Positions 1 to 64,000 of a DNA stretch of 64,000 bases are shown in pieces (position 1 is the stretch's first letter; each line of letters starts with the position of its first letter). The stretch is from assembly GCA_014803435.1 (NCBI GenBank), contig JACYFD010000003.1:248001-312000 (forward strand), in the 5' to 3' direction. Below the pieces are notes generated by a model. That model made no database searches and was not told the origin of the DNA. It saw only the letters and a program-made list of their open reading frames with translations. Both the position numbers and the translations under genes were made by a program. The DNA comes from Cellulosimicrobium terreum (GTDB taxonomy: Bacteria; Actinomycetota; Actinomycetes; Actinomycetales; Cellulomonadaceae).

Positions 1-605
1 TCACTGAGCAGGTCGTCACGATATCCGTAGTACGTCTCACCGCCGACGCCCCGGGCCGCGCCCGCGGTGATCTTCTCGTACCGGCGGTGCACGTCGTCGC
101 CGTCCTCGTCGCTCGGCGGCGGGATCATGCCGAACACGTCGTACACCTTCAGCCGGCGCTCCGGCGACTTGGCAGCGGCGATCACGATGGCCGAGCCGCC
201 GCGCGCGGTGCCCGCCTCGATGAACAGGCCGGGCACGCCCTGGGCCTCAGCCTCCAGGGCCACGGCGGCGAGTGCAGCGAGCTGCGGTACCTGGAGGTAG
301 CTCAGGTGCTCCTGTGTGACCCCGGTGATCCGGCGCACGACCTCGTCGGGCAGGGCGTCGGTCGCGGAGACTGCCTCGATCTCGCGCACCTTCGCCCGCA
401 GCCGGACGATCTCCGCCTTCTGCGAGGCGATCGCGGCGTCCTTGCGCTCGATGCGTGACCGCGCGGCACGCACACGCCCGGTCAGGTCCACGACCCGCTT
501 CCGCTCCGCAGCAAGCTGGCGCCGCAGCTCGGGGACCTCGCGCCGTAGCGCCAGCAGGCGCGACGGAGCGGTTGCTGCCCGGCGGAACTGATCGGCGATC
601 CCCAC
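1..605 (-). CDS. TylF/MycF-like SAM-dependent methyltransferase, C-terminus cut by window edge
   Basis: The minus strand reads open from about 605 to base 1 with no stop, so the gene runs off the left edge; 201 residues are visible. After about 10 residues comes a charged heptad-like stretch (roughly 15-75) likely to be coiled coil. A class I methyltransferase start follows: a GLFIEAGTARGGSA segment near residue 140 matches the glycine-rich SAM loop of the macrocin O-methyltransferase (TylF) family, and KVYDVFG supplies the next strand. Family members methylate sugar hydroxyls, so polysaccharide modification is likely given the neighbours; that is inference. GTG at 605 is my start; an in-frame TTG at 617 is possible. 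The gene lies 82 bp downstream of the Trm112 gene on the same strand and may share its transcript. Plus-strand readings here are low-complexity and show no domain. Confidence 0.7.
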   Translation of the reverse strand, partial: MGIADQFRRAATAPSRLLALRREVPELRRQLAAERKRVVDLTGRVRAARSRIERKDAAIASQKAEIVRLRAKVREIEAVSATDALPDEVVRRITGVTQEHLSYLQVPQLAALAAVALEAEAQGVPGLFIEAGTARGGSAIVIAAAKSPERRLKVYDVFGMIPPPSDEDGDDVHRRYEKITAGAARGVGGETYYGYRDDLLS

Positions 606-687
606 GAGAACAGCCAACCATCCTGGTGCCTCGCGAGGGGAACGGCGCGCCGTACGTCCGACGGGGGCCGGGTCGGCGTGGGGAGGG

Positions 688-876
688 TCAGAGGACCCGG
701 GCGTCATCCTCCAGCAGCACCGGGATCCCGTCGCGCACGGGGTACGCGAGCGGACGTTCCGGGTCGGTGGAGTGCAGCTCCGGTTCACCGGTCGGCCCGG
801 TCCCGTCGACGAGCGTCGCGCCCGTGACGGGGCACCGCAGCGACTCACGGATCCAGGGGTCGATGTTCAGCGTCAT
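688..876 (-). CDS. Trm112-like (UPF0434) small protein
   Basis: A 62-residue protein beginning MTLNIDPWIRESLRCPVTGA, a pattern typical of the actinobacterial Trm112/UPF0434 family. It ends in the usual YPVRDGIPVLLEDDA block. Trm112 proteins are small activators or scaffolds for methyltransferases; many bacterial versions have lost zinc cysteines, and here only one Cys (CPVTG) remains, so zinc binding is unlikely. Its ATG overlaps the stop of the phosphohexomutase gene by four bases (ATGA), implying translational coupling. The coupling to a phosphomannomutase gene is common in Actinobacteria. A methyltransferase gene follows directly, but whether the two proteins interact cannot be told from sequence. 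Confidence 0.88.
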   Translation of the reverse strand: MTLNIDPWIRESLRCPVTGATLVDGTGPTGEPELHSTDPERPLAYPVRDGIPVLLEDDARVL

Positions 877-2363
877 GCTCGCTCCTCCGTGCTCGTCTCC
901 TCGGCGCGGACGAGCGACAGGACGTCGTCGCGCACCTTCTCCATGATGTCCTGGTCGGCCGCCTCGACGTTGAGCCGCAGGAGCGGCTCGGTGTTGGACG
1001 CGCGCAGGTTGAACCACCACTGCGGGTGGGAGTCCCAGTGCGAGACGGTGAGGCCGTCCAGCTCGTCGACGTCGACGGGGCCTGCACCCTGCTGGGTCAC
1101 GTAAGCCTCCTCGACGCGCTCGCGCGCCGCCGCCACGTCGGGCACGGTCGAGTTGATCTCCCCCGACGCGACGTACGGCTCGTACATCTCCGCGACGTCG
1201 GACAGCGGGTGCGGCTGGCCTCCCAGCGCCGCGAGCACGTGCATCGCGGCGAGCATGCCGGTGTCCGCGAAGAAGAAGTCGCGGAAGTAGTAGTGCGCGC
1301 TGTGCTCGCCTCCGAACACGGCGTCGTTCTCCGCCATCTGCGCCTTGATGAACGAGTGTCCGACTCGCGTGCGCACGGCATGTGCGCCGGCCGCGGTGAG
1401 GAAGTCCGGCACAGCGCGCGACGTGATGAGGTTGTGGATGACCGTCGGCGTGCGACCCTCGGCCTTCTCCTTCTCGACCTCACGCAGCCCCACCAGTGCG
1501 GTGATCGCCGACGGCGAGACCGGGTCGCCGTGCTCGTCGACGACGAAGCAGCGGTCCGCGTCGCCGTCGAACGCGAGGCCCAGGTCGGCGTCGTGCTCCA
1601 CGACGGCTGCCCGCAGGTCCTCCAGGTTCTTCGGGTCGAGCGGGTTGGCCTCGTGGTTCGGGAACGTGCCGTCGAGCTCGAAGTACAGCGGTACGACGTC
1701 GAGCGGCAGGGCCGGCAGCCCGGCCGCCGTGCCGAGGACGGCGGGGACCGTGAACCCTCCCATGCCGTTGCCGGCGTCGACGACGACCTTGAGCGGGCGG
1801 ATCCCCGACAGGTCGACGAGCGAGCGCAGGAAGTCGGCGTAGGCGGGGAGCGTGTCGCGGTCGGTGATCGTCCCGGGCTCGTCGACAGGGGTGGGCAGCC
1901 CGTCGTCGATGTACCCCTCAGCGAGCCGTCGGACCTCGGCGAGCCCGGAGTCCTGCCCGACGGGCCGGGCGCCCGCACGGCAGAGCTTGATGCCGTTGTA
2001 GGCGGCAGGGTTGTGGCTGGCGGTGAACATCGCACCAGGAACCCCGAGGATCCCGGACGCGTGGTAGAGCCCGTCGGTCGAGCAGAGGCCGATGCGCACG
2101 ACGTCCACGCCCGCGTCCGCGAGGCCGGCCGCGAACGCGTCCACGAGCCCTGGGCCGGAGTCGCGCATGTCGTGCCCGACGACGGCACGCGGGCCAGCAT
2201 CCGGACCAGGCGGGACGTCGTCGTCCCCGGCGGGTACCTCACGCAGCACGACGGCGCGCGCGAACGCGGCGCCGATCGCCCTCGTCACCTCCGCGTCGAG
2301 CTGGTCCGGGACGGTGCCGCGCACGTCGTAGGCCTTGATCAGGTGGGAGAGGTCGGTGCTCAC
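873..2363 (-). CDS. manB: Phosphomannomutase/phosphoglucomutase
   Basis: A 496-residue alpha-D-phosphohexomutase interconverting hexose 6-phosphate and 1-phosphate, feeding GDP-mannose or glucose-1-phosphate for envelope sugars. Visible landmarks in order: KAYDVRGTVP at residue 10, the phosphoserine loop TASHNPAAYNG with Ser116, the metal loop FDGDADRCF near 275, the sugar-binding segment GGEHSAHYYFRD, and the C-terminal phosphate loop RASNTEPLLRL. All are intact. The GTG start at 2363 lies 6 nt after a TAGGCT hexamer (2370-2375), the pattern of a leaderless actinobacterial promoter. Specificity between mannose and glucose cannot be read from sequence. In M. tuberculosis the equivalent position is, from memory, Rv3257c. 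Confidence 0.93.
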   Translation of the reverse strand: MSTDLSHLIKAYDVRGTVPDQLDAEVTRAIGAAFARAVVLREVPAGDDDVPPGPDAGPRAVVGHDMRDSGPGLVDAFAAGLADAGVDVVRIGLCSTDGLYHASGILGVPGAMFTASHNPAAYNGIKLCRAGARPVGQDSGLAEVRRLAEGYIDDGLPTPVDEPGTITDRDTLPAYADFLRSLVDLSGIRPLKVVVDAGNGMGGFTVPAVLGTAAGLPALPLDVVPLYFELDGTFPNHEANPLDPKNLEDLRAAVVEHDADLGLAFDGDADRCFVVDEHGDPVSPSAITALVGLREVEKEKAEGRTPTVIHNLITSRAVPDFLTAAGAHAVRTRVGHSFIKAQMAENDAVFGGEHSAHYYFRDFFFADTGMLAAMHVLAALGGQPHPLSDVAEMYEPYVASGEINSTVPDVAAARERVEEAYVTQQGAGPVDVDELDGLTVSHWDSHPQWWFNLRASNTEPLLRLNVEAADQDIMEKVRDDVLSLVRAEETSTEERA

Positions 2364-2498
2364 CCGGCCAGCCTACCGATGGGGCCACCGATGATCCCCG
2401 TCACACCCGTCGAAACCCGATCGTGCAGGTATGACCGATTTATCAGGTCGCATTCACACATTCTTCGGACATCATTCCCGCATTACCCTGTTACCTGT

Positions 2499-2527
2499 TT
2501 GTGATAGACGAGAATCGCAGTTATGGT
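2499..2527 (+). promoter_or_regulatory. Predicted sigma-70-type promoter for the riboswitch/NlpC transcript
   Basis: TTGTGA at 2499-2504 and TATGGT at 2522-2527 are separated by exactly 17 bases, a reasonable -35/-10 pair. The predicted transcript would start near 2534, just before the riboswitch at 2551. The rest of 2364-2550 holds only the manB upstream region and a direct repeat TTACC-CTG-TTACC at about 2483-2495, which could be an activator site, but that is speculation. Confidence 0.5.
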
Positions 2528-2550
2528 CTTTCAGCGCCGCGGATCACCGT

Positions 2551-2728
2551 GACGCCTCCCGCCGGACGCCGAGCACTGCCACCGGAAGCGGAGACACGAT
2601 CCAGGCAGTGACGGGGGAACCACTTCCGTACGGGCTCGCACCACGAGTCCTTGGGGTGAAGCCGCACCAAGCGGCCGGGCCAGCTCCGCGCCCGAACCCG
2701 ACAGCTCACCTCGCAGGCGTCCGGAGAA
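2551..2728 (+). promoter_or_regulatory. c-di-AMP riboswitch (ydaO-yuaA class)
   Basis: The leader carries the conserved blocks of the ydaO class in correct order: GCCGAGCACTGCC (2568-2580), CGGGGGAACCA (2612-2621), GGGGTGAA (2653-2660), then CCCGAACCCGACAGCTCACC and CGCAGGCG (2691-2719). Pairings visible by eye support the fold: GACGCCT (2551-2557) with AGGCGTC (2715-2721) as the closing helix, and CACTGCC (2574-2580) with GGCAGTG (2604-2610) as an internal helix. This class binds cyclic di-AMP and usually turns genes off in actinobacteria, often ahead of wall hydrolases and resuscitation factors. It lies 6 bp before the NlpC/P60 start codon, so control could act at the ribosome binding site or by termination. 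Confidence 0.92.
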
Positions 2729-2734
2729 CTACAC

Positions 2735-3853
2735 ATGACCACGACCCGATCCCCGGGTGAGTCGCGCCTGCACGCACGATCACCCCGCAAGGGCCTGCGG
2801 CTCGCCCTCGTCACCACCGTCGCCTCCTCGCTCGTGCTCGGTACCGGCATCGCCACCGCCGGCGCCGCGACGGCCGCCCCCGCCTCGACCACCGCGTTCC
2901 AGAGCGCCGCACCGGTGCAGTCGAAGCTCTATCTGAACGCCTCGACGACCTCCCAGGTCAAGGGCCGGACCCCCGCGACGGTCAGCCTCCGCGCCACCGC
3001 CGGCAGCTCCGCCGGGAAGGGCACCGTCTACGCGTCCGTCGACGGGACGCTCGTGAAGAAGGCGACGTTGAAGGGCGGCACGTCGTCGATCACCATGCCG
3101 AAGACGCTCTGGTCCGGCAAGCGACTCGTCAAGGTCCGGTTCCGCTCGAGCGAGTCCGGAGTGACGGAGTCGGTCCGCTCCTTCCACCTGACGGTCAAGA
3201 ATCCGACCGTCGCGTCCAAGCTGTACCTGAACGCGTCGAAGACGTCCCAGGTCAAGGGCAAGACCCCGGCCGCGGTCAGCCTCCGCGCCACCGCCGGCAG
3301 CTCCGCCGGGAAGGGCACCGTCTATGTCTCTGTCGACGGCAAGCTTGTCAAGAAGGCGTCGCTCAAGAGCGGCAAGGCCAGGGTGACGATGCCGAAGACG
3401 CTCTGGTCCGGCAAGCGGTTGGTGAAGGTCCGCTTCCGCTCGAGCGTGTCCGGCGTGACGGAGTCCGTGCGCTCCTTCCACCTCACGGTCAAGAACGCCG
3501 GCTCACCCGTCGTCGCCGAGGCCAAGAAGCACGTCGGCGTCCGGTACCGCTCCGGCGGGACCTCGCCGAGCTCGGGCTTCGACTGCTCCGGCTTCACGTC
3601 GTACGTCTACAAGAAGGCGGGCGTCAAGACGCTGCCCCGCACGTCGTCCGCGCAGCGCAACGTCGGGACGAAGGTCTCGAGGTCGAGCGCGAAGCCGGGG
3701 GACCTGATCTGGACCCCGGGCCACGTCGCGATCTACCTCGGCGGGAACATGCAGATCGATGCCCCCCGCCCGGGCAAGACCATCCAGGTCCGTCAGATCT
3801 GGCAGTCGAGCCCGACGTTCATCCGCGTGAGCAACAAGGCGATCGGGGCCTGA
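2735..3853 (+). CDS. Secreted NlpC/P60 peptidoglycan endopeptidase with two tandem repeats
   Basis: A 372-residue exported cysteine peptidase predicted to cut peptidoglycan stem peptides. The N-terminus has Arg/Lys residues followed by a hydrophobic segment (about 24-45) ending in an Ala-rich signal-peptidase region. Residues 63-156 and 161-254 are two near-identical 94-residue repeats beginning SKLYLNAS and ending LTVKN, lysine-rich and probably beta-sandwich wall-binding modules. The C-terminal NlpC/P60 domain (about 258-370) has the nucleophile in GFDCSGF (Cys284) and the histidine in PGHVAIY (His330). The ATG at 2735 sits directly after the riboswitch with AGGCGTCCGGAGA as the likely ribosome binding region. 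The gene stands alone between a c-di-AMP riboswitch and a bidirectional terminator, so c-di-AMP probably sets hydrolase level. Confidence 0.93.
   Translation: MTTTRSPGESRLHARSPRKGLRLALVTTVASSLVLGTGIATAGAATAAPASTTAFQSAAPVQSKLYLNASTTSQVKGRTPATVSLRATAGSSAGKGTVYASVDGTLVKKATLKGGTSSITMPKTLWSGKRLVKVRFRSSESGVTESVRSFHLTVKNPTVASKLYLNASKTSQVKGKTPAAVSLRATAGSSAGKGTVYVSVDGKLVKKASLKSGKARVTMPKTLWSGKRLVKVRFRSSVSGVTESVRSFHLTVKNAGSPVVAEAKKHVGVRYRSGGTSPSSGFDCSGFTSYVYKKAGVKTLPRTSSAQRNVGTKVSRSSAKPGDLIWTPGHVAIYLGGNMQIDAPRPGKTIQVRQIWQSSPTFIRVSNKAIGA
2921..3496 (+). repeat. Two 282-bp tandem coding repeats in the NlpC/P60 gene
   Basis: Units 2921-3202 and 3215-3496 are separated by 12 bases. The stretch from about 2981 to 3030 recurs almost base for base at 3275-3324, including third codon positions, so the duplication is recent or maintained by gene conversion. 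Confidence 0.9.
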
Positions 3854-3878
3854 CCAGGCTCTGAAGCTCCTCGCGACC

Positions 3879-3914
3879 ACGAAGGCGCCGTCCCGGCAGG
3901 GACGGCGCCTTCGT
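3879..3914. terminator. Bidirectional hairpin terminator between NlpC and rfbB
   Basis: A perfect 16-bp stem, 3879-3894 with 3899-3914 (arm ACGAAGGCGCCGTCCC), around the loop GGCA. It lies between the convergent stops at 3853 and 3967. There is no clear T-tract, as is common for actinobacterial terminators. Confidence 0.85.
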
Positions 3915-3966
3915 CGTGCTCGGTCGGCAGCACGAACGGCCGGCCCAGGCGGTCAGGCGAGGCGGG

Positions 3967-5007
<1,041 letters not shown>

Positions 5008-5088
5008 CTAGGTGTCGCCGCGGTGAACCCGTCCGCTGATCCGACATTTCACCCTGCTGCACCCCGCAACCCGTGAGAGCCTGCCGGG

Positions 5089-5952
5089 ATGAAGGGGATC
5101 ATCCTCGCCGGGGGCTCGGGTACGCGTCTGCACCCGATCACGCTCGGCGTGAGCAAGCAGCTCCTGCCCGTGTACGACAAGCCGATGGTCTACTACCCGC
5201 TGTCGACGCTCCTGCTGGCGGGAGTCCGCGAGGTGCTCGTCATCACGACGCCGCACGACGCGGACGCGTTCGGCCGCCTCCTCGGGGACGGGTCGCGCTA
5301 CGGGATCTCGATCACGTACGCGGTGCAGGCCGAGCCGAACGGCCTGGCTCAGGCGTTCGTCCTCGGGGCGGACTTCCTCGACGGCGACTCCGCAGCGCTC
5401 GTGCTGGGGGACAACATCTTCTACGGCCCTGGGCTCGGCGACCGCCTGCAGCGCTTCGCGGACGTCGACGGCGGCGCGATCTTCGCGTACCGCGTGGCCG
5501 ACCCGACGGCGTACGGCGTGGTCGAGTTCGACACGGACGGGAAGGCCTTGAGCATCGAGGAGAAGCCCGCGGCCCCGCGCAGCCGGTACGCCGTGCCGGG
5601 CCTGTACTTCTACGACGCCGACGTGGTCGACGTCGCGCGCGGCCTCGAGCCGTCGCCCCGCGGCGAGTACGAGATCACGGACGTCAATCGCCACTACCTG
5701 GCGCAGGGGCGGCTGCAGGTCGAGGTCCTGCCGCGCGGCACGGCGTGGCTCGACACGGGCACGGTCGACTCGCTGCTCGACGCGAGCGACTACGTCCGCA
5801 CGATCGAGCACCGCCAGGGCCTGAAGATCGGCGCCCCCGAGGAGGTCGCGTGGCGACGCGGTCTCCTCACCGACGACGAGCTGCGCGAGCGCGCGGAGCC
5901 GCTCGTGAAGTCGGGCTACGGCGCGTACCTGCTCGGCCTCCTCGACGAGTGA
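5089..5952 (+). CDS. rfbA: Glucose-1-phosphate thymidylyltransferase
   Basis: First step of dTDP-L-rhamnose synthesis: glucose-1-phosphate plus dTTP gives dTDP-glucose. The 287-residue protein starts [16 protein letters not shown], the nucleotide loop with the catalytic Arg, followed by [36 protein letters not shown] with the metal Asp, and EEKP. Length and motifs match RmlA throughout. The ATG at 5089 is preceded by a weak GAGCCT hexamer 6 nt upstream, so transcription may start near the codon. The neighbouring rfbB and rfbD genes both run the opposite way, so rfbA must have its own promoter in the 126-bp gap before it. Confidence 0.96.
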
Positions 5953-5978
5953 GCGGACCCGCCACGCGTCGTCGGGCC

Positions 5979-6863
5979 CTACGTCGCGGCCGGTGCGAGC
6001 ACGGTGGCGGCGGCGACGCGCCACCGCTCACGCCAGTCGCCGATCGGCTCGACCCCGACGCCGCGCAGCGCGTCGTGCCCGAGGACGGACCAGGCCGGAC
6101 GGGGAGCGGGCCGCGCGAACGCCTCGCTCGTCGTCGGGCGGACCTCGACGCGGTCGGCGTGCCCGGCGGCCGCCACGACCTCGCGCGCCAGCTCCCACCA
6201 CGACGCGCTCCCGCCGGACGTGCCGTGGTAGATGCCACCCGGCGCGGCAGCGACGACGAGGCGCACGAGCAGGTCGGCGAGGTCCACGGTCCACGTCGGC
6301 TGACCCACCTGGTCGTCGACCACGTCGAGCGTGTCCCGCTCTGCGGCGACGCGCGCGATCGTGCGCGGGAAGCACGGGCCGTGCGCGCCGTAGAGCCACG
6401 CCGTCCGCACGACGAGCGCGTCGGGGTTCTCGGTGCGCACCGCCCACTCCCCCGCCGCCTTGGTCCGTCCGTAGGCGGAGCGTGGGGACAGGGGCGCGTC
6501 CTCCGCGTACGGCACCGCCGCTCCGGCGGCGACGTCCTCGGCGCGGCCGCCGTCGAACACGTAGTCCGTCGAGACGTGCACGAGCCGCGCGCCGTGGCGC
6601 CGCGTCGCGCGAGCGAGGTGCTGCGCGGCGGTGGCGTTGACCGTGAACGCGCGGGCCTCGTCGGTCTCGGCCGCGTCGACCGCCGTGTAGGCGGCGCCGT
6701 TCACCACGACGTCCGCGCCCGCGACCGCAGCGTCGACCGCGGCAGCGTCGGTGACGTCGAGCGCAGCGCGGTCCAGCGCCAGGACGTCCTGCCCGTCCGC
6801 GCGAAGCCGTGCGACGAGATCCTGGCCGAGCATCCCCGACGCTCCCGTCACCACCCAGTGCAC
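5979..6863 (-). CDS. rfbD: dTDP-4-dehydrorhamnose reductase
   Basis: Last step of dTDP-L-rhamnose synthesis, NAD(P)H-dependent reduction of the 4-keto sugar. The 294-residue protein opens VHWVVTGASGMLGQDL, the dinucleotide loop, and carries STDYVFDG and YGRTKAAGE with the catalytic Tyr and Lys. The following WLYGAHG and DQVGQPTW blocks are also characteristic of RmlD. GTG at 6863 is chosen because AGGAGAGGGG stands just upstream; the longer reading to 6914 adds unconserved sequence. It faces rfbA tail to tail with a 26-bp gap and diverges from rfbC. Confidence 0.94.
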   Translation of the reverse strand: MHWVVTGASGMLGQDLVARLRADGQDVLALDRAALDVTDAAAVDAAVAGADVVVNGAAYTAVDAAETDEARAFTVNATAAQHLARATRRHGARLVHVSTDYVFDGGRAEDVAAGAAVPYAEDAPLSPRSAYGRTKAAGEWAVRTENPDALVVRTAWLYGAHGPCFPRTIARVAAERDTLDVVDDQVGQPTWTVDLADLLVRLVVAAAPGGIYHGTSGGSASWWELAREVVAAAGHADRVEVRPTTSEAFARPAPRPAWSVLGHDALRGVGVEPIGDWRERWRVAAATVLAPAAT

Positions 6864-6943
6864 GACGTTCCCCTCTCCTGGCCGGCAGGTCCGGCACGAG
6901 TCCCGGGACGACACTACCGATCAGGAACCGAGGAAGGACCATC

Positions 6944-7561
6944 ATGGACGTCCGCGAGCTGACCGTCCCCGGCGCGTGGGAGCTCACCCCGCGCCAGTTC
7001 CCCGACGACCGAGGGGTGTTCCTCGAGTGGTTCAAGGCCGGGGCGCTGCAGGACGCGGCCGGCCGGCGTCTCGAGCTCGCGCAGGCGAACGCGTCGTCGT
7101 CGCGTGCGGGCGTGGTGCGCGGCATCCACTACGCGGCCGTCCCGCCGGGGCAGGCGAAGTACGTCACGTGCGTCGCGGGCAGCGTGCTCGACGTCGTGGT
7201 GGACCTGCGCGTCGGGTCACCGACCTTCGGGCGCTGGGACGCGGTCCTGCTCGACGCGCGCGACCGGCGCGCGGTGTTCCTGTCCGAGGGGCTGGGGCAC
7301 GGGTTCATGGCGCTCGAGGACGACTCGACGGTCGTGTACCTGTGCTCGACGGGGTACGCGCCGGAGCGCGAGCACGGCATCGACCCGCGCGACCCGGACC
7401 TGGGGATCGACTGGCCGACGCACGGCCCGGACGGGACGCCGCTGACGCCGTCGTACTCGCCCAAGGACGAGGACGCGCCGACTCTCACGGAGGCGCGGGA
7501 CGCCGGTGCGCTGCCCTCGTGGGACGACGTGAACGCGTTCGTGCGCTCGCTCGAGGTGTGA
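6944..7561 (+). CDS. rfbC: dTDP-4-dehydrorhamnose 3,5-epimerase
   Basis: Third enzyme of the dTDP-L-rhamnose route, a cupin that epimerises C3 and C5. The 205-residue protein has the N-terminal FPDDRGVFLEWFK block, the catalytic histidine in VVRGIHYA, YVTCVAGSVLDVVVDLRVGSPTFG and the GLGHGFMALED strand. ATG at 6944 is chosen with AGGAAGG 6-7 nt upstream; an upstream extension to 6809 lacks family similarity. It diverges from rfbD across 80 bp and ends 3 bp short of the convergent DUF3499 gene. Together with rfbA, B and D the pathway from glucose-1-phosphate is complete here. Confidence 0.94.
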   Translation: MDVRELTVPGAWELTPRQFPDDRGVFLEWFKAGALQDAAGRRLELAQANASSSRAGVVRGIHYAAVPPGQAKYVTCVAGSVLDVVVDLRVGSPTFGRWDAVLLDARDRRAVFLSEGLGHGFMALEDDSTVVYLCSTGYAPEREHGIDPRDPDLGIDWPTHGPDGTPLTPSYSPKDEDAPTLTEARDAGALPSWDDVNAFVRSLEV

Positions 7562-7564
7562 GGG

Positions 7565-7918
7565 TCAGTCGCCCTCGGCGCGCAGCACCCGCAGGTGCCC
7601 GCGACGCCCGACCTCGGTGACGTCGGCCGGCTCCGGCTCGGTGCGCACCCGGCCCGCCTCACGGACCGCGTCCGCGAGCGCGGACAGGTCGTCGTCGCTG
7701 GGGCCGGTCTCCACGAACTGCGGCGACAGCCGCACGACCTCCCACCCGCGGGGCGCGGTGAGTCGCTCGGCGTGCTCGGCGCACAGGTCGTAGCTGTGCG
7801 GCTCGGCGTGGTGGGCGAGGGGGCCGAGCACCGCGGTCGAGTCCGCGTAGACATAGGTGAGGGTCGCGACGGCGGCACGGACGCACGCCGGACGCGAGCA
7901 CTGCCTGACGGATCTCAC
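7565..7918 (-). CDS. DUF3499 family protein
   Basis: A 117-residue protein of the actinobacterial DUF3499 family. It opens RSVRQCSRPAC and contains YDLCAEHAERLT, so the pattern Cys-X4-Cys ... Cys-X2-His suggests a small zinc-binding fold. Function unknown. The gene normally sits divergent from a zincin-like gene and beside a phosphomannomutase gene; here the zincin partner is present (8048) but manB lies 5.2 kb away beyond the NlpC and rfb genes. The GTG start at 7918 lies 6 nt after TAGGGT (7925-7930), which fits a leaderless transcript. Confidence 0.9.
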   Translation of the reverse strand: MRSVRQCSRPACVRAAVATLTYVYADSTAVLGPLAHHAEPHSYDLCAEHAERLTAPRGWEVVRLSPQFVETGPSDDDLSALADAVREAGRVRTEPEPADVTEVGRRGHLRVLRAEGD

Positions 7919-8047
7919 GGGGTGACCCTACGCCTTCCGGCACCTCTGCCGCGGCACCCGCCCCGCCACACGCCGTCGTGGTGCCGCGGCCGTCGTCCAC
8001 GCCGCCACGGTCCGCGCCAGGACGGGCCGGGCGCATAGAGTCGGGGG

Positions 8048-8647
8048 GTGCGTGGCGTACCCCCCTCTCCCGGCCCTCGGCCGGAGCCCGCCGGTCGTGG
8101 CCGGCGGTCCCGTGACCGTGCCACCTCCCGGCGTGTCCAGGGGCCCGCGGAGCAGGCGGCGGTCGACCCCCTGCCCTCGTACGAGGGCCTGGTGATCCCG
8201 CCGCGTGCCCCCGGACCGGGCTCGGACGTGACGGCGCCGCGTCGGCGCGACCGTCGCGGACGGGGGATCCGAGGACCGTTGCTGCCGCCGACGGCGCCCG
8301 CGAGCCGGACCCGCTCCCAGCAGTTCGACGACGTGGTCGTGGACGCGATCGAGCGCGTGGAGCACGGGTGGGCACGCCAGCTGCGCGGCACCGAGTTCGC
8401 GGTCGAGGACGTGCCGCCGTCGGACCCGGCCCCCTGGGAGACCGGTGGCGTGCCGCTGGGACGCTGCTTCCCGGCGGAGTCGGGGCGCCCTGCGCGGGTC
8501 GTCGTGTACCGGCGCCCGGTGGAGGCGCGCGCGATCGACGCGGAGGACCTGGAGGACCTCGTGCGGGACGTCGTGGTCGAGCAGGTCGCGCACCTGCTCG
8601 CACGGTCGCCGGAGGAGATCGACCCGCGCTACTCGGGCGGGCTCTGA
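8048..8647 (+). CDS. Zincin-like metallopeptidase family protein with degenerate active site
   Basis: A 199-residue protein of the family (Pfam Zincin_1) found next to DUF3499 in many Actinobacteria. The first 85 residues are Pro/Arg-rich and probably disordered. The conserved part starts near 93 (QFDDVVVDAIERV) and ends with DLVRDVVVEQVAHLLARSPE. Active members carry HExxH at this spot; here the first His is Val, giving VEQVAH, so metalloprotease activity is doubtful. GTG at 8048 is 6 nt after TAGAGT (8036-8041), a leaderless-type arrangement. It ends 5 bp before the convergent DUF5719 gene. Confidence 0.82.
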   Translation: MRGVPPSPGPRPEPAGRGRRSRDRATSRRVQGPAEQAAVDPLPSYEGLVIPPRAPGPGSDVTAPRRRDRRGRGIRGPLLPPTAPASRTRSQQFDDVVVDAIERVEHGWARQLRGTEFAVEDVPPSDPAPWETGGVPLGRCFPAESGRPARVVVYRRPVEARAIDAEDLEDLVRDVVVEQVAHLLARSPEEIDPRYSGGL

Positions 8648-8652
8648 CCGAC

Positions 8653-10392
8653 TCAGCCCAGCCCGGCCGTGTCGGACGCGTGCACGCCGATCGTGCGCGC
8701 CGTCTGCGGGTCCTGCGCGGGGACGAGGACGGACACGAGGCTGCGCCCGGTCTCGTCGTCGTCGCCGGGCGCGCCCGCGGTCGCCAGCACCGACCACACG
8801 GGGAACGGTGCGACGCCGCTCGTCCCGGCGACGTCGACCGTCACGAACGCGGCCACGGGCGCGACGTCACCGGGGTCGCCGCCGGGCTCGGCGGGGTCGG
8901 TGGCGCCCAACGTGGTGGGGTCGAGCGTCGCCGTCGTGCCGGCAGCGACCTCGACGGTCCGTTCGCCGAGCGGGTCACCGTCGGGACCCCATGCCCGCAC
9001 CAGCAGGCCGACGGTGCCGCCGTCGTCCGTCCTGCCCGCGTCCTCGTCCGCGGCACCCTCGTCCGTGGCACCTTCGGCCGTGGCGGCCGCGGCCGGGACC
9101 GCGGCGAGCGTCAGGCTGGACGACGTCCCGGGGACGAGCGCCACCTGCCCGACGGGCGTGCCGGCCGGAGTCGGGCCGTCCTGGCCGACGGGGGCCGCCG
9201 CGATCCACGCGGCGTCGTACTGGTGCTGCTCGTCGAGCAGGTCCGGCGACGGACCGCCGCGGCGTTCCGTGCGGGCGCCTGCCACGACCGGCACGTCGGC
9301 GTCGACCGAGACCGCGTAACGACCGGGTGGCAGGCCGCCGAGCGACACGTCCGTCACGACCCCGGCGGTCAGGGCGACGTCCTCCGCGCCTCGCAGCGTC
9401 ACGGGTCCGTCGGGACCCTGGACGTGCACGCGCGCCGTCCCTCCCTCGTCGCCCGGGGCCAGGAGGCGCAGCAGGGGGGCGTGCGGGTCGTCGACCGCCT
9501 CGCCCTCGCTCTCGACGCCCGCGAGCGCGACCTGGCGCGCGGGTGCGGCCCCGGGGACGACGTGGTCGACGCCGAGCGGGACGAGCCCGTCGAGGGAGTT
9601 GTGCTGGAGGTAGGCGGCCACGAGGCCGCCGCTCGCCTCGACGTGCACGACGGTCCGGCGCTGCTCCGGGGCGGACGCCTCGAGGAGCGTCACGACCCGC
9701 TCCCCTGGTCCGACGAGCTGCTGCCCGCCTCCCTCGACGACGACGGGTCCGCCCTGGCCCCAGACGGTGACCTGCACGGTCGCGGGCGTGAGCCCGGGGT
9801 TCTGCAGCACGAGCTGGGAGCTCGACCCGACCTCGGTGCTGCCCCCGACGAGCCAGTGGCTGACGTCGGGGCGGGTGCACGTGGCGGCGGCGAGGCCGCG
9901 CAGGTCGCCCTCGGTCGTGACGGAGCCCGCCGAGGCCGCGGCGCGCGGGCGTTCGCCGGTGCCGGGTCGGACCGCGAGGAGTGCGCCGTCGCCGGCCGGG
10001 TCGTCGACCGTGCTCAGCGCGGCCGCGCCGGCGCCCGGCGGGTCGAGCTCGGTGGCGCCCGCGCCGTCGAGACCCCCGAGGGTCGCGGACCCGTCCCCGG
10101 TGAGGCCTGCACGCAGGGCGTCCGTCGTCGCGACCGTCGTGGGGGCGAACTCCGCGTCGCCGACCGTCTCGGGGTCCGTCAGGCGTGCGGGCGCGGGGCA
10201 CACCGACTGCTCCTGCGCGGGCACGACCGTGACCTGCTGGACGGGGTCGGCCACCTCGGCCGGGGGCACGTGCTCGGCGGCGCCCTGCCCGAACGCCACC
10301 AGGGACGCCACGAGAGCGACGCCGAGCAGCCCGGCACCGGACGCGGCCGCGGCACGCACGACGCGGTGGCTCCGCAGCGACAGAGCCTTCAT
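8653..10392 (-). CDS. DUF5719 family exported or membrane-anchored protein
   Basis: A 579-residue protein starting MKALSLRSHRVV with one hydrophobic segment at about 14-38, a signal anchor or signal peptide, followed by a long Ala/Gly/Val/Asp-rich extracellular part with beta-rich repeats and no catalytic motif I recognise. It matches actinobacterial proteins annotated DUF5719, always encoded next to the large membrane glycosyltransferase. The ATG overlaps the glycosyltransferase stop by four bases, so the two are translationally coupled and probably act together outside the membrane. Reading open further upstream in this frame is antisense-like sequence overlapping the glycosyltransferase and is not part of the protein. 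Confidence 0.85.
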   Translation of the reverse strand: MKALSLRSHRVVRAAAASGAGLLGVALVASLVAFGQGAAEHVPPAEVADPVQQVTVVPAQEQSVCPAPARLTDPETVGDAEFAPTTVATTDALRAGLTGDGSATLGGLDGAGATELDPPGAGAAALSTVDDPAGDGALLAVRPGTGERPRAAASAGSVTTEGDLRGLAAATCTRPDVSHWLVGGSTEVGSSSQLVLQNPGLTPATVQVTVWGQGGPVVVEGGGQQLVGPGERVVTLLEASAPEQRRTVVHVEASGGLVAAYLQHNSLDGLVPLGVDHVVPGAAPARQVALAGVESEGEAVDDPHAPLLRLLAPGDEGGTARVHVQGPDGPVTLRGAEDVALTAGVVTDVSLGGLPPGRYAVSVDADVPVVAGARTERRGGPSPDLLDEQHQYDAAWIAAAPVGQDGPTPAGTPVGQVALVPGTSSSLTLAAVPAAAATAEGATDEGAADEDAGRTDDGGTVGLLVRAWGPDGDPLGERTVEVAAGTTATLDPTTLGATDPAEPGGDPGDVAPVAAFVTVDVAGTSGVAPFPVWSVLATAGAPGDDDETGRSLVSVLVPAQDPQTARTIGVHASDTAGLG

Positions 10393-13300
10393 CGTGCCCC
10401 CGCCCGACGGCGCCGCACCGGGACGGCGAGGAGCACGTACACGAGCAGGACGACGCCGGTGACGGCCATCCACGCGGACCGGTGGTCCGTCGCGTGGAAC
10501 ACCTCGAGGCGACCGGCGTCCGCACCGAGACGGAACGCCTGCAGCCCGTCCGTGGTCTGCGGGTCGACGGCCTCCAGCGGACGGCCCCCGAGCGTCGCAC
10601 GCCACCCCGAGGAGGCGTCCTCGGCGAGCTCGACGACGCGGTCGTCCGCGCCTGCGGGGATCCGCACGTCGACCGCGCGGAGAGCCGTGCGGTCCGCGTC
10701 GAGCGGCTCGACGTCGTCGCCGACGACCACGCGGGCCCACGCGGGCTCGGCGCCGTCCGGCGCGACCCGCCACATGAGGCTGTCCTGCCCCTCGGTCATC
10801 CTCTCGAGACCCGGCGTCATGTCGAGCCGGGCGACGAGCTCGGCACGGACGCCGTCGTCGGGCACGGACGCGGGGAGGAGGACCGCACCGACACCGAGGT
10901 CGGCGAGCCGGGCCGCGGCGTCGTCGGAGGTACCCGCCACGAGCTCCGCGACGAGCTCCGGCACCGGGCCCTGAGTCACGGCCGGGTCCTGGGTCTGCAG
11001 GCCGTGCACGACCACGGACGAGTCGACGGCCTGCGGCCCGTCGGAGCGGAGCAGCGCGTACCCGACCCGGGTCCCGGGCTCGATGGCCAGGACCCGGGCC
11101 TGCCGGGGAGAGGTCTGGATCTGACGACCCACCGGCGGGACCACCGGGTCCGGGTCCGCGACGAGCGCGCCCACGCTCGCACCGTCGCGGTCGAGCGCGT
11201 CCGTCGTCCAGCTCGCGAGGGAACCGAGCGGCAGGACGACGACCACCACCGCGAGCGCTGCGACCGTACCCGTGCGCCAGGCGGGAGCGCCCTCCGGCAG
11301 TCGAGGCATACCGAGCAGGGCCGCCGCGAGCAGCGCGAGGAGGGTCAGGGAGACCCCGGCTCCCGGCCAGCCCGCGACCGGCGCGCCGGCCTCCAGCCCG
11401 GGCGCGACGGTCGTCGCCCCGGCGAGCATCGCGACGACGAGCCCGACGGCGGCGACGAACCAGGCGCCGACCGCGCCGCCGCGCCCGCGCAGCGCGCCGA
11501 CGACGGCGAGCACGACGACGCTCCCGCCGGCCACGAACGGCGCCCACGCGGCGAGGAGGTCGAGCGTCCCGCCACCGTCCAGGCCGAACCACGGTGCGGG
11601 CTCGACGGGCAGGCCGAGCAGCTGCTGCCAGGGCGGGCCGGCGGCCGACGCGACCGGTGCGCCGGGGTCGGCGAGCAGGAGCCGCCAGCCGCCGTCGGTC
11701 CAGGTGCGCACGACGTGGACGAGGAAGGGCGCGAAGACCACGACAGCCGGGACCGGGACGAGCCCGAGGTAGCGCCGGTGGCCCCGGACCCCCACGGCGA
11801 CGACGCCGAGGGCGAGCACGACGGCGGGGAGCAGCACGGGCGCCCCGGCGACGACGACGACGAGGAGGAGCCCGGCGGCGGCCGCTGCGGCCAGCGACCC
11901 GGGTTCACGACGCACCGGGCGCGCAGGGCCCGCGGAGGGCTCGGGCACGGGAGGCGCGACGACGTCGAGGCGCTGCATCCCGAGCGCGCGGACCACCGTG
12001 AGCGCGAGCCAGGGCAGCGCCGCGTGGACGAGGACCGCGCCGACGCGCCCGGACCCGACCGCCGCGAGCAGCGCGGGTGCGGCGACCCACACGAGCGTCG
12101 CCCAGAGCCGCAGGGGGACGGAGCGGGTGAGCGTACCGGCCGCGAACCAGGCGCCGAGGCCCGCCGCGACGAAGCACGCGGGCACGAGGACGTTGATCGC
12201 CGTCTGGGTCGCGCCCCCGGCGAGCAGGGTCGCCGGGACGAGGACGGAGACGAACGGGTCCGCGGGCGCGGGCGCGCCCAGACCGGTCGAGACCCAGCCG
12301 GTGGTCGCCGCCCGCCACACGTCACCGAGGGTGCTCGTGGCCGGGAGGAGCTCACCCCCGACGAGGCGGCCGTCGGCGAGCAGGACGCCGAGGAGCGGGC
12401 CGAACACGAGTGCCGTGAGGGCGGTCAGCGCGAGCGCGACGCCGACGAGAGCGGCGCGACGACGCAGCGCGAGCGCGCGCAGCTCGGCCCGCTCGATGTC
12501 GGTGGGCGCCCACGCCGTGCGACGCAGCTCGGCGCGTGCGAGCCGGTGGTCTCGACGTTCGGCGAGGACCGCGCGCCACGTGCCGCGCAGGGGACGCAGG
12601 GTGCGTCGCGGCAGTCGGCGCGTGCGGCGCGCGGCGCGGCGCGCGCGGGCGACCGGTCCGACCCGCAGCAGCACCCACAGCGGCGAGAGCAGCTCGTCAC
12701 GGGCCTGGCCGGGCTGCTTGACGAGGAGGCGGTACATCGCGTGGAACGGCGCGGCGAGCACCATCGCGACCGCGACGACCGGGACGAGCAGGACGGCGAC
12801 CCCGGTGAGCCGGGCGTGCAGGTGGGCGCGTCGACGGGCGCCGTACGAGGAGTCGGCGTCGGGCGCCGAGAGCGGTCGGTCCCGCAGGCCGAGGAGCGAC
12901 GCCTGCACGTGCCGCACGACGGCGGACGGGACCACGACGACGCGGTGGCCCGCGAGCCGCGCGCGGCGCGCCAGGTCGAGGCCGTCGCCGTACGGGCCGA
13001 GCTCGGGGTCGGGACCGCCGAGGTCGTCCCAGACCGTGCGGCGCACGAGCGCTCCGACGAGCCCGACGGCGAGGACGTCCTCGCGCGCGTCGTGCTGGCC
13101 CTGGTCGATCTCGTCGTCGTCGATGCCGGTCATGCGGCGCCCGAGCGGGGTCGTGGTGTACCCGACCTCGACGAGCCGACCGGCCGCACCGGGGGCGAAC
13201 GGGTCCGCGGGCCGGGGGCCGCGGCCGGGGATCCACCGTTCCTGCTTGGCGCCCGCGATCGCGACGGCGCTGGAGTGCTCGACGGCGCGGAGCAGGTTCT

Positions 13301-13739
13301 CGAGCGCGTCGGGCGCGGGGGCGGCGTCGTCGTGCAGGAGCCAGAGCCAGGTGGCGCGCTCGTGCCCGGCGAGCGCGGCGTCGACCGCTTCCCCGAACGA
13401 GCGCGCGCGGGGAGCGGCGATGAAGCGGGCGTCCCCGAGGTGGAGGTCGTCGTACCGGCCCGTGGACCCGTCCGCGGCCACGTCCACGACGACGAGGTGG
13501 TCGGGTGCGCTGCTCTGCGCACGCACGGCCTCGAGGGTCCGCGAGAGGTAGGCGGTGGCGCCACGGGTCACGACGACCGCGACGACGGTCGTCAGGACCG
13601 GCACCGCACCGGTCACCGCGGCGACGACATCGGGCACCGAGCCGGTGCGTGCCGGTCGCAGCGCCGGGTCGGGCACCGGACGGGTGCCGGGAGCTGTCGG
13701 CACGGTGCGGGCCGTGCTCTGGAGGTCCGAGGAAGTCAT
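10389..13739 (-). CDS. Large multi-membrane-span family 2 glycosyltransferase
   Basis: A 1116-residue protein. Residues about 30-290 form a GT2 domain: VTRGATAYLSRTLEAVRAQ, then LWLLHDDAAPAPDAL with the Asp pair for metal/nucleotide sugar, and GPYGDGLDLARRARLAG as acceptor-side segment. Two hydrophobic spans follow near 320-345, then a basic linker, then roughly ten or more transmembrane segments and an extracellular C-terminal part with a final span before the basic tail VRRRRAGAR. The architecture resembles polymerising glycosyltransferases that extend wall polysaccharides; the sugar is unknown. The ATG at 13739 is preferred over 13832 because conserved sequence begins only after it. It is followed, with ATGA overlap, by DUF5719, and lies downstream of whiB2. 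Confidence 0.88.
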   Translation of the reverse strand: MTSSDLQSTARTVPTAPGTRPVPDPALRPARTGSVPDVVAAVTGAVPVLTTVVAVVVTRGATAYLSRTLEAVRAQSSAPDHLVVVDVAADGSTGRYDDLHLGDARFIAAPRARSFGEAVDAALAGHERATWLWLLHDDAAPAPDALENLLRAVEHSSAVAIAGAKQERWIPGRGPRPADPFAPGAAGRLVEVGYTTTPLGRRMTGIDDDEIDQGQHDAREDVLAVGLVGALVRRTVWDDLGGPDPELGPYGDGLDLARRARLAGHRVVVVPSAVVRHVQASLLGLRDRPLSAPDADSSYGARRRAHLHARLTGVAVLLVPVVAVAMVLAAPFHAMYRLLVKQPGQARDELLSPLWVLLRVGPVARARRAARRTRRLPRRTLRPLRGTWRAVLAERRDHRLARAELRRTAWAPTDIERAELRALALRRRAALVGVALALTALTALVFGPLLGVLLADGRLVGGELLPATSTLGDVWRAATTGWVSTGLGAPAPADPFVSVLVPATLLAGGATQTAINVLVPACFVAAGLGAWFAAGTLTRSVPLRLWATLVWVAAPALLAAVGSGRVGAVLVHAALPWLALTVVRALGMQRLDVVAPPVPEPSAGPARPVRREPGSLAAAAAAGLLLVVVVAGAPVLLPAVVLALGVVAVGVRGHRRYLGLVPVPAVVVFAPFLVHVVRTWTDGGWRLLLADPGAPVASAAGPPWQQLLGLPVEPAPWFGLDGGGTLDLLAAWAPFVAGGSVVVLAVVGALRGRGGAVGAWFVAAVGLVVAMLAGATTVAPGLEAGAPVAGWPGAGVSLTLLALLAAALLGMPRLPEGAPAWRTGTVAALAVVVVVLPLGSLASWTTDALDRDGASVGALVADPDPVVPPVGRQIQTSPRQARVLAIEPGTRVGYALLRSDGPQAVDSSVVVHGLQTQDPAVTQGPVPELVAELVAGTSDDAAARLADLGVGAVLLPASVPDDGVRAELVARLDMTPGLERMTEGQDSLMWRVAPDGAEPAWARVVVGDDVEPLDADRTALRAVDVRIPAGADDRVVELAEDASSGWRATLGGRPLEAVDPQTTDGLQAFRLGADAGRLEVFHATDHRSAWMAVTGVVLLVYVLLAVPVRRRRAGAR

Positions 13740-13782
13740 GACCCGTCGATCATGCGACGGCGGACCGCTCGGAGCCGGTATT

Positions 13783-13805
13783 GACGCGCCCCGGTGTGGC
13801 GCGTC
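13783..13805 (-). terminator. Hairpin downstream of whiB2
   Basis: GACGCGCC (13783-13790) pairs with GGCGCGTC (13798-13805) around a 7-nt loop, between the whiB2 stop and the glycosyltransferase start. The stem is short, so it may only attenuate. Confidence 0.4.
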
Positions 13806-13847
13806 GGTCCGGACCGCCCGCGCACGGGTCACGCCTCGAGCGCCGCG

Positions 13848-14177
13848 TCAGACGACGCGACGCTTGAGCTTGCGCCGCTCCCGCTCGGAGAGCCCGCCCC
13901 AGATGCCGAAGCGCTCGTCGTGCTCGAGCGCGTACTCGAGGCACTCGGCACGGACCTCGCAGCCCGTGCACACCTTCTTCGCCTCGCGCGTGGACCCGCC
14001 CTTCTCCGGGAAGAAGGCCTCCGGGTCCGTCTGGGCGCACAGCGCCCGCTCCTGCCACCCCATGAGGGAGTCGTCGACCGGCTCCCCGAAGAGCGGCAGC
14101 ACCGGTGCCACGTGCTCCACCTCGTGTCCGACGTCGGTCGGGATGCCCTCACCCGCCCCATCCAGCATGTTCCACAT
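13848..14177 (-). CDS. whiB2: WhiB-family iron-sulfur transcriptional regulator (WhiB2/WhmD type)
   Basis: A 109-residue WhiB-like protein. Four cysteines (ALCAQ, then VCTGC, then EC) give the Cys-Xn-Cys-X2-Cys-X5-Cys pattern that binds a 4Fe-4S cluster; FGIWGGLSERERR is the conserved turn and KRRVV the basic C-terminus. WhiB2/WhmD regulates septation and cell division genes and binds the primary sigma factor. The neighbourhood (phosphomannomutase, DUF3499, TIGR03089) matches whiB2 rather than other paralogues. I chose ATG at 14177 because GGAGG stands 8 nt before it; in-frame ATGs at 14192 and 14213 are alternatives. It diverges from the TIGR03089 gene across 155 bp. Confidence 0.9.
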   Translation of the reverse strand: MWNMLDGAGEGIPTDVGHEVEHVAPVLPLFGEPVDDSLMGWQERALCAQTDPEAFFPEKGGSTREAKKVCTGCEVRAECLEYALEHDERFGIWGGLSERERRKLKRRVV

Positions 14178-14332
14178 CGTGCGCCCCTCCATGCCGTTCG
14201 CGAGAAACTGCATTGAAGAAATTACACGCGTGTCATCCTCTATCGTCAAGCCGAAATGTGATAGCGCCGCGAAGGGCATGGGTGAAAACGCGACATCTCG
14301 GGACGAGGTATCAAGGATCTAGGCTGATGTCC

Positions 14333-16412
<2,080 letters not shown>

Positions 16413-17291
16413 CTAGTCGGGGCGTCCCGCGGTCCCGGACGGGTCGTCGTGGCGCCGCCAGCGTCGGTACGCCGCCCGGCGCACCCCCTCGGGGACGAGC
16501 CGGTACCCGCCCCGCACCGCGACGTTGCGCAGCTCCTCGGCCGTCGTCGTGAAGCCGAGCCGCCGCAGGCGCCGCTGCAGCTCGATCTCCGAGCGCAGCA
16601 GGCGGGTGCCGCCGCGTCGCGAGTACGCGCCGGCCCCGACGCGGTACAGGACGAGCGGCTCGCCGACGTTCCGTGCCCGCGCACCACCCGCGATCATGCG
16701 CGCGAAGAGCCAGTAGTCCTCCATGAGCGGCAGGTCCTCGTAGCCGCCCGCGCGCTGCACCGCCGAGCGTCGGTACACGACCGACGGGTGGTTGAACGGG
16801 GACTGGAACCGCGACGCCCGGTTGATCTCGACCTGGGTCAGCGGCGGGACCCGCACGACGCCGTCGGTGGGGTGCGCGCCGTCGTCCCCGGCCGACTCCT
16901 CCTCGAACTCCTGGATCGCCGACCCGACGATGTCGAGCCCGGCGTCCACGAGCGGGACCTGGACCGCGAACCGGCTCGGCACGCTGATGTCGTCCGCGTC
17001 CTGACGGGCCACGACCTCGTGCGCGCACGCGGCCAGCCCGGCCTCGAGAGCGAGCGCGAGACCGACGTTCTGGGCGAGCTCGACGAGCACGACCGGCACC
17101 TCGGAGCGCTCGACGAGCTCCGCGAGCGCGAGCTCCACCGCCTCCGGGACGGGCCCGTCCCGGACGAGCACGACCTCGGTCGGACGCAGCTCCTGCTCCG
17201 ACGTCACGGAGCGGAACGAGCGGCGCAGGTGGTCGGGGTCGTCACCGCGGTACACCGGCAGCAGCACGGAGAACGGCGCGGCACCGCTCAT
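16413..17291 (-). CDS. Family 2 glycosyltransferase
   Basis: A 292-residue cytoplasmic GT2 enzyme: FSVLLPVYRGDDPDHLRRSF at the N-terminus, EVVLVRDGPVP, NVGLALALEAGL, and the metal-binding RQDADD followed by a PFNHPSVVYRR acceptor-side segment and MEDYWLFARM. This layout is seen in rhamnosyl- and galactosyltransferases of cell-surface polysaccharide pathways; the donor cannot be read from sequence, though UDP-galactofuranose or dTDP-rhamnose are both made by genes in this window. The ATG overlaps the stop of the upstream glycosyltransferase by four bases. Downstream, 78 bp separate it from glf. Confidence 0.88.
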   Translation of the reverse strand: MSGAAPFSVLLPVYRGDDPDHLRRSFRSVTSEQELRPTEVVLVRDGPVPEAVELALAELVERSEVPVVLVELAQNVGLALALEAGLAACAHEVVARQDADDISVPSRFAVQVPLVDAGLDIVGSAIQEFEEESAGDDGAHPTDGVVRVPPLTQVEINRASRFQSPFNHPSVVYRRSAVQRAGGYEDLPLMEDYWLFARMIAGGARARNVGEPLVLYRVGAGAYSRRGGTRLLRSEIELQRRLRRLGFTTTAEELRNVAVRGGYRLVPEGVRRAAYRRWRRHDDPSGTAGRPD

Positions 17292-18307
17292 GCAGGGTTC
17301 CCGGCGCCCGGCGGGTCGGCGACCAGCGCCGCGACGTCGTCGGCGCCGGGACCCACGCCCTCGAGCACCTGGCGGGTCGGCCGGGGTCTGCGCAGCACGC
17401 CGTCGCGCAGCCCGCGTCCCCCCGCGCGCAGCAGGACGTCACGACGCTCGCTGCGTGCGAACGTGCGTGCCCAGCGCCGGACGCTCGCCCCCGCGTACAG
17501 GACGCGCTCGCCCGGGCCCAGCGCGGACGAGCGCGTGAGCATCCAGACCTTGTTGCGCACCTCGTAGTAGAAGCGCTCCCCCGGGTCCGCGTCCGTCGAG
17601 CCGAACGTCCGGGTGCGGTGCTCGACGACGCTCCCCGGGACGGCGAGCCCTGTGCCGTGGCGCAGGAGCCGGGCCGAGTACTCGAAGTCGTCGTTCCAGA
17701 TGAAGTAGTCCGCGACCGGCAGCCCGTGGAACCGCACCGCGCGCGCGTCGACGAGCATCGACACGAACGACGACGACCGCACGGGCGTCGCGCCGGCGTC
17801 ACGCGCGGCGGCGATCTGGGCGCCCGTCGCGCCGGGCCGGGTCCGCGGCGTGTTCATGGGGTGGTCGCGCCCGTCGTGCCAGACGACGCGGCTCCCGAGG
17901 ACCGCGACCGGGCCGTCGTAGGCGTCGCGGGCCCGCAGCAGCTCGGCGAGCGCCGACGGCGTGGGGATCGTGTCGTCGTCCATGAGCCAGACGAGGTCGG
18001 CGTCCAGGCTCTCGACGGCGTGCGCCAGCCCGACGGCGAAGCCGCCCGCCCCGCCCGTGTTGCTCTCGAGCTGCAGGACGTCGGTCGCCGCGGGGTGCTC
18101 GCGCGCGACGGCCGCCGAGTCGTCGTCCGACGCGTTGTCCACGACGACGACGGCGTCCAGCGCTCGCGACTGGGCACCCAGCGCGTCCAGAGCCTCGAGC
18201 AGGAGGTCCCGCCGGTTGTAGGCGACGACCACCGCGACGACGCGCAGGGCCGGTCCGGGACGTGACGAACCCTGCTCGGGCACGGGAGGGTTCGGTCGAG
18301 GGGGCAC
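17288..18307 (-). CDS. GlfT1-like galactofuranosyltransferase (GT2)
   Basis: A 339-residue GT2 protein. VVAVVVAYNRRDLLLEALDAL, VVVDNASDDDSA, NTGGAGGFAVGLAHA and LVWLMDDDTIPTP are the signature order of the GlfT1/WbbL-type family that adds the first galactofuranose units to the rhamnosyl-GlcNAc lipid linker in mycolata; DYFIWNDDFEYSARLLR is the acceptor-site block. Linkage to glf supports a galactofuranosyltransferase role, though rhamnosyltransferase is possible. GTG at 18307 is supported by TAGCCT (18315-18320) 7 nt upstream, a leaderless arrangement; a second GTG at 18283 is possible. The gene diverges from the first LCP gene. Confidence 0.82.
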   Translation of the reverse strand: MPPRPNPPVPEQGSSRPGPALRVVAVVVAYNRRDLLLEALDALGAQSRALDAVVVVDNASDDDSAAVAREHPAATDVLQLESNTGGAGGFAVGLAHAVESLDADLVWLMDDDTIPTPSALAELLRARDAYDGPVAVLGSRVVWHDGRDHPMNTPRTRPGATGAQIAAARDAGATPVRSSSFVSMLVDARAVRFHGLPVADYFIWNDDFEYSARLLRHGTGLAVPGSVVEHRTRTFGSTDADPGERFYYEVRNKVWMLTRSSALGPGERVLYAGASVRRWARTFARSERRDVLLRAGGRGLRDGVLRRPRPTRQVLEGVGPGADDVAALVADPPGAGNPA

Positions 18308-18407
18308 GGCGAGCAGGCTACCCGAGCGGCTTCCCACACAACACCTCCACCCCGTCGGCCCGGGGCGCGCGCGGGGGCGTCGCGCACGCCGCCTATGCTC
18401 GGGGACC

Positions 18408-19712
18408 GTGAGTTCTCCCACCCGTGCCCGGACGAGCGGCGCCGCACCCGGCAAGCCGTCGCGCGGTCCTGCGCACGCACGGCGCCAGAGCACCCATCGC
18501 GTGTGGCGTGGCGTGGGGATGGTCGCGACCGCCCTCGTCGCCTTCGGCGCGGCGGGCGGCGCCGCGGCGCTGACGAGCATCCAGGGCAACATCACGCGCT
18601 CCGACGGCCTCGCCCTCCTCTCCGACCGGCCCGAGCAGTCGACGCCGGACCCGGACGACCCCAACGCCGGCAAGCCTCTGAACATCCTCGTGATGGGCTC
18701 CGACGAGCGCGGCGGCGAGAACGGGCACGAGGTCGCGGGCGTGGAGGGGATGCGCTCGGACACGACCGTGCTCGTGCACGTCTCGGCCGACCGCTCGCGC
18801 GTCGAGCTGGTCTCCATCCCGCGCGACTCGCGCGTCGACGTCCCCGCGTGCAACGTGACCGGCGGCGGGACGACGGCGCCCGCGAACACCCGCTTCAACG
18901 CGGCGTTCGCGAACGGAGCCGTGGCGGGCGGCGACGTCGACTCGGCCGCCGCGTGCACCATGGCCACCGTCGAGTCGCTCACCGACGTCTTCGTCGACGG
19001 GTTCGTCGTCGTCGACTTCGCGGGGTTCCAGGACATGATCGGCGCGCTCGGTGGGGTCGAGATGTGCATCCCCGAGGCGATCGACAACCCGAAGGCCGAT
19101 CTGAAGCTCGACGCCGGCGTGCAGACCCTGAACGGTGAGGACGCGCTCGGCTTCGCACGGGCCCGCTACGGGATCGGCGACGGGTCGGACCTCAGCCGCA
19201 TCGGCCGCCAGCAGGAGCTCATGGCGTCGATGGCGCGCGGCGTCCTCGACAAGAACGTGCTCACCGACATCACCGAGCTCTACGGGTTCGTGGACGCGGG
19301 GACCAAGACGCTGACGATGAGCGAGAACCTCGCATCCATCCCGAGCCTCGCCGGGCTCGCCTTCAGTCTGAAGGGCGCTTCGGGTGGCAACATCACGTTC
19401 ATGACCGTCCCCAACACCCCGGACCCGCAGAACCCGGACGCGACCGTCGTGTGGACCTCGGAGGCCGACGAGATGTGGGCGAAGGTCCGCGCGGACGAGC
19501 CGATCGTCGCCGCACCCGAGCCGGAGCCCGCGGACGACGCGCCGGCGCAGGCCGCCGACGACGCGGGCGGGGAGGGCACCGGCGACGACGCCGCCGAGGC
19601 TGCCGCAGCGGAGGGCGCCGAGGACGAGGCCGCCCCGGAGCCCGAGCCCCAGGAGTCGAAGGAAGCCGGCAAGGAAGCGTTCTCCGCCGCCGACAAGACC
19701 GCGGACTGCTGA
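18408..19712 (+). CDS. LytR-CpsA-Psr (LCP) family wall polymer ligase
   Basis: A 434-residue LCP protein. A short basic cytoplasmic tail precedes one transmembrane segment (about 37-57). The LCP domain (about 95-330) has NILVMGSDERGG, the Arg/Asp segment GMRSDTTVLVHVS, IPRDSRVDVP, and GFARARYGIGDGSDLSRIGRQQELM with the conserved arginines that hold the polyprenyl-pyrophosphate substrate. LCP enzymes transfer lipid-linked wall polymers to peptidoglycan. The last 70 residues are an Ala/Glu/Pro/Asp low-complexity tail ending in Cys. GTG at 18408 follows TATGCT (18394-18399) by 8 nt. A second LCP gene starts 9 bp downstream in the same operon. Confidence 0.92.
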   Translation: MSSPTRARTSGAAPGKPSRGPAHARRQSTHRVWRGVGMVATALVAFGAAGGAAALTSIQGNITRSDGLALLSDRPEQSTPDPDDPNAGKPLNILVMGSDERGGENGHEVAGVEGMRSDTTVLVHVSADRSRVELVSIPRDSRVDVPACNVTGGGTTAPANTRFNAAFANGAVAGGDVDSAAACTMATVESLTDVFVDGFVVVDFAGFQDMIGALGGVEMCIPEAIDNPKADLKLDAGVQTLNGEDALGFARARYGIGDGSDLSRIGRQQELMASMARGVLDKNVLTDITELYGFVDAGTKTLTMSENLASIPSLAGLAFSLKGASGGNITFMTVPNTPDPQNPDATVVWTSEADEMWAKVRADEPIVAAPEPEPADDAPAQAADDAGGEGTGDDAAEAAAAEGAEDEAAPEPEPQESKEAGKEAFSAADKTADC

Positions 19713-19721
19713 GGCGGCGCC

Positions 19722-21140
19722 ATGACACGGACATCCGGAGACCCGAGCTCCCTGCCCCCGAGCTTCACCCCGCAGGGTGGCAGGTCGCCGCGCCCGTCGT
19801 CGGTCGACGACGCGATCTCGGTGGGCAACAGCGGGCGGCGGGCTGCCCCGCGCGCACCCTCGGCTCCAGAGCCTGCTGCTCGCCCCGAGCCCCGCATCCG
19901 GCGCCAGTCGTCGCGCGAGATCCCCGTGACTCCACCGCGCAAGGGGACCCCGCCGGCCGCACCGCCCGCGCGCGCCACGCGGATCGCCCCGCAGCGCACG
20001 CCCGACGCCGCCGCGCACCCCCCGTCGATCGCACCCGCGGGCCGGGGTGCGGGCGCCGGCGACGTCCGCTCCGTCCGCGTCTCCTCCGCGCCCCGCACGT
20101 CCGCACCGGCGCCGCGTCCTGCGGGTGGTGGCGGCGGTGGCACACGGCCTCCGCGCGGGAGTGCACCCACCCGCCCCGCAGGCCGCGGCGAGTTCCGGGT
20201 CCGCAAGCGCCGCGTCGCCGGTCTCGTGGCCTGTGTCGTGCTCGTCGGGCTCCTCGCGTGGCCCGTCGGCCTGCTCATCTGGGCGAACGGGAAGATCCAG
20301 CACGTGGACGCGCTCTCGGGCGCCTCCGGCACGCCCGGCAACACGTACCTGCTCGCGGGGTCCGACCAGCGCGGCGAGGGCGGGATCGACGACGGCACCA
20401 CCGGTGCGCGCGCCGACACGATCATGCTCCTGCACGCGCCGTCGAGCGGGCCCGTCGCCCTCATCAGCCTGCCGCGCGACACGTACGCCGAGATCCCCGG
20501 CCAGGGCGCGAACAAGCTCAACGCCGCATACTCCTTCGGGGGACCCGCGCTGCTCGTGCAGACGGTCGAGGAGCTCAGCGGCCTGACCGTCGACCACTAC
20601 GTCGAGGTCGGGTTCGGGGGCGTCGAGGACGTGGTCGACGCCGTCGGTGGCGTCGAGCTGTGCCTCGACTACGACGTCGACGACCCGAAGAGCGAGCTCG
20701 TCTGGAAGGCCGGCTGCCACACCGCAGACGGCAAGACCGCGCTCGCGTTCTCGCGCATGCGCTACTCGGACCCGAAGGGCGACATCGGCCGAGCCGAGCG
20801 TCAGCGCCAGGTCATCGGCGCGATCAGCTCCACCGCCGCGACCCCGAGCCTCGCGCTCAAGCCCGGCGAGCAGGTCGCACTGCTCGACGCCGGGCTCGGT
20901 GCCCTGACCGTCGACGACCGTACGGGCATCATCGACCTCGGCAAGCTGGGGCTCGCGTTCCGGGCGGCCAACGGCCCCGACGGCGTCACCGGCACGCCGC
21001 CCATCTCGAACCCTGACTACCGTCCCGGTGGCGTGGGGTCGACCGTGCAGCTGGACCCGGACGCGGCTCCCCAGTTCTGGACCGACCTGCGCGAGGGGAA
21101 CCTCGAGCCCGGTCAGGTCGGCGGGCTGCCCGGGTCGTAG
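19722..21140 (+). CDS. LytR-CpsA-Psr (LCP) family wall polymer ligase with long disordered N-terminus
   Basis: A 472-residue LCP protein. Residues 1-150 are Pro/Ala/Arg-rich and probably disordered in the cytoplasm, then a transmembrane segment (about 163-186). The catalytic domain shows NTYLLAGSDQRGEGG, ARADTIMLLHAP, LPRDTYAEIPG, ANKLNAAYSFGG and LAFSRMRYSDPKGDIGRAERQRQVI, keeping the conserved Arg and Asp residues. With the LCP gene 9 bp upstream it forms a two-gene unit; two paralogues may serve different polymers or share one. The long N-terminal arm is unusual in length and could be a docking or phosphorylation region, which is inference. Confidence 0.92.
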   Translation: MTRTSGDPSSLPPSFTPQGGRSPRPSSVDDAISVGNSGRRAAPRAPSAPEPAARPEPRIRRQSSREIPVTPPRKGTPPAAPPARATRIAPQRTPDAAAHPPSIAPAGRGAGAGDVRSVRVSSAPRTSAPAPRPAGGGGGGTRPPRGSAPTRPAGRGEFRVRKRRVAGLVACVVLVGLLAWPVGLLIWANGKIQHVDALSGASGTPGNTYLLAGSDQRGEGGIDDGTTGARADTIMLLHAPSSGPVALISLPRDTYAEIPGQGANKLNAAYSFGGPALLVQTVEELSGLTVDHYVEVGFGGVEDVVDAVGGVELCLDYDVDDPKSELVWKAGCHTADGKTALAFSRMRYSDPKGDIGRAERQRQVIGAISSTAATPSLALKPGEQVALLDAGLGALTVDDRTGIIDLGKLGLAFRAANGPDGVTGTPPISNPDYRPGGVGSTVQLDPDAAPQFWTDLREGNLEPGQVGGLPGS

Positions 21141-21166
21141 GCGCACCCGCGCACCCCGAGCGCCGG

Positions 21167-21706
21167 TCAGGCGCCGAAGCCGGTCCGCTGCGTCCCGGCG
21201 CGCGACGCCCGCAGCCGGGCGCCCTTGGCGCGCGCCTGGTCGCCCAGGTCCTGCTGGAAGGCGGCCATCGCCTCGCGCAGGCGTGCCGCCTCGCCGTCGG
21301 TGCCCGCCGCGAGGATGCGCGCGGCGAGCAGACCGGCGTTGCGCGCCCCGCCCACCGACACGGTCGCGACGGGCACACCCGCGGGCATCTGCACGATGGA
21401 CAGGAGCGAGTCCATCCCGTCGAGGTACGCGAGCGGGACCGGCACGCCGATCACCGGCAGCGGCGTCACGGACGCGAGCATGCCCGGCAGGTGGGCCGCG
21501 CCGCCGGCACCCGCGACGATCACGCGCAGACCGCGCTCCGCGGCGGTCCGGCCGTAGTCGATCATCTCGACGGGCATGCGGTGCGCGGACACGACGTCCA
21601 CCTCGACGGGCACGTCGAACTCCGCGAGCGCGTCGGCTGCGGCCTGCATGACGGGCCAGTCGGAGTCCGACCCCATGACGATGCCGACGATCGGGTTCTC
21701 GCTCAT
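21167..21706 (-). CDS. purE: N5-carboxyaminoimidazole ribonucleotide mutase
   Basis: Class I PurE, moving the carboxyl group of N5-CAIR to give CAIR in purine synthesis. The 179-residue protein has GSDSDWPVM at the N-terminus, VVSAHRMP with the catalytic His, [14 protein letters not shown] and GVPV, all diagnostic. Its ATG overlaps the purK stop by four bases, so the two enzymes of this bacterial carboxylation route are made together. The C-terminal extension after residue 160 is basic and variable. It converges with the second LCP gene across a 26-bp gap that shows only a weak GC-rich inverted repeat. Confidence 0.96.
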
Positions 21707-22938
21707 GGTCGCTCCTCGTTCGGGTCGGTCGCAGGACCCTCGCCCCGCAGGATCGCAGCCGCGGCGGCGGCCCGACGGCGGACCTCGGGCAGGTCGTCGC
21801 CGCTGACGTTCACGTGGCCGAGCTTGCGGCCCGGGCGCACGCCCTTGCCGTACAGGTCGACCTTCGCGTCGGGGAACGCGCCGAGCACGGCGGGCAGCGC
21901 GTCGGTGAGCTCGGGCAGCGTCGAGCCGAGCACGTTCGCCATGACGGTCCAGCGCGCGGTGGGGGCGGTGTCGCCGAGCGGAAGGTCGAGCACGGCGCGC
22001 AGGTGCTGCTCGAACTGGCTGGTGACCGCGCCGTCGATCGTCCAGTGGCCGGAGTTGTGGGGGCGCATCGCGAGCTCGTTGACGTAGACGTGCGTGCCGG
22101 CGTCCCCACCGGCCTCCACCTCGAACATCTCCACCGCGAGGACGCCCGTGACACCGAGACCCTCGGCGATCCGGACCGCCACGTCGCGGGCACGCTCGGC
22201 GTCCGTGTCAGACAGCCCCGGGGCCGGCGCGATCACCTCCGCGCAGACGCCGTCGCGCTGGATCGACTCGACCACGGGCCAGGTGCGCACCTCGCCCCGA
22301 CCGTCCGGACCGCCCGACGGGCGGCGCGCGACGAGCACCGCGAGCTCGCGCGTGAACGGCACCTTCTCCTCGACGAGGAGCGCGGGACCGCCGTCGGCCG
22401 CCGCATCGATCCACTCGGCGACCTGCTCGGGCGCGCGCACGACGCGCACGCCCTTGCCGTCGTACCCGCCGCGCGACGTCTTGACCACGGCCTCGCCACC
22501 TACCTCGGCGAGGAAGTCGGCGAGGGCCGCACGGGCGGCGTCGGACTCGGTGGGCAGCGCGGCCCAGCGGGGGCACGGGGCCCCGAGCGCGGTGAGCCGG
22601 CGGCGCATGACGATCTTGTCCTGCGCGTGCACGAGCGCGTCCGGACCCGGACGCACGGGCGTGCCGTGCTCGAGCAGGTCGGTGAGCAGCGCGTTCGGCA
22701 CGTGCTCGTGCTCGAAGGTCAGCACCGCGGCGCGTTCGCCGTCGGGCGGCGCGATGAGCGACCTGATCGCGGCCTCGTCCGACGCGACGCCCACGGGACT
22801 GTCCGCGACGACCTGCGCCGCGGAGGAGTCGGGCGCCTCCACGAGCACTCGTAGGTGCACGCCGAGCGCCCCTGCCGGGGGGGCCATCATCCGCGCGAGC
22901 TGTCCGCCGCCGACCACTGCGATCACAGGAGCTGCCAC
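21703..22938 (-). CDS. purK: N5-carboxyaminoimidazole ribonucleotide synthase
   Basis: ATP-grasp enzyme joining AIR, bicarbonate and ATP to N5-CAIR. The 411-residue protein begins [18 protein letters not shown], contains [40 protein letters not shown] with ATP-grasp metal ligands, and [16 protein letters not shown] with the substrate region typical of PurK. GTG at 22938 is the sensible start: the glycine-rich loop begins eight residues later, and TAGGGT (22947-22952) lies 8 nt upstream as a leaderless-type hexamer. It is the promoter-proximal gene of the purK-purE pair and diverges from the GtrA gene. Confidence 0.95.
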
Positions 22939-23055
22939 GTGCACCCACCCTAGTGCCTCCCCGCCGGCTGCTCGTTCCTCCCGCCCACCCACCTCGTCCT
23001 CGTGCCGGGGAGGGCTCCCCCGCTTCCGCCCCGGTACGGCGGGTAGCCTCGGGGG

Positions 23056-23556
23056 GTGACGAGCGACCTGGGACGGCGGACTCCCGACTCCGCCGCGCCC
23101 GCGGCGACCGGCGCGCCGAGCCGCGGGGTGCGGCTGGCCGCACGCGTGCGCGAGCTCGCGAAGTTCGGTTCCGTCGGCGCGGTGGCCTACGTGGTGGACC
23201 TCGGGCTCTTCAACCTCCTCAGCTTCGGTCCCGGCGAGGTGCTGGGTCACAAGCCGCTCACCGCGAAGATCGTGTCCGTGACCGTCGCCACCCTCGTGGC
23301 GTGGCTGGGCAACCGCTACTGGACCTTCGCCGACCGCCGCAGCCCGTCGCGCGGGCGCGAGCTCGCGGCGTTCGTCGTCGTGAACCTGGGCGGCATGCTC
23401 ATCGCCGTCGGCTGCCTCGCGATCTCCACCTACGTGCTCGGGCTGACGTCGCCGCTCGCGAAGAACGTGTCGGCCAACGTCGTCGGGCTCGTGCTCGGCA
23501 CGGTGTTCCGGTACGTCGCGTACCGCGGCTTCGTGTTCCGCGGGCCGCGCAGCTGA
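23056..23556 (+). CDS. GtrA family membrane protein
   Basis: A 166-residue integral membrane protein with four predicted spans after a 30-residue polar N-terminus. VRELAKFGSVGAVAYVVDLG opens the GtrA domain, and WLGNRYWTF and YRGFVFRG are its conserved aromatic-Arg motifs. GtrA proteins are thought to help flip or present polyprenyl-linked sugars for glycosylation of surface polymers. The gene lies next to purK, the same neighbour as, from memory, Rv3277 in M. tuberculosis. GTG at 23056 is 6 nt after TAGCCT (23044-23049), the leaderless spacing. Confidence 0.9.
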   Translation: MTSDLGRRTPDSAAPAATGAPSRGVRLAARVRELAKFGSVGAVAYVVDLGLFNLLSFGPGEVLGHKPLTAKIVSVTVATLVAWLGNRYWTFADRRSPSRGRELAAFVVVNLGGMLIAVGCLAISTYVLGLTSPLAKNVSANVVGLVLGTVFRYVAYRGFVFRGPRS

Positions 23557-23577
23557 CGACTCGTGCCGGACGGCTCG

Positions 23578-24906
23578 TCAGCCCCGGCGCCGGCGCCGTC
23601 GGCGCGAGGGCACCGGCTGACCGGTCGGCAGCACGACCCTCGGGTCCAGCCGGCGCGGGACGCCCGCGAGGAACAGCGCGAAGACCGGGGGTCGGCGCTG
23701 CGCGAGCTCCAGGCGTCCGCCGTCGGCGGCCGCCAGGTCCCGTGCGAGCGCGAGACCGAGGCCGGTGCCGGCGCCCGACGTGACCTCGCGCTCGAAGATC
23801 CGCGGTGCGAGGTCGTCCGGCACCCCCGGGCCCTCGTCCGCCACCTCGACGACGACGGCGCCGCTCGTCCCGGACGAACGGGCCCGGACCGTCGTCGTGC
23901 CGCCACCGTGCTTGAGCGAGTTCTCGATGAGCGTCGCGAGGACCTGCGCGAGCGCGCCCGGGGTCGCCAGGACCTGGTGCTGCGGGGGGACGTCCACGAC
24001 GAGGGAGCGACCCGACTTGGCGAACGTCGGGACCCACTCCTCCTCCTGCTGGTGGACGACCTCGAGCAGGTTGACGGCTTCCGTCGTGCCACCGTGCGCA
24101 CGCCGCGAGGAGGCGAGCAGGTCGTCGACGACACCGACGAGGCGTTCGACCTGCTCGAGCGAGATCCGGGCCTCCTCCTGCACGGCAGGGTCGTCGGACG
24201 CCATCGAGATCTCCTCGAGACGCATGCTGAGCGCCGTCAGCGGGGTGCGCAGCTGGTGGGAGGCGTCCGCGGCGAACTGCCGCTCGGCCGCGAGGCGCCC
24301 CGCGAGGCGGTCGGAGCTGCGTGCGAGCTCTGCCGCGACGAGGTCGATCTCCTCGACGCCCGACGGCTCGATCCGGGGCCGCACCTGGCCCGAGCCCAGC
24401 TGCTCCGCCGACGCCGCGAGGTACACCAGCGGCGCCGAGAGCCGGTTGGCCTGCCAGACCGCCATGGCGATCCCCGCCGCGAACGCCACGATCGACGCCG
24501 CGACCACGAGCAGGACGACCTGCACCGCTCGCAGGTACGCGTCCCAGTAGGAGATCGAGAGCACGACGATGACGTCGGAGTCCGTGCGCAGGACCTGCTC
24601 GATGTCCTCGCCGGCGACGTCGTCGCCCGCGCGCAGCTGGGTCCCGTCCGGCAGCTGGACGAGCACCTGCGCGGGGATGGCGCCGCTCGACGGCTGGACG
24701 GCGTCCTCGATGAGGAAGTCCGGGATCTCCTCACCCTGCTCGAGCCGGCGGTCGATGCTCGTCGCGAGGCGCTGGACGCGGCCGTCGAGCTCCTCCCGCT
24801 CACCGTCCAGGACGAACTGGGCGCCGAAGAACGCCAGGGGGAACCCGAGCAGGATGACGGCGACGGCGACTGCCGCCACCGTCGCCTGCAGCACCCGACG
24901 CCGCAC
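23578..24906 (-). CDS. HAMP-containing sensor histidine kinase (OmpR-system type)
   Basis: A 442-residue membrane kinase. Two transmembrane segments (about 8-30 and 127-150) flank an extracellular domain of about 95 residues; a HAMP-like linker follows, then the phosphoacceptor in ADASHQLRTPLTAL, the N box TLIENSLKHGG, and the ATP lid DEGPGVPD and GTGLGLALARDLA. It pairs with the response regulator 38 bp upstream on the same strand. The protein ends in a run of eight arginines before a final Gly, which is odd and may only reflect GC-driven drift. The signal sensed is not evident from sequence. Confidence 0.92.
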   Translation of the reverse strand: MRRRVLQATVAAVAVAVILLGFPLAFFGAQFVLDGEREELDGRVQRLATSIDRRLEQGEEIPDFLIEDAVQPSSGAIPAQVLVQLPDGTQLRAGDDVAGEDIEQVLRTDSDVIVVLSISYWDAYLRAVQVVLLVVAASIVAFAAGIAMAVWQANRLSAPLVYLAASAEQLGSGQVRPRIEPSGVEEIDLVAAELARSSDRLAGRLAAERQFAADASHQLRTPLTALSMRLEEISMASDDPAVQEEARISLEQVERLVGVVDDLLASSRRAHGGTTEAVNLLEVVHQQEEEWVPTFAKSGRSLVVDVPPQHQVLATPGALAQVLATLIENSLKHGGGTTTVRARSSGTSGAVVVEVADEGPGVPDDLAPRIFEREVTSGAGTGLGLALARDLAAADGGRLELAQRRPPVFALFLAGVPRRLDPRVVLPTGQPVPSRRRRRRRG

Positions 24907-24944
24907 GCTGCTCCTCGCGCTCTGCCTGCTCGCCGACGGACCGA

Positions 24945-25628
24945 TCAGCTCTCGCCGGTCTCGAACCGGAAGCCGAGACCGCGGACCGTCGAGATGTACC
25001 GGGGAGCGTTCGCGTCGTCACCGAGCTTGCGACGCAGCCACGAGACGTGCATGTCCAGGGTCTTGGTCGACCCGACGGGCTCCGACCCCCAGACGTCGCG
25101 CATCAGGGTGTCCCGCACGACGACCGACCCCGCGCTCGCGACCAGCACGCGCAGGAGCTCGAACTCCTTGGTCGTCAGGTGCAGCTCGCGCTCGCCCTGG
25201 AAGGCGCGGTGCGCGGAGACGTCCACGCGCACGTCCTGCGCCGCCAGCTCCTCCTCGTCACCGGGCTCCCCGTGGCTGCGGCGCAGCAGCGCCCGGACCC
25301 GGGCGAGCAGCTCGGCGAGCCGGAACGGCTTCGTCACGTAGTCGTCCGCGCCGGCGTCCAGGCCGACGACGAGGTCGACCTCGTCCGCCCGCGCGGTGAG
25401 CACGAGCACCGGCGTGGTGAGACCCTTGTGGCGGATCTCGCGTGCCACGTCGAGCCCGTCCATGTCCGGCAGGCCGAGGTCGAGGACCACGATGTCCGCG
25501 CCGGCTGCCGAGTCGATCGCCCCTTGACCAGTTCCTTGGACGACGACGTTGTAACCCTCACGTGTGAGCGCACGGGCCAAAGGTTCGGCAATAGCCGGGT
25601 CGTCCTCAGCTAGCAGTACGTGGGTCAT
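24945..25628 (-). CDS. OmpR/PhoB-family response regulator
   Basis: A 227-residue regulator. The receiver domain has AEDDPAI, the phosphoacceptor in DIVVLDLGLPDMDG, and the conserved Lys in DYVTKPF. The C-terminal winged helix (about 130-225) carries LTTKEFELLRVLV, RDTLMRDVWG, and the recognition region DMHVSWLRRKLGDD, ending with STVRGLGFRFE. It is cotranscribed with the sensor kinase that follows it. ATG at 25628 lies 6 nt after a TAGCAT hexamer read on the minus strand (25635-25640), so the operon mRNA is probably leaderless. The target genes are unknown. Confidence 0.94.
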   Translation of the reverse strand: MTHVLLAEDDPAIAEPLARALTREGYNVVVQGTGQGAIDSAAGADIVVLDLGLPDMDGLDVAREIRHKGLTTPVLVLTARADEVDLVVGLDAGADDYVTKPFRLAELLARVRALLRRSHGEPGDEEELAAQDVRVDVSAHRAFQGERELHLTTKEFELLRVLVASAGSVVVRDTLMRDVWGSEPVGSTKTLDMHVSWLRRKLGDDANAPRYISTVRGLGFRFETGES

Positions 25629-25733
25629 TCGCTCATGCTAGGGCATCTGTACGACTTCGGTCCTATCGTATGGGTCACCATCTGCGACCACGGTGGGACG
25701 CCCGTGGAGCGGGCTCTGCCTAGGCTGGATCGC

Positions 25734-27092
25734 ATGGGTTGGTTCGAACGTCTCGGGCAGTGGTCCGACGAGCACCGCTTCGGGGTGGACCTCACCGCGA
25801 CGCTCGTCCTCGCGACCGTGTTCGTGCCCGCGTCGGCCGCATTCTCCTCGGCCGGAGCAGGTGGTCCTGGCGTGAGCACCGGCTGGTCCGCGCTCTGGGC
25901 GGCGCTCCTCCTCGCGCCGCTGCCGTGGCGGCGCGCACGACCCGTCGCATCGGCGATCGCGGTCTACGCGGTCGCGCTCCTGCACCTCCTTGCCGGGTAC
26001 CTCGTCATCTTCCCGGCCGACTTCGCGGTGCTCGCAGCGCTCTACTCGGTGACCGTCTACGGCCCTCGCTGGGCGCACAGAACGGCGATCACCTCCTCGC
26101 TCGTCGGCGCCCTCGCGCTCGGGGTCGCGCTCGGCAGGGGCGCCGGCGGATTGTCCGACGCCGCGCTCATGGTGTTCTTCACGTCCGTGTTCGGCGGCAC
26201 GACGTTCCTCGCGGTGTGGGCCTTCGGCCTCGTCCGCCGGTCGCGCCGCGAGACGATCGCCGCGCTCGTCGACCGTGCCGACCGGCTCGAGCTCGAACGG
26301 GACCAGCAGGCGCAGATCGCCACCGCCGCCGAGCGGGCGCGCATCGCCCGAGAGATGCACGACATCGTCGCGCACTCGCTGTCGGTCATCATCGCGCAGG
26401 CCGACGGCGGGCGGTACGCCGCCGCGGCGGACCCCGCCGCGGCCGAGCGGTCGCTGACCACCGTCGCCGAGACCGGCCGCGCCGCGCTCGCCGACATGCG
26501 TCGCCTCCTCGGGGTCCTGCGGACCGACCCGCGGACCGGCCCCCGGACCGAGCCCACCAGCGGTGGCGGGCCCGGCGCACCGGCGTCGGGCGCTCCCACG
26601 GCACCTGGCCCCGCCGTGCTCGAGCGCACGCCGCAGCCCGACAGCGCCGACGTCGACACGCTCGTCGCGCAGGTCCGCGAGAGCGGGCTGCGGGTCTCGC
26701 TCGTGCGCGTCGGCACGCCGCGCACCCTCCCGCCCGGCGCCGGGCTCACCGTGTACCGCGTGTGCCAGGAGGCCCTGACGAACGTCCTCAAGCACGCCGG
26801 ACCCGACCCGTCCGTCACCGTGGTGCTGCGCTGGGGTGCGGCCGGGCTGGACCTGCAGGTCGACGACGACGGTCGCGGTGCGGCCGCGACCCGCGAGCGC
26901 ACCGGCGAGCCCGGCGGCTACGGCCTGCTCGGGATGCGGGAGCGGGCGGCGCTGTTCGGCGGCACCGTGTCCGTCGGCCCACGGCCCGGCGGCGGCTTCC
27001 GGGTCCATCTGACCCTCCCCGTGCCGGCGGCGACCGCCGCGACCGGACCACCCGCGGCACCACCCACCGCCCCGACGGACAGGACACCATGA
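25734..27092 (+). CDS. NarL-type sensor histidine kinase
   Basis: A 452-residue kinase with about five to six N-terminal membrane spans (roughly 20-165) and no obvious extracellular domain, then a coiled segment, the HisKA_3 phosphoacceptor in ERARIAREMHDIVAHSLSV, a Pro/Gly/Thr-rich linker near 265-300, and an ATPase domain with YRVCQEALTNVLKHAG, DDDGRG and GYGLLGMRERAALFGG. ATG at 25734 stands 7 nt after TAGGCT (25721-25726). Its stop overlaps the start of the LuxR-type regulator by four bases. Such HK/RR pairs with a multi-span sensor often control nearby ABC exporters; one starts 1.3 kb downstream. Confidence 0.92.
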   Translation: MGWFERLGQWSDEHRFGVDLTATLVLATVFVPASAAFSSAGAGGPGVSTGWSALWAALLLAPLPWRRARPVASAIAVYAVALLHLLAGYLVIFPADFAVLAALYSVTVYGPRWAHRTAITSSLVGALALGVALGRGAGGLSDAALMVFFTSVFGGTTFLAVWAFGLVRRSRRETIAALVDRADRLELERDQQAQIATAAERARIAREMHDIVAHSLSVIIAQADGGRYAAAADPAAAERSLTTVAETGRAALADMRRLLGVLRTDPRTGPRTEPTSGGGPGAPASGAPTAPGPAVLERTPQPDSADVDTLVAQVRESGLRVSLVRVGTPRTLPPGAGLTVYRVCQEALTNVLKHAGPDPSVTVVLRWGAAGLDLQVDDDGRGAAATRERTGEPGGYGLLGMRERAALFGGTVSVGPRPGGGFRVHLTLPVPAATAATGPPAAPPTAPTDRTP

Positions 27093-27847
27093 CCGGACCA
27101 GCCCTCCCCCCCTCCAGCACCGCCCCGACGGGCACTGGTCCCGTGCGCGTCGCGCTCGTCGACGACCAGCAGCTCGTGCGCGCCGGGTTCCGCATGGTCA
27201 TCGACTCCCAGCCCGACCTCGAGGTCGTGGTCGAGGCCGGCGACGGGCTCCAGGCCCTGCGCCTGCTCGCGGACCACACCGCCGACATCGTGCTGATGGA
27301 CGTGCGCATGCCCAACCTCGACGGCCTGCAGGCGACCGCGCGGCTCACCGCGGCCGGCACGCCTGGCGCGCCCAGCGCTGACGGCACGCCCGGCGCACAC
27401 GTGCCGAAGGTGATCGTCCTGACCACGTTCGACCTCGACGAGTACGTTCTCGAGGCCATCCGGGCCGGCGCCAGCGGGTTTCTGCTCAAGGACGCGCCGC
27501 CCGAGGAGATGCTCGCCGCGATCCGCACGGTGCACCGAGGCGATGCGGTCATCGCGCCGTCGTCCACGCGACGCCTGCTCGAGCACCTCGTGACCGCGCT
27601 GCCCACGGAGTCCGCCGAGGACTCGCCCGCGCACGAGGCGGTCGCCGGGCTCACGGAGCGCGAGCGCGAGGTGCTCGTCCACATGGCGCGCGGACGGTCG
27701 AACACGGAGATCGCGAGCGACCTGTTCGTCGCCGAGGCCACGGTCAAGACCCACGTGGGCCGTATCCTCGCCAAGCTCGGCGCACGCGACCGGGTGCAGG
27801 CCGTCGTCACGGCGTACGAGGCGGGCCTGGTCCGCCCGGGCTCCTGA
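27089..27847 (+). CDS. LuxR/NarL-family response regulator
   Basis: A 252-residue regulator coupled to the preceding kinase. The receiver domain begins VRVALVDDQQLVRAGF, with the phosphoacceptor Asp in DIVLMDVRMPNLDG and Lys in GFLLKDAPPEEM. The C-terminal helix-turn-helix is LTEREREVLVHMARG through EIASDLFVAEATVKTHVGRI. A Gly/Ala/Pro-rich insertion in the receiver (around residue 90-105, between the beta-4 and preceding helix) lengthens it beyond the family norm and may alter dimerisation; this is inference. The gene ends at a strong palindrome (27867-27914). Confidence 0.94.
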   Translation: MTGPALPPSSTAPTGTGPVRVALVDDQQLVRAGFRMVIDSQPDLEVVVEAGDGLQALRLLADHTADIVLMDVRMPNLDGLQATARLTAAGTPGAPSADGTPGAHVPKVIVLTTFDLDEYVLEAIRAGASGFLLKDAPPEEMLAAIRTVHRGDAVIAPSSTRRLLEHLVTALPTESAEDSPAHEAVAGLTEREREVLVHMARGRSNTEIASDLFVAEATVKTHVGRILAKLGARDRVQAVVTAYEAGLVRPGS

Positions 27848-27866
27848 CGGCGCGCACCGCCCCGCA

Positions 27867-27914
27867 AGCTGTCAGCGGTCCACGTGGGCGGGGACCGGTG
27901 GACTGCTGACAGCT
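27867..27914. terminator. Hairpin terminator and copy of a dispersed palindrome (family 2)
   Basis: A 17-bp stem (27867-27883 with 27898-27914, one G-T pair) around a 14-nt loop, between the convergent stops of the LuxR regulator and the DUF559 gene. The core TGTCAGCGGTCCAC ... GTGGACTGCTGACA has the same geometry as the element at 51299-51339, so it is both a likely terminator and a member of a repeat family. Confidence 0.75.
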
Positions 27915-27918
27915 CGCG

Positions 27919-28755
27919 TCAGGCCGCGAGCGCGAGCTGCGTCAGGTGGCGACGGACGATCGCCAGCACGCGCGCCGGCTCGCAGCGCGTCGCCGTCGCG
28001 GGCAGCCGGATGCTCACGGTGCGGGTGTCGTTGCCGAGCTCGGCGTCGCGGAGCAGGTCGTCGTACCAGCGCGTGCTCTCCAGGTGCCCGATCCCGTCGA
28101 TCTCGACCACCAGCCGCCGCCCGCCGGGCAGCTGCCACTCGACGTCGAGGTGGCGCCAGCGCCCCCGTGCGTCCCGGCGGCGCACCTCGCGCTGCGGTTC
28201 CGGCAGCCCGCCGCTGCGGCACAGCCGGACGACGTCGATCTCCGCGAGCGAGTCAGCGCCGCCCGCGACGTCGGCGAGGACCAGTCGCAGCAGCCGCCGG
28301 TGCCGGACCGCGCCGACCGTGTCGAGCATGGCGTACAGCTCGTCCGGGGTCGCGATCCGCTGCTGCACGAGGGCGGCTACCAGCCCGGACGCGGTGCGAC
28401 GGTCGGGCTGCCAGGCAGCCGCGTCGACGGCAGCCCGCGCCGCGCGGTGCACGGGCAGGTCACGGGCGGTGGTGACGTCGTCGTAGGCGGGGCGACGCGA
28501 CTCGTGGACGACGAGCCAGGGATGCCTGTCGGCCCGTTCGCCGCGAGCGACCACGACGTGCAGAGGTTCGCGGTACCAGCTCTGCACGTCGTGGAGCTCG
28601 AGCGCCGTCCATGCACCGATCGCCGTGCGCGTCGGCCCGCCGGTCATGTCGACGAGGGTGCCGTGAGCGCGTGCGTGCCGTGGTCGCGGCGGCACCCGCT
28701 GTGGACACGGGCGCGGCAGGCAGTCCTGTGGGTAGCGCTCGAGGCGTGGCAGCAC
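27919..28755 (-). CDS. DUF559-type endonuclease-like protein
   Basis: A 278-residue protein. The C-terminal 110 residues have the DUF559/very-short-patch-repair-like fold signature: a Glu in LAEIDVVRLCR, then HLDVEWQLPGG and LVVEIDGIGHLE with Asp/Glu residues of a PD-(D/E)XK nuclease core. The middle region (VHESRRPAYDDVTTARDLPVHRAARAAVDAA) is shared by many actinobacterial proteins of this kind, which often carry an N-terminal AbiEi-like domain. The role is unknown. The start is uncertain: the first 35 residues are Pro/Arg-rich and lack the usual winged-helix start, so the N-terminus may be decayed or the true start downstream at the ATG near 28647. Confidence 0.72.
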   Translation of the reverse strand: MLPRLERYPQDCLPRPCPQRVPPRPRHARAHGTLVDMTGGPTRTAIGAWTALELHDVQSWYREPLHVVVARGERADRHPWLVVHESRRPAYDDVTTARDLPVHRAARAAVDAAAWQPDRRTASGLVAALVQQRIATPDELYAMLDTVGAVRHRRLLRLVLADVAGGADSLAEIDVVRLCRSGGLPEPQREVRRRDARGRWRHLDVEWQLPGGRRLVVEIDGIGHLESTRWYDDLLRDAELGNDTRTVSIRLPATATRCEPARVLAIVRRHLTQLALAA

Positions 28756-29111
28756 GGGGTTTCACGGCCAGCCGGCCCGCCCGGCGGTCCGCACCGGGCC
28801 GCGCGGGAAGGGATCGGGGTCGGGCACCGAGAGTCGTCGGCACCGCGCCGGTTCCGGGACCTGTAGTGCGCTGACAGCTGCGCGGGCGGCGAACCTGTCA
28901 GCCGCCCACGGGTCCCCGGACCGCCACGGTGCTGACGACCCGGGGGCGGGCGTACGACCACGGGATGACCGGCGCCCGACGACGACCCGCCCCACGCCCG
29001 ACGCCGCACCCCGGGCCGCGTCCGTAGCGTCGTCCACGAACCTGCCGACCACGCGTCCACGGACCGTGCGCGGCGCTCTACCCGCAGCACCCGATGAACC
29101 CAGGAGACGAC
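28756..29111. other. Intergenic region between DUF559 and ABC exporter genes
   Basis: This 356-bp divergent gap holds an inverted repeat, GCTGACAG (28870-28877) with CTGTCAGC (28895-28902), plus overlapping GGGCGGC (28884-28890) and GCCGCCC (28901-28907). It uses the same TGTCAGC word as the dispersed palindromes but with different spacing. I see no convincing promoter or gene in the remainder. Confidence 0.5.
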
Positions 29112-29945
29112 GTGGACACGACCGTGTACCGACCCATCGACCCCGCAGGGGACGGCACGACGCCGGGAACGGTGACCTCGCCCGCACCGCCCGCCGTGCG
29201 GGCCCGGGCGCTGCGCAAGACGTACGGGTCCGGCGAGGCCGTCGTGCACGCCCTGGACGGTGTCGACGTCGACTTCGAGCGCGGCCACTTCACCGCGATC
29301 ATGGGCCCGTCGGGCTCGGGCAAGTCGACGCTCATGCACCTCCTCGCCGGTCTGGACACCGCGACGAGCGGGCAGGCGTTCGTCGGGGACACGGAGGTCA
29401 CGCGGCTGGGTGACGACGCGCTCACGCAGCTCCGTCGCGACCGCGTCGGGTTCGTCTTCCAGTCGTTCAACCTCCTGCCGATGTTCAGCGCCGAGCAGAA
29501 CATCACGCTCCCCCTGGAGCTCGCCGGCACGCCCGTCGACCGCGAGTGGCTCGGCACGCTCGTGCGCACCCTCGGTCTGGAGGCGCGCCTGGAGCACCGC
29601 CCGTCCCAGCTGTCGGGCGGGCAGCAGCAGCGTGTCGCGATCGCGCGCGCCCTGATCGCCCAGCCGGAGGTCGTGTTCGCCGACGAGCCGACCGGCAACC
29701 TGGACTCGCGGTCGGGCGCCGAGGTGCTGAGCTTCCTGCGCCGTAGCGTCCGCGAGCTCGGCCGCACGATCATCATGGTCACCCACGACCCGACGGCCGC
29801 CGCCTACGCGGACCGCGTCGTCCTCATCGCGGACGGGCGCCTCGCGGGCGACATCGCGGACCCGACCCCGGAGTCCGTCCTCGCAGGCCTCGACGCGCTG
29901 CGCACCCTCGAGCTTCCCGACGGCGACCAGGCGGTGCGCGCCTGA
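29112..29945 (+). CDS. MacB-type ABC transporter ATP-binding protein
   Basis: A 277-residue ATPase of the MacB/LolD subfamily. Walker A is GPSGSGKST, the Q-loop sits in [11 protein letters not shown], the ABC signature is [15 protein letters not shown], Walker B is [12 protein letters not shown] and the switch His is in MVTHDP. About 30 disordered residues precede the domain. I chose GTG at 29112 because AGGAG (29102-29106) lies five bases before it, whereas the in-frame ATG at 29094 has no ribosome binding site. The stop and the permease start share one base (TGATG). Such pairs export peptides or antibiotics, or move lipoproteins; the substrate is unknown. Confidence 0.93.
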
Positions 29946-32467
29946 TGCTCCGCCTCACGCTGGCGCAGATGCGCCGCAGCACCGGTCGCCTCGCCGCCGC
30001 GGGCGTCGCGATCCTCATCGGCACCGCGTTCGTCGCGGCGACCCTGCTCGCGGGCGGGGTCCTGACCCGGACGACCAACGACGCGATAGCGGCCCGTTTC
30101 GCCGACTCCGACGTGGTCCTCGGCAACCCGCAGATGTTCACCCCGCAGGACACGGACGCGATCCGGGCGGTCGACGGCGTCGCCGCGGCCGAGCCCCTCA
30201 CGACCTGGTCCGTCGCCCTGGAGGCGGGCAGCCGGACGGTGTACCAGCTCGCGGTCCCCGCTCCGTCGGACCCGCGGTTCGACCCGCTCGAGGTCGTCGA
30301 GGGTGCCCTGCCGACGGCGCCCGGCCAGGTCGCGCTCCCGGCAGACGTCGCCGAGCGCCTCGGGCTCGACATGGGCGACCAGGTCGTCAACGCACGCTAC
30401 GTGTGGGGCGAGGACGAGACCGAGCCCACCGAGGTGCGCGACGCGCTGACCGTCGTCGGGATCATCGACGACCCGTACGGCGCGTACGCCCAGATGGGCG
30501 GGGCCGCCGTCGTCTCCGCGCAGGACGTCGCGGCGTGGGCGGAGGCGGACGGCAGCGACCTCACCGCGCCCGCGGTCATGGTCGTGCTCGACGACGGCGC
30601 CGACCTCGGCGCGGTGCGCGCGGACCTCCTCGCGACGTCCCCGCAGGACACGACCGTGCAGACCCCGGACGAGTACGCGCAGGAGGTGGCCGCGGCACAG
30701 ACCGGCGGCGAGCAGGTCTTCGTGTACGTGATCCTCGCGTTCGCCGCCATCGCGCTGGTGGTCGCGGCACTGGTCATCGCGAACACGTTCCAGGTGCTCG
30801 TCGCGCAGCGCACGCGCACCCTGGCGCTGCTGCGCGCCGTGGGCGCCAAGCGCGGCCAGCTCGCCCGGTCCGTCCTCGTCGAGGCGTCGATCCTCGGCGT
30901 GCTCGCCTCGCTCGCCGGCATCATCCTGGGCACGGCGCTCGTCCAGCTCGCGCTCCTCGTCGCGAGCAACGCGGACCTGGGGATCCCGATCCCGACCTCG
31001 GTGGCGATCACGCCGGCCGTCGTCCTCGCCCCGCTCGTCGTCGGCACCCTCGTCACCGTCGTCGCGTCGCTCGCCCCGGCGCGGGCCGCGACCCGCGTGT
31101 CACCGCTCGAGGCGCTGCGCCCCGCGGACGCGCCGCGACTGGGGACCGGAGCCGGCCGGGTCCGCCTCGTCCTCGCCCTGCTGCTGACCGTCGGCGGGTT
31201 CGCCCTGCTCGCCGGCGGCGTGGTCCTGGGGATGAACGGCTCACCGGACGTCGGCCTCATGGCAGGGGTCCTCGGCGGCGCGATCTCGTTCGTCGGCGTC
31301 CTCGTCGGGGCGGTGTTCTGGCTGCCGCGCACCGTCGGGCTCGTCGGGCGGCTGCTGGCGCGCACCGGTCCGACCGCGCGCCTGGCCACCGCGAACACGC
31401 TGCGCAACCCGCGGCGCACCACCGCCACGAGCACCGCGCTGCTCATCGGGGTCACGCTCGTCGCGATGATGTCGACCGGCGCCGCGAGCGCACGCACGAG
31501 CCTCGGCGCGGCGCTGGACGACCAGTACCCGGTCGACGTCATGGTCATCGGGTCCGGCGTGGACGGGACCCTCCCGGAGTCGACGACCGGGATGCTCGCC
31601 GGCATCGACGGGGTCGACACCGTCGTTCCCGGCACCGACGTGCTCGCGGAGCTGCCCGACGGCGCGTCCGTCTCCCCGACGGCCGTCGACCCGGCCGCCG
31701 CGGCCGGCGTCGTGCGGTCGCAGGACACCCTCGCGGGGCTCGCGCCGGGCACGCTCGTCCTTCCGGAGTGGGAGGCGCAGGCCCTCGGGTTCGCGGACGG
31801 CGACACCACGCAGCTCACGGGTACCGGCGGCGAGACGCTGGAGGTCACGGTGGCAGTCGGCAGCTCCGACACGTCGTTGCTCACGACGCAGGACGCGCAC
31901 GTCCTCGACCCCGGTGCCACGGCGACCCGGCTGTGGGTGAGCGTCGACGACCCGTCGGACACGGCTGTGGTGGCGGCCGTCCAGGACGCGGTCGCCGAGT
32001 CGGACACACCCGTCGAGGTCGTGGGTGCGGTCGTGGAGCGCGCCGCGATGCAGCAGGTCGTCGACACGATGCTCGCGGTGGTCGTGGGCCTTCTCGCGGT
32101 GGCCGTCGTCATCGCCCTCATCGGCGTCGCGAACACCCTGTCGCTGTCGGTCATCGAGCGCCGCCGCGAGTCCGCGACGCTGCGCGCGATCGGGCTGAGC
32201 CGCCGCCGCCTGCGCTGGATGCTCGCGATCGAGGGCATGCTCATCGCCGGGGTCGGCGCCGTGCTGGGCATCGTGCTCGGGGTGCTGTACGGGTGGGCGG
32301 GTGCGGCGACCGCGCTGAGCCTCATGGGGGACGTGGCGTTCTCCGTGCCGTGGCGCGACGTGGCGATCGTGCTCGTCGTCGCCCTCGCGGCGGGGCTCCT
32401 CGCCTCGGTCGTGCCGGGCCGCACGGCGGCCCGCACGTCGCCGGTGGAGGCCCTCGCGATCGACTGA
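29945..32467 (+). CDS. FtsX-like ABC transporter permease with two FtsX domains
   Basis: An 840-residue permease, partner of the ATPase before it. An N-terminal span (about 15-38) precedes a large extracellular MacB-like domain (40-255); three spans follow near 265-380 (YVILAFAAIALVVAALVIANTFQ begins the first). A second unit repeats the plan, with a span near 495-515, another extracellular domain, and three C-terminal spans around VVGLLAVAVVIALIGVANTL. This double-FtsX layout is common in actinobacterial exporters of unknown substrate. Translation is coupled to the ATPase gene through TGATG. A hairpin terminator follows at 32483-32519. Confidence 0.92.
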   Translation: MLRLTLAQMRRSTGRLAAAGVAILIGTAFVAATLLAGGVLTRTTNDAIAARFADSDVVLGNPQMFTPQDTDAIRAVDGVAAAEPLTTWSVALEAGSRTVYQLAVPAPSDPRFDPLEVVEGALPTAPGQVALPADVAERLGLDMGDQVVNARYVWGEDETEPTEVRDALTVVGIIDDPYGAYAQMGGAAVVSAQDVAAWAEADGSDLTAPAVMVVLDDGADLGAVRADLLATSPQDTTVQTPDEYAQEVAAAQTGGEQVFVYVILAFAAIALVVAALVIANTFQVLVAQRTRTLALLRAVGAKRGQLARSVLVEASILGVLASLAGIILGTALVQLALLVASNADLGIPIPTSVAITPAVVLAPLVVGTLVTVVASLAPARAATRVSPLEALRPADAPRLGTGAGRVRLVLALLLTVGGFALLAGGVVLGMNGSPDVGLMAGVLGGAISFVGVLVGAVFWLPRTVGLVGRLLARTGPTARLATANTLRNPRRTTATSTALLIGVTLVAMMSTGAASARTSLGAALDDQYPVDVMVIGSGVDGTLPESTTGMLAGIDGVDTVVPGTDVLAELPDGASVSPTAVDPAAAAGVVRSQDTLAGLAPGTLVLPEWEAQALGFADGDTTQLTGTGGETLEVTVAVGSSDTSLLTTQDAHVLDPGATATRLWVSVDDPSDTAVVAAVQDAVAESDTPVEVVGAVVERAAMQQVVDTMLAVVVGLLAVAVVIALIGVANTLSLSVIERRRESATLRAIGLSRRRLRWMLAIEGMLIAGVGAVLGIVLGVLYGWAGAATALSLMGDVAFSVPWRDVAIVLVVALAAGLLASVVPGRTAARTSPVEALAID

Positions 32468-32482
32468 GCGCAGCCACCACGT

Positions 32483-32519
32483 GCGTGCGCCCCTGCGGGT
32501 TGTCCACAGGGGCGCACGC
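32483..32519 (+). terminator. Hairpin terminator after the ABC permease
   Basis: GCGTGCGCCCCTG (32483-32495) pairs perfectly with 32507-32519 around an 11-nt loop that contains TTGTCCAC. It lies 15 bp after the permease stop and before the FtsK-like gene. Confidence 0.75.
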
Positions 32520-32560
32520 GCACGCCGCACGCAGACCGTGGGTCGGGGCAGGATCGGCCC

Positions 32561-35500
32561 GTGCCCACGACCGCCATCCGCATCACGCTGCACCCGGCCA
32601 CGGACGTCCTGCTCGAGCCCGGCGTGCGGCTGGGCGACGCGCGTGCCGAGCTCGCGCGACTGACCTGCCGGCCCGAGCTCGTCACGGCACCGCTGCGCGT
32701 CGAGGGCGTCGTCGTGGACGACGAGCACCGCTGCGGCACGCACCCCCTCCTGCCGGGTGCGACGCTCGTGCCCGGTCCGCAGCGGGACCCGGCGACGCGT
32801 CGTCCCGCGACCGGCAGGCCGGGCCCGTTCCGCGCGGTCCTCGCGTCCCCGTGGCACGTCGCGGTCCTCACCGGTCCCGACGCCGGTCGGCTCGTGCCCG
32901 TCGGCGACGGGACGCGGGGCGCGGCGCCCGTCGACGGCCTGCGGGTGGGCTGGCACCACGGCCGCGCCGGCGCGCGGGTGCGCGTGGCCGTCCCGGCCGG
33001 GTCGGTCCGTCGGCGGCCGGGACGGCGGGCGCGTCGCGTGCGGGTGCCCTGGCCGGTCCGGTGGCGACCCGGCGTCGAGCTCGTGTCCGGCGCGACGGCG
33101 TACGCGCTGCGCCGACGCCCGACCCTGGAGCTGGACCCGGCGTCCGCGGACGGGACCGGGGTGGCGCCACGGGACGGTCACGGCATCGCGTCGCACCTGC
33201 CGATGGCTCTGGTACCGGCCGCGGGCTCCGTGGTCCTCGCGGTCACCATGCGTCAGCCGCTGTACGCCCTCGTCGCTCTCGCGAGCCCGCTCGCGCTTCT
33301 GGTCCCCGCGCTGCTCCGGGTCCGTCGCCGTCGCGCGGCGCTGAGCGGGTCGGGTTCGCGCGGCCGGCACGACGGCCCGACCGACGGCGGCGCGCCCACC
33401 GGCCCCCACGACGAGTCGTCGGACGGGCAGCGCAGCGACGGACCCCGCTCCGGCGTCCGACCCGGCAGCGTGCCGGCGCCCGACCCGCTGCGCCCTCGCC
33501 CGGCGGACCTCGCGACCCGGGCCGTCGTCGCGCACCACGCTCCCGCCGTCGAGCGCCCGGCCGCCGAGCGGCCCCGTAGCCTGCTCGGCTCCACCGACGA
33601 GCACCCGCTGGCCCCGGTCGCGCCCCCGCTGCCCGACGGGTGCGCCGCCGTGGTCGGCCCGCCCGGTGCGGCGCTCGCCGTGGCGCGCGCCGTCGTCGCC
33701 GAGCTGCTCGCCGGCGGGGCGACTCCTGTCGTGCGCTGCGCGCCCGATCACGAGGCGGACTGGTCCTGGTGCCGGTGGGTGCCGGGCGCGCGGGTCGTCA
33801 CGACCCTCGACGAGGTCGAGGCCGCGGACGTCCTCGTGGTCGACGCACGCGGGGCGACGCGCTCCACGCCCGGCACGCCCGGCACGGCGGAGCTCGCGGC
33901 CGCGTGGCCGCGCCTCGCCGCCCGCGGGACGCGGCTCCTGCTCCTCGCGGCGCGCACCGACGACGTCCCCGCCTGGTGCCGCACCGTCCTGCACACCGAC
34001 GGGAGCACCACGTACCGGACCGGTGCCGACGGCGCACGCACCGCGCAGCCCCACGTCGCGGTCCACGAGGGGTGGCTCGACACGGTTGCACGTCACCTCG
34101 CGGCGGCACACCACCGCGGCCACGTCGGCCGGCGGGCCCGTCGTGACGACGCGGCCCTCCCCGGGCAGGACACGTGCGACCCCGCTGCGCCGGGCATCCC
34201 GGCCGCCGTGTCGCTCGCCGCCGTCGCCGGCGCCCCGGCGGACGCCGGGGACCTCGCCGGGTGGCTCGGCGACCGCTGGGCCACGCCGCGCGACCCCCGC
34301 TCGCTGAGCGTCCCGCTCGGCGTCGACGCGGACGGCACGGTCGTCCGGCTCGACCTGGTGGCGCAGGGCCCGCACCTCCTCGTCGCCGGGACGACCGGGG
34401 CCGGCAAGTCCGAGCTGCTGCAGACCCTCGTCACCGGGATCGCCCTGACGTGCCCGCCCGCCGAGGTGACGCTCGCCCTGGTCGACTTCAAGGGCGGGAC
34501 GAGCTTCGGGGCGTGCGGCGACCTGCCGCACGTCGCAGGACGTGTCACGGACCTCGACCAGGGGCTCGCCGGTCGGGCGCTCGCCGGCTTGCGCGCGGAG
34601 CTGCACCGGCGCGAGCGGGTCCTCGCGGGCGCCGGGGTCACGGACCTCGCCGACCTCCCGGTGGGCACGCTGCCGCGCCTCGTCGTGGTGATCGACGAGT
34701 TCCGCGCCCTCGCCGACGACCTTCCCGAGTTCCTGCCCGGCCTGCTGCGGGTCGCCGCCCAAGGGCGTGCGCTCGGGGTCCACCTCGTGCTCGCGACGCA
34801 GCGGCCCGCCGGCGCCGTGAGCACCGACGTGCGCGCCAACATCTCGACACGGATCGCGCTGCGCATCGTCGACCCGGCGGACTCGGCGGACGTCGTCGAC
34901 ACGCCGCAGGCCGCACGCATCCCGGCGGACGCCCCCGGCCGCGCGGTGCTGCGGCACGGGAACGCGCCGCCCGTCGCGCTGCAGTGCGCGCGGGCGAGCA
35001 CGCCGGTCCGCGCGACGCGGTCGGGCACGCGGCTCGCACCGGCGTGGGGTGCGCCCCGACCTGGGCCCGGACCGTTCGTCGCCCCGGCGCTCTCTCCCGG
35101 CGACTCCCCCGGCGTCGAGCCGGTCGTGGTCGACGCGCTGCCCGCACTCGTCGCGGCCGCCCGCGAGGTCGCCGCGGACCTCGGGGCGCCCCGGCCCCGG
35201 GCACCGTGGCTCCCCGCCCTTCCCGAGCGGATCGACCTCGACGAGCTCGCACGCGCCGGGACCGGTCACGGGCTCGCCTTCGCCCTCGGCGACATGGTGG
35301 CGGAGCAGCGCCACGAGGTCCTGCACTGGGACCCCGCCGACGGCCACCTCGCCGTCGTCGGGCGCGCCCGCTCCGGCCGGACGACGGCACTGCACACGCT
35401 CGCGTGCGCGGCGCTCGCGACCGGGTGGCACGTCCACGTCGTGGGCAGCGACCCAGACCTGCGCGACCTCGCCGGGCGCCCGGGGGTCGGCACCGTCGTC

Positions 35501-36784
35501 GACCGCTCCGACCCGCGACGCGTCGCCCGCCTGCTGCGGCTCCTCGCCGGGTACGACGACGCGCAGGGGCGTCCCTCTGCGCGCGGACCGGGAGGCTCAC
35601 GCCGGACGCTCGTCGTCGTGGACGACGTCGAGGCGGTGCACGCGGCGCTGTCGTGGCTGCCGGGAGGGGTGGGCGTCGACGTGCTCGGCGCGGCGCTCGC
35701 CGGGTCGGGAGGGACGGGAGGATCTGGGCCGTGCTTCGCCCTGTCGGGCTCGGGGCACCACCTGTCCGGGCTCGGGAGCCAGGTCGGCGTCCGTGTCGTG
35801 CTGTCCTCGCGCGACCGGCACGACGACGTCACCCTGGGTGTGCCGGCCGCGCTCGCCGGACACGGCGGGCCGCCCGGTCGGGCCGTGCGCACCGGCGCGG
35901 GCGAGCCGGTCGTGTGCCAGGTCGCGGTCGCCGCACCGACCCCGGTCGAGGAGCTGCAGGTCGAGGACCTGCCGGCTGCGGGCAGCGCTCCGCTGCGGGT
36001 GGTGGGGGTGCCGGGCACGGTCCTGGTCGACGAGATCGAGGAACTGCCCGACGACGCTGCAGACCGGACCGGGGATGGCCCTGGGTCGCAGCCGTGGGCG
36101 CCCGGTCCGGCGACGGTCGTGCCCGTCGGCCGGGGCGGAGACCACGGCGGGGTCCTGTCGCTCGACGTGTCCGACGGCGCGCTCGTCGTCGGCCCTGCGG
36201 GGAGCGGGCGCTCGGCGACCCTGCGGCTCGTGACCGGACACCTCGCTGCCAGGGGCGTGCTCGCGGGCGTCGTCTCGCGCGACGCGACGGTCCGGGCTGC
36301 GGCCGGCGAGGACGTGGCGAGCCTCGCGCGATTCGTCCCCGCCGACCTCTCCGGGTTCCTCGACGCGGTCGAGCGCCGCACCGTGGACGACGTCCGGCCC
36401 GTGCTCGTCGTGGACGACCTGGACCAGCTCGGGCAGCTGTGCGTGCTCGAGTCCGACCGGCTCGCCGGCCTGTGCCGGGAGGACCTGCGACTCGTCGCGT
36501 CCTCGACCACCACGGGAGCGGCCATGGCCCTGCGTGGTCCGCTCGCCGAGCTGCGCGCAGCACGCGCAGGGGTCGTGCTCGGACCCGGCGAGCGTGGCAG
36601 CGGGGACGTGTTCGGCCACGCGCTCGAATGGCTCACCGAACCGGGTCGTCCCCGCGCCGGGCGGGGCGTCCTCGTGCAGGGCTCACGACTCGCCCCGCTG
36701 CAGGTGGCGCTGGCAGAGCCCGCCGTTCGGGCTGTCAGCCCGTGGGTCGGGAGTCCCGTGTCGTCGCCTCGACGACAGGCTTGA
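32561..36784 (+). CDS. EssC/EccC-like triple-ATPase FtsK/SpoIIIE membrane protein
   Basis: A 1407-residue protein with the layout of type VII secretion motor ATPases. The N-terminal 150 residues resemble the FHA-like region of EssC; two adjacent membrane spans follow at about 213-253; then three ATPase domains. The first has intact Walker A GTTGAGKS (about 609-617), Walker B VVVIDEF (about 706-712) and the ATQRPAG sensor. The second (GRARSGRTT, about 932) and third (GPAGSGRSA, about 1209) replace the Walker lysine by arginine. Degenerate second and third domains are known in EccC proteins, where they bind substrate signals. No WXG100, EccB/D/E or mycosin-like gene is visible nearby, so the substrate is unclear. 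A GTG start at 32561 with AGGA upstream is used. Confidence 0.85.
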   Translation: MPTTAIRITLHPATDVLLEPGVRLGDARAELARLTCRPELVTAPLRVEGVVVDDEHRCGTHPLLPGATLVPGPQRDPATRRPATGRPGPFRAVLASPWHVAVLTGPDAGRLVPVGDGTRGAAPVDGLRVGWHHGRAGARVRVAVPAGSVRRRPGRRARRVRVPWPVRWRPGVELVSGATAYALRRRPTLELDPASADGTGVAPRDGHGIASHLPMALVPAAGSVVLAVTMRQPLYALVALASPLALLVPALLRVRRRRAALSGSGSRGRHDGPTDGGAPTGPHDESSDGQRSDGPRSGVRPGSVPAPDPLRPRPADLATRAVVAHHAPAVERPAAERPRSLLGSTDEHPLAPVAPPLPDGCAAVVGPPGAALAVARAVVAELLAGGATPVVRCAPDHEADWSWCRWVPGARVVTTLDEVEAADVLVVDARGATRSTPGTPGTAELAAAWPRLAARGTRLLLLAARTDDVPAWCRTVLHTDGSTTYRTGADGARTAQPHVAVHEGWLDTVARHLAAAHHRGHVGRRARRDDAALPGQDTCDPAAPGIPAAVSLAAVAGAPADAGDLAGWLGDRWATPRDPRSLSVPLGVDADGTVVRLDLVAQGPHLLVAGTTGAGKSELLQTLVTGIALTCPPAEVTLALVDFKGGTSFGACGDLPHVAGRVTDLDQGLAGRALAGLRAELHRRERVLAGAGVTDLADLPVGTLPRLVVVIDEFRALADDLPEFLPGLLRVAAQGRALGVHLVLATQRPAGAVSTDVRANISTRIALRIVDPADSADVVDTPQAARIPADAPGRAVLRHGNAPPVALQCARASTPVRATRSGTRLAPAWGAPRPGPGPFVAPALSPGDSPGVEPVVVDALPALVAAAREVAADLGAPRPRAPWLPALPERIDLDELARAGTGHGLAFALGDMVAEQRHEVLHWDPADGHLAVVGRARSGRTTALHTLACAALATGWHVHVVGSDPDLRDLAGRPGVGTVVDRSDPRRVARLLRLLAGYDDAQGRPSARGPGGSRRTLVVVDDVEAVHAALSWLPGGVGVDVLGAALAGSGGTGGSGPCFALSGSGHHLSGLGSQVGVRVVLSSRDRHDDVTLGVPAALAGHGGPPGRAVRTGAGEPVVCQVAVAAPTPVEELQVEDLPAAGSAPLRVVGVPGTVLVDEIEELPDDAADRTGDGPGSQPWAPGPATVVPVGRGGDHGGVLSLDVSDGALVVGPAGSGRSATLRLVTGHLAARGVLAGVVSRDATVRAAAGEDVASLARFVPADLSGFLDAVERRTVDDVRPVLVVDDLDQLGQLCVLESDRLAGLCREDLRLVASSTTTGAAMALRGPLAELRAARAGVVLGPGERGSGDVFGHALEWLTEPGRPRAGRGVLVQGSRLAPLQVALAEPAVRAVSPWVGSPVSSPRRQA

Positions 36785-37229
36785 GCACCATGAGTACGAG
36801 GACCACCACGGCGAGGGCGATCGCGACGCCGAGCGGCAGCGCGACCCGCCCGCCATCGGCCTGCAGCGAGCTCACGGCGACGACGATCTGGAGGATCTGC
36901 CACGTCGCGACGGGAGACCTGCCCCATCGCTGGCCCCGGAGCAGGGCGCGCAGGCTCGCCGCGAGGACGAGAGCGACCCCGAGCGAGAACACGACGAGGA
37001 AGAGGCTCACGCCGAGGGAGCTCGAGCCACCGGCGACGAGCTCGACGAGCACGACGACACCGGCGACCGTCAGCGCGATGATCTCGAGGCCGACTCCGGC
37101 GACGAGCGCGACGACGGCTGGCGGGCGCCTGCCAGCACCCTCGGCAGGCGTTGCGGCGTCTGCGCTGTCTGCGCTGTCGGGACGGTCGTCGGGAGAGCCG
37201 GGCGACGGCGTTCGGCGGGACACGATCAC
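36735..37229 (-). CDS. Small four-span membrane protein of unknown function
   Basis: A 164-residue protein whose first 40 residues are polar and Asp/Pro-rich, followed by four hydrophobic spans (about 45-70, 77-98, 110-128 and 135-155). A short RGQRWGRSPVATWQILQ loop between spans two and three is the only distinctive part and recalls actinobacterial small integral membrane proteins without assigned function. GTG at 37229 is chosen since coding character starts there; the reading to 37280 would add unlikely Cys-rich residues. Its 3' end overlaps the FtsK-like gene on the other strand by 50 bp. Confidence 0.65.
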   Translation of the reverse strand: MIVSRRTPSPGSPDDRPDSADSADAATPAEGAGRRPPAVVALVAGVGLEIIALTVAGVVVLVELVAGGSSSLGVSLFLVVFSLGVALVLAASLRALLRGQRWGRSPVATWQILQIVVAVSSLQADGGRVALPLGVAIALAVVVLVLMVLKPVVEATTRDSRPTG

Positions 37230-37323
37230 CCACCCTACGCCGTGACCTGCACCTTCATCCTCTTGTGACGAACACCTCACGATTCACGCGGAGGAAACTT
37301 CCCCGTAACCCCTTGTGCTGGCC

Positions 37324-37338
37324 TTCACGAGGTGTGAA
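37324..37338. promoter_or_regulatory. Palindromic putative operator upstream of whiB1
   Basis: TTCAC-GAGGT-GTGAA is a perfect-arm palindrome 118 bp before the whiB1 start codon. A second TGTGA/TCAC pair lies at 37264-37279. In mycobacteria whiB1 is controlled by the cAMP receptor protein, so a CRP-type site is possible, but the half-site spacing is not canonical. Confidence 0.35.
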
Positions 37339-37455
37339 CCTGGTTCAAGCATCAATCATCCCCCCGCCTGAGCCCCGGCCACGACTCGTCGTCTGGCCCC
37401 TGCCCGGTGCACCGCACCGCAGGTCGGGCTCCTCTCTCGTGCCAAGGAGTGACAC

Positions 37456-37704
37456 ATGGACTGGCGCCACCGCGCAGCCTGCCTGGACGAAGACCCGGAG
37501 CTGTTCTTCCCGATCGGTAACACCGGTCCCGCGCTCCTCCAGATCGACGAGGCGAAGGCCGTGTGCCGTCGCTGCGACGTCGTCGACACCTGCCTCAAGT
37601 GGGCCATCGACTCCGGGCAGGACGCCGGGGTCTGGGGTGGCCTCTCGGAGGACGAGCGCCGCGCCCTCAAGCGCCGCACCGCGCGCGCACGCCGCGCCGG
37701 CTGA
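37456..37704 (+). CDS. whiB1: WhiB-family iron-sulfur regulator (WhiB1 type)
   Basis: An 82-residue WhiB protein starting MDWRHRAACLDEDPELFFP, the start typical of WhiB1. Four cysteines (AAC, VCRRC, DTC) bind a 4Fe-4S cluster; the DAGVWGGLSEDERRALKRR turn and basic tail complete the fold. WhiB1 is a nitric-oxide-responsive essential regulator that binds sigma factor region 4. ATG at 37456 has AAGGAG 6 nt upstream. It stands alone between a 225-bp leader and a strong terminator, and converges with the PdtaS-type kinase, an arrangement also seen for Rv3219/Rv3220c in M. tuberculosis (from memory). Confidence 0.93.
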   Translation: MDWRHRAACLDEDPELFFPIGNTGPALLQIDEAKAVCRRCDVVDTCLKWAIDSGQDAGVWGGLSEDERRALKRRTARARRAG

Positions 37705-37745
37705 GCCTTCGAGCGAGCAGCCGGCGGCAGCGCGACCGGCAGACC

Positions 37746-37783
37746 AGGACGGGCCGTCACCCCACGGGGTGACGGCCCGTCCT
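37746..37783. terminator. Bidirectional hairpin terminator between whiB1 and the PdtaS-type gene
   Basis: A 17-18-bp stem: the AGGACGGGCCGTCACCC arm at 37746-37762 pairs with its complement ending at 37783, with a tight loop around CACG. It is the strongest hairpin in the window and sits between convergent stops at 37704 and 37798. Confidence 0.88.
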
Positions 37784-37797
37784 GCGTCCGGTGCAGG

Positions 37798-39291
37798 TCA
37801 GGCGGCGCGGGAGGACCCGTCCCGCAGGACGATCGCGAGCACCACCTGCGTGCCTCCGCCCGGCCGCTCCCCCCACTCGATCGTGCCGCGCAGCTCGTTG
37901 GTCACCAGGGTCCGCACGATCTGCGACCCGAGACCGCTCTTCGCGGCCTTGCCCGCGCGCTCGACGTCGCCGTCGGGCATGCCGACCCCGTCGTCCGCGA
38001 CGACGATCCGCATGGCGGACCCGTCCCGCTCGACCGCGACCTCCACCGTGCCGCCGCCGCTCGTGGCCAGACCGTGCTCGACGGCGTTGGTCACGAGCTC
38101 GACCAGCACGAGCGCGAGCGGGGTGGCGTCCTCGGCGGGCACGAGCCCGAACGACCCCGTCCGGACGGTCCGCACGCTCGCGTCCGCGGACGCGACGTCC
38201 GCCGCGAGGCGCAGGGCCCGCCCCACCATGTCGTCGAACTCGACCTCCTCGTCGAGCGTCTGCGACAGGCTCTCGTGCACGAGGGCGATGGTGGCGACAC
38301 GCCGCATGGCCTCCTCGAGCGCGGCCCGCGCCTCGGGGACGTCCATCCGACGGGCCTGGAGCCGCAGCAGCGCGGCCACCGTCTGCAGGTTGTTCTTGAC
38401 CCGGTGGTGGATCTCGCGGATCGTCGCGTCCTTCGTGATGAGCTCACGCTCGCGACGACGCAGCTCCGACACGTCCCGGCACAGCAGCACCGCGCCGATG
38501 CGCTGCCCCGACTCCGTGAGGGGCAGGGCACGCAGGGACAGCGAGACGCGGTGCGCCTCGAGCTCGGTGCGCCACGGCGCCCGCCCCATGACGACCAGAG
38601 GCAGGGACTCGTCCACCGGCTGCTGGTGCTCGAGGAGGTCTGCCGTCACCTCGACGAGCGAGCGACCGACGAGCGGGCCGATGACGCCGAGCCGGTGGAA
38701 GCAGCTCAGCGCGTTGGGGCTCGCGTACAGCACCTCCCCCTCGGAGTTGAGCCGGATCAGACCGTCACCGACGCGCGGCGCGCCCCGACGCGGACCGGTC
38801 GCGGCGTCCGGGAACGGGAACTCCCCGCGCGAGATCATCGCGACGAGGTCGTCCGCCGCCTCGACGTAGTTCAGCTCGAGCCGGCTGGGCGTGCGCCCGC
38901 TGCCCAGGTTGGTCTGCCGGGCCACGACCGCGATGGCACGGCCCTGGTGGACGACCGGGATGGCCTCCTCGCGGACCGCGTACGCGCCGAACCAGCGCGG
39001 CTCGCGCGACCGCTGCGAACGACCCTCGGTGATGGCCCGCTCGAGCTGGGGACGCTGCCCCTCCGGGGCGGACGACCCGACGATGTCGTCGTAGTGGACC
39101 GTCGCGCCCGTCGAGGGACGGCACTGCGACAGCGCGACGAAGTCGCCGTCGGACGTCGGCAGCCACAGCACCAGGTCGGCGAACGCGAGGTCGGAGATGA
39201 CCTGCCAGTCCCCCACCAGGAGATGGAGCCGCTCGTTGTCGGTCGCCGGGAGATCGGCATGGCGGGAGATGAGGTCACTCATGGCAGACAC
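37798..39291 (-). CDS. pdtaS: PdtaS-type cytosolic sensor histidine kinase
   Basis: A 497-residue soluble kinase. An N-terminal GAF-like domain (about 5-150) and a PAS domain (about 175-295) precede a HisKA_2 phosphoacceptor in IREIHHRVKNNLQTVAALLRLQARR and an HATPase domain with LVLVELVTNAVEHGL, VADDGVGMP and SGLGSQIVRTLV. This matches PdtaS, which phosphorylates the RNA-binding antiterminator PdtaR in mycobacteria. No pdtaR gene is in the window. I chose GTG at 39291 since TACCCT (39299-39304 on the minus strand) lies 7 nt upstream, a leaderless layout; an ATG at 39282 is three codons inside. Confidence 0.88.
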   Translation of the reverse strand: MSAMSDLISRHADLPATDNERLHLLVGDWQVISDLAFADLVLWLPTSDGDFVALSQCRPSTGATVHYDDIVGSSAPEGQRPQLERAITEGRSQRSREPRWFGAYAVREEAIPVVHQGRAIAVVARQTNLGSGRTPSRLELNYVEAADDLVAMISRGEFPFPDAATGPRRGAPRVGDGLIRLNSEGEVLYASPNALSCFHRLGVIGPLVGRSLVEVTADLLEHQQPVDESLPLVVMGRAPWRTELEAHRVSLSLRALPLTESGQRIGAVLLCRDVSELRRRERELITKDATIREIHHRVKNNLQTVAALLRLQARRMDVPEARAALEEAMRRVATIALVHESLSQTLDEEVEFDDMVGRALRLAADVASADASVRTVRTGSFGLVPAEDATPLALVLVELVTNAVEHGLATSGGGTVEVAVERDGSAMRIVVADDGVGMPDGDVERAGKAAKSGLGSQIVRTLVTNELRGTIEWGERPGGGTQVVLAIVLRDGSSRAA

Positions 39292-39366
39292 GGAACCCAG
39301 GGTAGTCGGGGCCGGTAGAGTCCTCCGGAGCGTCCGCGCACGCGTGCGCACCGGAGGAGGCATGCC

Positions 39367-39894
39367 GTGCACCTGAGCGTCCTGCAGCACTACCCCGCCC
39401 CCGTCGCCCGGGTGGGCGCGATGCTCGCCGACGAGGCGTTCGTGCGCTGGCGTGCGGAGCACTCCGGGGGCCCTGGCTCGCAGGTCGAGCTGGTCGACGT
39501 CACGGGGACGGCCGAGGAGGGCTTCACCGTGACCGTGCGCCGCACGCTGCCGTCCGACCAGATCCCCGCACACGTGCGCGGGTTCGTGGGCGGGGGCCTG
39601 GAGCTGCGGCAGGCGGAGGCGTGGGAGCCCGAGCGGGGCGGTATCCGCGCGGGGACCGTCTCCGTCGAGATCACGGGGGCGCCCGTGCGGCTCACGGGCA
39701 CGGTCACGCTGACGTCGACGACGGACCCGGAGACCGGCGCCGAGGCGACGGTCCAGGCGTATGCCGGGGAGGTCCGGGCCACCGTCCCGCTCTTCGGCGC
39801 GGCGATCGAGTCCGCGGCCGCCGGCGCGGTGCGCTCGGCGCTCGGCGCCGAGGAGACGGCTGGCCGCCGGTGGCTCGCCGAGCTCGCACGGTGA
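39367..39894 (+). CDS. DUF2505 domain protein
   Basis: A 175-residue protein of the actinobacterial DUF2505 family, which has an SRPBCC-like (START/Bet v 1) fold. Characteristic parts are the N-terminal HLSVLQHYPAPVARV, then DQIPAHVRGFVGGGLELRQAEAW and the C-terminal AAIESAAAGAVRSALGAEE. Such folds bind hydrophobic ligands; no ligand is known. It has no signal peptide. GTG at 39367 is preceded by GGAGGAGG about 7 nt upstream. It diverges from the PdtaS-type gene across 75 bp and is followed by a 261-bp gap holding the cellobiose operon promoter. Confidence 0.88.
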   Translation: MHLSVLQHYPAPVARVGAMLADEAFVRWRAEHSGGPGSQVELVDVTGTAEEGFTVTVRRTLPSDQIPAHVRGFVGGGLELRQAEAWEPERGGIRAGTVSVEITGAPVRLTGTVTLTSTTDPETGAEATVQAYAGEVRATVPLFGAAIESAAAGAVRSALGAEETAGRRWLAELAR

Positions 39895-40048
39895 GCATCG
39901 CGACGAGCGCCGCAGCGAGCCCGACAGCGGTCTCGAACCGGTAACAATTTATGGTCGGCGCTCACGGGCCGGTTCACCGGGAAAGCGCCTGACCTGCAGA
40001 TACGCAAATCTGGGAGCGCGACCACATCGCCCTTCCAACCTCCGCGTC

Positions 40049-40078
40049 TTGACAAGGCCACAGCAGGACGCGCACCAT
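40049..40078 (+). promoter_or_regulatory. Predicted promoter of the cellobiose ABC operon
   Basis: A perfect -35 TTGACA (40049-40054) is followed 18 bases later by CACCAT (40073-40078), a weak -10. The expected transcript start near 40085 places both CelR-like operators in the first transcribed bases, where repressor would block elongation or initiation. Confidence 0.5.
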
Positions 40079-40090
40079 CGTCGCACCTCG

Positions 40091-40104
40091 TGGAAGCGCT
40101 ACCA
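40091..40104. promoter_or_regulatory. CelR-like operator 1
   Basis: TGGAAGCGCTACCA differs from the known CelR/CebR palindrome TGGGAGCGCTCCCA at two positions and keeps the central AGCGCT. It starts 65 bp before the binding-protein start codon. The gene for a LacI-family repressor closes the same operon. Confidence 0.85.
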
Positions 40105-40114
40105 TCCATTTGTG

Positions 40115-40128
40115 TGGAAGCGCTGCCA
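40115..40128. promoter_or_regulatory. CelR-like operator 2
   Basis: TGGAAGCGCTGCCA is a second near-palindrome with the AGCGCT core, 24 bp downstream of operator 1. Tandem sites suggest cooperative or looping repression; cellobiose is the expected inducer by analogy with Thermobifida CelR. Confidence 0.85.
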
Positions 40129-40155
40129 CACCGCCTCATCGACAAGGGAGTCACC

Positions 40156-41490
40156 GTGCTGAGCAGCACCCGTACGACCCGCCGGTCCCGCCAGGCGATC
40201 GCCGCCACCGCGGGCCTCGCGGCCATCACCCTGACCCTGTCCGCGTGCTCCGGAGACTCGGGCTCGGACGACGAGACCACCACCGCCGACGACAGCGAGC
40301 CCATCACGCTCACCGTCGCGACCTTCAACGACTTCGGCTACTCCGACGAGCTCCTCGCCGCCTACACCGAAGAGCACCCGAACGTCACCGTCAAGCAGAC
40401 GAAGGCCGCGAAGTCCGAGGACGCGCGCACCAACCTCACGACCAAGCTCGCCGCCGGTGGCGAGGGCCTGGCCGACATCGAGGCCATCGAGGTCGACTGG
40501 CTCCCCGAGCTCATGCAGTACCCCGACCTGTTCACCGACCTCGCGGACCCCGCGCTCGACGGCCGCTGGGTGGACTGGAAGGTCCAGCAGGCGACGACGC
40601 CCGACGGCAAGGTCATCGGCTACGGCACCGACATCGGCCCGAGCGCCATCTGCTACCGCCAGGACCTCTTCGAGGCTGCCGGCCTGCCGACCGACCCGGC
40701 CGAGGTCGCCGAGCTCCTCGGTGGCGAGGACGCCACGTGGGACGACTACTTCGCGGCCGGCGCCACGTTCGTCGACAAGAGCGACTCCGCCTGGTACGAC
40801 TCGGCGATGTCGATCTCGCAGGGCATGGTCAACCAGATCGACAACGCCTACGAGGAGTCCGACGGCACGCCGAAGGACCTCGCGTCGAACCAGCCGATCA
40901 TCGACATCTACGACACGGTCCTCGAGCAGTCGACGACCAACGAGCTCTCGGCCGGCCTCGAGCAGTGGACGCCGGACTGGGACGCCGCGTTCCAGAACGA
41001 CGGCTTCGCGACGATGATCTGCCCGGCGTGGATGACCGGTCCGGTCGAGGAGCGCTCCGGCGGCGTCGACGGCTGGAACGTCGCCGACGTGTTCCCCGGC
41101 GGCGGCCTCAACTGGGGCGGCTCGTTCCTCACGGTCCCGGACTCGGGCGCGAACGCCGCGGCCGCCAAGGAGCTCGCCGCGTGGCTGACCGACCCGGCGC
41201 AGCAGACCACCGCCTTCGAGAACGCGGGCACCTTCCCGTCGCAGGTCGAGGCACAGGACTCCGAGGCGGTGCAGTCGTTCACCAACACGTTCTTCAACGA
41301 CGCCCCGGTCGGTGAGATCTTCGTGAACCGTGCCCTCGCGATCGACGGCGCCCCGTTCAAGGGCGCGAACTACTTCGCGATCCACCAGACGGTGCAGGAC
41401 GGCATCAAGCGCGTCGACGTCGAGAAGTCCGACGACGCCGCGGCCTCGTGGGACAAGACGATCCAGTCCTTCCAGGAACTGGGTCTGTGA
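40156..41490 (+). CDS. cebE: Sugar ABC transporter substrate-binding lipoprotein (cellobiose type)
   Basis: A 444-residue lipoprotein. Positively charged residues and a hydrophobic stretch lead to the lipobox LSAC with Cys31, followed by an Asp/Glu/Thr/Ser linker and a family 1 extracellular solute-binding fold (TLTVATFNDFGYSDELLAAY; DIGPSAICYRQDLFEAAGLP; PAWMTG). It should capture cello-oligosaccharides and deliver them to the two permeases. The substrate is inferred from the GH1 beta-glucosidase, the CelR-like regulator and the operators in the same operon. GTG at 40156 has AGGGAG five bases upstream; a reading from 40090 would run through the operators. A strong hairpin (41497-41530) separates it from the permease genes. 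Confidence 0.9.
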   Translation: MLSSTRTTRRSRQAIAATAGLAAITLTLSACSGDSGSDDETTTADDSEPITLTVATFNDFGYSDELLAAYTEEHPNVTVKQTKAAKSEDARTNLTTKLAAGGEGLADIEAIEVDWLPELMQYPDLFTDLADPALDGRWVDWKVQQATTPDGKVIGYGTDIGPSAICYRQDLFEAAGLPTDPAEVAELLGGEDATWDDYFAAGATFVDKSDSAWYDSAMSISQGMVNQIDNAYEESDGTPKDLASNQPIIDIYDTVLEQSTTNELSAGLEQWTPDWDAAFQNDGFATMICPAWMTGPVEERSGGVDGWNVADVFPGGGLNWGGSFLTVPDSGANAAAAKELAAWLTDPAQQTTAFENAGTFPSQVEAQDSEAVQSFTNTFFNDAPVGEIFVNRALAIDGAPFKGANYFAIHQTVQDGIKRVDVEKSDDAAASWDKTIQSFQELGL

Positions 41491-41496
41491 CCTGAC

Positions 41497-41530
41497 GGGC
41501 CGGGTCGGTGCGCGAGCACCGGCCCGGCCC
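41497..41530 (+). terminator. Intra-operon hairpin after the binding-protein gene
   Basis: A 15-bp stem (41497-41511 with 41516-41530, one G-T pair) with the loop GCGA, 6 bp after the stop. Within an operon it more likely acts as an attenuator or a 3' mRNA stabiliser that raises binding protein over permease levels. Confidence 0.75.
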
Positions 41531-41593
41531 GCTCCGTGCGCCCACGGGGCGCCACCTCACCAGCCCACCGCACCGCGTCGCACAGGAACTCAC

Positions 41594-42715
41594 ATGGCTG
41601 TCCTCACCCCCACCCAGCCCTCACCAGGGCTCCGCGGGCCGAACGAGCGCACACCGCGCCGCCTCGGCTTCTCTCAGCGCATGAGCCGCTGGGACGTCAA
41701 GGTGTCCCCCTACCTCTTCATCTCGCCGTTCTTCGTGATCTTCGCGGTCACCGGCCTCTTCCCGCTGGTCTACACGGCCGTGGTGTCGGTGTACGACTGG
41801 AACCTCCTGGGCGGCCAGGGCGACTACGTCGGCCTGCAGAACTACACCGACGTCCTCGCGCAGCCCACGTTCTGGAAGTCGCTGCGCAACACGCTCTCGA
41901 TCTTCCTGCTCTCGTCCGTGCCGCAGGTGATCGTCGCGATCGCCATCGCCGCGATGCTCGACCAGAACCTGCGCACCGCGACGTTCTGGCGCATGGGCGT
42001 CCTGCTCCCCTACGTGGTCGCGCCGGTCGCCGTCTCGATGATCTTCGGTCGCCTCTTCGCCGACCAGTACGGCCTCGTCAACGAGCTCCTCGGGGTCGTC
42101 GGCATCGACCCGGTCCGATGGCACGCCGACACCTTCGCGAGCCACGTCGCGATCTCCTCGATGGTCAACTTCCGCTGGACCGGCTACAACGCCCTGATCT
42201 TCCTGGCCGCGATGCAGGCGGTGCCCCGCGAGCTCTACGAGGCCGCGATCATCGACGGCGCGGGCCGCGTCCGCCAGTTCTTCTCGGTGACCGTCCCGCA
42301 GATCCGCGCCACGATCATCTTCGTCGTCATCACCTCGACGATCGGTGGCCTGCAGATCTTCGACGAGCCGCGCATGTACGACGCTCAGGGCCTCGGCGGC
42401 GCCGACCGGCAGTGGATGACCACCGTGCTCTACCTGTACGACGTCGCGTGGGGCAACCAGAAGAACTTCGGCCGCGCGGCCGCGGTCGCCTGGCTGCTGT
42501 TCCTCCTCATCCTTGTCATCGGGATGGTCAACTTCCTCGTCACCCGGCGCATCTCGACGTCGACGGTCGAGCCCAGGACCTCGCGCCGCGCCCTGCGGCG
42601 CGCCCGCGCGGAACGGGCCGGTCGAGCGGGACAGGCCATGACCGTGCCGCCCCCCGCGGCCGGACCCACCGCCGCCGTCCCCGCGCCCCGCACCACCGAT
42701 CGGAGGAAGCGATGA
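41594..42715 (+). CDS. cebF: Sugar ABC transporter permease (MalF/CebF type)
   Basis: A 373-residue inner-membrane permease with six predicted spans; YLFISPFFVIFAVTGLFPLVY is near the first (about 38-60). The cytoplasmic EAA loop that docks the ATPase reads LYEAAIIDGAGRVRQFFSVTVPQI. After the last span there is a long basic, Pro/Ala-rich cytoplasmic tail (about 325-373) beyond the usual family end. ATG at 41594 with AGGA upstream is the start. The stop overlaps the next permease start (ATGA). No ATPase gene follows, so a shared MsiK-type ATPase is likely. Confidence 0.92.
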   Translation: MAVLTPTQPSPGLRGPNERTPRRLGFSQRMSRWDVKVSPYLFISPFFVIFAVTGLFPLVYTAVVSVYDWNLLGGQGDYVGLQNYTDVLAQPTFWKSLRNTLSIFLLSSVPQVIVAIAIAAMLDQNLRTATFWRMGVLLPYVVAPVAVSMIFGRLFADQYGLVNELLGVVGIDPVRWHADTFASHVAISSMVNFRWTGYNALIFLAAMQAVPRELYEAAIIDGAGRVRQFFSVTVPQIRATIIFVVITSTIGGLQIFDEPRMYDAQGLGGADRQWMTTVLYLYDVAWGNQKNFGRAAAVAWLLFLLILVIGMVNFLVTRRISTSTVEPRTSRRALRRARAERAGRAGQAMTVPPPAAGPTAAVPAPRTTDRRKR

Positions 42716-43632
42716 GCTCCGTCCCCGTCGTCGCCCAGACCGCTGGTCCGGGTGCTGCCCGTGCCGCCGCCCGTCGCCGATCCGCGGGGAAGAACGTCGG
42801 CGGCACGCAGCGCCGCCCCCGCTGGGTCACCTACGCCCTGCTCGGCATCGTCCTGCTGATCTCGATCTTCCCGCTGTACTTCACCCTCATCCTGGGGTCG
42901 TCGACGCCGGAGGAGATCTCTCGCAGCGGCCTGCCGCAGCTCCTGCCCGACGCGAGCCTGTTCGCGCGCTTCGGCGAGGTCATGGGGTCCGACGCGATCA
43001 ACTTCTGGAAGGCCGCGTGGAACTCCGTCGTCATCGCGGTCATCACGTCGCTGTCGGTCGTGCTGTTCTCCACGCTCGCAGGCTTCTCGTTCTCCAAGCT
43101 CCGGTTCCGGGGGCGTGGCCCGCTGCTCGTGTTCGTCATCGCGACGATGGCGGTCCCGACGCAGCTCGGCGTCATCCCCATGTACATCCTCATGTCGGAC
43201 ATCGGGTGGATCGGCAAGCTGCAGGCCGTGATCGTGCCCGCGCTCGTCACCGCGTTCGGCGTCTTCTGGATGACGCAGTACCTCGGCGAGGCGCTGCCGT
43301 ACGAGCTCATCGAGGCGGCGCGCGTCGACGGTGCGTCCATGCTCCGCACGTTCTGGTCGATCGCGCTGCCCGCGGCCCGTCCGGCCGCGGCGATGCTGGG
43401 GCTGTTCACGTTCGTGCAGCAGTGGACGAACTTCTTCTGGCCGTCCATCGTGCTGAACCAGAGCAATCCGACGCTGCCGCTCGTCGTGCGGTCGCTGCAG
43501 GCGAACTACTTCGTCGACTACTCGCTCGTCATGGCGGGAGTCTTCCTGGTGACCCTGCCGCTGATCGTGATCTTCCTCTTCACCGGACGACAGCTGGTCG
43601 CCGGCATCATGCAGGGCGCCGTCAAGGGCTGA
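42712..43632 (+). CDS. cebG: Sugar ABC transporter permease (MalG/CebG type)
   Basis: A 306-residue permease with six spans, the first at about 39-60 (VTYALLGIVLLISIFPLYFTL). The EAA loop is LIEAARVDGASMLRTFWSIALP, followed by the family C-terminus GRQLVAGIMQGAVKG. It forms the heterodimeric channel with the preceding permease. ATG at 42712 overlaps the upstream stop and has GGAGG 6 nt before it. A 13-bp hairpin follows at 43641-43670, between the transport genes and the beta-glucosidase gene. Confidence 0.93.
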   Translation: MSSVPVVAQTAGPGAARAAARRRSAGKNVGGTQRRPRWVTYALLGIVLLISIFPLYFTLILGSSTPEEISRSGLPQLLPDASLFARFGEVMGSDAINFWKAAWNSVVIAVITSLSVVLFSTLAGFSFSKLRFRGRGPLLVFVIATMAVPTQLGVIPMYILMSDIGWIGKLQAVIVPALVTAFGVFWMTQYLGEALPYELIEAARVDGASMLRTFWSIALPAARPAAAMLGLFTFVQQWTNFFWPSIVLNQSNPTLPLVVRSLQANYFVDYSLVMAGVFLVTLPLIVIFLFTGRQLVAGIMQGAVKG

Positions 43633-43640
43633 CGGTCCCC

Positions 43641-43670
43641 GGGGCGCGGGCCGGCACCGGCCCGCGCCCC
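43641..43670 (+). terminator. Intra-operon hairpin after the second permease gene
   Basis: GGGGCGCGGGCCG (43641-43653) pairs with 43658-43670 around a four-base loop, 8 bp after the stop. It may partly terminate or set the level of the beta-glucosidase and repressor genes. Confidence 0.65.
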
Positions 43671-43714
43671 GCCACATGCACCCCACGACTCGAATCCGAG
43701 AAGGACACCGACCC

Positions 43715-45247
43715 ATGAGCCTCTTCGTCCCGACCGCTCCGCTCGCCCCCAACCCGGACACCGCCCAGGGGCGGGTCGAGATGCCCCAGGGCTTCCTGTG
43801 GGGTGCCGCGACCGCGGCCTACCAGATCGAGGGCGGTGCGCGGGCCGACGGTCGGCGCGACTCGATCTGGGACGCGTTCAGCCGGGTGCCTGGCGCGGTC
43901 GTGAACGGCGACACGGGTGACGAGGCCTGCGACCACTACCACCGCTACCGCGACGACGTCGCGCTCATGCGCGAGCTGAACCTCGGCGCGTACCGGTTCT
44001 CCAGCTCCTGGGCACGCGTCCGGCCCGACGGCGGGTCGATCAACCCTGCGGGTCTCGCGTTCTACGACCGCCTCGTCGACGAGCTCCTGACCGCGGAGAT
44101 CCTGCCCTGGATCACGCTCTACCACTGGGACCTCCCGCAGGCGCTCGAGGAGGCCGGCGGGTGGGCGAACCGTGACACCGCCTACCGCTTCGCGGAGTAC
44201 GCGGTGACGATGCACGAGGCGCTCGGCGACCGGGTCGGGGTCTGGACGACGCTCAACGAGCCGTGGTGCTCGGCCTTCCTCGGATACACGGCCGGCGTGC
44301 ACGCGCCGGGTCGCCGGTCCCGCCCGGACGGTCTCGCCGCCGCCCACCACCTCATGCTCGGTCACGGCCTCGCGGTGCAGGCGCTGCGCGAGCGGGCCCC
44401 GGGCGCCAACCTCGGCCTGACCCTGAACTTCACCGTCGCCGACCCCGTCGACCCCGCGGACCCGGCCGACGTCGACGCCGCGCGTCGCATCGACGGCCAG
44501 TTCAACCGCATCTTCCTCGACCCGGTCCTGCGGGGCGAGTACCCCGACGACATCCTCGAGGACGTCGCGCCCTACGGCTTGCTGGACCACGTGCGTGACG
44601 GCGACCTCGCGACGATCTCGACGCCCATCGACACCCTCGGGGTCAACTACTACAACGGCGGCGCGGTCTCCGCGCACCCGCAGACGGTCGATCCGGACGC
44701 GTCGGGCGCCGGGGCGGACGGCGGCACCCGGCCCGAGGGCGTGCGCGCCGACGACGACGCGCCGGTCCGCGCGACGTCGTCCCCCTATCCGGCCGCCGAC
44801 GGCGTGCACACGCACTCGCGCGACCTCCCGACGACCGACATGGGCTGGGAGGTCCAGCCCGAGGGCCTGACGCGGCTGCTCGTCCGGCTGCAGGAGGAGT
44901 ACACGGGCCCGAAGGGCATCGCCCTCTACGTCACGGAGAACGGGGCCGCCTACCCGGACGCCGTCGGACCCGACGGCGCGGTGGACGACCAGGACCGCCT
45001 GTCCTTCATCGACTCCCACCTGCGCGCGACGAAGGACGCCGTCGACGCCGGCGCCGACGTCCGCGGGTACTTCGCCTGGTCCCTGCTGGACAACTTCGAG
45101 TGGGCGCTGGGCTACACCAAGCGGTTCGGCATCGTCCGTGTCGACTACGAGACCCAGGAGCGCACGGTCAAGTCCAGCGGCCGCTGGTACGCCACCGTCG
45201 CCCGTGACAACGCCGTCCCGGCCAGGGGCGACACGACCGGATCGTGA
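43715..45247 (+). CDS. Family 1 beta-glucosidase
   Basis: A 510-residue GH1 enzyme predicted to hydrolyse imported cellobiose to glucose in the cytoplasm; no signal peptide. The N-terminal FLWGAATAAYQIEGGARADGR holds the glucose-binding Gln, the acid/base is Glu182 in TLNEPW, and the nucleophile is Glu408 in YVTENGAAY. A Gly/Asp-rich insertion (about 325-345) between them is poorly conserved. ATG at 43715 is preferred since GAGAAGGA lies upstream and the GH1 start follows. The repressor gene begins right at its stop. Confidence 0.95.
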   Translation: MSLFVPTAPLAPNPDTAQGRVEMPQGFLWGAATAAYQIEGGARADGRRDSIWDAFSRVPGAVVNGDTGDEACDHYHRYRDDVALMRELNLGAYRFSSSWARVRPDGGSINPAGLAFYDRLVDELLTAEILPWITLYHWDLPQALEEAGGWANRDTAYRFAEYAVTMHEALGDRVGVWTTLNEPWCSAFLGYTAGVHAPGRRSRPDGLAAAHHLMLGHGLAVQALRERAPGANLGLTLNFTVADPVDPADPADVDAARRIDGQFNRIFLDPVLRGEYPDDILEDVAPYGLLDHVRDGDLATISTPIDTLGVNYYNGGAVSAHPQTVDPDASGAGADGGTRPEGVRADDDAPVRATSSPYPAADGVHTHSRDLPTTDMGWEVQPEGLTRLLVRLQEEYTGPKGIALYVTENGAAYPDAVGPDGAVDDQDRLSFIDSHLRATKDAVDAGADVRGYFAWSLLDNFEWALGYTKRFGIVRVDYETQERTVKSSGRWYATVARDNAVPARGDTTGS

Positions 45248-45288
45248 CGGAGGACACGCACCGGCCCTGGTGGCGGGATACTGGTGCG

Positions 45289-46305
45289 ATGTACACCCCG
45301 ACGACGGCGCCGACCCTGGACGAGGTCGCCCAGGCAGCAGGCGTCTCGCGCTCGACGGCGTCCCGCGCGATCAACGGTGGCCTGCGTGTCTCCCCCGAGG
45401 CCCAGGCGGCCGTGGACGCGGCGGTCGCCGATCTCGGCTACACGCCGAACCGGGCCGCCCGGTCGCTCGTCACGCGCCGCACCGACTCCATCGCGCTCGT
45501 CGTGCCGGAGCCCGACGAACGGATCCTCACGGACCCGTTCCTCGCCGGCACGATGCGCGGTGTGAGCGCGGCGCTGGGCGGGACGGACCTGCAGCTCGTC
45601 CTCCTCTTCGCGCGGCCGGACGAGCAGCCGGGACGCATCGTGCGCTACCTGCGCAGCGGGCACGTCGACGGCGCGATCGTCGCGTCGCACCACCGCGACG
45701 ACGAGCTCGAGGAAGCCCTCCTGGCGACCCGCCTGCCGGCCGTGTTCGTGGGACGCCCGTTCCACCCGACCCCGGACCTGCTGTACGTGGACGTGGACAA
45801 CGTCGAGGGCGGGCGCATCGCGGCGCGCCGCCTCGTCGACGCCGGTCGTCGCCGGATCGCCACCATCACCGGCCCGCAGGACATGACGGCGGGCGTGGAC
45901 CGCCTCACCGGGTGGCGCGCCGAGCTGGAGGCCGCCGGGCTGGCCACCGACGCCGTCGCGGCCGGCGACTTCGCCCTCGCCGGGGGCGCGGCGGCGATGG
46001 AGCGCATCCTCGCCGAGCATCCCGACGTCGACGGTGTCTTCGCGGCGTCCGACCTCATGGCCGAGGGGGCGATGCGTGTGCTCACGCAGCACGGTCGCCA
46101 GGTGCCGCAGGACGTGTCGGTCGTCGGGTTCGACGACCTCGCGGCCGCGGCGTCGACCTCTCCCCCGCTGACCACGGTGCGCAACCCCATGGTCGAGATG
46201 GTGCACAGCGCGACCGACATCCTCCTGACGCTGGTGGCGCACGGCGGCGAGGACGTCACGTCCCGGGTCCTGTCGCCGGCACTCGTGGAGCGCGACTCGG
46301 TCTGA
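45289..46305 (+). CDS. celR: LacI-family transcriptional repressor (CelR/CebR type)
   Basis: A 338-residue regulator. The N-terminal helix-turn-helix is TLDEVAQAAGVSRSTASRAINGG with the hinge GYTPNRAARSLV; the sugar-binding domain runs from about 62, with VVPEPDERILTDPF, DGVFAASDLMAEGAM and VGFDDLAAAASTSPPLTTV. It should bind the TGGAAGCGCT-type operators before the binding-protein gene and release on cellobiose. ATG at 45289 is chosen because GATACT (45277-45282) lies 6 nt upstream, hinting at an internal leaderless promoter; GTG at 45244, overlapping the beta-glucosidase stop, would add 15 residues. Confidence 0.9.
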   Translation: MYTPTTAPTLDEVAQAAGVSRSTASRAINGGLRVSPEAQAAVDAAVADLGYTPNRAARSLVTRRTDSIALVVPEPDERILTDPFLAGTMRGVSAALGGTDLQLVLLFARPDEQPGRIVRYLRSGHVDGAIVASHHRDDELEEALLATRLPAVFVGRPFHPTPDLLYVDVDNVEGGRIAARRLVDAGRRRIATITGPQDMTAGVDRLTGWRAELEAAGLATDAVAAGDFALAGGAAAMERILAEHPDVDGVFAASDLMAEGAMRVLTQHGRQVPQDVSVVGFDDLAAAASTSPPLTTVRNPMVEMVHSATDILLTLVAHGGEDVTSRVLSPALVERDSV

Positions 46306-46341
46306 GCGCGCGTCGTGGGTGCCGCGACGTAGCGTGACGTC

Positions 46342-47583
46342 ATGGGGAGCAGCCGGAACACCGCGACCCCGCTGCGCGTGCAGCGCGCCGACGTCCTCGC
46401 GTTCCGCTGGTCCGCGCAGGGACTCGACCGCGCACCGGGCGGTGCCGCGTCGGTGGCGGACGTCCCGGTGCTCGACCTCGGGGTGCAGGACACCGGGCCC
46501 GACGGCGCGCGCTGGGCCCTCGAGCTGCGGGGCGTGCACGCGCCGGGGCCCGGTGATCTTCCCGACGACGTCGCGCTCGCCTGGACGCTGCGCGGGGCAC
46601 CGCACGCCTATCGCCGGTCCGACCTCCCAGCGGTCGCCGTCGCCACCGCGCCGCTGTCCGAGGCGGACGCGGCGAAGCGGGTGATCAGCGCGAGCGGCCC
46701 GCTGCGCGCGGCGGGGATCAGCGTCCTCGACGCGCTGCGCACCATGGCGGAGCACGAGCGCGCGCTCGTGACGTCCCCGACGGTCAAGGGCGAGCTGTCC
46801 ACGCGCCTCACCGAGCGCCTGCCCGAGGCATACGTGCGGTGGTGCGCGCCGTGCGGCGCCACCCACAGCTACGAGATGACGTTCCGGCTGGCGGCGCTCC
46901 AGGCCGGTCTCGAGATCGAGGACGGGACCTCTCCGCCCGTGCTGCGCCCGGTACCCGGCCTCGAACCACCGCTCTACGGCCGGCTCGCGGACCAGGCCGA
47001 CCCGCGGCACGACGTCGTCCGTGGCTACCTGCGGTTCCTCGGCCCGGCGAGCGTGCACAACGTCGCGGCCTTCCTCGACGCCCCGGTGCGCACCGTCCGG
47101 GACGCCTGGCCGGCCGACGTCGTCGAGGTCGAGGTCGAGGGTATGGGGGGCTCGGGTGGGAAGGGCCCGTCCGGGCGGGGCGGCGGTCGCCCGGCCCGGA
47201 GCCTGTGGGTGCTCGCGGACGACGCGGACGCGCTCGCGGGGGCCGCTGGACGGCACCGGGAGCAGGCCCACGGCACGACCCAGCTCCGGCTCGCCGGACC
47301 GTACGACCCGTTCCTCCAGCTCCGCGACCGCGAGCTCCTCGTCCGGGAGCAGGCACGCCGCACGGACCTGTGGCGCACGCTCGGGCGCCCGGGGGCGGTC
47401 CTCGCCGACGGCGAGGTCGTCGGGACGTGGCGGCCCCGTGCCTCGTCCGGGCGTCTCGCCGTGCTCGTGGACCCGTGGCAGCGCTGGGACCAGGCGCTCA
47501 CGGACGCGGTCGCCGAGCAGGCCGAACGCCTCGGGTCCTTCCGGGACGCGTCGTCGGTCAGCGTCGAGCGCGCCTCCGCCTGA
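46342..47583 (+). CDS. Winged-helix DNA-binding domain protein (HTH_42 family)
   Basis: A 413-residue protein of the HTH_42/DUF1006 family, related in fold to the YcaQ/AlkX DNA glycosylases. Characteristic parts are the N-terminal ADVLAFRWSAQGLDR, the central DVVRGYLRFLGPASVHNVAAFLD winged helix, and the C-terminal RLAGPYDPFLQLRDRELLV. A Gly/Ser/Arg linker near residue 270 is variable. Family members excise crosslinked or alkylated bases, but the catalytic QxQ motif is not obvious, so activity is unproven. ATG at 46342 follows TAGCGT (46330-46335) by 6 nt, a leaderless layout. It converges with putA across 14 bp. Confidence 0.82.
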   Translation: MGSSRNTATPLRVQRADVLAFRWSAQGLDRAPGGAASVADVPVLDLGVQDTGPDGARWALELRGVHAPGPGDLPDDVALAWTLRGAPHAYRRSDLPAVAVATAPLSEADAAKRVISASGPLRAAGISVLDALRTMAEHERALVTSPTVKGELSTRLTERLPEAYVRWCAPCGATHSYEMTFRLAALQAGLEIEDGTSPPVLRPVPGLEPPLYGRLADQADPRHDVVRGYLRFLGPASVHNVAAFLDAPVRTVRDAWPADVVEVEVEGMGGSGGKGPSGRGGGRPARSLWVLADDADALAGAAGRHREQAHGTTQLRLAGPYDPFLQLRDRELLVREQARRTDLWRTLGRPGAVLADGEVVGTWRPRASSGRLAVLVDPWQRWDQALTDAVAEQAERLGSFRDASSVSVERASA

Positions 47584-47597
47584 CGCCTGCCGAGTCG

Positions 47598-50500
47598 TCA
47601 GCGGCGGACGTGGCCGTAGCGGTGCGTCGTGCGGCTCACGGCCTGCTCGCGCAGGACGGTGAGCAGCTCGCGGCGTGCGCTCGCGACCACGGGGTGGTCG
47701 AGGACCGTCAGGATCCCCACGCGCTCCGCCGCGGCCTCGTGCAGCCCGGGAGCCGAGCCGACGACGCGCAGCCGCCCGCGGACCCGCCCCGCGGCGACCT
47801 GCCGGGCGAGGTCCTCGTCGGTCACCGCCGTCCCGTCCGTCGCCCCGGGTGCACCGGGGGCGGGCAGCACCACGACGGGCACCCCGACGGTCCGTGCGGC
47901 GTGCAGCACGCGCTCGACCTCGACGGCCGACGCGTCGGTGCCGACACGCACGGTGAGGAGGTCGACCGGACGGTAGCGGAACACGTTCGACTCGGCCTGC
48001 AGACCCGACAGGTCGTGGTCCTGGGAGAGCTCGCGCTCCCACACCCGCGCGTCGTCGGCCACGGCCCACGCGAGCCAGGCGTCGGAGGCGCTCTCGCGCG
48101 CGGGCGGCCCGTCCGGCGCGTCGGACCAGCGCCCGAGCTGGGCGACGTAGCTCGGCCCGCCGGCCTTCGCCCCGGGACCGACGGCCGACTGCTTCCAGCC
48201 GCCGAACGACTGGCGCTGCACGATCGCACCCGTGATGTGCCGGTTGACGTACGCGTTGCCCACCTCGACGGCGTCGAGCCAGCGCGCGACCTCGCCGTCG
48301 TCGAGGCTGTGGATGCCGCCCGTGAGGCCGAACGGCACGGCGTTCTGCAGCGCGACCGCCTCGTCGAGAGTCGCCGCCGTCATGATGCCGAGCACGGGGC
48401 CGAAGCACTCGGTGAGGTGGAACGTCGAGCCGGGTCGGACGCCCTCCTTGAGACCCGGTGTCCACAGCCGGCCACCGCCCGGACCCCCGTCGGTCCGGCC
48501 GTCCAGCCGGCGCGGCCGAACGAGCCACGACTCGCCCTCCTCCAGCGTCGTCAGGGCACGCAGGAGCTTGCCGGACGCGGCCTCCGTCAGCGGCCCCATG
48601 GTCGTCGACAGCTGCGTCGGCGGACCGACCGCGAGCGAGCGCACGGCGTCGACGAGCTGGCGTCGCACGCGCCGTCCCGTCTCGGTCCGGGGATCCCCGG
48701 CGGACCCCACGAGGATCACGAGCGACGCGGCGGAGCACTTCTGCCCGGCGTGCCCGAACGCGGACCGGACGAGGTCGGCGACCGCCAGGTCGAGGTCCGC
48801 GGCGGGCGTCACGACGAGCGCGTTCTTGCCCGAGGTCTCCGCGAGCACGGGACGCCCCGGCTTCCACCGCGCGAAGAGCCGGGCGGTCTCGATCGAGCCG
48901 GTGAGCACGACGCGCGCGACTCCGTCGTGCGTGACGAGCCGCTCGCCGAGCTCGTCGTCGGGCACGCGCAGGAACTGCACGACGTCGGTCACCGCCGACC
49001 GGTCGTCACCGGCGTCGAGCCCGAGACCGGCCGCGGCGAACGGTCCCGGGTCCGCCGCGACAGCGTCGCGCAGGCCTGCGTGGATCGCGTCGACGGCGAC
49101 CTCGAGGCAGCGCGGGGTCGGCGGCGCGGGCTTCGCGAGGACGGCCGAGCCGGCCGCGAGCGCCGCGAGGACGCCGCCGACGGGGATGGCCACGGGGAAG
49201 TTCCAGGGCGGGGTGACGAGCGTGACGCCGTCGGGCGTGAAGCGCGCTCCGGGCCAGGCGGCCGACGCGGGGTCGAGCTCGTCCGCCCGGTCCGCGTAGT
49301 AGGCGGCGAAGTCGACGGCCTCGCTCACCTCGGGGTCGGCCTCGGCTACGGTCTTGCCCGGCTCGTGCACCATCGCGACGACCAGGTCGGTGCGCGCGGT
49401 CTCGAGCCGGTGCGCGACGGCGCGCAGCGCGGCGCCGCGCGCGACGGGGGCAACCCGCGACCAGGCTGCGGTGGCCCTCACGGCGCGCGTGACGGCGTCG
49501 TCCACCTGCGCGGCGGTGGTGAGCACGTCCGTGCGGACGGGCACGAACCCGCTGTCGGGCCCGGTCACGTGCAGCGCCCACGACCGGGAGGCGGCGACGG
49601 CGGGATCGGTGTCGGGCACGTTGCCGAACCCCGGGTTGTGCCCCGTTGCGCCCTTCGATCGGGGCGTAACCCGGGGGTCGGCGGGCGAACCGGGCCCGAC
49701 GGCGGGCAAACCGGGCCTGTCCGCAGGGGCGGCGTCAGCCCGGGGCCGGCGGCGCGGTGTCACGGCGGCGGGCGGGTAGTCGACGCCGAGGAGCACCGAC
49801 GCGCGGAACGCGGCCTCCTGCCGGCTCATCGCGCTGCCCGTCGCGGCGACGGCCGGTGCGTCTGAGTCGGGCACGTCGGGGGCGAACATCGCGTGCAGGA
49901 AGTTCTGTTCCGCGGCGTTCTCCTCGAGCCGGCGGACGAGGTAGGAGATCGCGACGTCGAAGTCCTCGTCGCGCACGACGGGCGTGTACAGCACGACGCG
50001 CCCGCCCCTCCCGACGTGCGGACCGGTGTCCACCCGATCACGGGCGACCTCGTCGCGCACGGCGCGCGCCTCGCCCGGCGCCATGCCCTGGAGCATCTCG
50101 ACGTCGAGCGCGTGGCTCACGCCGCGTTCCCGACCGAGCAGCACGGCGAGCGCGACGTGGAAGAGGTTGTGGCTCGCGACGCCGATGCGCACGGCGTCGG
50201 TACGCGGCGCGCGCAGCGCGTGGTCGAGCAGGCGCACATAGTTGGCGTCGACGTCGGGCTTCGTCGGGTACGGCGCCTGCGGCCACCCGTGGAGCTCGGC
50301 CTCGACGGCCTCCATGGCGAGGTTGGCGCCCTTGACGAGCCGCACCTTGATGGGCGCTCCCCCGGCGGCGACGCGCTCGGTCGCGAAGGCGGTGAGCCCG
50401 TCGAGCGCCCCGAGCGCGTCCGGCAGGTAGGCCTGGAGCACGATCCCGGCCTCCAGGTCGCGGAGCTCGTCGTGCGCGAGGACCGCGCGGAACACCTCCG

Positions 50501-51260
50501 TGGTGAGGGCGAGGTCGTGGTACTCCTCCATGTCGAGGTTGAGGAAGACGCCGTGGTCCCGCGCCGCGCGGTACAGGGGCAGCAGCCGCTCGACGACCCG
50601 GTCGCGCGACCCCTCCAGGTCCCACGGGACGAGCTGGGACGCGACGGACGACACCTTGACCGACACGTAGTCGACGTCGGGCCGCTCCACGAGGGCGATC
50701 GTGCGCTCGAGCCGCGCGTTCGCCTCGTCCTCGCCGAGCACCGCCTCGCCGAGCAGGTTCACGTTGAGCGCGTACCCCTCGGCCCGCGTGCGCGCGAGGT
50801 GCGGGCCGAGGCCCGGGCCGGCGTCGGCCACGAGGTGCCCCACGAGCTGGCGCAGCCGCAGGCGGGCCGCGGGCACGACGACGGACGGCAGCACGGGCGC
50901 GACCCGTGCCCCGAGCCCGAGCAGCCCGCGGTCCACCGGGCCGAGGAACCCGCCCGCGCCGCCGGCGAGGGCGCCCAGCCGTCCCAGCGCCCGGGCCGCG
51001 ACGCCCGTGTCCCGGGGCCGCGCGACGTCGTCCACGAACCGCACCGCGAGCTCGAGCCCGTCAGGGTCGGAGACCAGCGCGCCCAGCCGTTCGGCGGTGC
51101 GGCGCTCCCGTGCCTCGGCACGTGCGCCGCCGATGGCGCCGCTGGGGCCGTCGCTCGAGCCGTCGCTGCCCGCGAGCCAGCGACGGGCCAGGGTGACGGC
51201 CTCCTCGACGAGGTCGGTGGGTCCGGGGTGCGCGGGGGTGGTGCGCGGGTGGTCGCTCAT
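47598..51260 (-). CDS. putA: Bifunctional proline dehydrogenase / L-glutamate gamma-semialdehyde dehydrogenase
   Basis: A 1220-residue enzyme oxidising proline to glutamate. The proline dehydrogenase barrel spans about 80-480 (YVSVKVSSVASQLVPWD; FLNLDMEEYHDLALT; VRLVKGANLAMEAVEAELHGW). A linker of about 60 residues follows, then the aldehyde dehydrogenase domain (about 550-1070) with VTPPWNFPVAIPVGG, ETSGKNALVV and the nucleophile Cys in FGHAGQKCSAASL. The linker contains a 20-residue segment (about 527-546) encoded by a dispersed 60-bp palindrome inserted in frame at 49623-49682. No N-terminal DNA-binding domain is present, so it is not the trifunctional form. ATG at 51260 is the start. Downstream gdhA would take the glutamate made. 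Confidence 0.94.
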   Translation of the reverse strand: MSDHPRTTPAHPGPTDLVEEAVTLARRWLAGSDGSSDGPSGAIGGARAEARERRTAERLGALVSDPDGLELAVRFVDDVARPRDTGVAARALGRLGALAGGAGGFLGPVDRGLLGLGARVAPVLPSVVVPAARLRLRQLVGHLVADAGPGLGPHLARTRAEGYALNVNLLGEAVLGEDEANARLERTIALVERPDVDYVSVKVSSVASQLVPWDLEGSRDRVVERLLPLYRAARDHGVFLNLDMEEYHDLALTTEVFRAVLAHDELRDLEAGIVLQAYLPDALGALDGLTAFATERVAAGGAPIKVRLVKGANLAMEAVEAELHGWPQAPYPTKPDVDANYVRLLDHALRAPRTDAVRIGVASHNLFHVALAVLLGRERGVSHALDVEMLQGMAPGEARAVRDEVARDRVDTGPHVGRGGRVVLYTPVVRDEDFDVAISYLVRRLEENAAEQNFLHAMFAPDVPDSDAPAVAATGSAMSRQEAAFRASVLLGVDYPPAAVTPRRRPRADAAPADRPGLPAVGPGSPADPRVTPRSKGATGHNPGFGNVPDTDPAVAASRSWALHVTGPDSGFVPVRTDVLTTAAQVDDAVTRAVRATAAWSRVAPVARGAALRAVAHRLETARTDLVVAMVHEPGKTVAEADPEVSEAVDFAAYYADRADELDPASAAWPGARFTPDGVTLVTPPWNFPVAIPVGGVLAALAAGSAVLAKPAPPTPRCLEVAVDAIHAGLRDAVAADPGPFAAAGLGLDAGDDRSAVTDVVQFLRVPDDELGERLVTHDGVARVVLTGSIETARLFARWKPGRPVLAETSGKNALVVTPAADLDLAVADLVRSAFGHAGQKCSAASLVILVGSAGDPRTETGRRVRRQLVDAVRSLAVGPPTQLSTTMGPLTEAASGKLLRALTTLEEGESWLVRPRRLDGRTDGGPGGGRLWTPGLKEGVRPGSTFHLTECFGPVLGIMTAATLDEAVALQNAVPFGLTGGIHSLDDGEVARWLDAVEVGNAYVNRHITGAIVQRQSFGGWKQSAVGPGAKAGGPSYVAQLGRWSDAPDGPPARESASDAWLAWAVADDARVWERELSQDHDLSGLQAESNVFRYRPVDLLTVRVGTDASAVEVERVLHAARTVGVPVVVLPAPGAPGATDGTAVTDEDLARQVAAGRVRGRLRVVGSAPGLHEAAAERVGILTVLDHPVVASARRELLTVLREQAVSRTTHRYGHVRR
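49623..49682. repeat. Dispersed palindrome (family 1), in-frame copy inside putA
   Basis: The plus strand reads GCCGAACCCCGGGTT ... AACCCGGGGGTCGGC, a 15-bp imperfect inverted repeat with inner CCCCG/CGGGG arms. The element is 60 bp, so putA stays open across it. The same outer arms occur at 63725-63784, in non-coding DNA. Confidence 0.8.
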
Positions 51261-51298
51261 CGCACCAGCCTGCCTCGGGTCGCGCACCTCCACGAGTT

Positions 51299-51339
51299 GT
51301 CAGCGACCCACCGGCCTCGGCACACGTGGCTCGCTGACA
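51299..51339. repeat. Dispersed palindrome (family 2) between putA and the aldo/keto reductase gene
   Basis: TGTCAGCGACCCAC, a 14-nt spacer and GTGGCTCGCTGACA form a hairpin with the same arm lengths and spacer length as the copy at 27867-27914. Here it lies between divergent start codons, so a terminator role is unlikely. Confidence 0.75.
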
Positions 51340-51386
51340 GCGTGCTCGGGTGGCGGGAGAGCGCACCAGGCACGAAGACTGGTGCC

Positions 51387-52211
51387 ATGACCACAGGACC
51401 CGACAGCACCGACAGCACCCGTCCGACCATCTCCACCGCCCTCGACGTCCCGTCCGCGACCCTGCCCGGCGGGGCGATCCCCCTGCTCGGCATCGGCACG
51501 TGGCAGTCCGAGGGCGACGACTGCTACCGCGCCGTGCGGCACGCGCTCGACGTCGGCTATCGCCACGTCGACACCGCGACGGGCTACGGCAACGAGTCCC
51601 AGGTGGGCCGGGCGCTCGACGACTCGTCCGTGGACCGCGCCGACGTGTTCGTCACGACGAAGCTGCCGCCGGACGCCGCGGGCAAGGAGCGCGAGACGCT
51701 CGAGGCGTCGCTGCGCGACCTCGGCACCGACTACGTGGATCTCTGGCTCATCCACTGGCCGCCGTCCGGCGAGGCGTCGCCGTGGGTCTGGGAGAAGTTC
51801 GTCGAGCTCCGCAACGAGGGCAAGGTCCGCTCGATCGGCGTGAGCAACTACTCGGTGGAACAGGTCGACATCCTGTCCGCGCAGGTCGGCGAGACACCCG
51901 CCGTGGACCAGATCCCGTGGAGCCCGGCCGACTTCAGCTCTCACCTCGCCGACCAGCTCGGCAAGCGCGGCGTCGTGCTCGAGGGCTACAGCCCGTTCAA
52001 GCGCACCGACCTCGACGCGCCGGTGCTCGCCGAGATCGCGGCGGCGCACGACGCGACGCCGACGCAGGTCGTCGTGCGCTGGCACCTCGACCACGGCTTC
52101 GTCGTGATCCCGAAGTCGGTGACCCCGTCGCGCATCGAGGAGAACGCCGACGTCGCGCGGTTCGCCCTGTCGGCCGACGAACTCGCGCGGATCGACGCGC
52201 TGGGTCACTGA
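51387..52211 (+). CDS. Aldo/keto reductase
   Basis: A 274-residue NADPH-dependent reductase of the AKR5-like bacterial group. The catalytic tetrad is visible: Asp and Tyr in HVDTATGYGNE, Lys in FVTTKLPPD and His in DLWLIHWPP. GVSNYSVEQVDIL, then VIPKSVTPSRIEENADV form the cofactor site. Likely substrates are small aldehydes or diketones such as 2,5-diketogluconate; it cannot be fixed from sequence. The 20-residue Thr/Ser/Asp-rich start is variable. It diverges from putA, with a family 2 palindrome between them, and lies 74 bp before gdhA. Confidence 0.92.
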   Translation: MTTGPDSTDSTRPTISTALDVPSATLPGGAIPLLGIGTWQSEGDDCYRAVRHALDVGYRHVDTATGYGNESQVGRALDDSSVDRADVFVTTKLPPDAAGKERETLEASLRDLGTDYVDLWLIHWPPSGEASPWVWEKFVELRNEGKVRSIGVSNYSVEQVDILSAQVGETPAVDQIPWSPADFSSHLADQLGKRGVVLEGYSPFKRTDLDAPVLAEIAAAHDATPTQVVVRWHLDHGFVVIPKSVTPSRIEENADVARFALSADELARIDALGH

Positions 52212-52285
52212 CCTCTCGGCGGTACGGTGGGCTCGGGGCCGCACACCCTCGTGGTCCCGAGCCCACCTCGACCCGGAGGAGAACC

Positions 52286-53632
52286 GTGACGACGACGTCC
52301 ACCCCCACCAGCAGCGCGAGCGCCCCGAGCACCGCGGGCGCCACGAGCAGCGCCGACCCGGCGAGGCCGAACCGCGAGGACGGGCCCGCCGCTGGGTCCG
52401 CGCTGCAGACGGCGCTCGCCCAGCTCTCCGGCGCGGTCGGCGTGCTCGGCTACGACGAGGGACTGCACGAGATGCTGGCGACGCCGCGGCGCGAGGTCAA
52501 CGTCGCCGTGCCGCTGCGCTGCGACGACGGCCGGACGGTGCTCTTCCACGGCTACCGGGTGCAGCACAACGTCTCGCGCGGACCGGGCAAGGGCGGGCTG
52601 CGCTACCACCCGAGCGTCGACATCGACGAGGTCCGAGCGCTCGCGATGTGGATGACCTGGAAGTGCGCCATCGTCGACCTGCCGTACGGGGGCGCCAAGG
52701 GCGGGGTGTCGATCGACCCGCGTGCGCACTCGCAGGCGGAGCTCGAGCGCGTCACGCGTCGCTACACCTCCGAGATCATGCCGGTGATCGGCCCGGAGCG
52801 GGACATCATGGCTCCGGACATGGGCACGAACGAGCAGACCATGGCCTGGGTCATGGACACGTACTCGGTGAACCGCGGGTACACGATTCCCGGTGTCGTG
52901 ACGGGCAAGCCGATCACCGTGGGCGGCTCGCTCGGCCGGACCACGGCGACCTCCGCGGGCGTCGTCCACGTGACCCGGGCCGCGCTGGAGGAGTCGGGCG
53001 TCCCGCTGTCCGAGGTGACCGTCGCGATCCAGGGCTTCGGCAAGGTCGGTGCGCACGCGGCGGTCCTGTTCGCGGCGCAGGGCGCGCGCGTCGTCGCGGT
53101 GTCGGACCAGTTCGGGGCGGTGCACGCGCCGGACGGGCTCGACGTGCGCGGGCTGCTGGAGCACGTCTCGGAGGCCGGGAGCGTCGTCGGGTTCGAGCGG
53201 GCGGACGCGATCGACAACGCCGCGCTGCTCGCGCTCGAGGTCGACGTCCTCGTCCCGGCCGCGGTCGAGGGTGTCCTGGACGAGGAGTCCGCGGGGCGCG
53301 TGCGCGCGCGCTGGGTGGTCGAGGGCGCGAACGGCCCGACGACGCAGGCGGGCGACCAGGTGCTCGCGAAGAACGGGATCACGGTCGTGCCGGACGTGCT
53401 CGCGAACGCGGGCGGCGTCGTCGTCTCGTACTTCGAGTGGGTGCAGGCGAACCAGGCGTACTGGTGGACCGAGCAGGAGATCGGGGAGAAGCTCGAGCAC
53501 CGCATGCTCCAGGCGTACGACGAGGTCGCGTCGCTCGCCCGGCGCGAGGGCCTCACGCTGCGCGACGCGGCGCTCGTCATTGGGGTCAAGCGCGTCGCCG
53601 AGGCGCACGAGATCCGCGGCCTCTACCCCTGA
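52286..53632 (+). CDS. gdhA: Glutamate dehydrogenase
   Basis: A 448-residue Glu/Leu/Phe/Val dehydrogenase, reversibly converting glutamate to 2-oxoglutarate and ammonia. Motifs: GPGKGGLRYHPSVD, the catalytic Lys138 in PYGGAKGGV, APDMGTNEQTMAWVMDTY, the GGSLGRTTATSAG substrate loop, and the dinucleotide site VAIQGFGKVGAHAA. Length fits the hexameric GDH-I type. The first 40 residues are Ser/Thr/Ala-rich and disordered. GTG at 52286 is preceded by GGAGGAGA. The nearby putA produces glutamate, so the two may act in the same catabolic route, which is inference. It overlaps the convergent TspO-like gene by 10 bp. Confidence 0.93.
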   Translation: MTTTSTPTSSASAPSTAGATSSADPARPNREDGPAAGSALQTALAQLSGAVGVLGYDEGLHEMLATPRREVNVAVPLRCDDGRTVLFHGYRVQHNVSRGPGKGGLRYHPSVDIDEVRALAMWMTWKCAIVDLPYGGAKGGVSIDPRAHSQAELERVTRRYTSEIMPVIGPERDIMAPDMGTNEQTMAWVMDTYSVNRGYTIPGVVTGKPITVGGSLGRTTATSAGVVHVTRAALEESGVPLSEVTVAIQGFGKVGAHAAVLFAAQGARVVAVSDQFGAVHAPDGLDVRGLLEHVSEAGSVVGFERADAIDNAALLALEVDVLVPAAVEGVLDEESAGRVRARWVVEGANGPTTQAGDQVLAKNGITVVPDVLANAGGVVVSYFEWVQANQAYWWTEQEIGEKLEHRMLQAYDEVASLARREGLTLRDAALVIGVKRVAEAHEIRGLYP

Positions 53633-54480
53633 GCGTCGTCGCGGCGGGAGCGGGCGCGCAGCACGGCCGCCACCGCCGCGACGAGCGCGACCGCGCTCGC
53701 TCCGACCGCGACCCACGCCACCACGGTGTCCTCCAGCGGCCCGGTGAACCTGCCCACCGCGACCCAGGCCAGACCCCAGGCCATGGCGAGGCCGACGCCG
53801 AGGGTCAGCGCGCGACGTCGGGCGGCGAAGGACGCCCACGCGACGGAGAGCGCCGCGGCGAGCACCAGGACCACGACGGACCAGCCGGTCACGCCGAGGC
53901 CCAGGTCTCCGACACCCGCGTCCGCGAGCGCCGCGCAGACGTTCGCGAGCGTCGCGACGCTCACCCAGCCGGTGTACAGGCCGATCGTGCCGTCGAGCAG
54001 GAGCGCCTGGGGCGTGCTCGACGGCGGTGTCCGGACGAGCCGGACGACCAGCACCGCGAGCACCGCGAGGAGGGCGGCGATGACGACCACGCTGCCGACG
54101 AGCGACCCTGCCTGGACCACGCCGATCCACGCCGCGTTGAGCACCATCGACGCGAGCACCCACCACCCGGTCGCGCGCAGCCGTGCGTCGGCCGCGTTGC
54201 GGGGCAGCACCTGCAGGACCGCGAACGCGAACAGCCCGAGGTAGATGACGGACCAGATCCGGAACGCCGGGTTGTCCGGGGCGACGGGGGTGGCCGTCGC
54301 GGACAGCGCTCCCCCGGCGGCGTCCTGGATCGCCTGGCCCCCGAACGCCCCGGACCCGTAAGCCGCGGCGCCCGCGGCGACGAGGGATCCGACGAGCACC
54401 ACCACCTGGCGGACGCGGTCGGACGGGGTCGGTCTGACCGCTCCGACGGGGGTGGACGGGGATGCGGCTGCTGTCGTCAT
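53623..54480 (-). CDS. TspO/MBR-like tryptophan-rich membrane protein
   Basis: A 285-residue membrane protein with about seven hydrophobic spans. APDNPAFRIWSVIYLGLFAFAV matches the conserved first-helix region of TspO/MBR tryptophan-rich sensory proteins (usual form AP-W-W--IY), and NAAWIGVVQAGS and LYTGWVSVATLANV are the later family motifs. It is longer than the classic 160-residue TspO by two extra C-terminal spans, as in other actinobacterial and cyanobacterial homologues. TspO binds porphyrins and haem, which is telling since it lies 73 bp downstream of hemQ and hemH on the same strand. Function in this branch is untested. Confidence 0.78.
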   Translation of the reverse strand: MTTAAASPSTPVGAVRPTPSDRVRQVVVLVGSLVAAGAAAYGSGAFGGQAIQDAAGGALSATATPVAPDNPAFRIWSVIYLGLFAFAVLQVLPRNAADARLRATGWWVLASMVLNAAWIGVVQAGSLVGSVVVIAALLAVLAVLVVRLVRTPPSSTPQALLLDGTIGLYTGWVSVATLANVCAALADAGVGDLGLGVTGWSVVVLVLAAALSVAWASFAARRRALTLGVGLAMAWGLAWVAVGRFTGPLEDTVVAWVAVGASAVALVAAVAAVLRARSRRDDAQG

Positions 54481-54553
54481 GCCTCCACGATGACATTGCT
54501 CAGCATGCTGAGCATCTTGGGAGGCCTCGGGCCGGTCCCGACGCGGTCGACCG

Positions 54554-55288
54554 TCAGGCGAAGGGCTGGCGGTCGACCCAGGCGGTGAGCGACGTGCGGG
54601 GCCCGGTGAAGAACGGGACCTCCTCGCGCACGTGGCGACGGGCCTCGGTCGCGCGCAGCTCGCGCATGAGGTCGACGATCCGGTGCAGCTCGTCGGCCTC
54701 GAACGCGAGGATCCACTCGTAGTCGCCGAGCGCGAAGGACGAGACCGTGTTGGCCCGCACGTCCGGGTAGTCCTTGGCCGCGAGGCCGTGGTCGCGCAGC
54801 ATGGTCCGGCGCTCGGCGTCGGGCAGCAGGTACCACTCGTAGGAACGGACGAACGGGTAGACGCTCAGGTAGTCGCGCGGCGCCTCGCCGGCGAGGAACG
54901 CCGGGACGTGTCCGCGGTTGAACTCCGCGGGACGGTGCAGCGCCACGTTCGACCAGACCGGCTCGAGGTGCGCACCGAGCCCGCTCTGGCGCAGACGCTG
55001 GTACGCGCCCTGCACGGACTCGACCGACGGGCCGTGCCACCACACCATGAGATCCGCGTCCGAGCGCAGCCCGGCGACGTCGTACCAACCACGGACCACG
55101 AGGTCGCCGTCGACGGCAGCCGGGTCGTCGCCTCCCCCGACGTCGTCGAGGGCGCGGGTGACCAGCGCCGCCCGCTCGTCGCGGTCGGCGGGCAGCGGCG
55201 CGGCTGTCGCGAAGACCGACCACATCGCGTAACGGATGGTCGAGTTGATCTGCTCGTGGTCGGCAGGCACGCGGGCGGCGTCGCTCAT
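54554..55288 (-). CDS. hemQ: Coproheme decarboxylase (HemQ/ChdC)
   Basis: A 244-residue chlorite-dismutase-family protein that decarboxylates coproheme III to haem b with peroxide in the coproporphyrin-dependent pathway. [12 protein letters not shown] opens the first ferredoxin-like half; [13 protein letters not shown] carries the catalytic Tyr, followed by RRTMLRDHG with the proximal His region, and [26 protein letters not shown] near the end. The ATG at 55288 is chosen because similarity begins right there; GAGAGGACACC stands upstream. It is 37 bp downstream of ferrochelatase, a common actinobacterial pairing, and precedes a TspO-like gene. Confidence 0.94.
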
Positions 55289-55325
55289 GGGGTGGTGTCC
55301 TCTCGGGGTGCCGGGCGTCGGCCGG

Positions 55326-56498
55326 TCAGCTGTGGATGTCGGTGCTGCAGAGCGCGGGGACGCCGCTGGGCTCGCCGTCGCGGCGCAGGCAGCACCCCGG
55401 GGCGCAGACGGACCGGAACGCGGGCAGCTCGCCCACCGTCGCCTCGTCGACCTCCTCGCCGCGGGCCAGCGCCGCACGCTCGAGGAGCAGGTCGACAAGA
55501 CCGCGGACGAACGGCTCGCGCGTGCCCACGGTGCCGGCCCGGACCGCCGTCATCCCGAGGTTCCCCGCGGTCTCCAGCGCCTCCGTGTCGAGGTCGTAGG
55601 CGACCTCCATGTGGTCCGAGACGAACCCGATCGGGGAGAGCACGACGTCGCGCACGCCGTCGGTGGAGAGCTTCTCGAGGTGGTCGTTGACGTCGGGCTC
55701 GAGCCACGGCTGGCTCGGCGGACCGGAGCGTGAGCAGTACGTGAGGTCCCACGCGACGTCGTGCCCGAGGCGCTCGGACACCTGCGCCGCGATCACGCGC
55801 GCGAGGTCGAGGTGCTGCGCGGAGTACGTCGCGTACGACACGCGCGACGCCGCCTCCATGGTCTCCGGGATCGAGTGCGTGACGAACACGAGGCGGGCGG
55901 CAGCGCCGTCGCCGCCCTGCGCGGCGAGCGCCGCGTACCCGTCGAGCACCGCGTCGACGTTCGCCTGCGCGAAGCCCGGGTGGTTGAAGTAGGAGCGGAC
56001 CTTGTCGAGCTGGACGCCCGTGGACCCGTCCGGCCCGAGCTGGCCGCGCGCCTCGAGCACGACCGCGAGGTCCTCGCGGTACTGGCGGCAGCCCGAGTAG
56101 GACGAGTAGGCCGACGTCACGAGCGCGACGGCGCGCCGCGCACCGAGCGCCTCGAGCTCGGTGATCGCGTCGGCGGTGTACGGCGCCCAGTTGCGGTTGC
56201 CCCACACGACCGGCAGGTCGAGGCCCCGGCGTGCGAGCTCGGTCTCCAGCGCCGCCTTGAGCGCGAGGTTCTGCTCGTTGATGGGGCTCTTGCCGCCGAA
56301 CCCGTAGTAGTGCTCGCCGACCTCTTCGAGGCGGGAGTCGGGGATTCCCTTGCCGGCGGTCACGTTGCGCAGGAAGGGCACGACGTCGGCGGGCTCGTTC
56401 GGGCCGCCGAAGGAGTAGAGGAGCAGCGCGTCGTACGGGTGCACGTCCGGTGCGACGTCGACGTCCTGGGGGGGGAACGAGGGCATGACCTCGATCAT
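55326..56498 (-). CDS. hemH: Ferrochelatase (coproporphyrin III ferrochelatase, CpfC type)
   Basis: A 390-residue enzyme that inserts iron into the porphyrin. The catalytic His is in [44 protein letters not shown] and [17 protein letters not shown] complete the fold. Three C-terminal cysteines in [12 protein letters not shown], with one inner Cys in TYCSRSG or SGCRQ, match the 2Fe-2S cluster ligands known from actinobacterial ferrochelatases. With hemQ next, the substrate is expected to be coproporphyrin III rather than protoporphyrin IX. The ATG at 56498 has AGGTG just upstream; ATG at 56486 is an alternative. It is the first gene of the hemH-hemQ-tspO unit. Confidence 0.94.
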
Positions 56499-56578
56499 GT
56501 CACCTGTGCGGGGGCCCGCCTGCCCGCAGCAAGACCATATGGACGTGACATTGAGGGGACAACGCGTCACCTCCCGAG

Positions 56579-56606
56579 TTGTGTGCCCGCCGACCGCTCC
56601 TACCGT
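56579..56606 (+). promoter_or_regulatory. Possible promoter of the alkaline phosphatase gene
   Basis: TTGTGT (56579-56584) and TACCGT (56601-56606) with a 16-base spacer. A GACGGCG/CGCCGTC inverted repeat follows at about 56620-56637 in the leader. I saw no clear PhoP-type direct repeat. Confidence 0.35.
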
Positions 56607-56737
56607 AGAAGGGTCCGACGGCGACGACGCCGTCGGCGCCGGCCCGGGGACGACGGTGCCTCCCACCACGTCACGCACGTCCACGGGAACCTGGGTGCGG
56701 TCGGGCCGACGACGCCGAGAGTCTCGAAGGAGAGCTC

Positions 56738-58024
56738 ATGGACGCACGAAGCACCACGTTACGGACCGGCGCGGCGGGGATCGCCGCAGGCCTCGCGCTC
56801 GCCGCCGTGCTGCCGCTGGGCGGGGGCGGCCACGACGACCGGGGCGGTGGTGGCCACGCCGGCGACCGGGCCCGCAACGTCATCTTCATCCAGGGCGACG
56901 GCCTCGGCCTGTCCCACCGCGAGCTGATCCGGCTCGCGACCGTCGGCAAGGACGGGCAGCTCGCGATGGACTCGCTCGAGCACGCGGGCTGGACCACGAC
57001 GGACTCCGCCGACCCCGAGGAGGCCGTGACCGACTCGGCGGCGGGCGCCACGGCGTTCGCGTCCGGGGTCCGGACGTACAACGGCGCCGTCGGTGTCGAC
57101 GCCGACGGCACGCCCGTGCCGACGCTCCTCGAGCGCGCCCGCGGGGCGGGCAAGGCAACGGGTCTTGTCACCACGGCACAGGTCACCGACGCGACCCCCG
57201 GCGCGTTCGGAGCGCACGTGCCGGACCGCGGGGACCAGAGCGAGATCGCCCGCCAGCTCCTCGAGAGCTCGCGCCCGGACGTGATCCTCGGTGGCGGGGA
57301 GGACTGGTGGCTGCCCGCGGGGATCCCGGGAGCGTGGCCGGACAACCCGCCCAAGGACCCGACCGAGCAGAGCAAGGGCACGGCAGGGAACCTCGTCGCA
57401 CGTGCGCAGCAGCTCGGGTACACGTACGTGAGCGACGTGGACGGGCTCGACGACGCGCGTGGTCGCAAGCTCCTCGGGCTGTTCGCCAACGAGGAGATGT
57501 TCGAGCAGCGCAACGAGGGCGAGGGCGACCTGTACGAGCCCGAGGTGCCGCTCGTCGACATGACGGCCAAGGCTCTCGACGTGCTGTCCCGCGACCGGGA
57601 CGGCTTCTTCCTGCTCGTCGAGGAGGAGGCGGTCGACGAGTTCGCGCACCGCAGCAACGCGACGCGCACGATCCAGGCCGGCCAGGCCCTCGACGAGACC
57701 GTCGAGCTCGCGCTCGACTTCGCCTCGCGGAACCGAGGGACCCTCGTGGTCGTCGTCGGTGACCACGCGACGGGAGGCCTCGCGATCGAGAACGTCGACC
57801 CGGCGGACGAGGGCGGCGCCGGCGCATCGACGGAGGACGGCCCGTTCGACCTGGCGGGCTCCGACCTGCAGTTCACCGTCGACTGGACGACGGGCGGGCA
57901 CACGGGCGAGGCCACGCCGATCACGGCGCAGGGCCCGGGGGCGGAACACCTCTCCGGCGCCCAGCGCAACACCGACGTCCACGACGTCGTGCTGCGGGCC
58001 ATGCTCGGACGGGGCCGCGGCTGA
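56738..58024 (+). CDS. Exported alkaline phosphatase
   Basis: A 428-residue metal-dependent phosphomonoesterase of the PhoA superfamily. The N-terminus has Arg residues and a hydrophobic Ala/Leu segment (about 10-28) as a signal peptide, then a Gly/His/Asp linker. The nucleophile is Ser100 in TDSAAGATA; the metal ligands align with Escherichia coli PhoA: Asp in IQGDGLG, Glu-X4-Asp-X3-His in FLLVEEEAVDEFAH, Asp-His in VGDHATGG and His in GGHTGEA, so the site is complete. Exact release (secreted or anchored) is unclear. ATG at 56738 is preceded by GAAGGAGAG. It faces the second sugar operon, with a hairpin between. Confidence 0.93.
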   Translation: MDARSTTLRTGAAGIAAGLALAAVLPLGGGGHDDRGGGGHAGDRARNVIFIQGDGLGLSHRELIRLATVGKDGQLAMDSLEHAGWTTTDSADPEEAVTDSAAGATAFASGVRTYNGAVGVDADGTPVPTLLERARGAGKATGLVTTAQVTDATPGAFGAHVPDRGDQSEIARQLLESSRPDVILGGGEDWWLPAGIPGAWPDNPPKDPTEQSKGTAGNLVARAQQLGYTYVSDVDGLDDARGRKLLGLFANEEMFEQRNEGEGDLYEPEVPLVDMTAKALDVLSRDRDGFFLLVEEEAVDEFAHRSNATRTIQAGQALDETVELALDFASRNRGTLVVVVGDHATGGLAIENVDPADEGGAGASTEDGPFDLAGSDLQFTVDWTTGGHTGEATPITAQGPGAEHLSGAQRNTDVHDVVLRAMLGRGRG

Positions 58025-58046
58025 GCCGAGCACGGCCGTGCTCGCT

Positions 58047-58104
58047 GCCGAGCGCACGGGTGGTACCGCCGTCCGGGCGGACGACGGCACCACCCGTGCT
58101 CGGC
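58047..58104. terminator. Bidirectional hairpin terminator
   Basis: The arm 58047-58073 pairs with 58083-58104 (GCCGAGC, CACGGGTGGT and CCGTC blocks complementary) with small bulges, between the convergent stops of the phosphatase (58024) and the permease (58114). Confidence 0.75.
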
Positions 58105-58113
58105 GCGCGAGGG

Positions 58114-59169
58114 TCAGCCCTTGACCGCTCCGCCGAGTCCGGCACCCTGCAGGAACAGGCGCTGGAAGACGATGAACAGCAGCACCGGGATGACCGTCGA
58201 GATCGCGAGCGCCGCGAGGAACACGCCCATGTCGGTCGTGGCCTCGATGGACGGCAGACGGACGGACAGCGGCTGGATGTTCGGGTCCTTGAGCACGAGG
58301 AGCGGCCAGAGGAAGTCCTTCCACGCCGCGATGACGGCGAACACGGACACCACACCGATGATCGGCTTCGACATGGGCAGGACGATCGACCAGAACAGCC
58401 GGTACGGGCCGGCACCGTCGACCCGCGCGGCCTCGAACACCTCGCGCGGCAGGCTGTCGAAGAACCGCTGGACGAGGATCACGTTGAACGCGCTCGCCCC
58501 CGCCGGCAGCCACACCGCCCAGAAGCTGTTGATCAGCGACTGCCCGAGCAGCGGCGGGTCGAGGATCGTCAGGTAGAGCGGGACGAGCAGCACGATCGAC
58601 GGCACGAACATCGTCGACAGGACGAGCCCCTGGATCACCTTGCCGTAGCGCGGGCGCAGCACCGACAGCGCGTAGCCGCCCGTGGTCGCGACCATGATCT
58701 GCGACGCCCACGACCCGACGGCGAGCCAGATCGTGTTGAGGAAGTACTTGCTGACCTCGACGTCGTTCCAGGCCTCGTCGAGGTTCTCCCAGGCGATGCC
58801 GTGGGGGAAGATCGCCATCGGGGTCCGCAGGATGTCCTGCGTCGGCGTCACCGCGAACTTCGCGAGCAGGAGCATCGGCCCCAGCCCCGCGATCACGAGG
58901 ACCACGAGCAGCAGGACGTGGGTCGAACCCATCCCCCACCGGACGCCGGGCCGGCGCCAGTCCGCCTCGGACAGCGCGCCGCGGTCCCCCTGGTCGGCCG
59001 CGCGCCGCGACGCACGCCGACGACGCTGCCCGTCCGCGTCACGGCGTGCCCGCGCGGCCCGGCGGGCGTCGATCGAGGCGTCGGTCGCGCCGGACCCCTC
59101 CACGGTGCCCGCACCATCGGTGGCGACGACGTCGATCTCGCTGGGGTTGTCGGTGGGCGAGAGAGTCAT
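58114..59169 (-). CDS. Carbohydrate ABC transporter permease (MalG type)
   Basis: A 351-residue permease. The first 75 residues are a polar Arg/Ala/Asp-rich cytoplasmic arm, longer than usual; six spans follow, the first at about 83-103 (THVLLLVVLVIAGLGPMLLL). The EAA loop reads VFEAARVDGAGPYRLFWSIVLP and the C-terminus ends QGAGLGGAVKG, as in the MalG family. The ATG overlaps the stop of the partner permease by four bases. It is the last gene of the leftward operon led by the GH13 glucosidase, so alpha-glucosides are the likely cargo. Confidence 0.92.
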   Translation of the reverse strand: MTLSPTDNPSEIDVVATDGAGTVEGSGATDASIDARRAARARRDADGQRRRRASRRAADQGDRGALSEADWRRPGVRWGMGSTHVLLLVVLVIAGLGPMLLLAKFAVTPTQDILRTPMAIFPHGIAWENLDEAWNDVEVSKYFLNTIWLAVGSWASQIMVATTGGYALSVLRPRYGKVIQGLVLSTMFVPSIVLLVPLYLTILDPPLLGQSLINSFWAVWLPAGASAFNVILVQRFFDSLPREVFEAARVDGAGPYRLFWSIVLPMSKPIIGVVSVFAVIAAWKDFLWPLLVLKDPNIQPLSVRLPSIEATTDMGVFLAALAISTVIPVLLFIVFQRLFLQGAGLGGAVKG

Positions 59170-60134
59170 GACGTGCTCCAGGACCGGGTGAGCCGGAAGT
59201 AGACGATCGAGAAGACCGCGAGGAAGGCGGCGAGCATGAGCGACAGCGCGGTCGCGGCGCCGTAGTCGCCACCGAGGCTGTTCTGGAACGCGTAGCGGTA
59301 GATGAGCAGCAGGATCGTGACGGTCGCGTTGTTCGGTCCGCCGCCGGTGAAGAGGTACGGCTCGAGGAACACCTGCGCGGTGCCGATGATCTGCAGGATC
59401 AGGGTGATGAACAGGACGCCGCGCAGCTGCGGGAGCGTGACGTGCCAGATCTTGCGCCACAGCCCGGCGCCGTCGACCTCGGACGCGTCGTACAGCTCGG
59501 GCGGCACGCTCGTCAGTGCGGCGAGGTAGATGATGATCGTCCCGCCCGCGCCCGCCCAGGTGGCTGCGAGGACGAGCGACGGCATGGCCCACGACGCGTC
59601 CTGCAGCCACGGGTACGGGCCGAGGCCCACCCAGCCGAGGATCGTGTTGAACACGCCCGTCGGGCTCGCGTTGTAGAAGAACTTCCACAGCAGCACCGCG
59701 ACCACGGGCGGCACGACGACCGGCAGGTACGCCAGTGCCGAGTACAGGCCCTTGCCCCGGCGGACCTCGCGCATGAGCACCGCCGCGACGAGCGGGATCG
59801 GGTACCCGAACAGCAGCGCGAGGAACGCGAAGTAGAGCGTGTTCTTCACGGCCTTCCACAGGATCGGGTCCGCGAGCACCTGACGGAAGTTGTCCAGACC
59901 GACGAAGGTCGGAGCCGTCACCAGGTTCGTCTCCTGGAAGCTCATGATCACCGCGCGGACGATCGGGAACCACGAGAAGACCCCGAAGATCACGATCAGC
60001 GGCAGCAGGAACACGAGCGTGCTCAGCCCGCCGCCGCGCACCCACGTCAGGGGGCTGCGGCGGCCGTCCGGTCTCGTGCCGGCGCGCGCGTGCGTGGCGC
60101 CCGACCGTCGTGGCGGGGAGGTGGTGGCGGTCAC
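59166..60134 (-). CDS. Carbohydrate ABC transporter permease (MalF type)
   Basis: A 322-residue permease with six spans after a basic N-terminal arm of 35 residues; LSTLVFLLPLIVIFGVFSWFP is the first. The EAA loop is less regular than usual, LYDASEVDGAGLWRKIWHVTLP, with Asp and Ser replacing the Glu-Ala pair, which might weaken or alter ATPase docking. GTG at 60134 has AAGGA about 8 nt upstream. It pairs with the following permease through an ATGA overlap and is separated from the binding-protein gene by 117 bp holding a 14-bp hairpin. Confidence 0.92.
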   Translation of the reverse strand: MTATTSPPRRSGATHARAGTRPDGRRSPLTWVRGGGLSTLVFLLPLIVIFGVFSWFPIVRAVIMSFQETNLVTAPTFVGLDNFRQVLADPILWKAVKNTLYFAFLALLFGYPIPLVAAVLMREVRRGKGLYSALAYLPVVVPPVVAVLLWKFFYNASPTGVFNTILGWVGLGPYPWLQDASWAMPSLVLAATWAGAGGTIIIYLAALTSVPPELYDASEVDGAGLWRKIWHVTLPQLRGVLFITLILQIIGTAQVFLEPYLFTGGGPNNATVTILLLIYRYAFQNSLGGDYGAATALSLMLAAFLAVFSIVYFRLTRSWSTS

Positions 60135-60210
60135 GATGGGTTCCTTCGTTCCGGTGGGAGGTGCCCGACGTCGGGAGGTGCGTCTCGACGTCGGGCACCG
60201 GTCGGGGTGC

Positions 60211-60244
60211 GGGCCGGTCGCCAGGGGGCGCTGGCGACCGGCCC
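60211..60244 (-). terminator. Intra-operon hairpin after the second binding-protein gene
   Basis: GGGCCGGTCGCCAG (60211-60224) pairs perfectly with 60231-60244 around the loop GGGGCG, 7 bp beyond the binding-protein stop on the minus strand. The position mirrors the hairpin at 41497-41530 in the cellobiose operon. Confidence 0.75.
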
Positions 60245-60251
60245 GGGTCGG

Positions 60252-61655
60252 TCAGCCCTCGTCGAGCAGGGCCTGCGCCTGGCTGTCGGCGTCCGCGAGG
60301 AGCGCGTCGACATCGGCATTCTTGTCGGTCAGGACGGCCTGCACGACAGGGTCGAGCAGCGCGTAGATCTCCTGCGTCTTCTGCGAGGGCTCGCCCACGA
60401 GCGGCAGGTCGAACATCGTGTCCGTGTAGCTCGACATCTGGTCGAGCGGCACGTTGACGTAGTCGGCGATCCACTCCTGGTTCTGCTCGTACTGCTCCTG
60501 CGAGAACATCGGCAGGACCGGCGTGCCCACAGGCTGGTCGTTCGCGGCGAGCGTCTCGGCGTCGGCCACCGCCCGGTCCTCGTCGACCAGCTTGCCGAGG
60601 TAGAAGAAGTCGATCCAGCTGATCGCGGCCTCCTTCTTCGCCTCGTCGACGTTCGCCGGCATCGCGGCGAGCGTGCCGCCGGTGAGGACGCCGGCGTCGT
60701 CACCCTCGAGCGGGAGCGCGGCGAGCCCGTACATCGCCGGGTCGATGCCGTCCGTCTGCACGAGCGCCGTGTAGACGTCCGAGCCCGACGTGTACATCGC
60801 GACCTGGCCCGCGGCGAACGCCTGGTTCATGGTGCCCCAGTCGAGCAGGAAGTTGCTCCCGAGGGAGTTGTCCTCCCAGCGCATCGCCTGCAGCCACTCG
60901 AGCGCCTCCGTGGTGCCGGGGTTGCTGAGCGTCGACGTCGCCGTGCCGTCGTCCGCGACCTCCTGCGTGCGACCGCCGCGGGCGAACGTGTTCACCGTGA
61001 GCTGCCAGCCGCCCGTGTTGTTCTGCGACATCTGCATGTAGCCCGCGACGCCCTCGTTGGCGTCCGAGATCGTCTTGGCGTCCTCGCGCACCTCGTCCCA
61101 CGTGGTGGGCGGGTCGTCGGGGTCGAGCCCGGCCGACTCGAACAGCTCGCGGTTGTAGTGCAGGCCGACGCCGTACACGTTCTTCGCGGGGATGGCGTAG
61201 ACATGACCGTCCGCGCCCGTGCCGGCCTCGATGATCGCGGGGTTGAACTTGTCCGCGTACGGCAGCTCGTTGAACTGCGCGTCGAGGTCGGCCAGCTGAC
61301 CGTTCTCGACGAGGGTCTTCGCGTCCGTGAACGGGATCTCGAAGACGTCCGGCAGCGTGCCGCCGGCGAGCTGGGCGGCGAACGTCGTCGCCTTCCACTC
61401 GTACTCCTCCGGCACGATGTCGATGTCCGGGTTCGCCGCCTCGAACTCTTCGACCTGGGCGTTGAAGGCGTCGATCGCCTCCTGCTCGGAGCCCGGCAGG
61501 AGGGAGACCACCTTGAGGGTGACCTTCCCGTCGCCGTCGGTGCTGCCGCCGTCGCCGTCGCCGTCGCCCGAGCCGTTGCTCGAGCACGCGGCGAGCGTGC
61601 TGACCGCGAGCGCCCCTGCGAGGGTGAGGGCGATCGCCTGACGTGTGGACTTCAT
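60252..61655 (-). CDS. Sugar ABC transporter substrate-binding lipoprotein
   Basis: A 467-residue lipoprotein with lipobox LAAC at Cys24, a Gly/Asp/Ser linker (about 25-43), and a family 1 solute-binding fold: VTLKVVSLLPGSEQEAIDAFN, VFEIPFTDAKTLVENGQLADLD, YAIPAKNVYGVGLHYNRELFESAGLDPD and a GGTLAAMPANVDEAKKEAA segment. It is the capture protein for the two downstream permeases. The linked GH13 glucosidase suggests alpha-glucosides such as maltose, isomaltose or trehalose-like sugars; the exact ligand is open. ATG at 61655 has AGGAGT about 5 nt upstream. Confidence 0.92.
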   Translation of the reverse strand: MKSTRQAIALTLAGALAVSTLAACSSNGSGDGDGDGGSTDGDGKVTLKVVSLLPGSEQEAIDAFNAQVEEFEAANPDIDIVPEEYEWKATTFAAQLAGGTLPDVFEIPFTDAKTLVENGQLADLDAQFNELPYADKFNPAIIEAGTGADGHVYAIPAKNVYGVGLHYNRELFESAGLDPDDPPTTWDEVREDAKTISDANEGVAGYMQMSQNNTGGWQLTVNTFARGGRTQEVADDGTATSTLSNPGTTEALEWLQAMRWEDNSLGSNFLLDWGTMNQAFAAGQVAMYTSGSDVYTALVQTDGIDPAMYGLAALPLEGDDAGVLTGGTLAAMPANVDEAKKEAAISWIDFFYLGKLVDEDRAVADAETLAANDQPVGTPVLPMFSQEQYEQNQEWIADYVNVPLDQMSSYTDTMFDLPLVGEPSQKTQEIYALLDPVVQAVLTDKNADVDALLADADSQAQALLDEG

Positions 61656-61730
61656 CGTCACTCCTGTGTCCGGTGGTGCCTGTGCTGGGTACCTGGTGCT
61701 GGGTGGGTGTGCCGGGTGGTTCCGGCGGTC

Positions 61731-61789
61731 CCGATCCGCGCGGCTCGCGGTCGGGGACGGGTTCACCGGACCGCGTGGCTCGCGGTCGG
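61731..61789. repeat. Imperfect 24-bp direct repeat before the binding-protein gene
   Basis: Copies at 61731-61754 and 61766-61789 share GGCTCGCGGTCGG and differ at three positions, 35 bp apart, in the 154-bp gap between the glucosidase stop and the binding-protein start. It may be a regulatory site or simple drift. Confidence 0.5.
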
Positions 61790-61809
61790 TACGTGTGGGA
61801 GCGGCGTGC

Positions 61810-63495
61810 TCACAGCCGGAGCCAGACCGCGGAGTCGGTGGTGAGGCGCGCCGGTGCGCCCGCGTTCGGCTCGCTGTGCAGGAGGACCTTCGCGTCCTCC
61901 GGGAGCACGACGTCCTCGCCGCCGAGGTCGACGACGCACGCGACGTCGCCGCGTGCGAAGGCGAGCACGTCGTCGCCGAGCGGGACCCCGGCGAGCGAGT
62001 CGAGCCAGCGCAGCGGCTCGCCGTGCAGCGCCGGCTCGGCGCGACGGACCGCGAGCACGCGCCGGTAGAGCGCGAGCATCGACGCGTCGTCCCCGGCCTG
62101 CGCCTCGACGGACTGCTCGCCCCACCCGGCCGGCTGGGGCAGCCAGGGTGCGGCACCGTCGTCGGGTCCGAACCCGAACGTCGCGCCGGTGCGCGACCAC
62201 GGGAGCGGGACGCGACAGCCGTCGCGCCCTGGGTCGACACCGCCCGAGCGGAAGTGCATGGGGTCCTGGATGGCGCCCGCCGGCAGGTCCTCGACCTCGG
62301 GCAGGCCGAGCTCGTCGCCCTGGTAGAGGTAGAGCGAGCCGGGCAGCGCGGCCGTGAGCAGCGCCGCGGCACGCGCACGACGCCGGCCGGTGGCCAGGTT
62401 CGTCGGCGTGCCGAAGCGCTTGCTGAGGAAGGCGAAGGAGCTGTCCTCGCGCCCGTAGCGCGTCACCGGGCGCGTGACGTCGTGGTTCGAGAGCACCCAG
62501 GTGGCAGGGGCGGAGACGGGTGCGTGCGCGTCGAGCGTCGTCTGGATCGACTCGCGGAGCGACTTCGCGTCCCACGGCCTGGCCATGAAGTCGAAGTTGA
62601 ACGCCGTGTGCATCTCGTCCGGACGGAGGTACTGGGCGAAGCGCGCGCGGTCGGCGAGCCAGACCTCCCCGACGAGCACGCGTGGCTCGTCGTACGACTC
62701 GGCGACGGCACGCCACGAGCGGTAGATGTCGTGGATCTCGTCGCGGTCGACGTGCGGGTGGTCCCCTGGGCCCGGGTGCGCGGGCACCTCGGGGAGCTCC
62801 GGGTCCTTGACGAGCAGGGCGGCGGAGTCGATCCGGATGCCGGCGGCACCGCGGTCGAACCAGAACCGCAGGATCTCCTCGTGCTCGCGCCGCACGTCGG
62901 GGTGGGTCCAGTTGAGGTCCGGCTGCTCCGGCGTGAACAGGTGCAGGTACCACTCGCCGGGCGTGCCGTCGGGGTCCGTCGTGCGGGTCCACGTGGTGCC
63001 CTGGAAGTCGGAGACCCAGCCGGTCGGCATCTCGGCGCCGTCCGTCCCCCGGCCGGGGTGGAACCAGAAGCGCTCGCGCTCGGGCGAGCCGGCACCGGCG
63101 GCGAGGGCGGCGCGGAACCACTCGTGCTCCGCCGACACGTGGTTGGGGACGACGTCGATGATGGTGCGGATCCCCAGGTCACGGGCCTCCGCGATGAGCG
63201 CCTCGGCCTCCGCGAGGGTGCCGAACTGCGGGTCGATCGCGCGGTAGTCGGCGACGTCGTACCCGCCGTCGGCCAGCGGGGAGAGGTACCACGGCGTGAA
63301 CCAGATGGCGTCGATCCCGAGGTCGCGCAGGTAGGGCAGACGCGCGCGCACCCCGGCCAGGTCGCCGGTCCCGTCGCCGTCGCCGTCGGCGAAGCTGCGG
63401 ACGTAGACCTGGTAGATCACCGCGTCGCGCCACCACTCGGGCCCGGCCGGGGGCGTCGCCGCACCAGCGGCGGTCTCGGGGCGATCGTTGCTCAC
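61810..63495 (-). CDS. Family GH13 alpha-glucosidase
   Basis: A 561-residue cytoplasmic glycoside hydrolase. Conserved regions in order: WWRDAVIYQVYVRSFADGDGDG, LGIDAIWFTPWYLSP, region I DVVPNHVS, region II GIRIDSAALL with the Asp nucleophile, region III VLVGEVWLAD with the Glu acid/base, and region IV VLSNHDVTRP. It likely cleaves imported maltose, isomaltose or related alpha-glucosides. It is the first gene of the leftward operon with the binding protein and two permeases. GTG at 63495 is preceded by GAGGAAGAGGA. A LacI regulator gene lies just upstream. Confidence 0.94.
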   Translation of the reverse strand: MSNDRPETAAGAATPPAGPEWWRDAVIYQVYVRSFADGDGDGTGDLAGVRARLPYLRDLGIDAIWFTPWYLSPLADGGYDVADYRAIDPQFGTLAEAEALIAEARDLGIRTIIDVVPNHVSAEHEWFRAALAAGAGSPERERFWFHPGRGTDGAEMPTGWVSDFQGTTWTRTTDPDGTPGEWYLHLFTPEQPDLNWTHPDVRREHEEILRFWFDRGAAGIRIDSAALLVKDPELPEVPAHPGPGDHPHVDRDEIHDIYRSWRAVAESYDEPRVLVGEVWLADRARFAQYLRPDEMHTAFNFDFMARPWDAKSLRESIQTTLDAHAPVSAPATWVLSNHDVTRPVTRYGREDSSFAFLSKRFGTPTNLATGRRRARAAALLTAALPGSLYLYQGDELGLPEVEDLPAGAIQDPMHFRSGGVDPGRDGCRVPLPWSRTGATFGFGPDDGAAPWLPQPAGWGEQSVEAQAGDDASMLALYRRVLAVRRAEPALHGEPLRWLDSLAGVPLGDDVLAFARGDVACVVDLGGEDVVLPEDAKVLLHSEPNAGAPARLTTDSAVWLRL

Positions 63496-63624
63496 CGCGT
63501 CCTCTTCCTCGTGGACGACTCGCCCGCTGCGTCGCGGGTGTCGCGTTCGTCTGTCGCCGACGCCGGTCCCCCGGCGCCGGGGACGACCGTCGTCCGCGGG
63601 GCGGGGACTGCGTCGTCGAGCACG

Positions 63625-63653
63625 ACAGTAACTAGGCGACAGGATTCGCGCAA
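63625..63653 (-). promoter_or_regulatory. Predicted promoter of the alpha-glucoside operon
   Basis: Read on the minus strand, TTGCGC (63653-63648) and TACTGT (63630-63625) are 17 bases apart. Transcription would begin near 63618, about 120 bp before the glucosidase start. Confidence 0.45.
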
Positions 63654-63670
63654 GAACCTGACATGGATGT

Positions 63671-63683
63671 TATCGAAACGCTA
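63671..63683. promoter_or_regulatory. Putative LacI-family operator
   Basis: TATCGAAACGCTA has symmetric TA-N-CG-N3-CG-N-TA positions, the type of half-palindrome seen for LacI-family regulators of alpha-glucoside operons. It lies about 18 bp upstream of the predicted -35. The regulator gene next door is the likely partner. Confidence 0.45.
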
Positions 63684-63723
63684 TCTCTTGATGTCGAGAG
63701 CCCCACCGGCCCTTGCGCGAACG

Positions 63724-63785
63724 CGCCGAACCCCGGGTCGCCGCCCGTTCGACGTCGCGAACGGGCGGCTACCCGGGGTTCGGCG
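63724..63785. repeat. Dispersed palindrome (family 1), non-coding copy and likely terminator
   Basis: Outer arms GCCGAACCCCGGGT (63725-63738) and ACCCGGGGTTCGGC (63771-63784) pair perfectly; inner arms 63740-63751 and 63758-63769 add 12 bp, with the loop ACGTCG. It follows the stop of the LacI gene at 63818 and so may end that transcript. The outer arms match the element inside putA. Confidence 0.85.
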
Positions 63786-63817
63786 GGTGCGGCAGGTGTG
63801 GGGCGGGCGGGTGCCGC

Positions 63818-64000
63818 CTACGGGGCGATCGGCTCGCGACCCGTGGAGCGCGCAGCGGCGGTCGAGCGGCGCACCACGAGCTCGGGCTCGAACAGGAGCT
63901 CGTCGTGCGAGACGTCGACGCCCGCGATCATCCCCGCGAGGAGGTCGACCGCAGCGCGCCCCATGGGCTCGATGGGCTGGCGCACGGTCGTCAGGGCCGG
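63818..64000 (-). CDS. LacI-family transcriptional regulator, C-terminal fragment
   Basis: The last 60 residues and stop of a gene entering from beyond the right edge. The sequence PALTTVRQPIEPMGRAAVDL followed by LLFEPELVVRRSTA is the standard end of LacI-family sugar-binding domains. Its position directly before the GH13/ABC operon, with an operator-like palindrome between, suggests it is that operon's repressor. The DNA-binding domain lies outside the window. Confidence 0.88.
   Translation of the reverse strand, partial: PALTTVRQPIEPMGRAAVDLLAGMIAGVDVSHDELLFEPELVVRRSTAAARSTGREPIAP

Follow-up and report, generated by a model that had tools for sequence, protein, structure and literature searches.

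A palindrome within the putA gene

The window analysed here, a 64,000-nucleotide stretch of the Cellulosimicrobium terreum genome, contains a putA gene (47598..51293, minus strand) whose 1231-residue product joins a proline dehydrogenase to an aldehyde dehydrogenase, and the linker between the two is partly encoded by a 60-bp palindromic element (49623..49682, minus strand in the reading of the gene). Rickettsia is the best-known home of in-frame palindromic elements. The locus raises the question of whether, as a reading of the sequence alone had proposed, a dispersed palindrome has entered coding sequence in an actinobacterium, or whether the hairpin serves the protein or its mRNA.

The element consists of an outer arm GCCGAACCCCGGGT (49623..49636, plus strand), a variable core of 32 bp that forms the inner stem and the loop (49637..49668, without assigned strand) and a second outer arm ACCCGGGGGTCGGC (49669..49682, plus strand), which departs from the consensus by one mismatch (T>G) and not by the gap drawn in the sequence-only reading. 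With the outer Y and R bases of most copies (YGCC...GGCR) the unit extends to 62 bp (49622..49683, unstranded). Because putA lies on the minus strand, the element reads ADPRVTPRSKGATGHNPGFG in this gene, in frame and exactly 20 codons long as had been claimed, and encodes residues 538–557. This segment is Pro/Gly-rich as described but contains a single Lys. It lies between both enzyme domains (Pfam matches at residues 166–467 for proline dehydrogenase and 592–1046 for aldehyde dehydrogenase) and ends two residues before a conserved PDT stretch, not at the start of the Pfam aldehyde dehydrogenase match.

A second copy in the window (63725..63784, unstranded), whose arms and coordinates agree with the earlier description, is an intergenic, near-perfect hairpin located between minus-strand genes called at 61810–63495 and from 63818. 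Both copies fold far better than shuffled sequences on either strand (z = −4.9/−5.3 for the putA copy).

A dispersed family of fixed length

Searches of the whole C. terreum genome (4.49 Mb) recovered 74 occurrences of the 11-base arm core and, with up to 3 mismatches, 47 places at which both arms stand at exactly 32 bp spacing, against 0 for the reversed control. When the spacer was left free between 10 and 60 bp (≤2 mismatches), 43 of 46 arm pairs in the fetched C. terreum loci, most of which had been picked by one arm or by both, still had a 32-bp spacer. The hairpin z scores, the 47 copies against none in the control and the nearly constant spacing place the element far beyond chance, and the arms are thus repeated genome-wide. 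The consensus starts with YGCCGAACCCCGGGTTGC... and ends with ...GCAACCCGGGGTTCGGCR; its outermost Y and R are common as classes of base and are unpaired in 14 of 56 aligned copies (50 from C. terreum and 6 from a second species, G113).

The arms are mostly uniform inside one genome and differ between species. The C. terreum-type pattern was matched in 15 of 17 genomes of the genus, with 1 to 47 copies each, and in 5 of 204 other genomes of the family. Many sister species carry CCGAACCCGGGGT...ACCCCGGGTTCGG arms, which amounts to a change on both arms, and some of them also hold a few copies of the C. terreum type. In G118, G119, G120 and G177 there are hairpins, about as long, whose arms read GCCGAGCACGGGGTT or nearly so. 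The uniformity is imperfect: G113 also has a copy with C. terreum-type arms, and some copies in the 2-oxoacid dehydrogenase E2 genes of C. terreum and G121 combine one arm of each version.

A covariance model matched at least 50 of 220 other family genomes at E ≤ 1e-4, with at most 24 candidates scored per genome. Most of the 21 loci read from these matches (one excerpt, L215, missed its match), those of G118, G119, G120 and G177 among them, contain a hairpin of comparable size whose arms are different; we treat these as cousins or look-alikes of unproven homology. Similar-length hairpins with arms of their own (GCCGAGCACGGGG, GCCGAACACGGGC, GCCGAACCCGGGG/GCCGAACCCGAGG and GCCGAGACCCGGG) occur in other genera at loci L216, L220, L214 and L228 and are possibly parallel families. 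On C. terreum contig C7 (L042:1556-4398), five copies lie within 3 kb, two pairs of them near-tandem with 12-bp gaps.

Placement between and within genes

The genomic context was examined for 51 C. terreum copies (50 with ≤4 mismatches plus the putA copy) using gene calls from a codon-usage gene finder built for this analysis, not an annotation. Eleven copies fall in genes and 40 are intergenic, with 15 in convergent, 20 in tandem and 5 in divergent gaps; two of these intergenic copies extend some way into a called gene. Coding copies make up 11 of 51 where about 91% of sequence is coding. In 452 kb of C. terreum sequence the available room amounts to 2266 convergent, 12562 tandem and 9003 divergent placements, against which the intergenic copies are enriched in convergent and depleted in divergent gaps (p = 2e-9); the departure from the plain number of gaps is weaker (p = 0.03). 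Copies in tandem gaps lie a median of 20.5 nt after the stop codon versus 86 nt ahead of the next start codon (p = 0.001). G113 exhibits 14 convergent, 18 tandem, 8 divergent and 11 coding copies among the 51 placed out of 57 counted. A TPP riboswitch and a tRNA (L044:955-1083 and 1522-1595, minus strand) are located near a C. terreum copy at about 382 kb on contig C8.

The hosts of the 11 coding copies in C. terreum are PutA, 2-oxoacid dehydrogenase E2 (three copies), LutB, Hen1, an HpcH/HpaI lyase, an FAD oxidoreductase, an NrtR-like NUDIX regulator, a histidine kinase, whose status as a host hinges on the start codon chosen, and an FGE-sulfatase-domain protein. The reading frames of putA and the E2 gene are open, without stops. 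Ten of the 11 segments lie outside every Pfam match of their host (P = 6e-6 for 20 residues placed at random), and a hand-picked set of Pfam domains gives 11 of 11 (9e-7). The difference is due to the Hen1 copy, which lies between the Hen1_L match and the shorter methyltransferase matches yet falls inside a long PF13489 methyltransferase stretch (residues 250–480). A frame encoding A-x-P-R...P-G-x-G is used by 7 of the 11 coding copies in C. terreum and likewise by 7 of 11 in G113; in C. terreum this frame is the one least often open (55 of 102 strand readings). The four exceptions in C. terreum are the copies at the C-terminus of the NrtR-like protein, the N-terminus of the histidine kinase, the C-terminus of E2 and in the FGE-domain protein.

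Palindromy at the DNA or the RNA level

The stems covary, with a score of 0.203 compared to 0.116 in shuffles (0 of 500), and pairing drops from 86.5% to 52% or less when the partner is slid; pairs changed on both sides number 14 versus 12.0 in shuffles (90 of 500) and are therefore not above shuffles, and one inner stem position is paired in little over half of the copies. If RNA folding is under selection, G.U pairs are expected above A.C mismatches on the sense strand. The observed G.U:A.C ratio was 35:34 in the tandem and coding copies of C. terreum, 49:44 in G113 and 14:17 in the convergent copies of C. terreum. Outside the arms no T enrichment was found, T reaching at most 20% at each of the 25 positions with strands and contexts pooled. 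Intrinsic terminators, for which a hairpin followed by a U-run and a pairing constraint at the RNA level are diagnostic, are not indicated by this pooled T content and by G.U counts about equal to A.C. No Rfam family matched the element at gathering score in the seven loci searched. Since G.U shows no excess over A.C and no T-rich stretch lies outside the arms, the palindromy seems to be a property of the DNA that arises from copying, hairpin recognition or template switching.

The alternative that the family consists of functional RNA hairpins, acting as bidirectional transcription terminators or as stabilisers of mRNA 3′ ends with the coding copies as by-products of selected RNA folding, nevertheless accounts for several observations. 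Convergent gaps are enriched, stop codons are close, the near-perfect stems of some convergent copies would suit a terminator and the stems covary. In addition, by eye, the G113 gap syntenic to C. terreum position 382626 carries unrelated hairpins, and at G113 position 4035245 C. terreum carries another hairpin. Against these stand the G.U and T counts given above, the 11 of 51 copies inside genes in each of two species and the divergent gaps, which hold 5 copies in C. terreum and 8 in G113. We regard this alternative as unlikely, although less so than template switching in place, movement by a RAYT or a functional PutA segment. The narrower proposal of the sequence-only reading, an RNA structure that pauses translation between the PutA domains, finds no support: the G.U signature is missing, other host proteins carry copies at their termini as well as in linkers, and in 7 of 17 Cellulosimicrobium genomes the putA copy itself is missing or has decayed. 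At a G113 element site corresponding to about 386 kb on C. terreum contig C8 (L200), the C. terreum sequence shows, by eye, another hairpin, GATCCGCCCC...GGGGCGGATC, together with a brief run of N.

Different cores at shared sites

Comparison of G113 with G117 uncovered the most unusual feature of the family, which is the apparent replacement of cores at constant sites. A place in G117 could be paired with 34 of the 51 G113 copies, leaving 17 unpaired; this sample is not usable for counting empty sites because G117 was sampled in large part at places that hold copies of its own, and in a contiguous 400-kb stretch of G117 all five mapped G113 copies were occupied. The 700-bp flanks at the 34 sites are 86–96% identical. 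Core identity at these sites has two peaks, with 21 cores at ≥0.80 and 13 at ≤0.70, the latter corresponding to what non-orthologous cores show (mean 0.57, 95th percentile 0.73). At the 13 sites with differing cores, 15–24 of the 25 stem pairs are kept in both copies, with the exception of one G117 copy with 10, and a few of the G117 partners have degenerate arms with 3 to 5 mismatches.

We read these differing cores as probable replacement in place. The flanks within 30 bp of the replaced cores are less conserved in most cases, and some of the replacements could therefore be independent insertions into the same short gap; the cleanest sites are L253, with its left flank at 1.00, and the third copy in E2, with its right flank at 0.97. 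No clear donor for the replaced cores was found among the copies sampled, the best paralogue identities being 0.60–0.83 compared to null nearest-neighbour means of 0.67 and 0.70. Close paralogous cores do exist within C. terreum, where 6 of 51 copies have a partner at ≥0.9 identity against 0.32 expected. The core of the intergenic copy in the window (63725-63784) has a counterpart on contig C1 at 0.93 identity, in opposite orientation, which fits copying.

One tentative interpretation, which we hold to be possible but the less probable outcome, is that a dedicated recombination system, so far undescribed, swaps cores at fixed sites and uses the arms for recognition or crossover. The arm version and the active core type of each lineage would then overwrite older copies in place, including the in-frame copies in PutA and the E2 linkers, and protein linkers would be rewritten without a moving insertion.

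A second alternative dispenses with present mobility altogether and holds that the palindromes are old and that template switching between the arms during replication keeps them palindromic and reshuffles them where they stand. It would agree with covariation that lacks an RNA signature, and template switching is a published route to perfect stems and their upkeep, as described in an excerpt of PMC8794818. Taken alone, however, it does not yield about 50 copies with one arm sequence, and it explains neither the differences in arm version between species nor a core of another type at a shared site. We thus consider it improbable, somewhat more so than selected RNA hairpins.

A putatively mobile element and its relation to known systems

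The reading that we judge probable is that of a small dispersed palindromic DNA element, mobile or converting and comparable to the Rickettsia palindromic elements (RPEs), with about 50 copies in C. terreum that are tolerated where they are harmless. In the model we propose, a trans-acting recombination process would recognise the arms or the hairpin and spread or overwrite the element, which would insert or convert through its arms by means of a putative enzyme. Copies would persist, presumably close to neutrality, where the harm is small, that is, after stop codons and in flexible protein linkers or tails; the latter could tolerate them because a stop-free 60 bp adds just 20 codons. No transposase or recombinase linked to the element was found, viral contigs contained no exact match to the one pattern searched, and the open-licence literature, among the matches listed, held no description of the element in Cellulosimicrobium or its family.

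The element is RPE-like in its behaviour, as the sequence-only reading had suspected: dispersed palindromes occupy intergenic gaps and also stand in frame within genes unrelated to one another, where a tolerated peptide is added, and the tally that reading had called for gives 11 coding and 40 intergenic copies. It had not foreseen that the copies are mostly intergenic, that the cores differ wholly at many shared sites or that species differ in arm version. By length and ends the element is not an RPE. According to excerpts of the respective reports, RPEs measure 105–146 bp (PMC2229807) and end in CGTC (PMC3733652), whereas the units described here measure 60–62 bp and end in YGCCGAAC and GTTCGGCR, a distinction drawn from the RPE descriptions in those excerpts and not from direct sequences. 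The variable core, the arm versions that vary between species and the GC-rich actinobacterial host also set it apart.

REP and REPIN elements moved by a RAYT (Y1 HUH) transposase resemble the family in being short palindromes of high copy number with a bias to gene ends, behind genes, and two Xanthomonas species carry different REPs at about the same recB site (excerpt of PMC3733652). The consulted part of PMC12306157, which defines REPs, contains nothing on Cellulosimicrobium. The present units of 60 bp have conserved ends and a variable middle, no GTAG-type tag appears at the ends in the alignment, and about a fifth of the copies lie in genes. The transposase model PF01797 matched none of the 17 genomes of the genus at E ≤ 0.001 but 5 of 14 control genomes; movement by a RAYT is therefore very unlikely, and within the reach of the Pfam model we reject it for the current genomes, although a RAYT may have been present and lost.

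Bacterial MITEs (ERIC, BOX and others) are likewise small repeats, and in-frame fusions of MITEs with genes are known (PMC10969869, in part). Unlike these, the present element is palindromic along nearly its whole length, and no target-site duplication was found in the gaps, which were not alignable. Coding-compatible palindromes also occur in the mitochondria of Nematomorpha; there, according to an excerpt of PMC6649704, the arms encode conserved residues, whereas here the copies encode linkers or tails.

The family thus offers a fixed-length version of such elements in a GC-rich actinobacterium with sixteen sequenced relatives, in which sites, cores and arms each change at a pace of their own. 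Comparison alone can address by what route so small a palindrome becomes numerous where RAYT is lacking, what holds each genome largely to one arm sequence, and how insertions of this kind lengthen protein linkers. The family also serves as a warning that covarying stems need not imply a functional RNA.

The putA and E2 sites across the genus

Of the 17 Cellulosimicrobium genomes, 10 have a clear element in the putA linker, 3 a decayed one and 4 none, the distinction between clear and decayed being judged by reading. Outside the genus, none of the 33 PutA linkers that could be delimited (78 loci fetched) resembles the element, so that the 20 residues are missing from the delimited homologues of other genera, in line with the sequence-only reading. 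With the arms recurring genome-wide as well, neither of the two results that this reading had named as refuting it was obtained, and its proposal of a dispersed palindrome within actinobacterial coding sequence is supported. A conserved functional segment of PutA, acting as a spacer or a translation pause and resembling the other repeats incidentally, might be suggested by the recurrence in the same linker in 10 of 17 genomes but is contradicted by these absences and decayed copies and by arms common to about 50 other places, and we give it almost no credence. On our preferred reading of a small dispersed element, the PutA copy would be an old insertion that now forms extra linker with little or no function.

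The E2 acyltransferase gene exhibits a similar pattern, in that 7 of 10 genomes examined carry between one and three copies, at matching linkers or the tail, and G118, G119 and G120 none; G110, which yielded a paralogue only, was left out of this comparison. The gene (L031:1757-3328, L246:1249-3006 and L316:1299-3032) carries up to three copies, in two linkers and in the C-terminal tail, with cores that vary between species. Flank identity is 90–94% between G113 and G120 (three sites) and 74–91% between C. terreum and G113 (five sites). These values suggest that sites common to C. terreum and G113 and missing in G120 would reflect either an ancestral insertion that was later lost or the same soft linkers having received insertions more than once. 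The gaps between C. terreum and both G120 and G113 could not be aligned base by base, and this comparison yielded no clean empty site and no target-site duplication. Two records named Cellulosimicrobium funkei, JCM 14302 (L055) and U11 (L062), differ in the putA linker, the element being absent from the former and present in the latter, and G120, which was matched to JCM 14302, has other element arms; one of the two names may be wrong.
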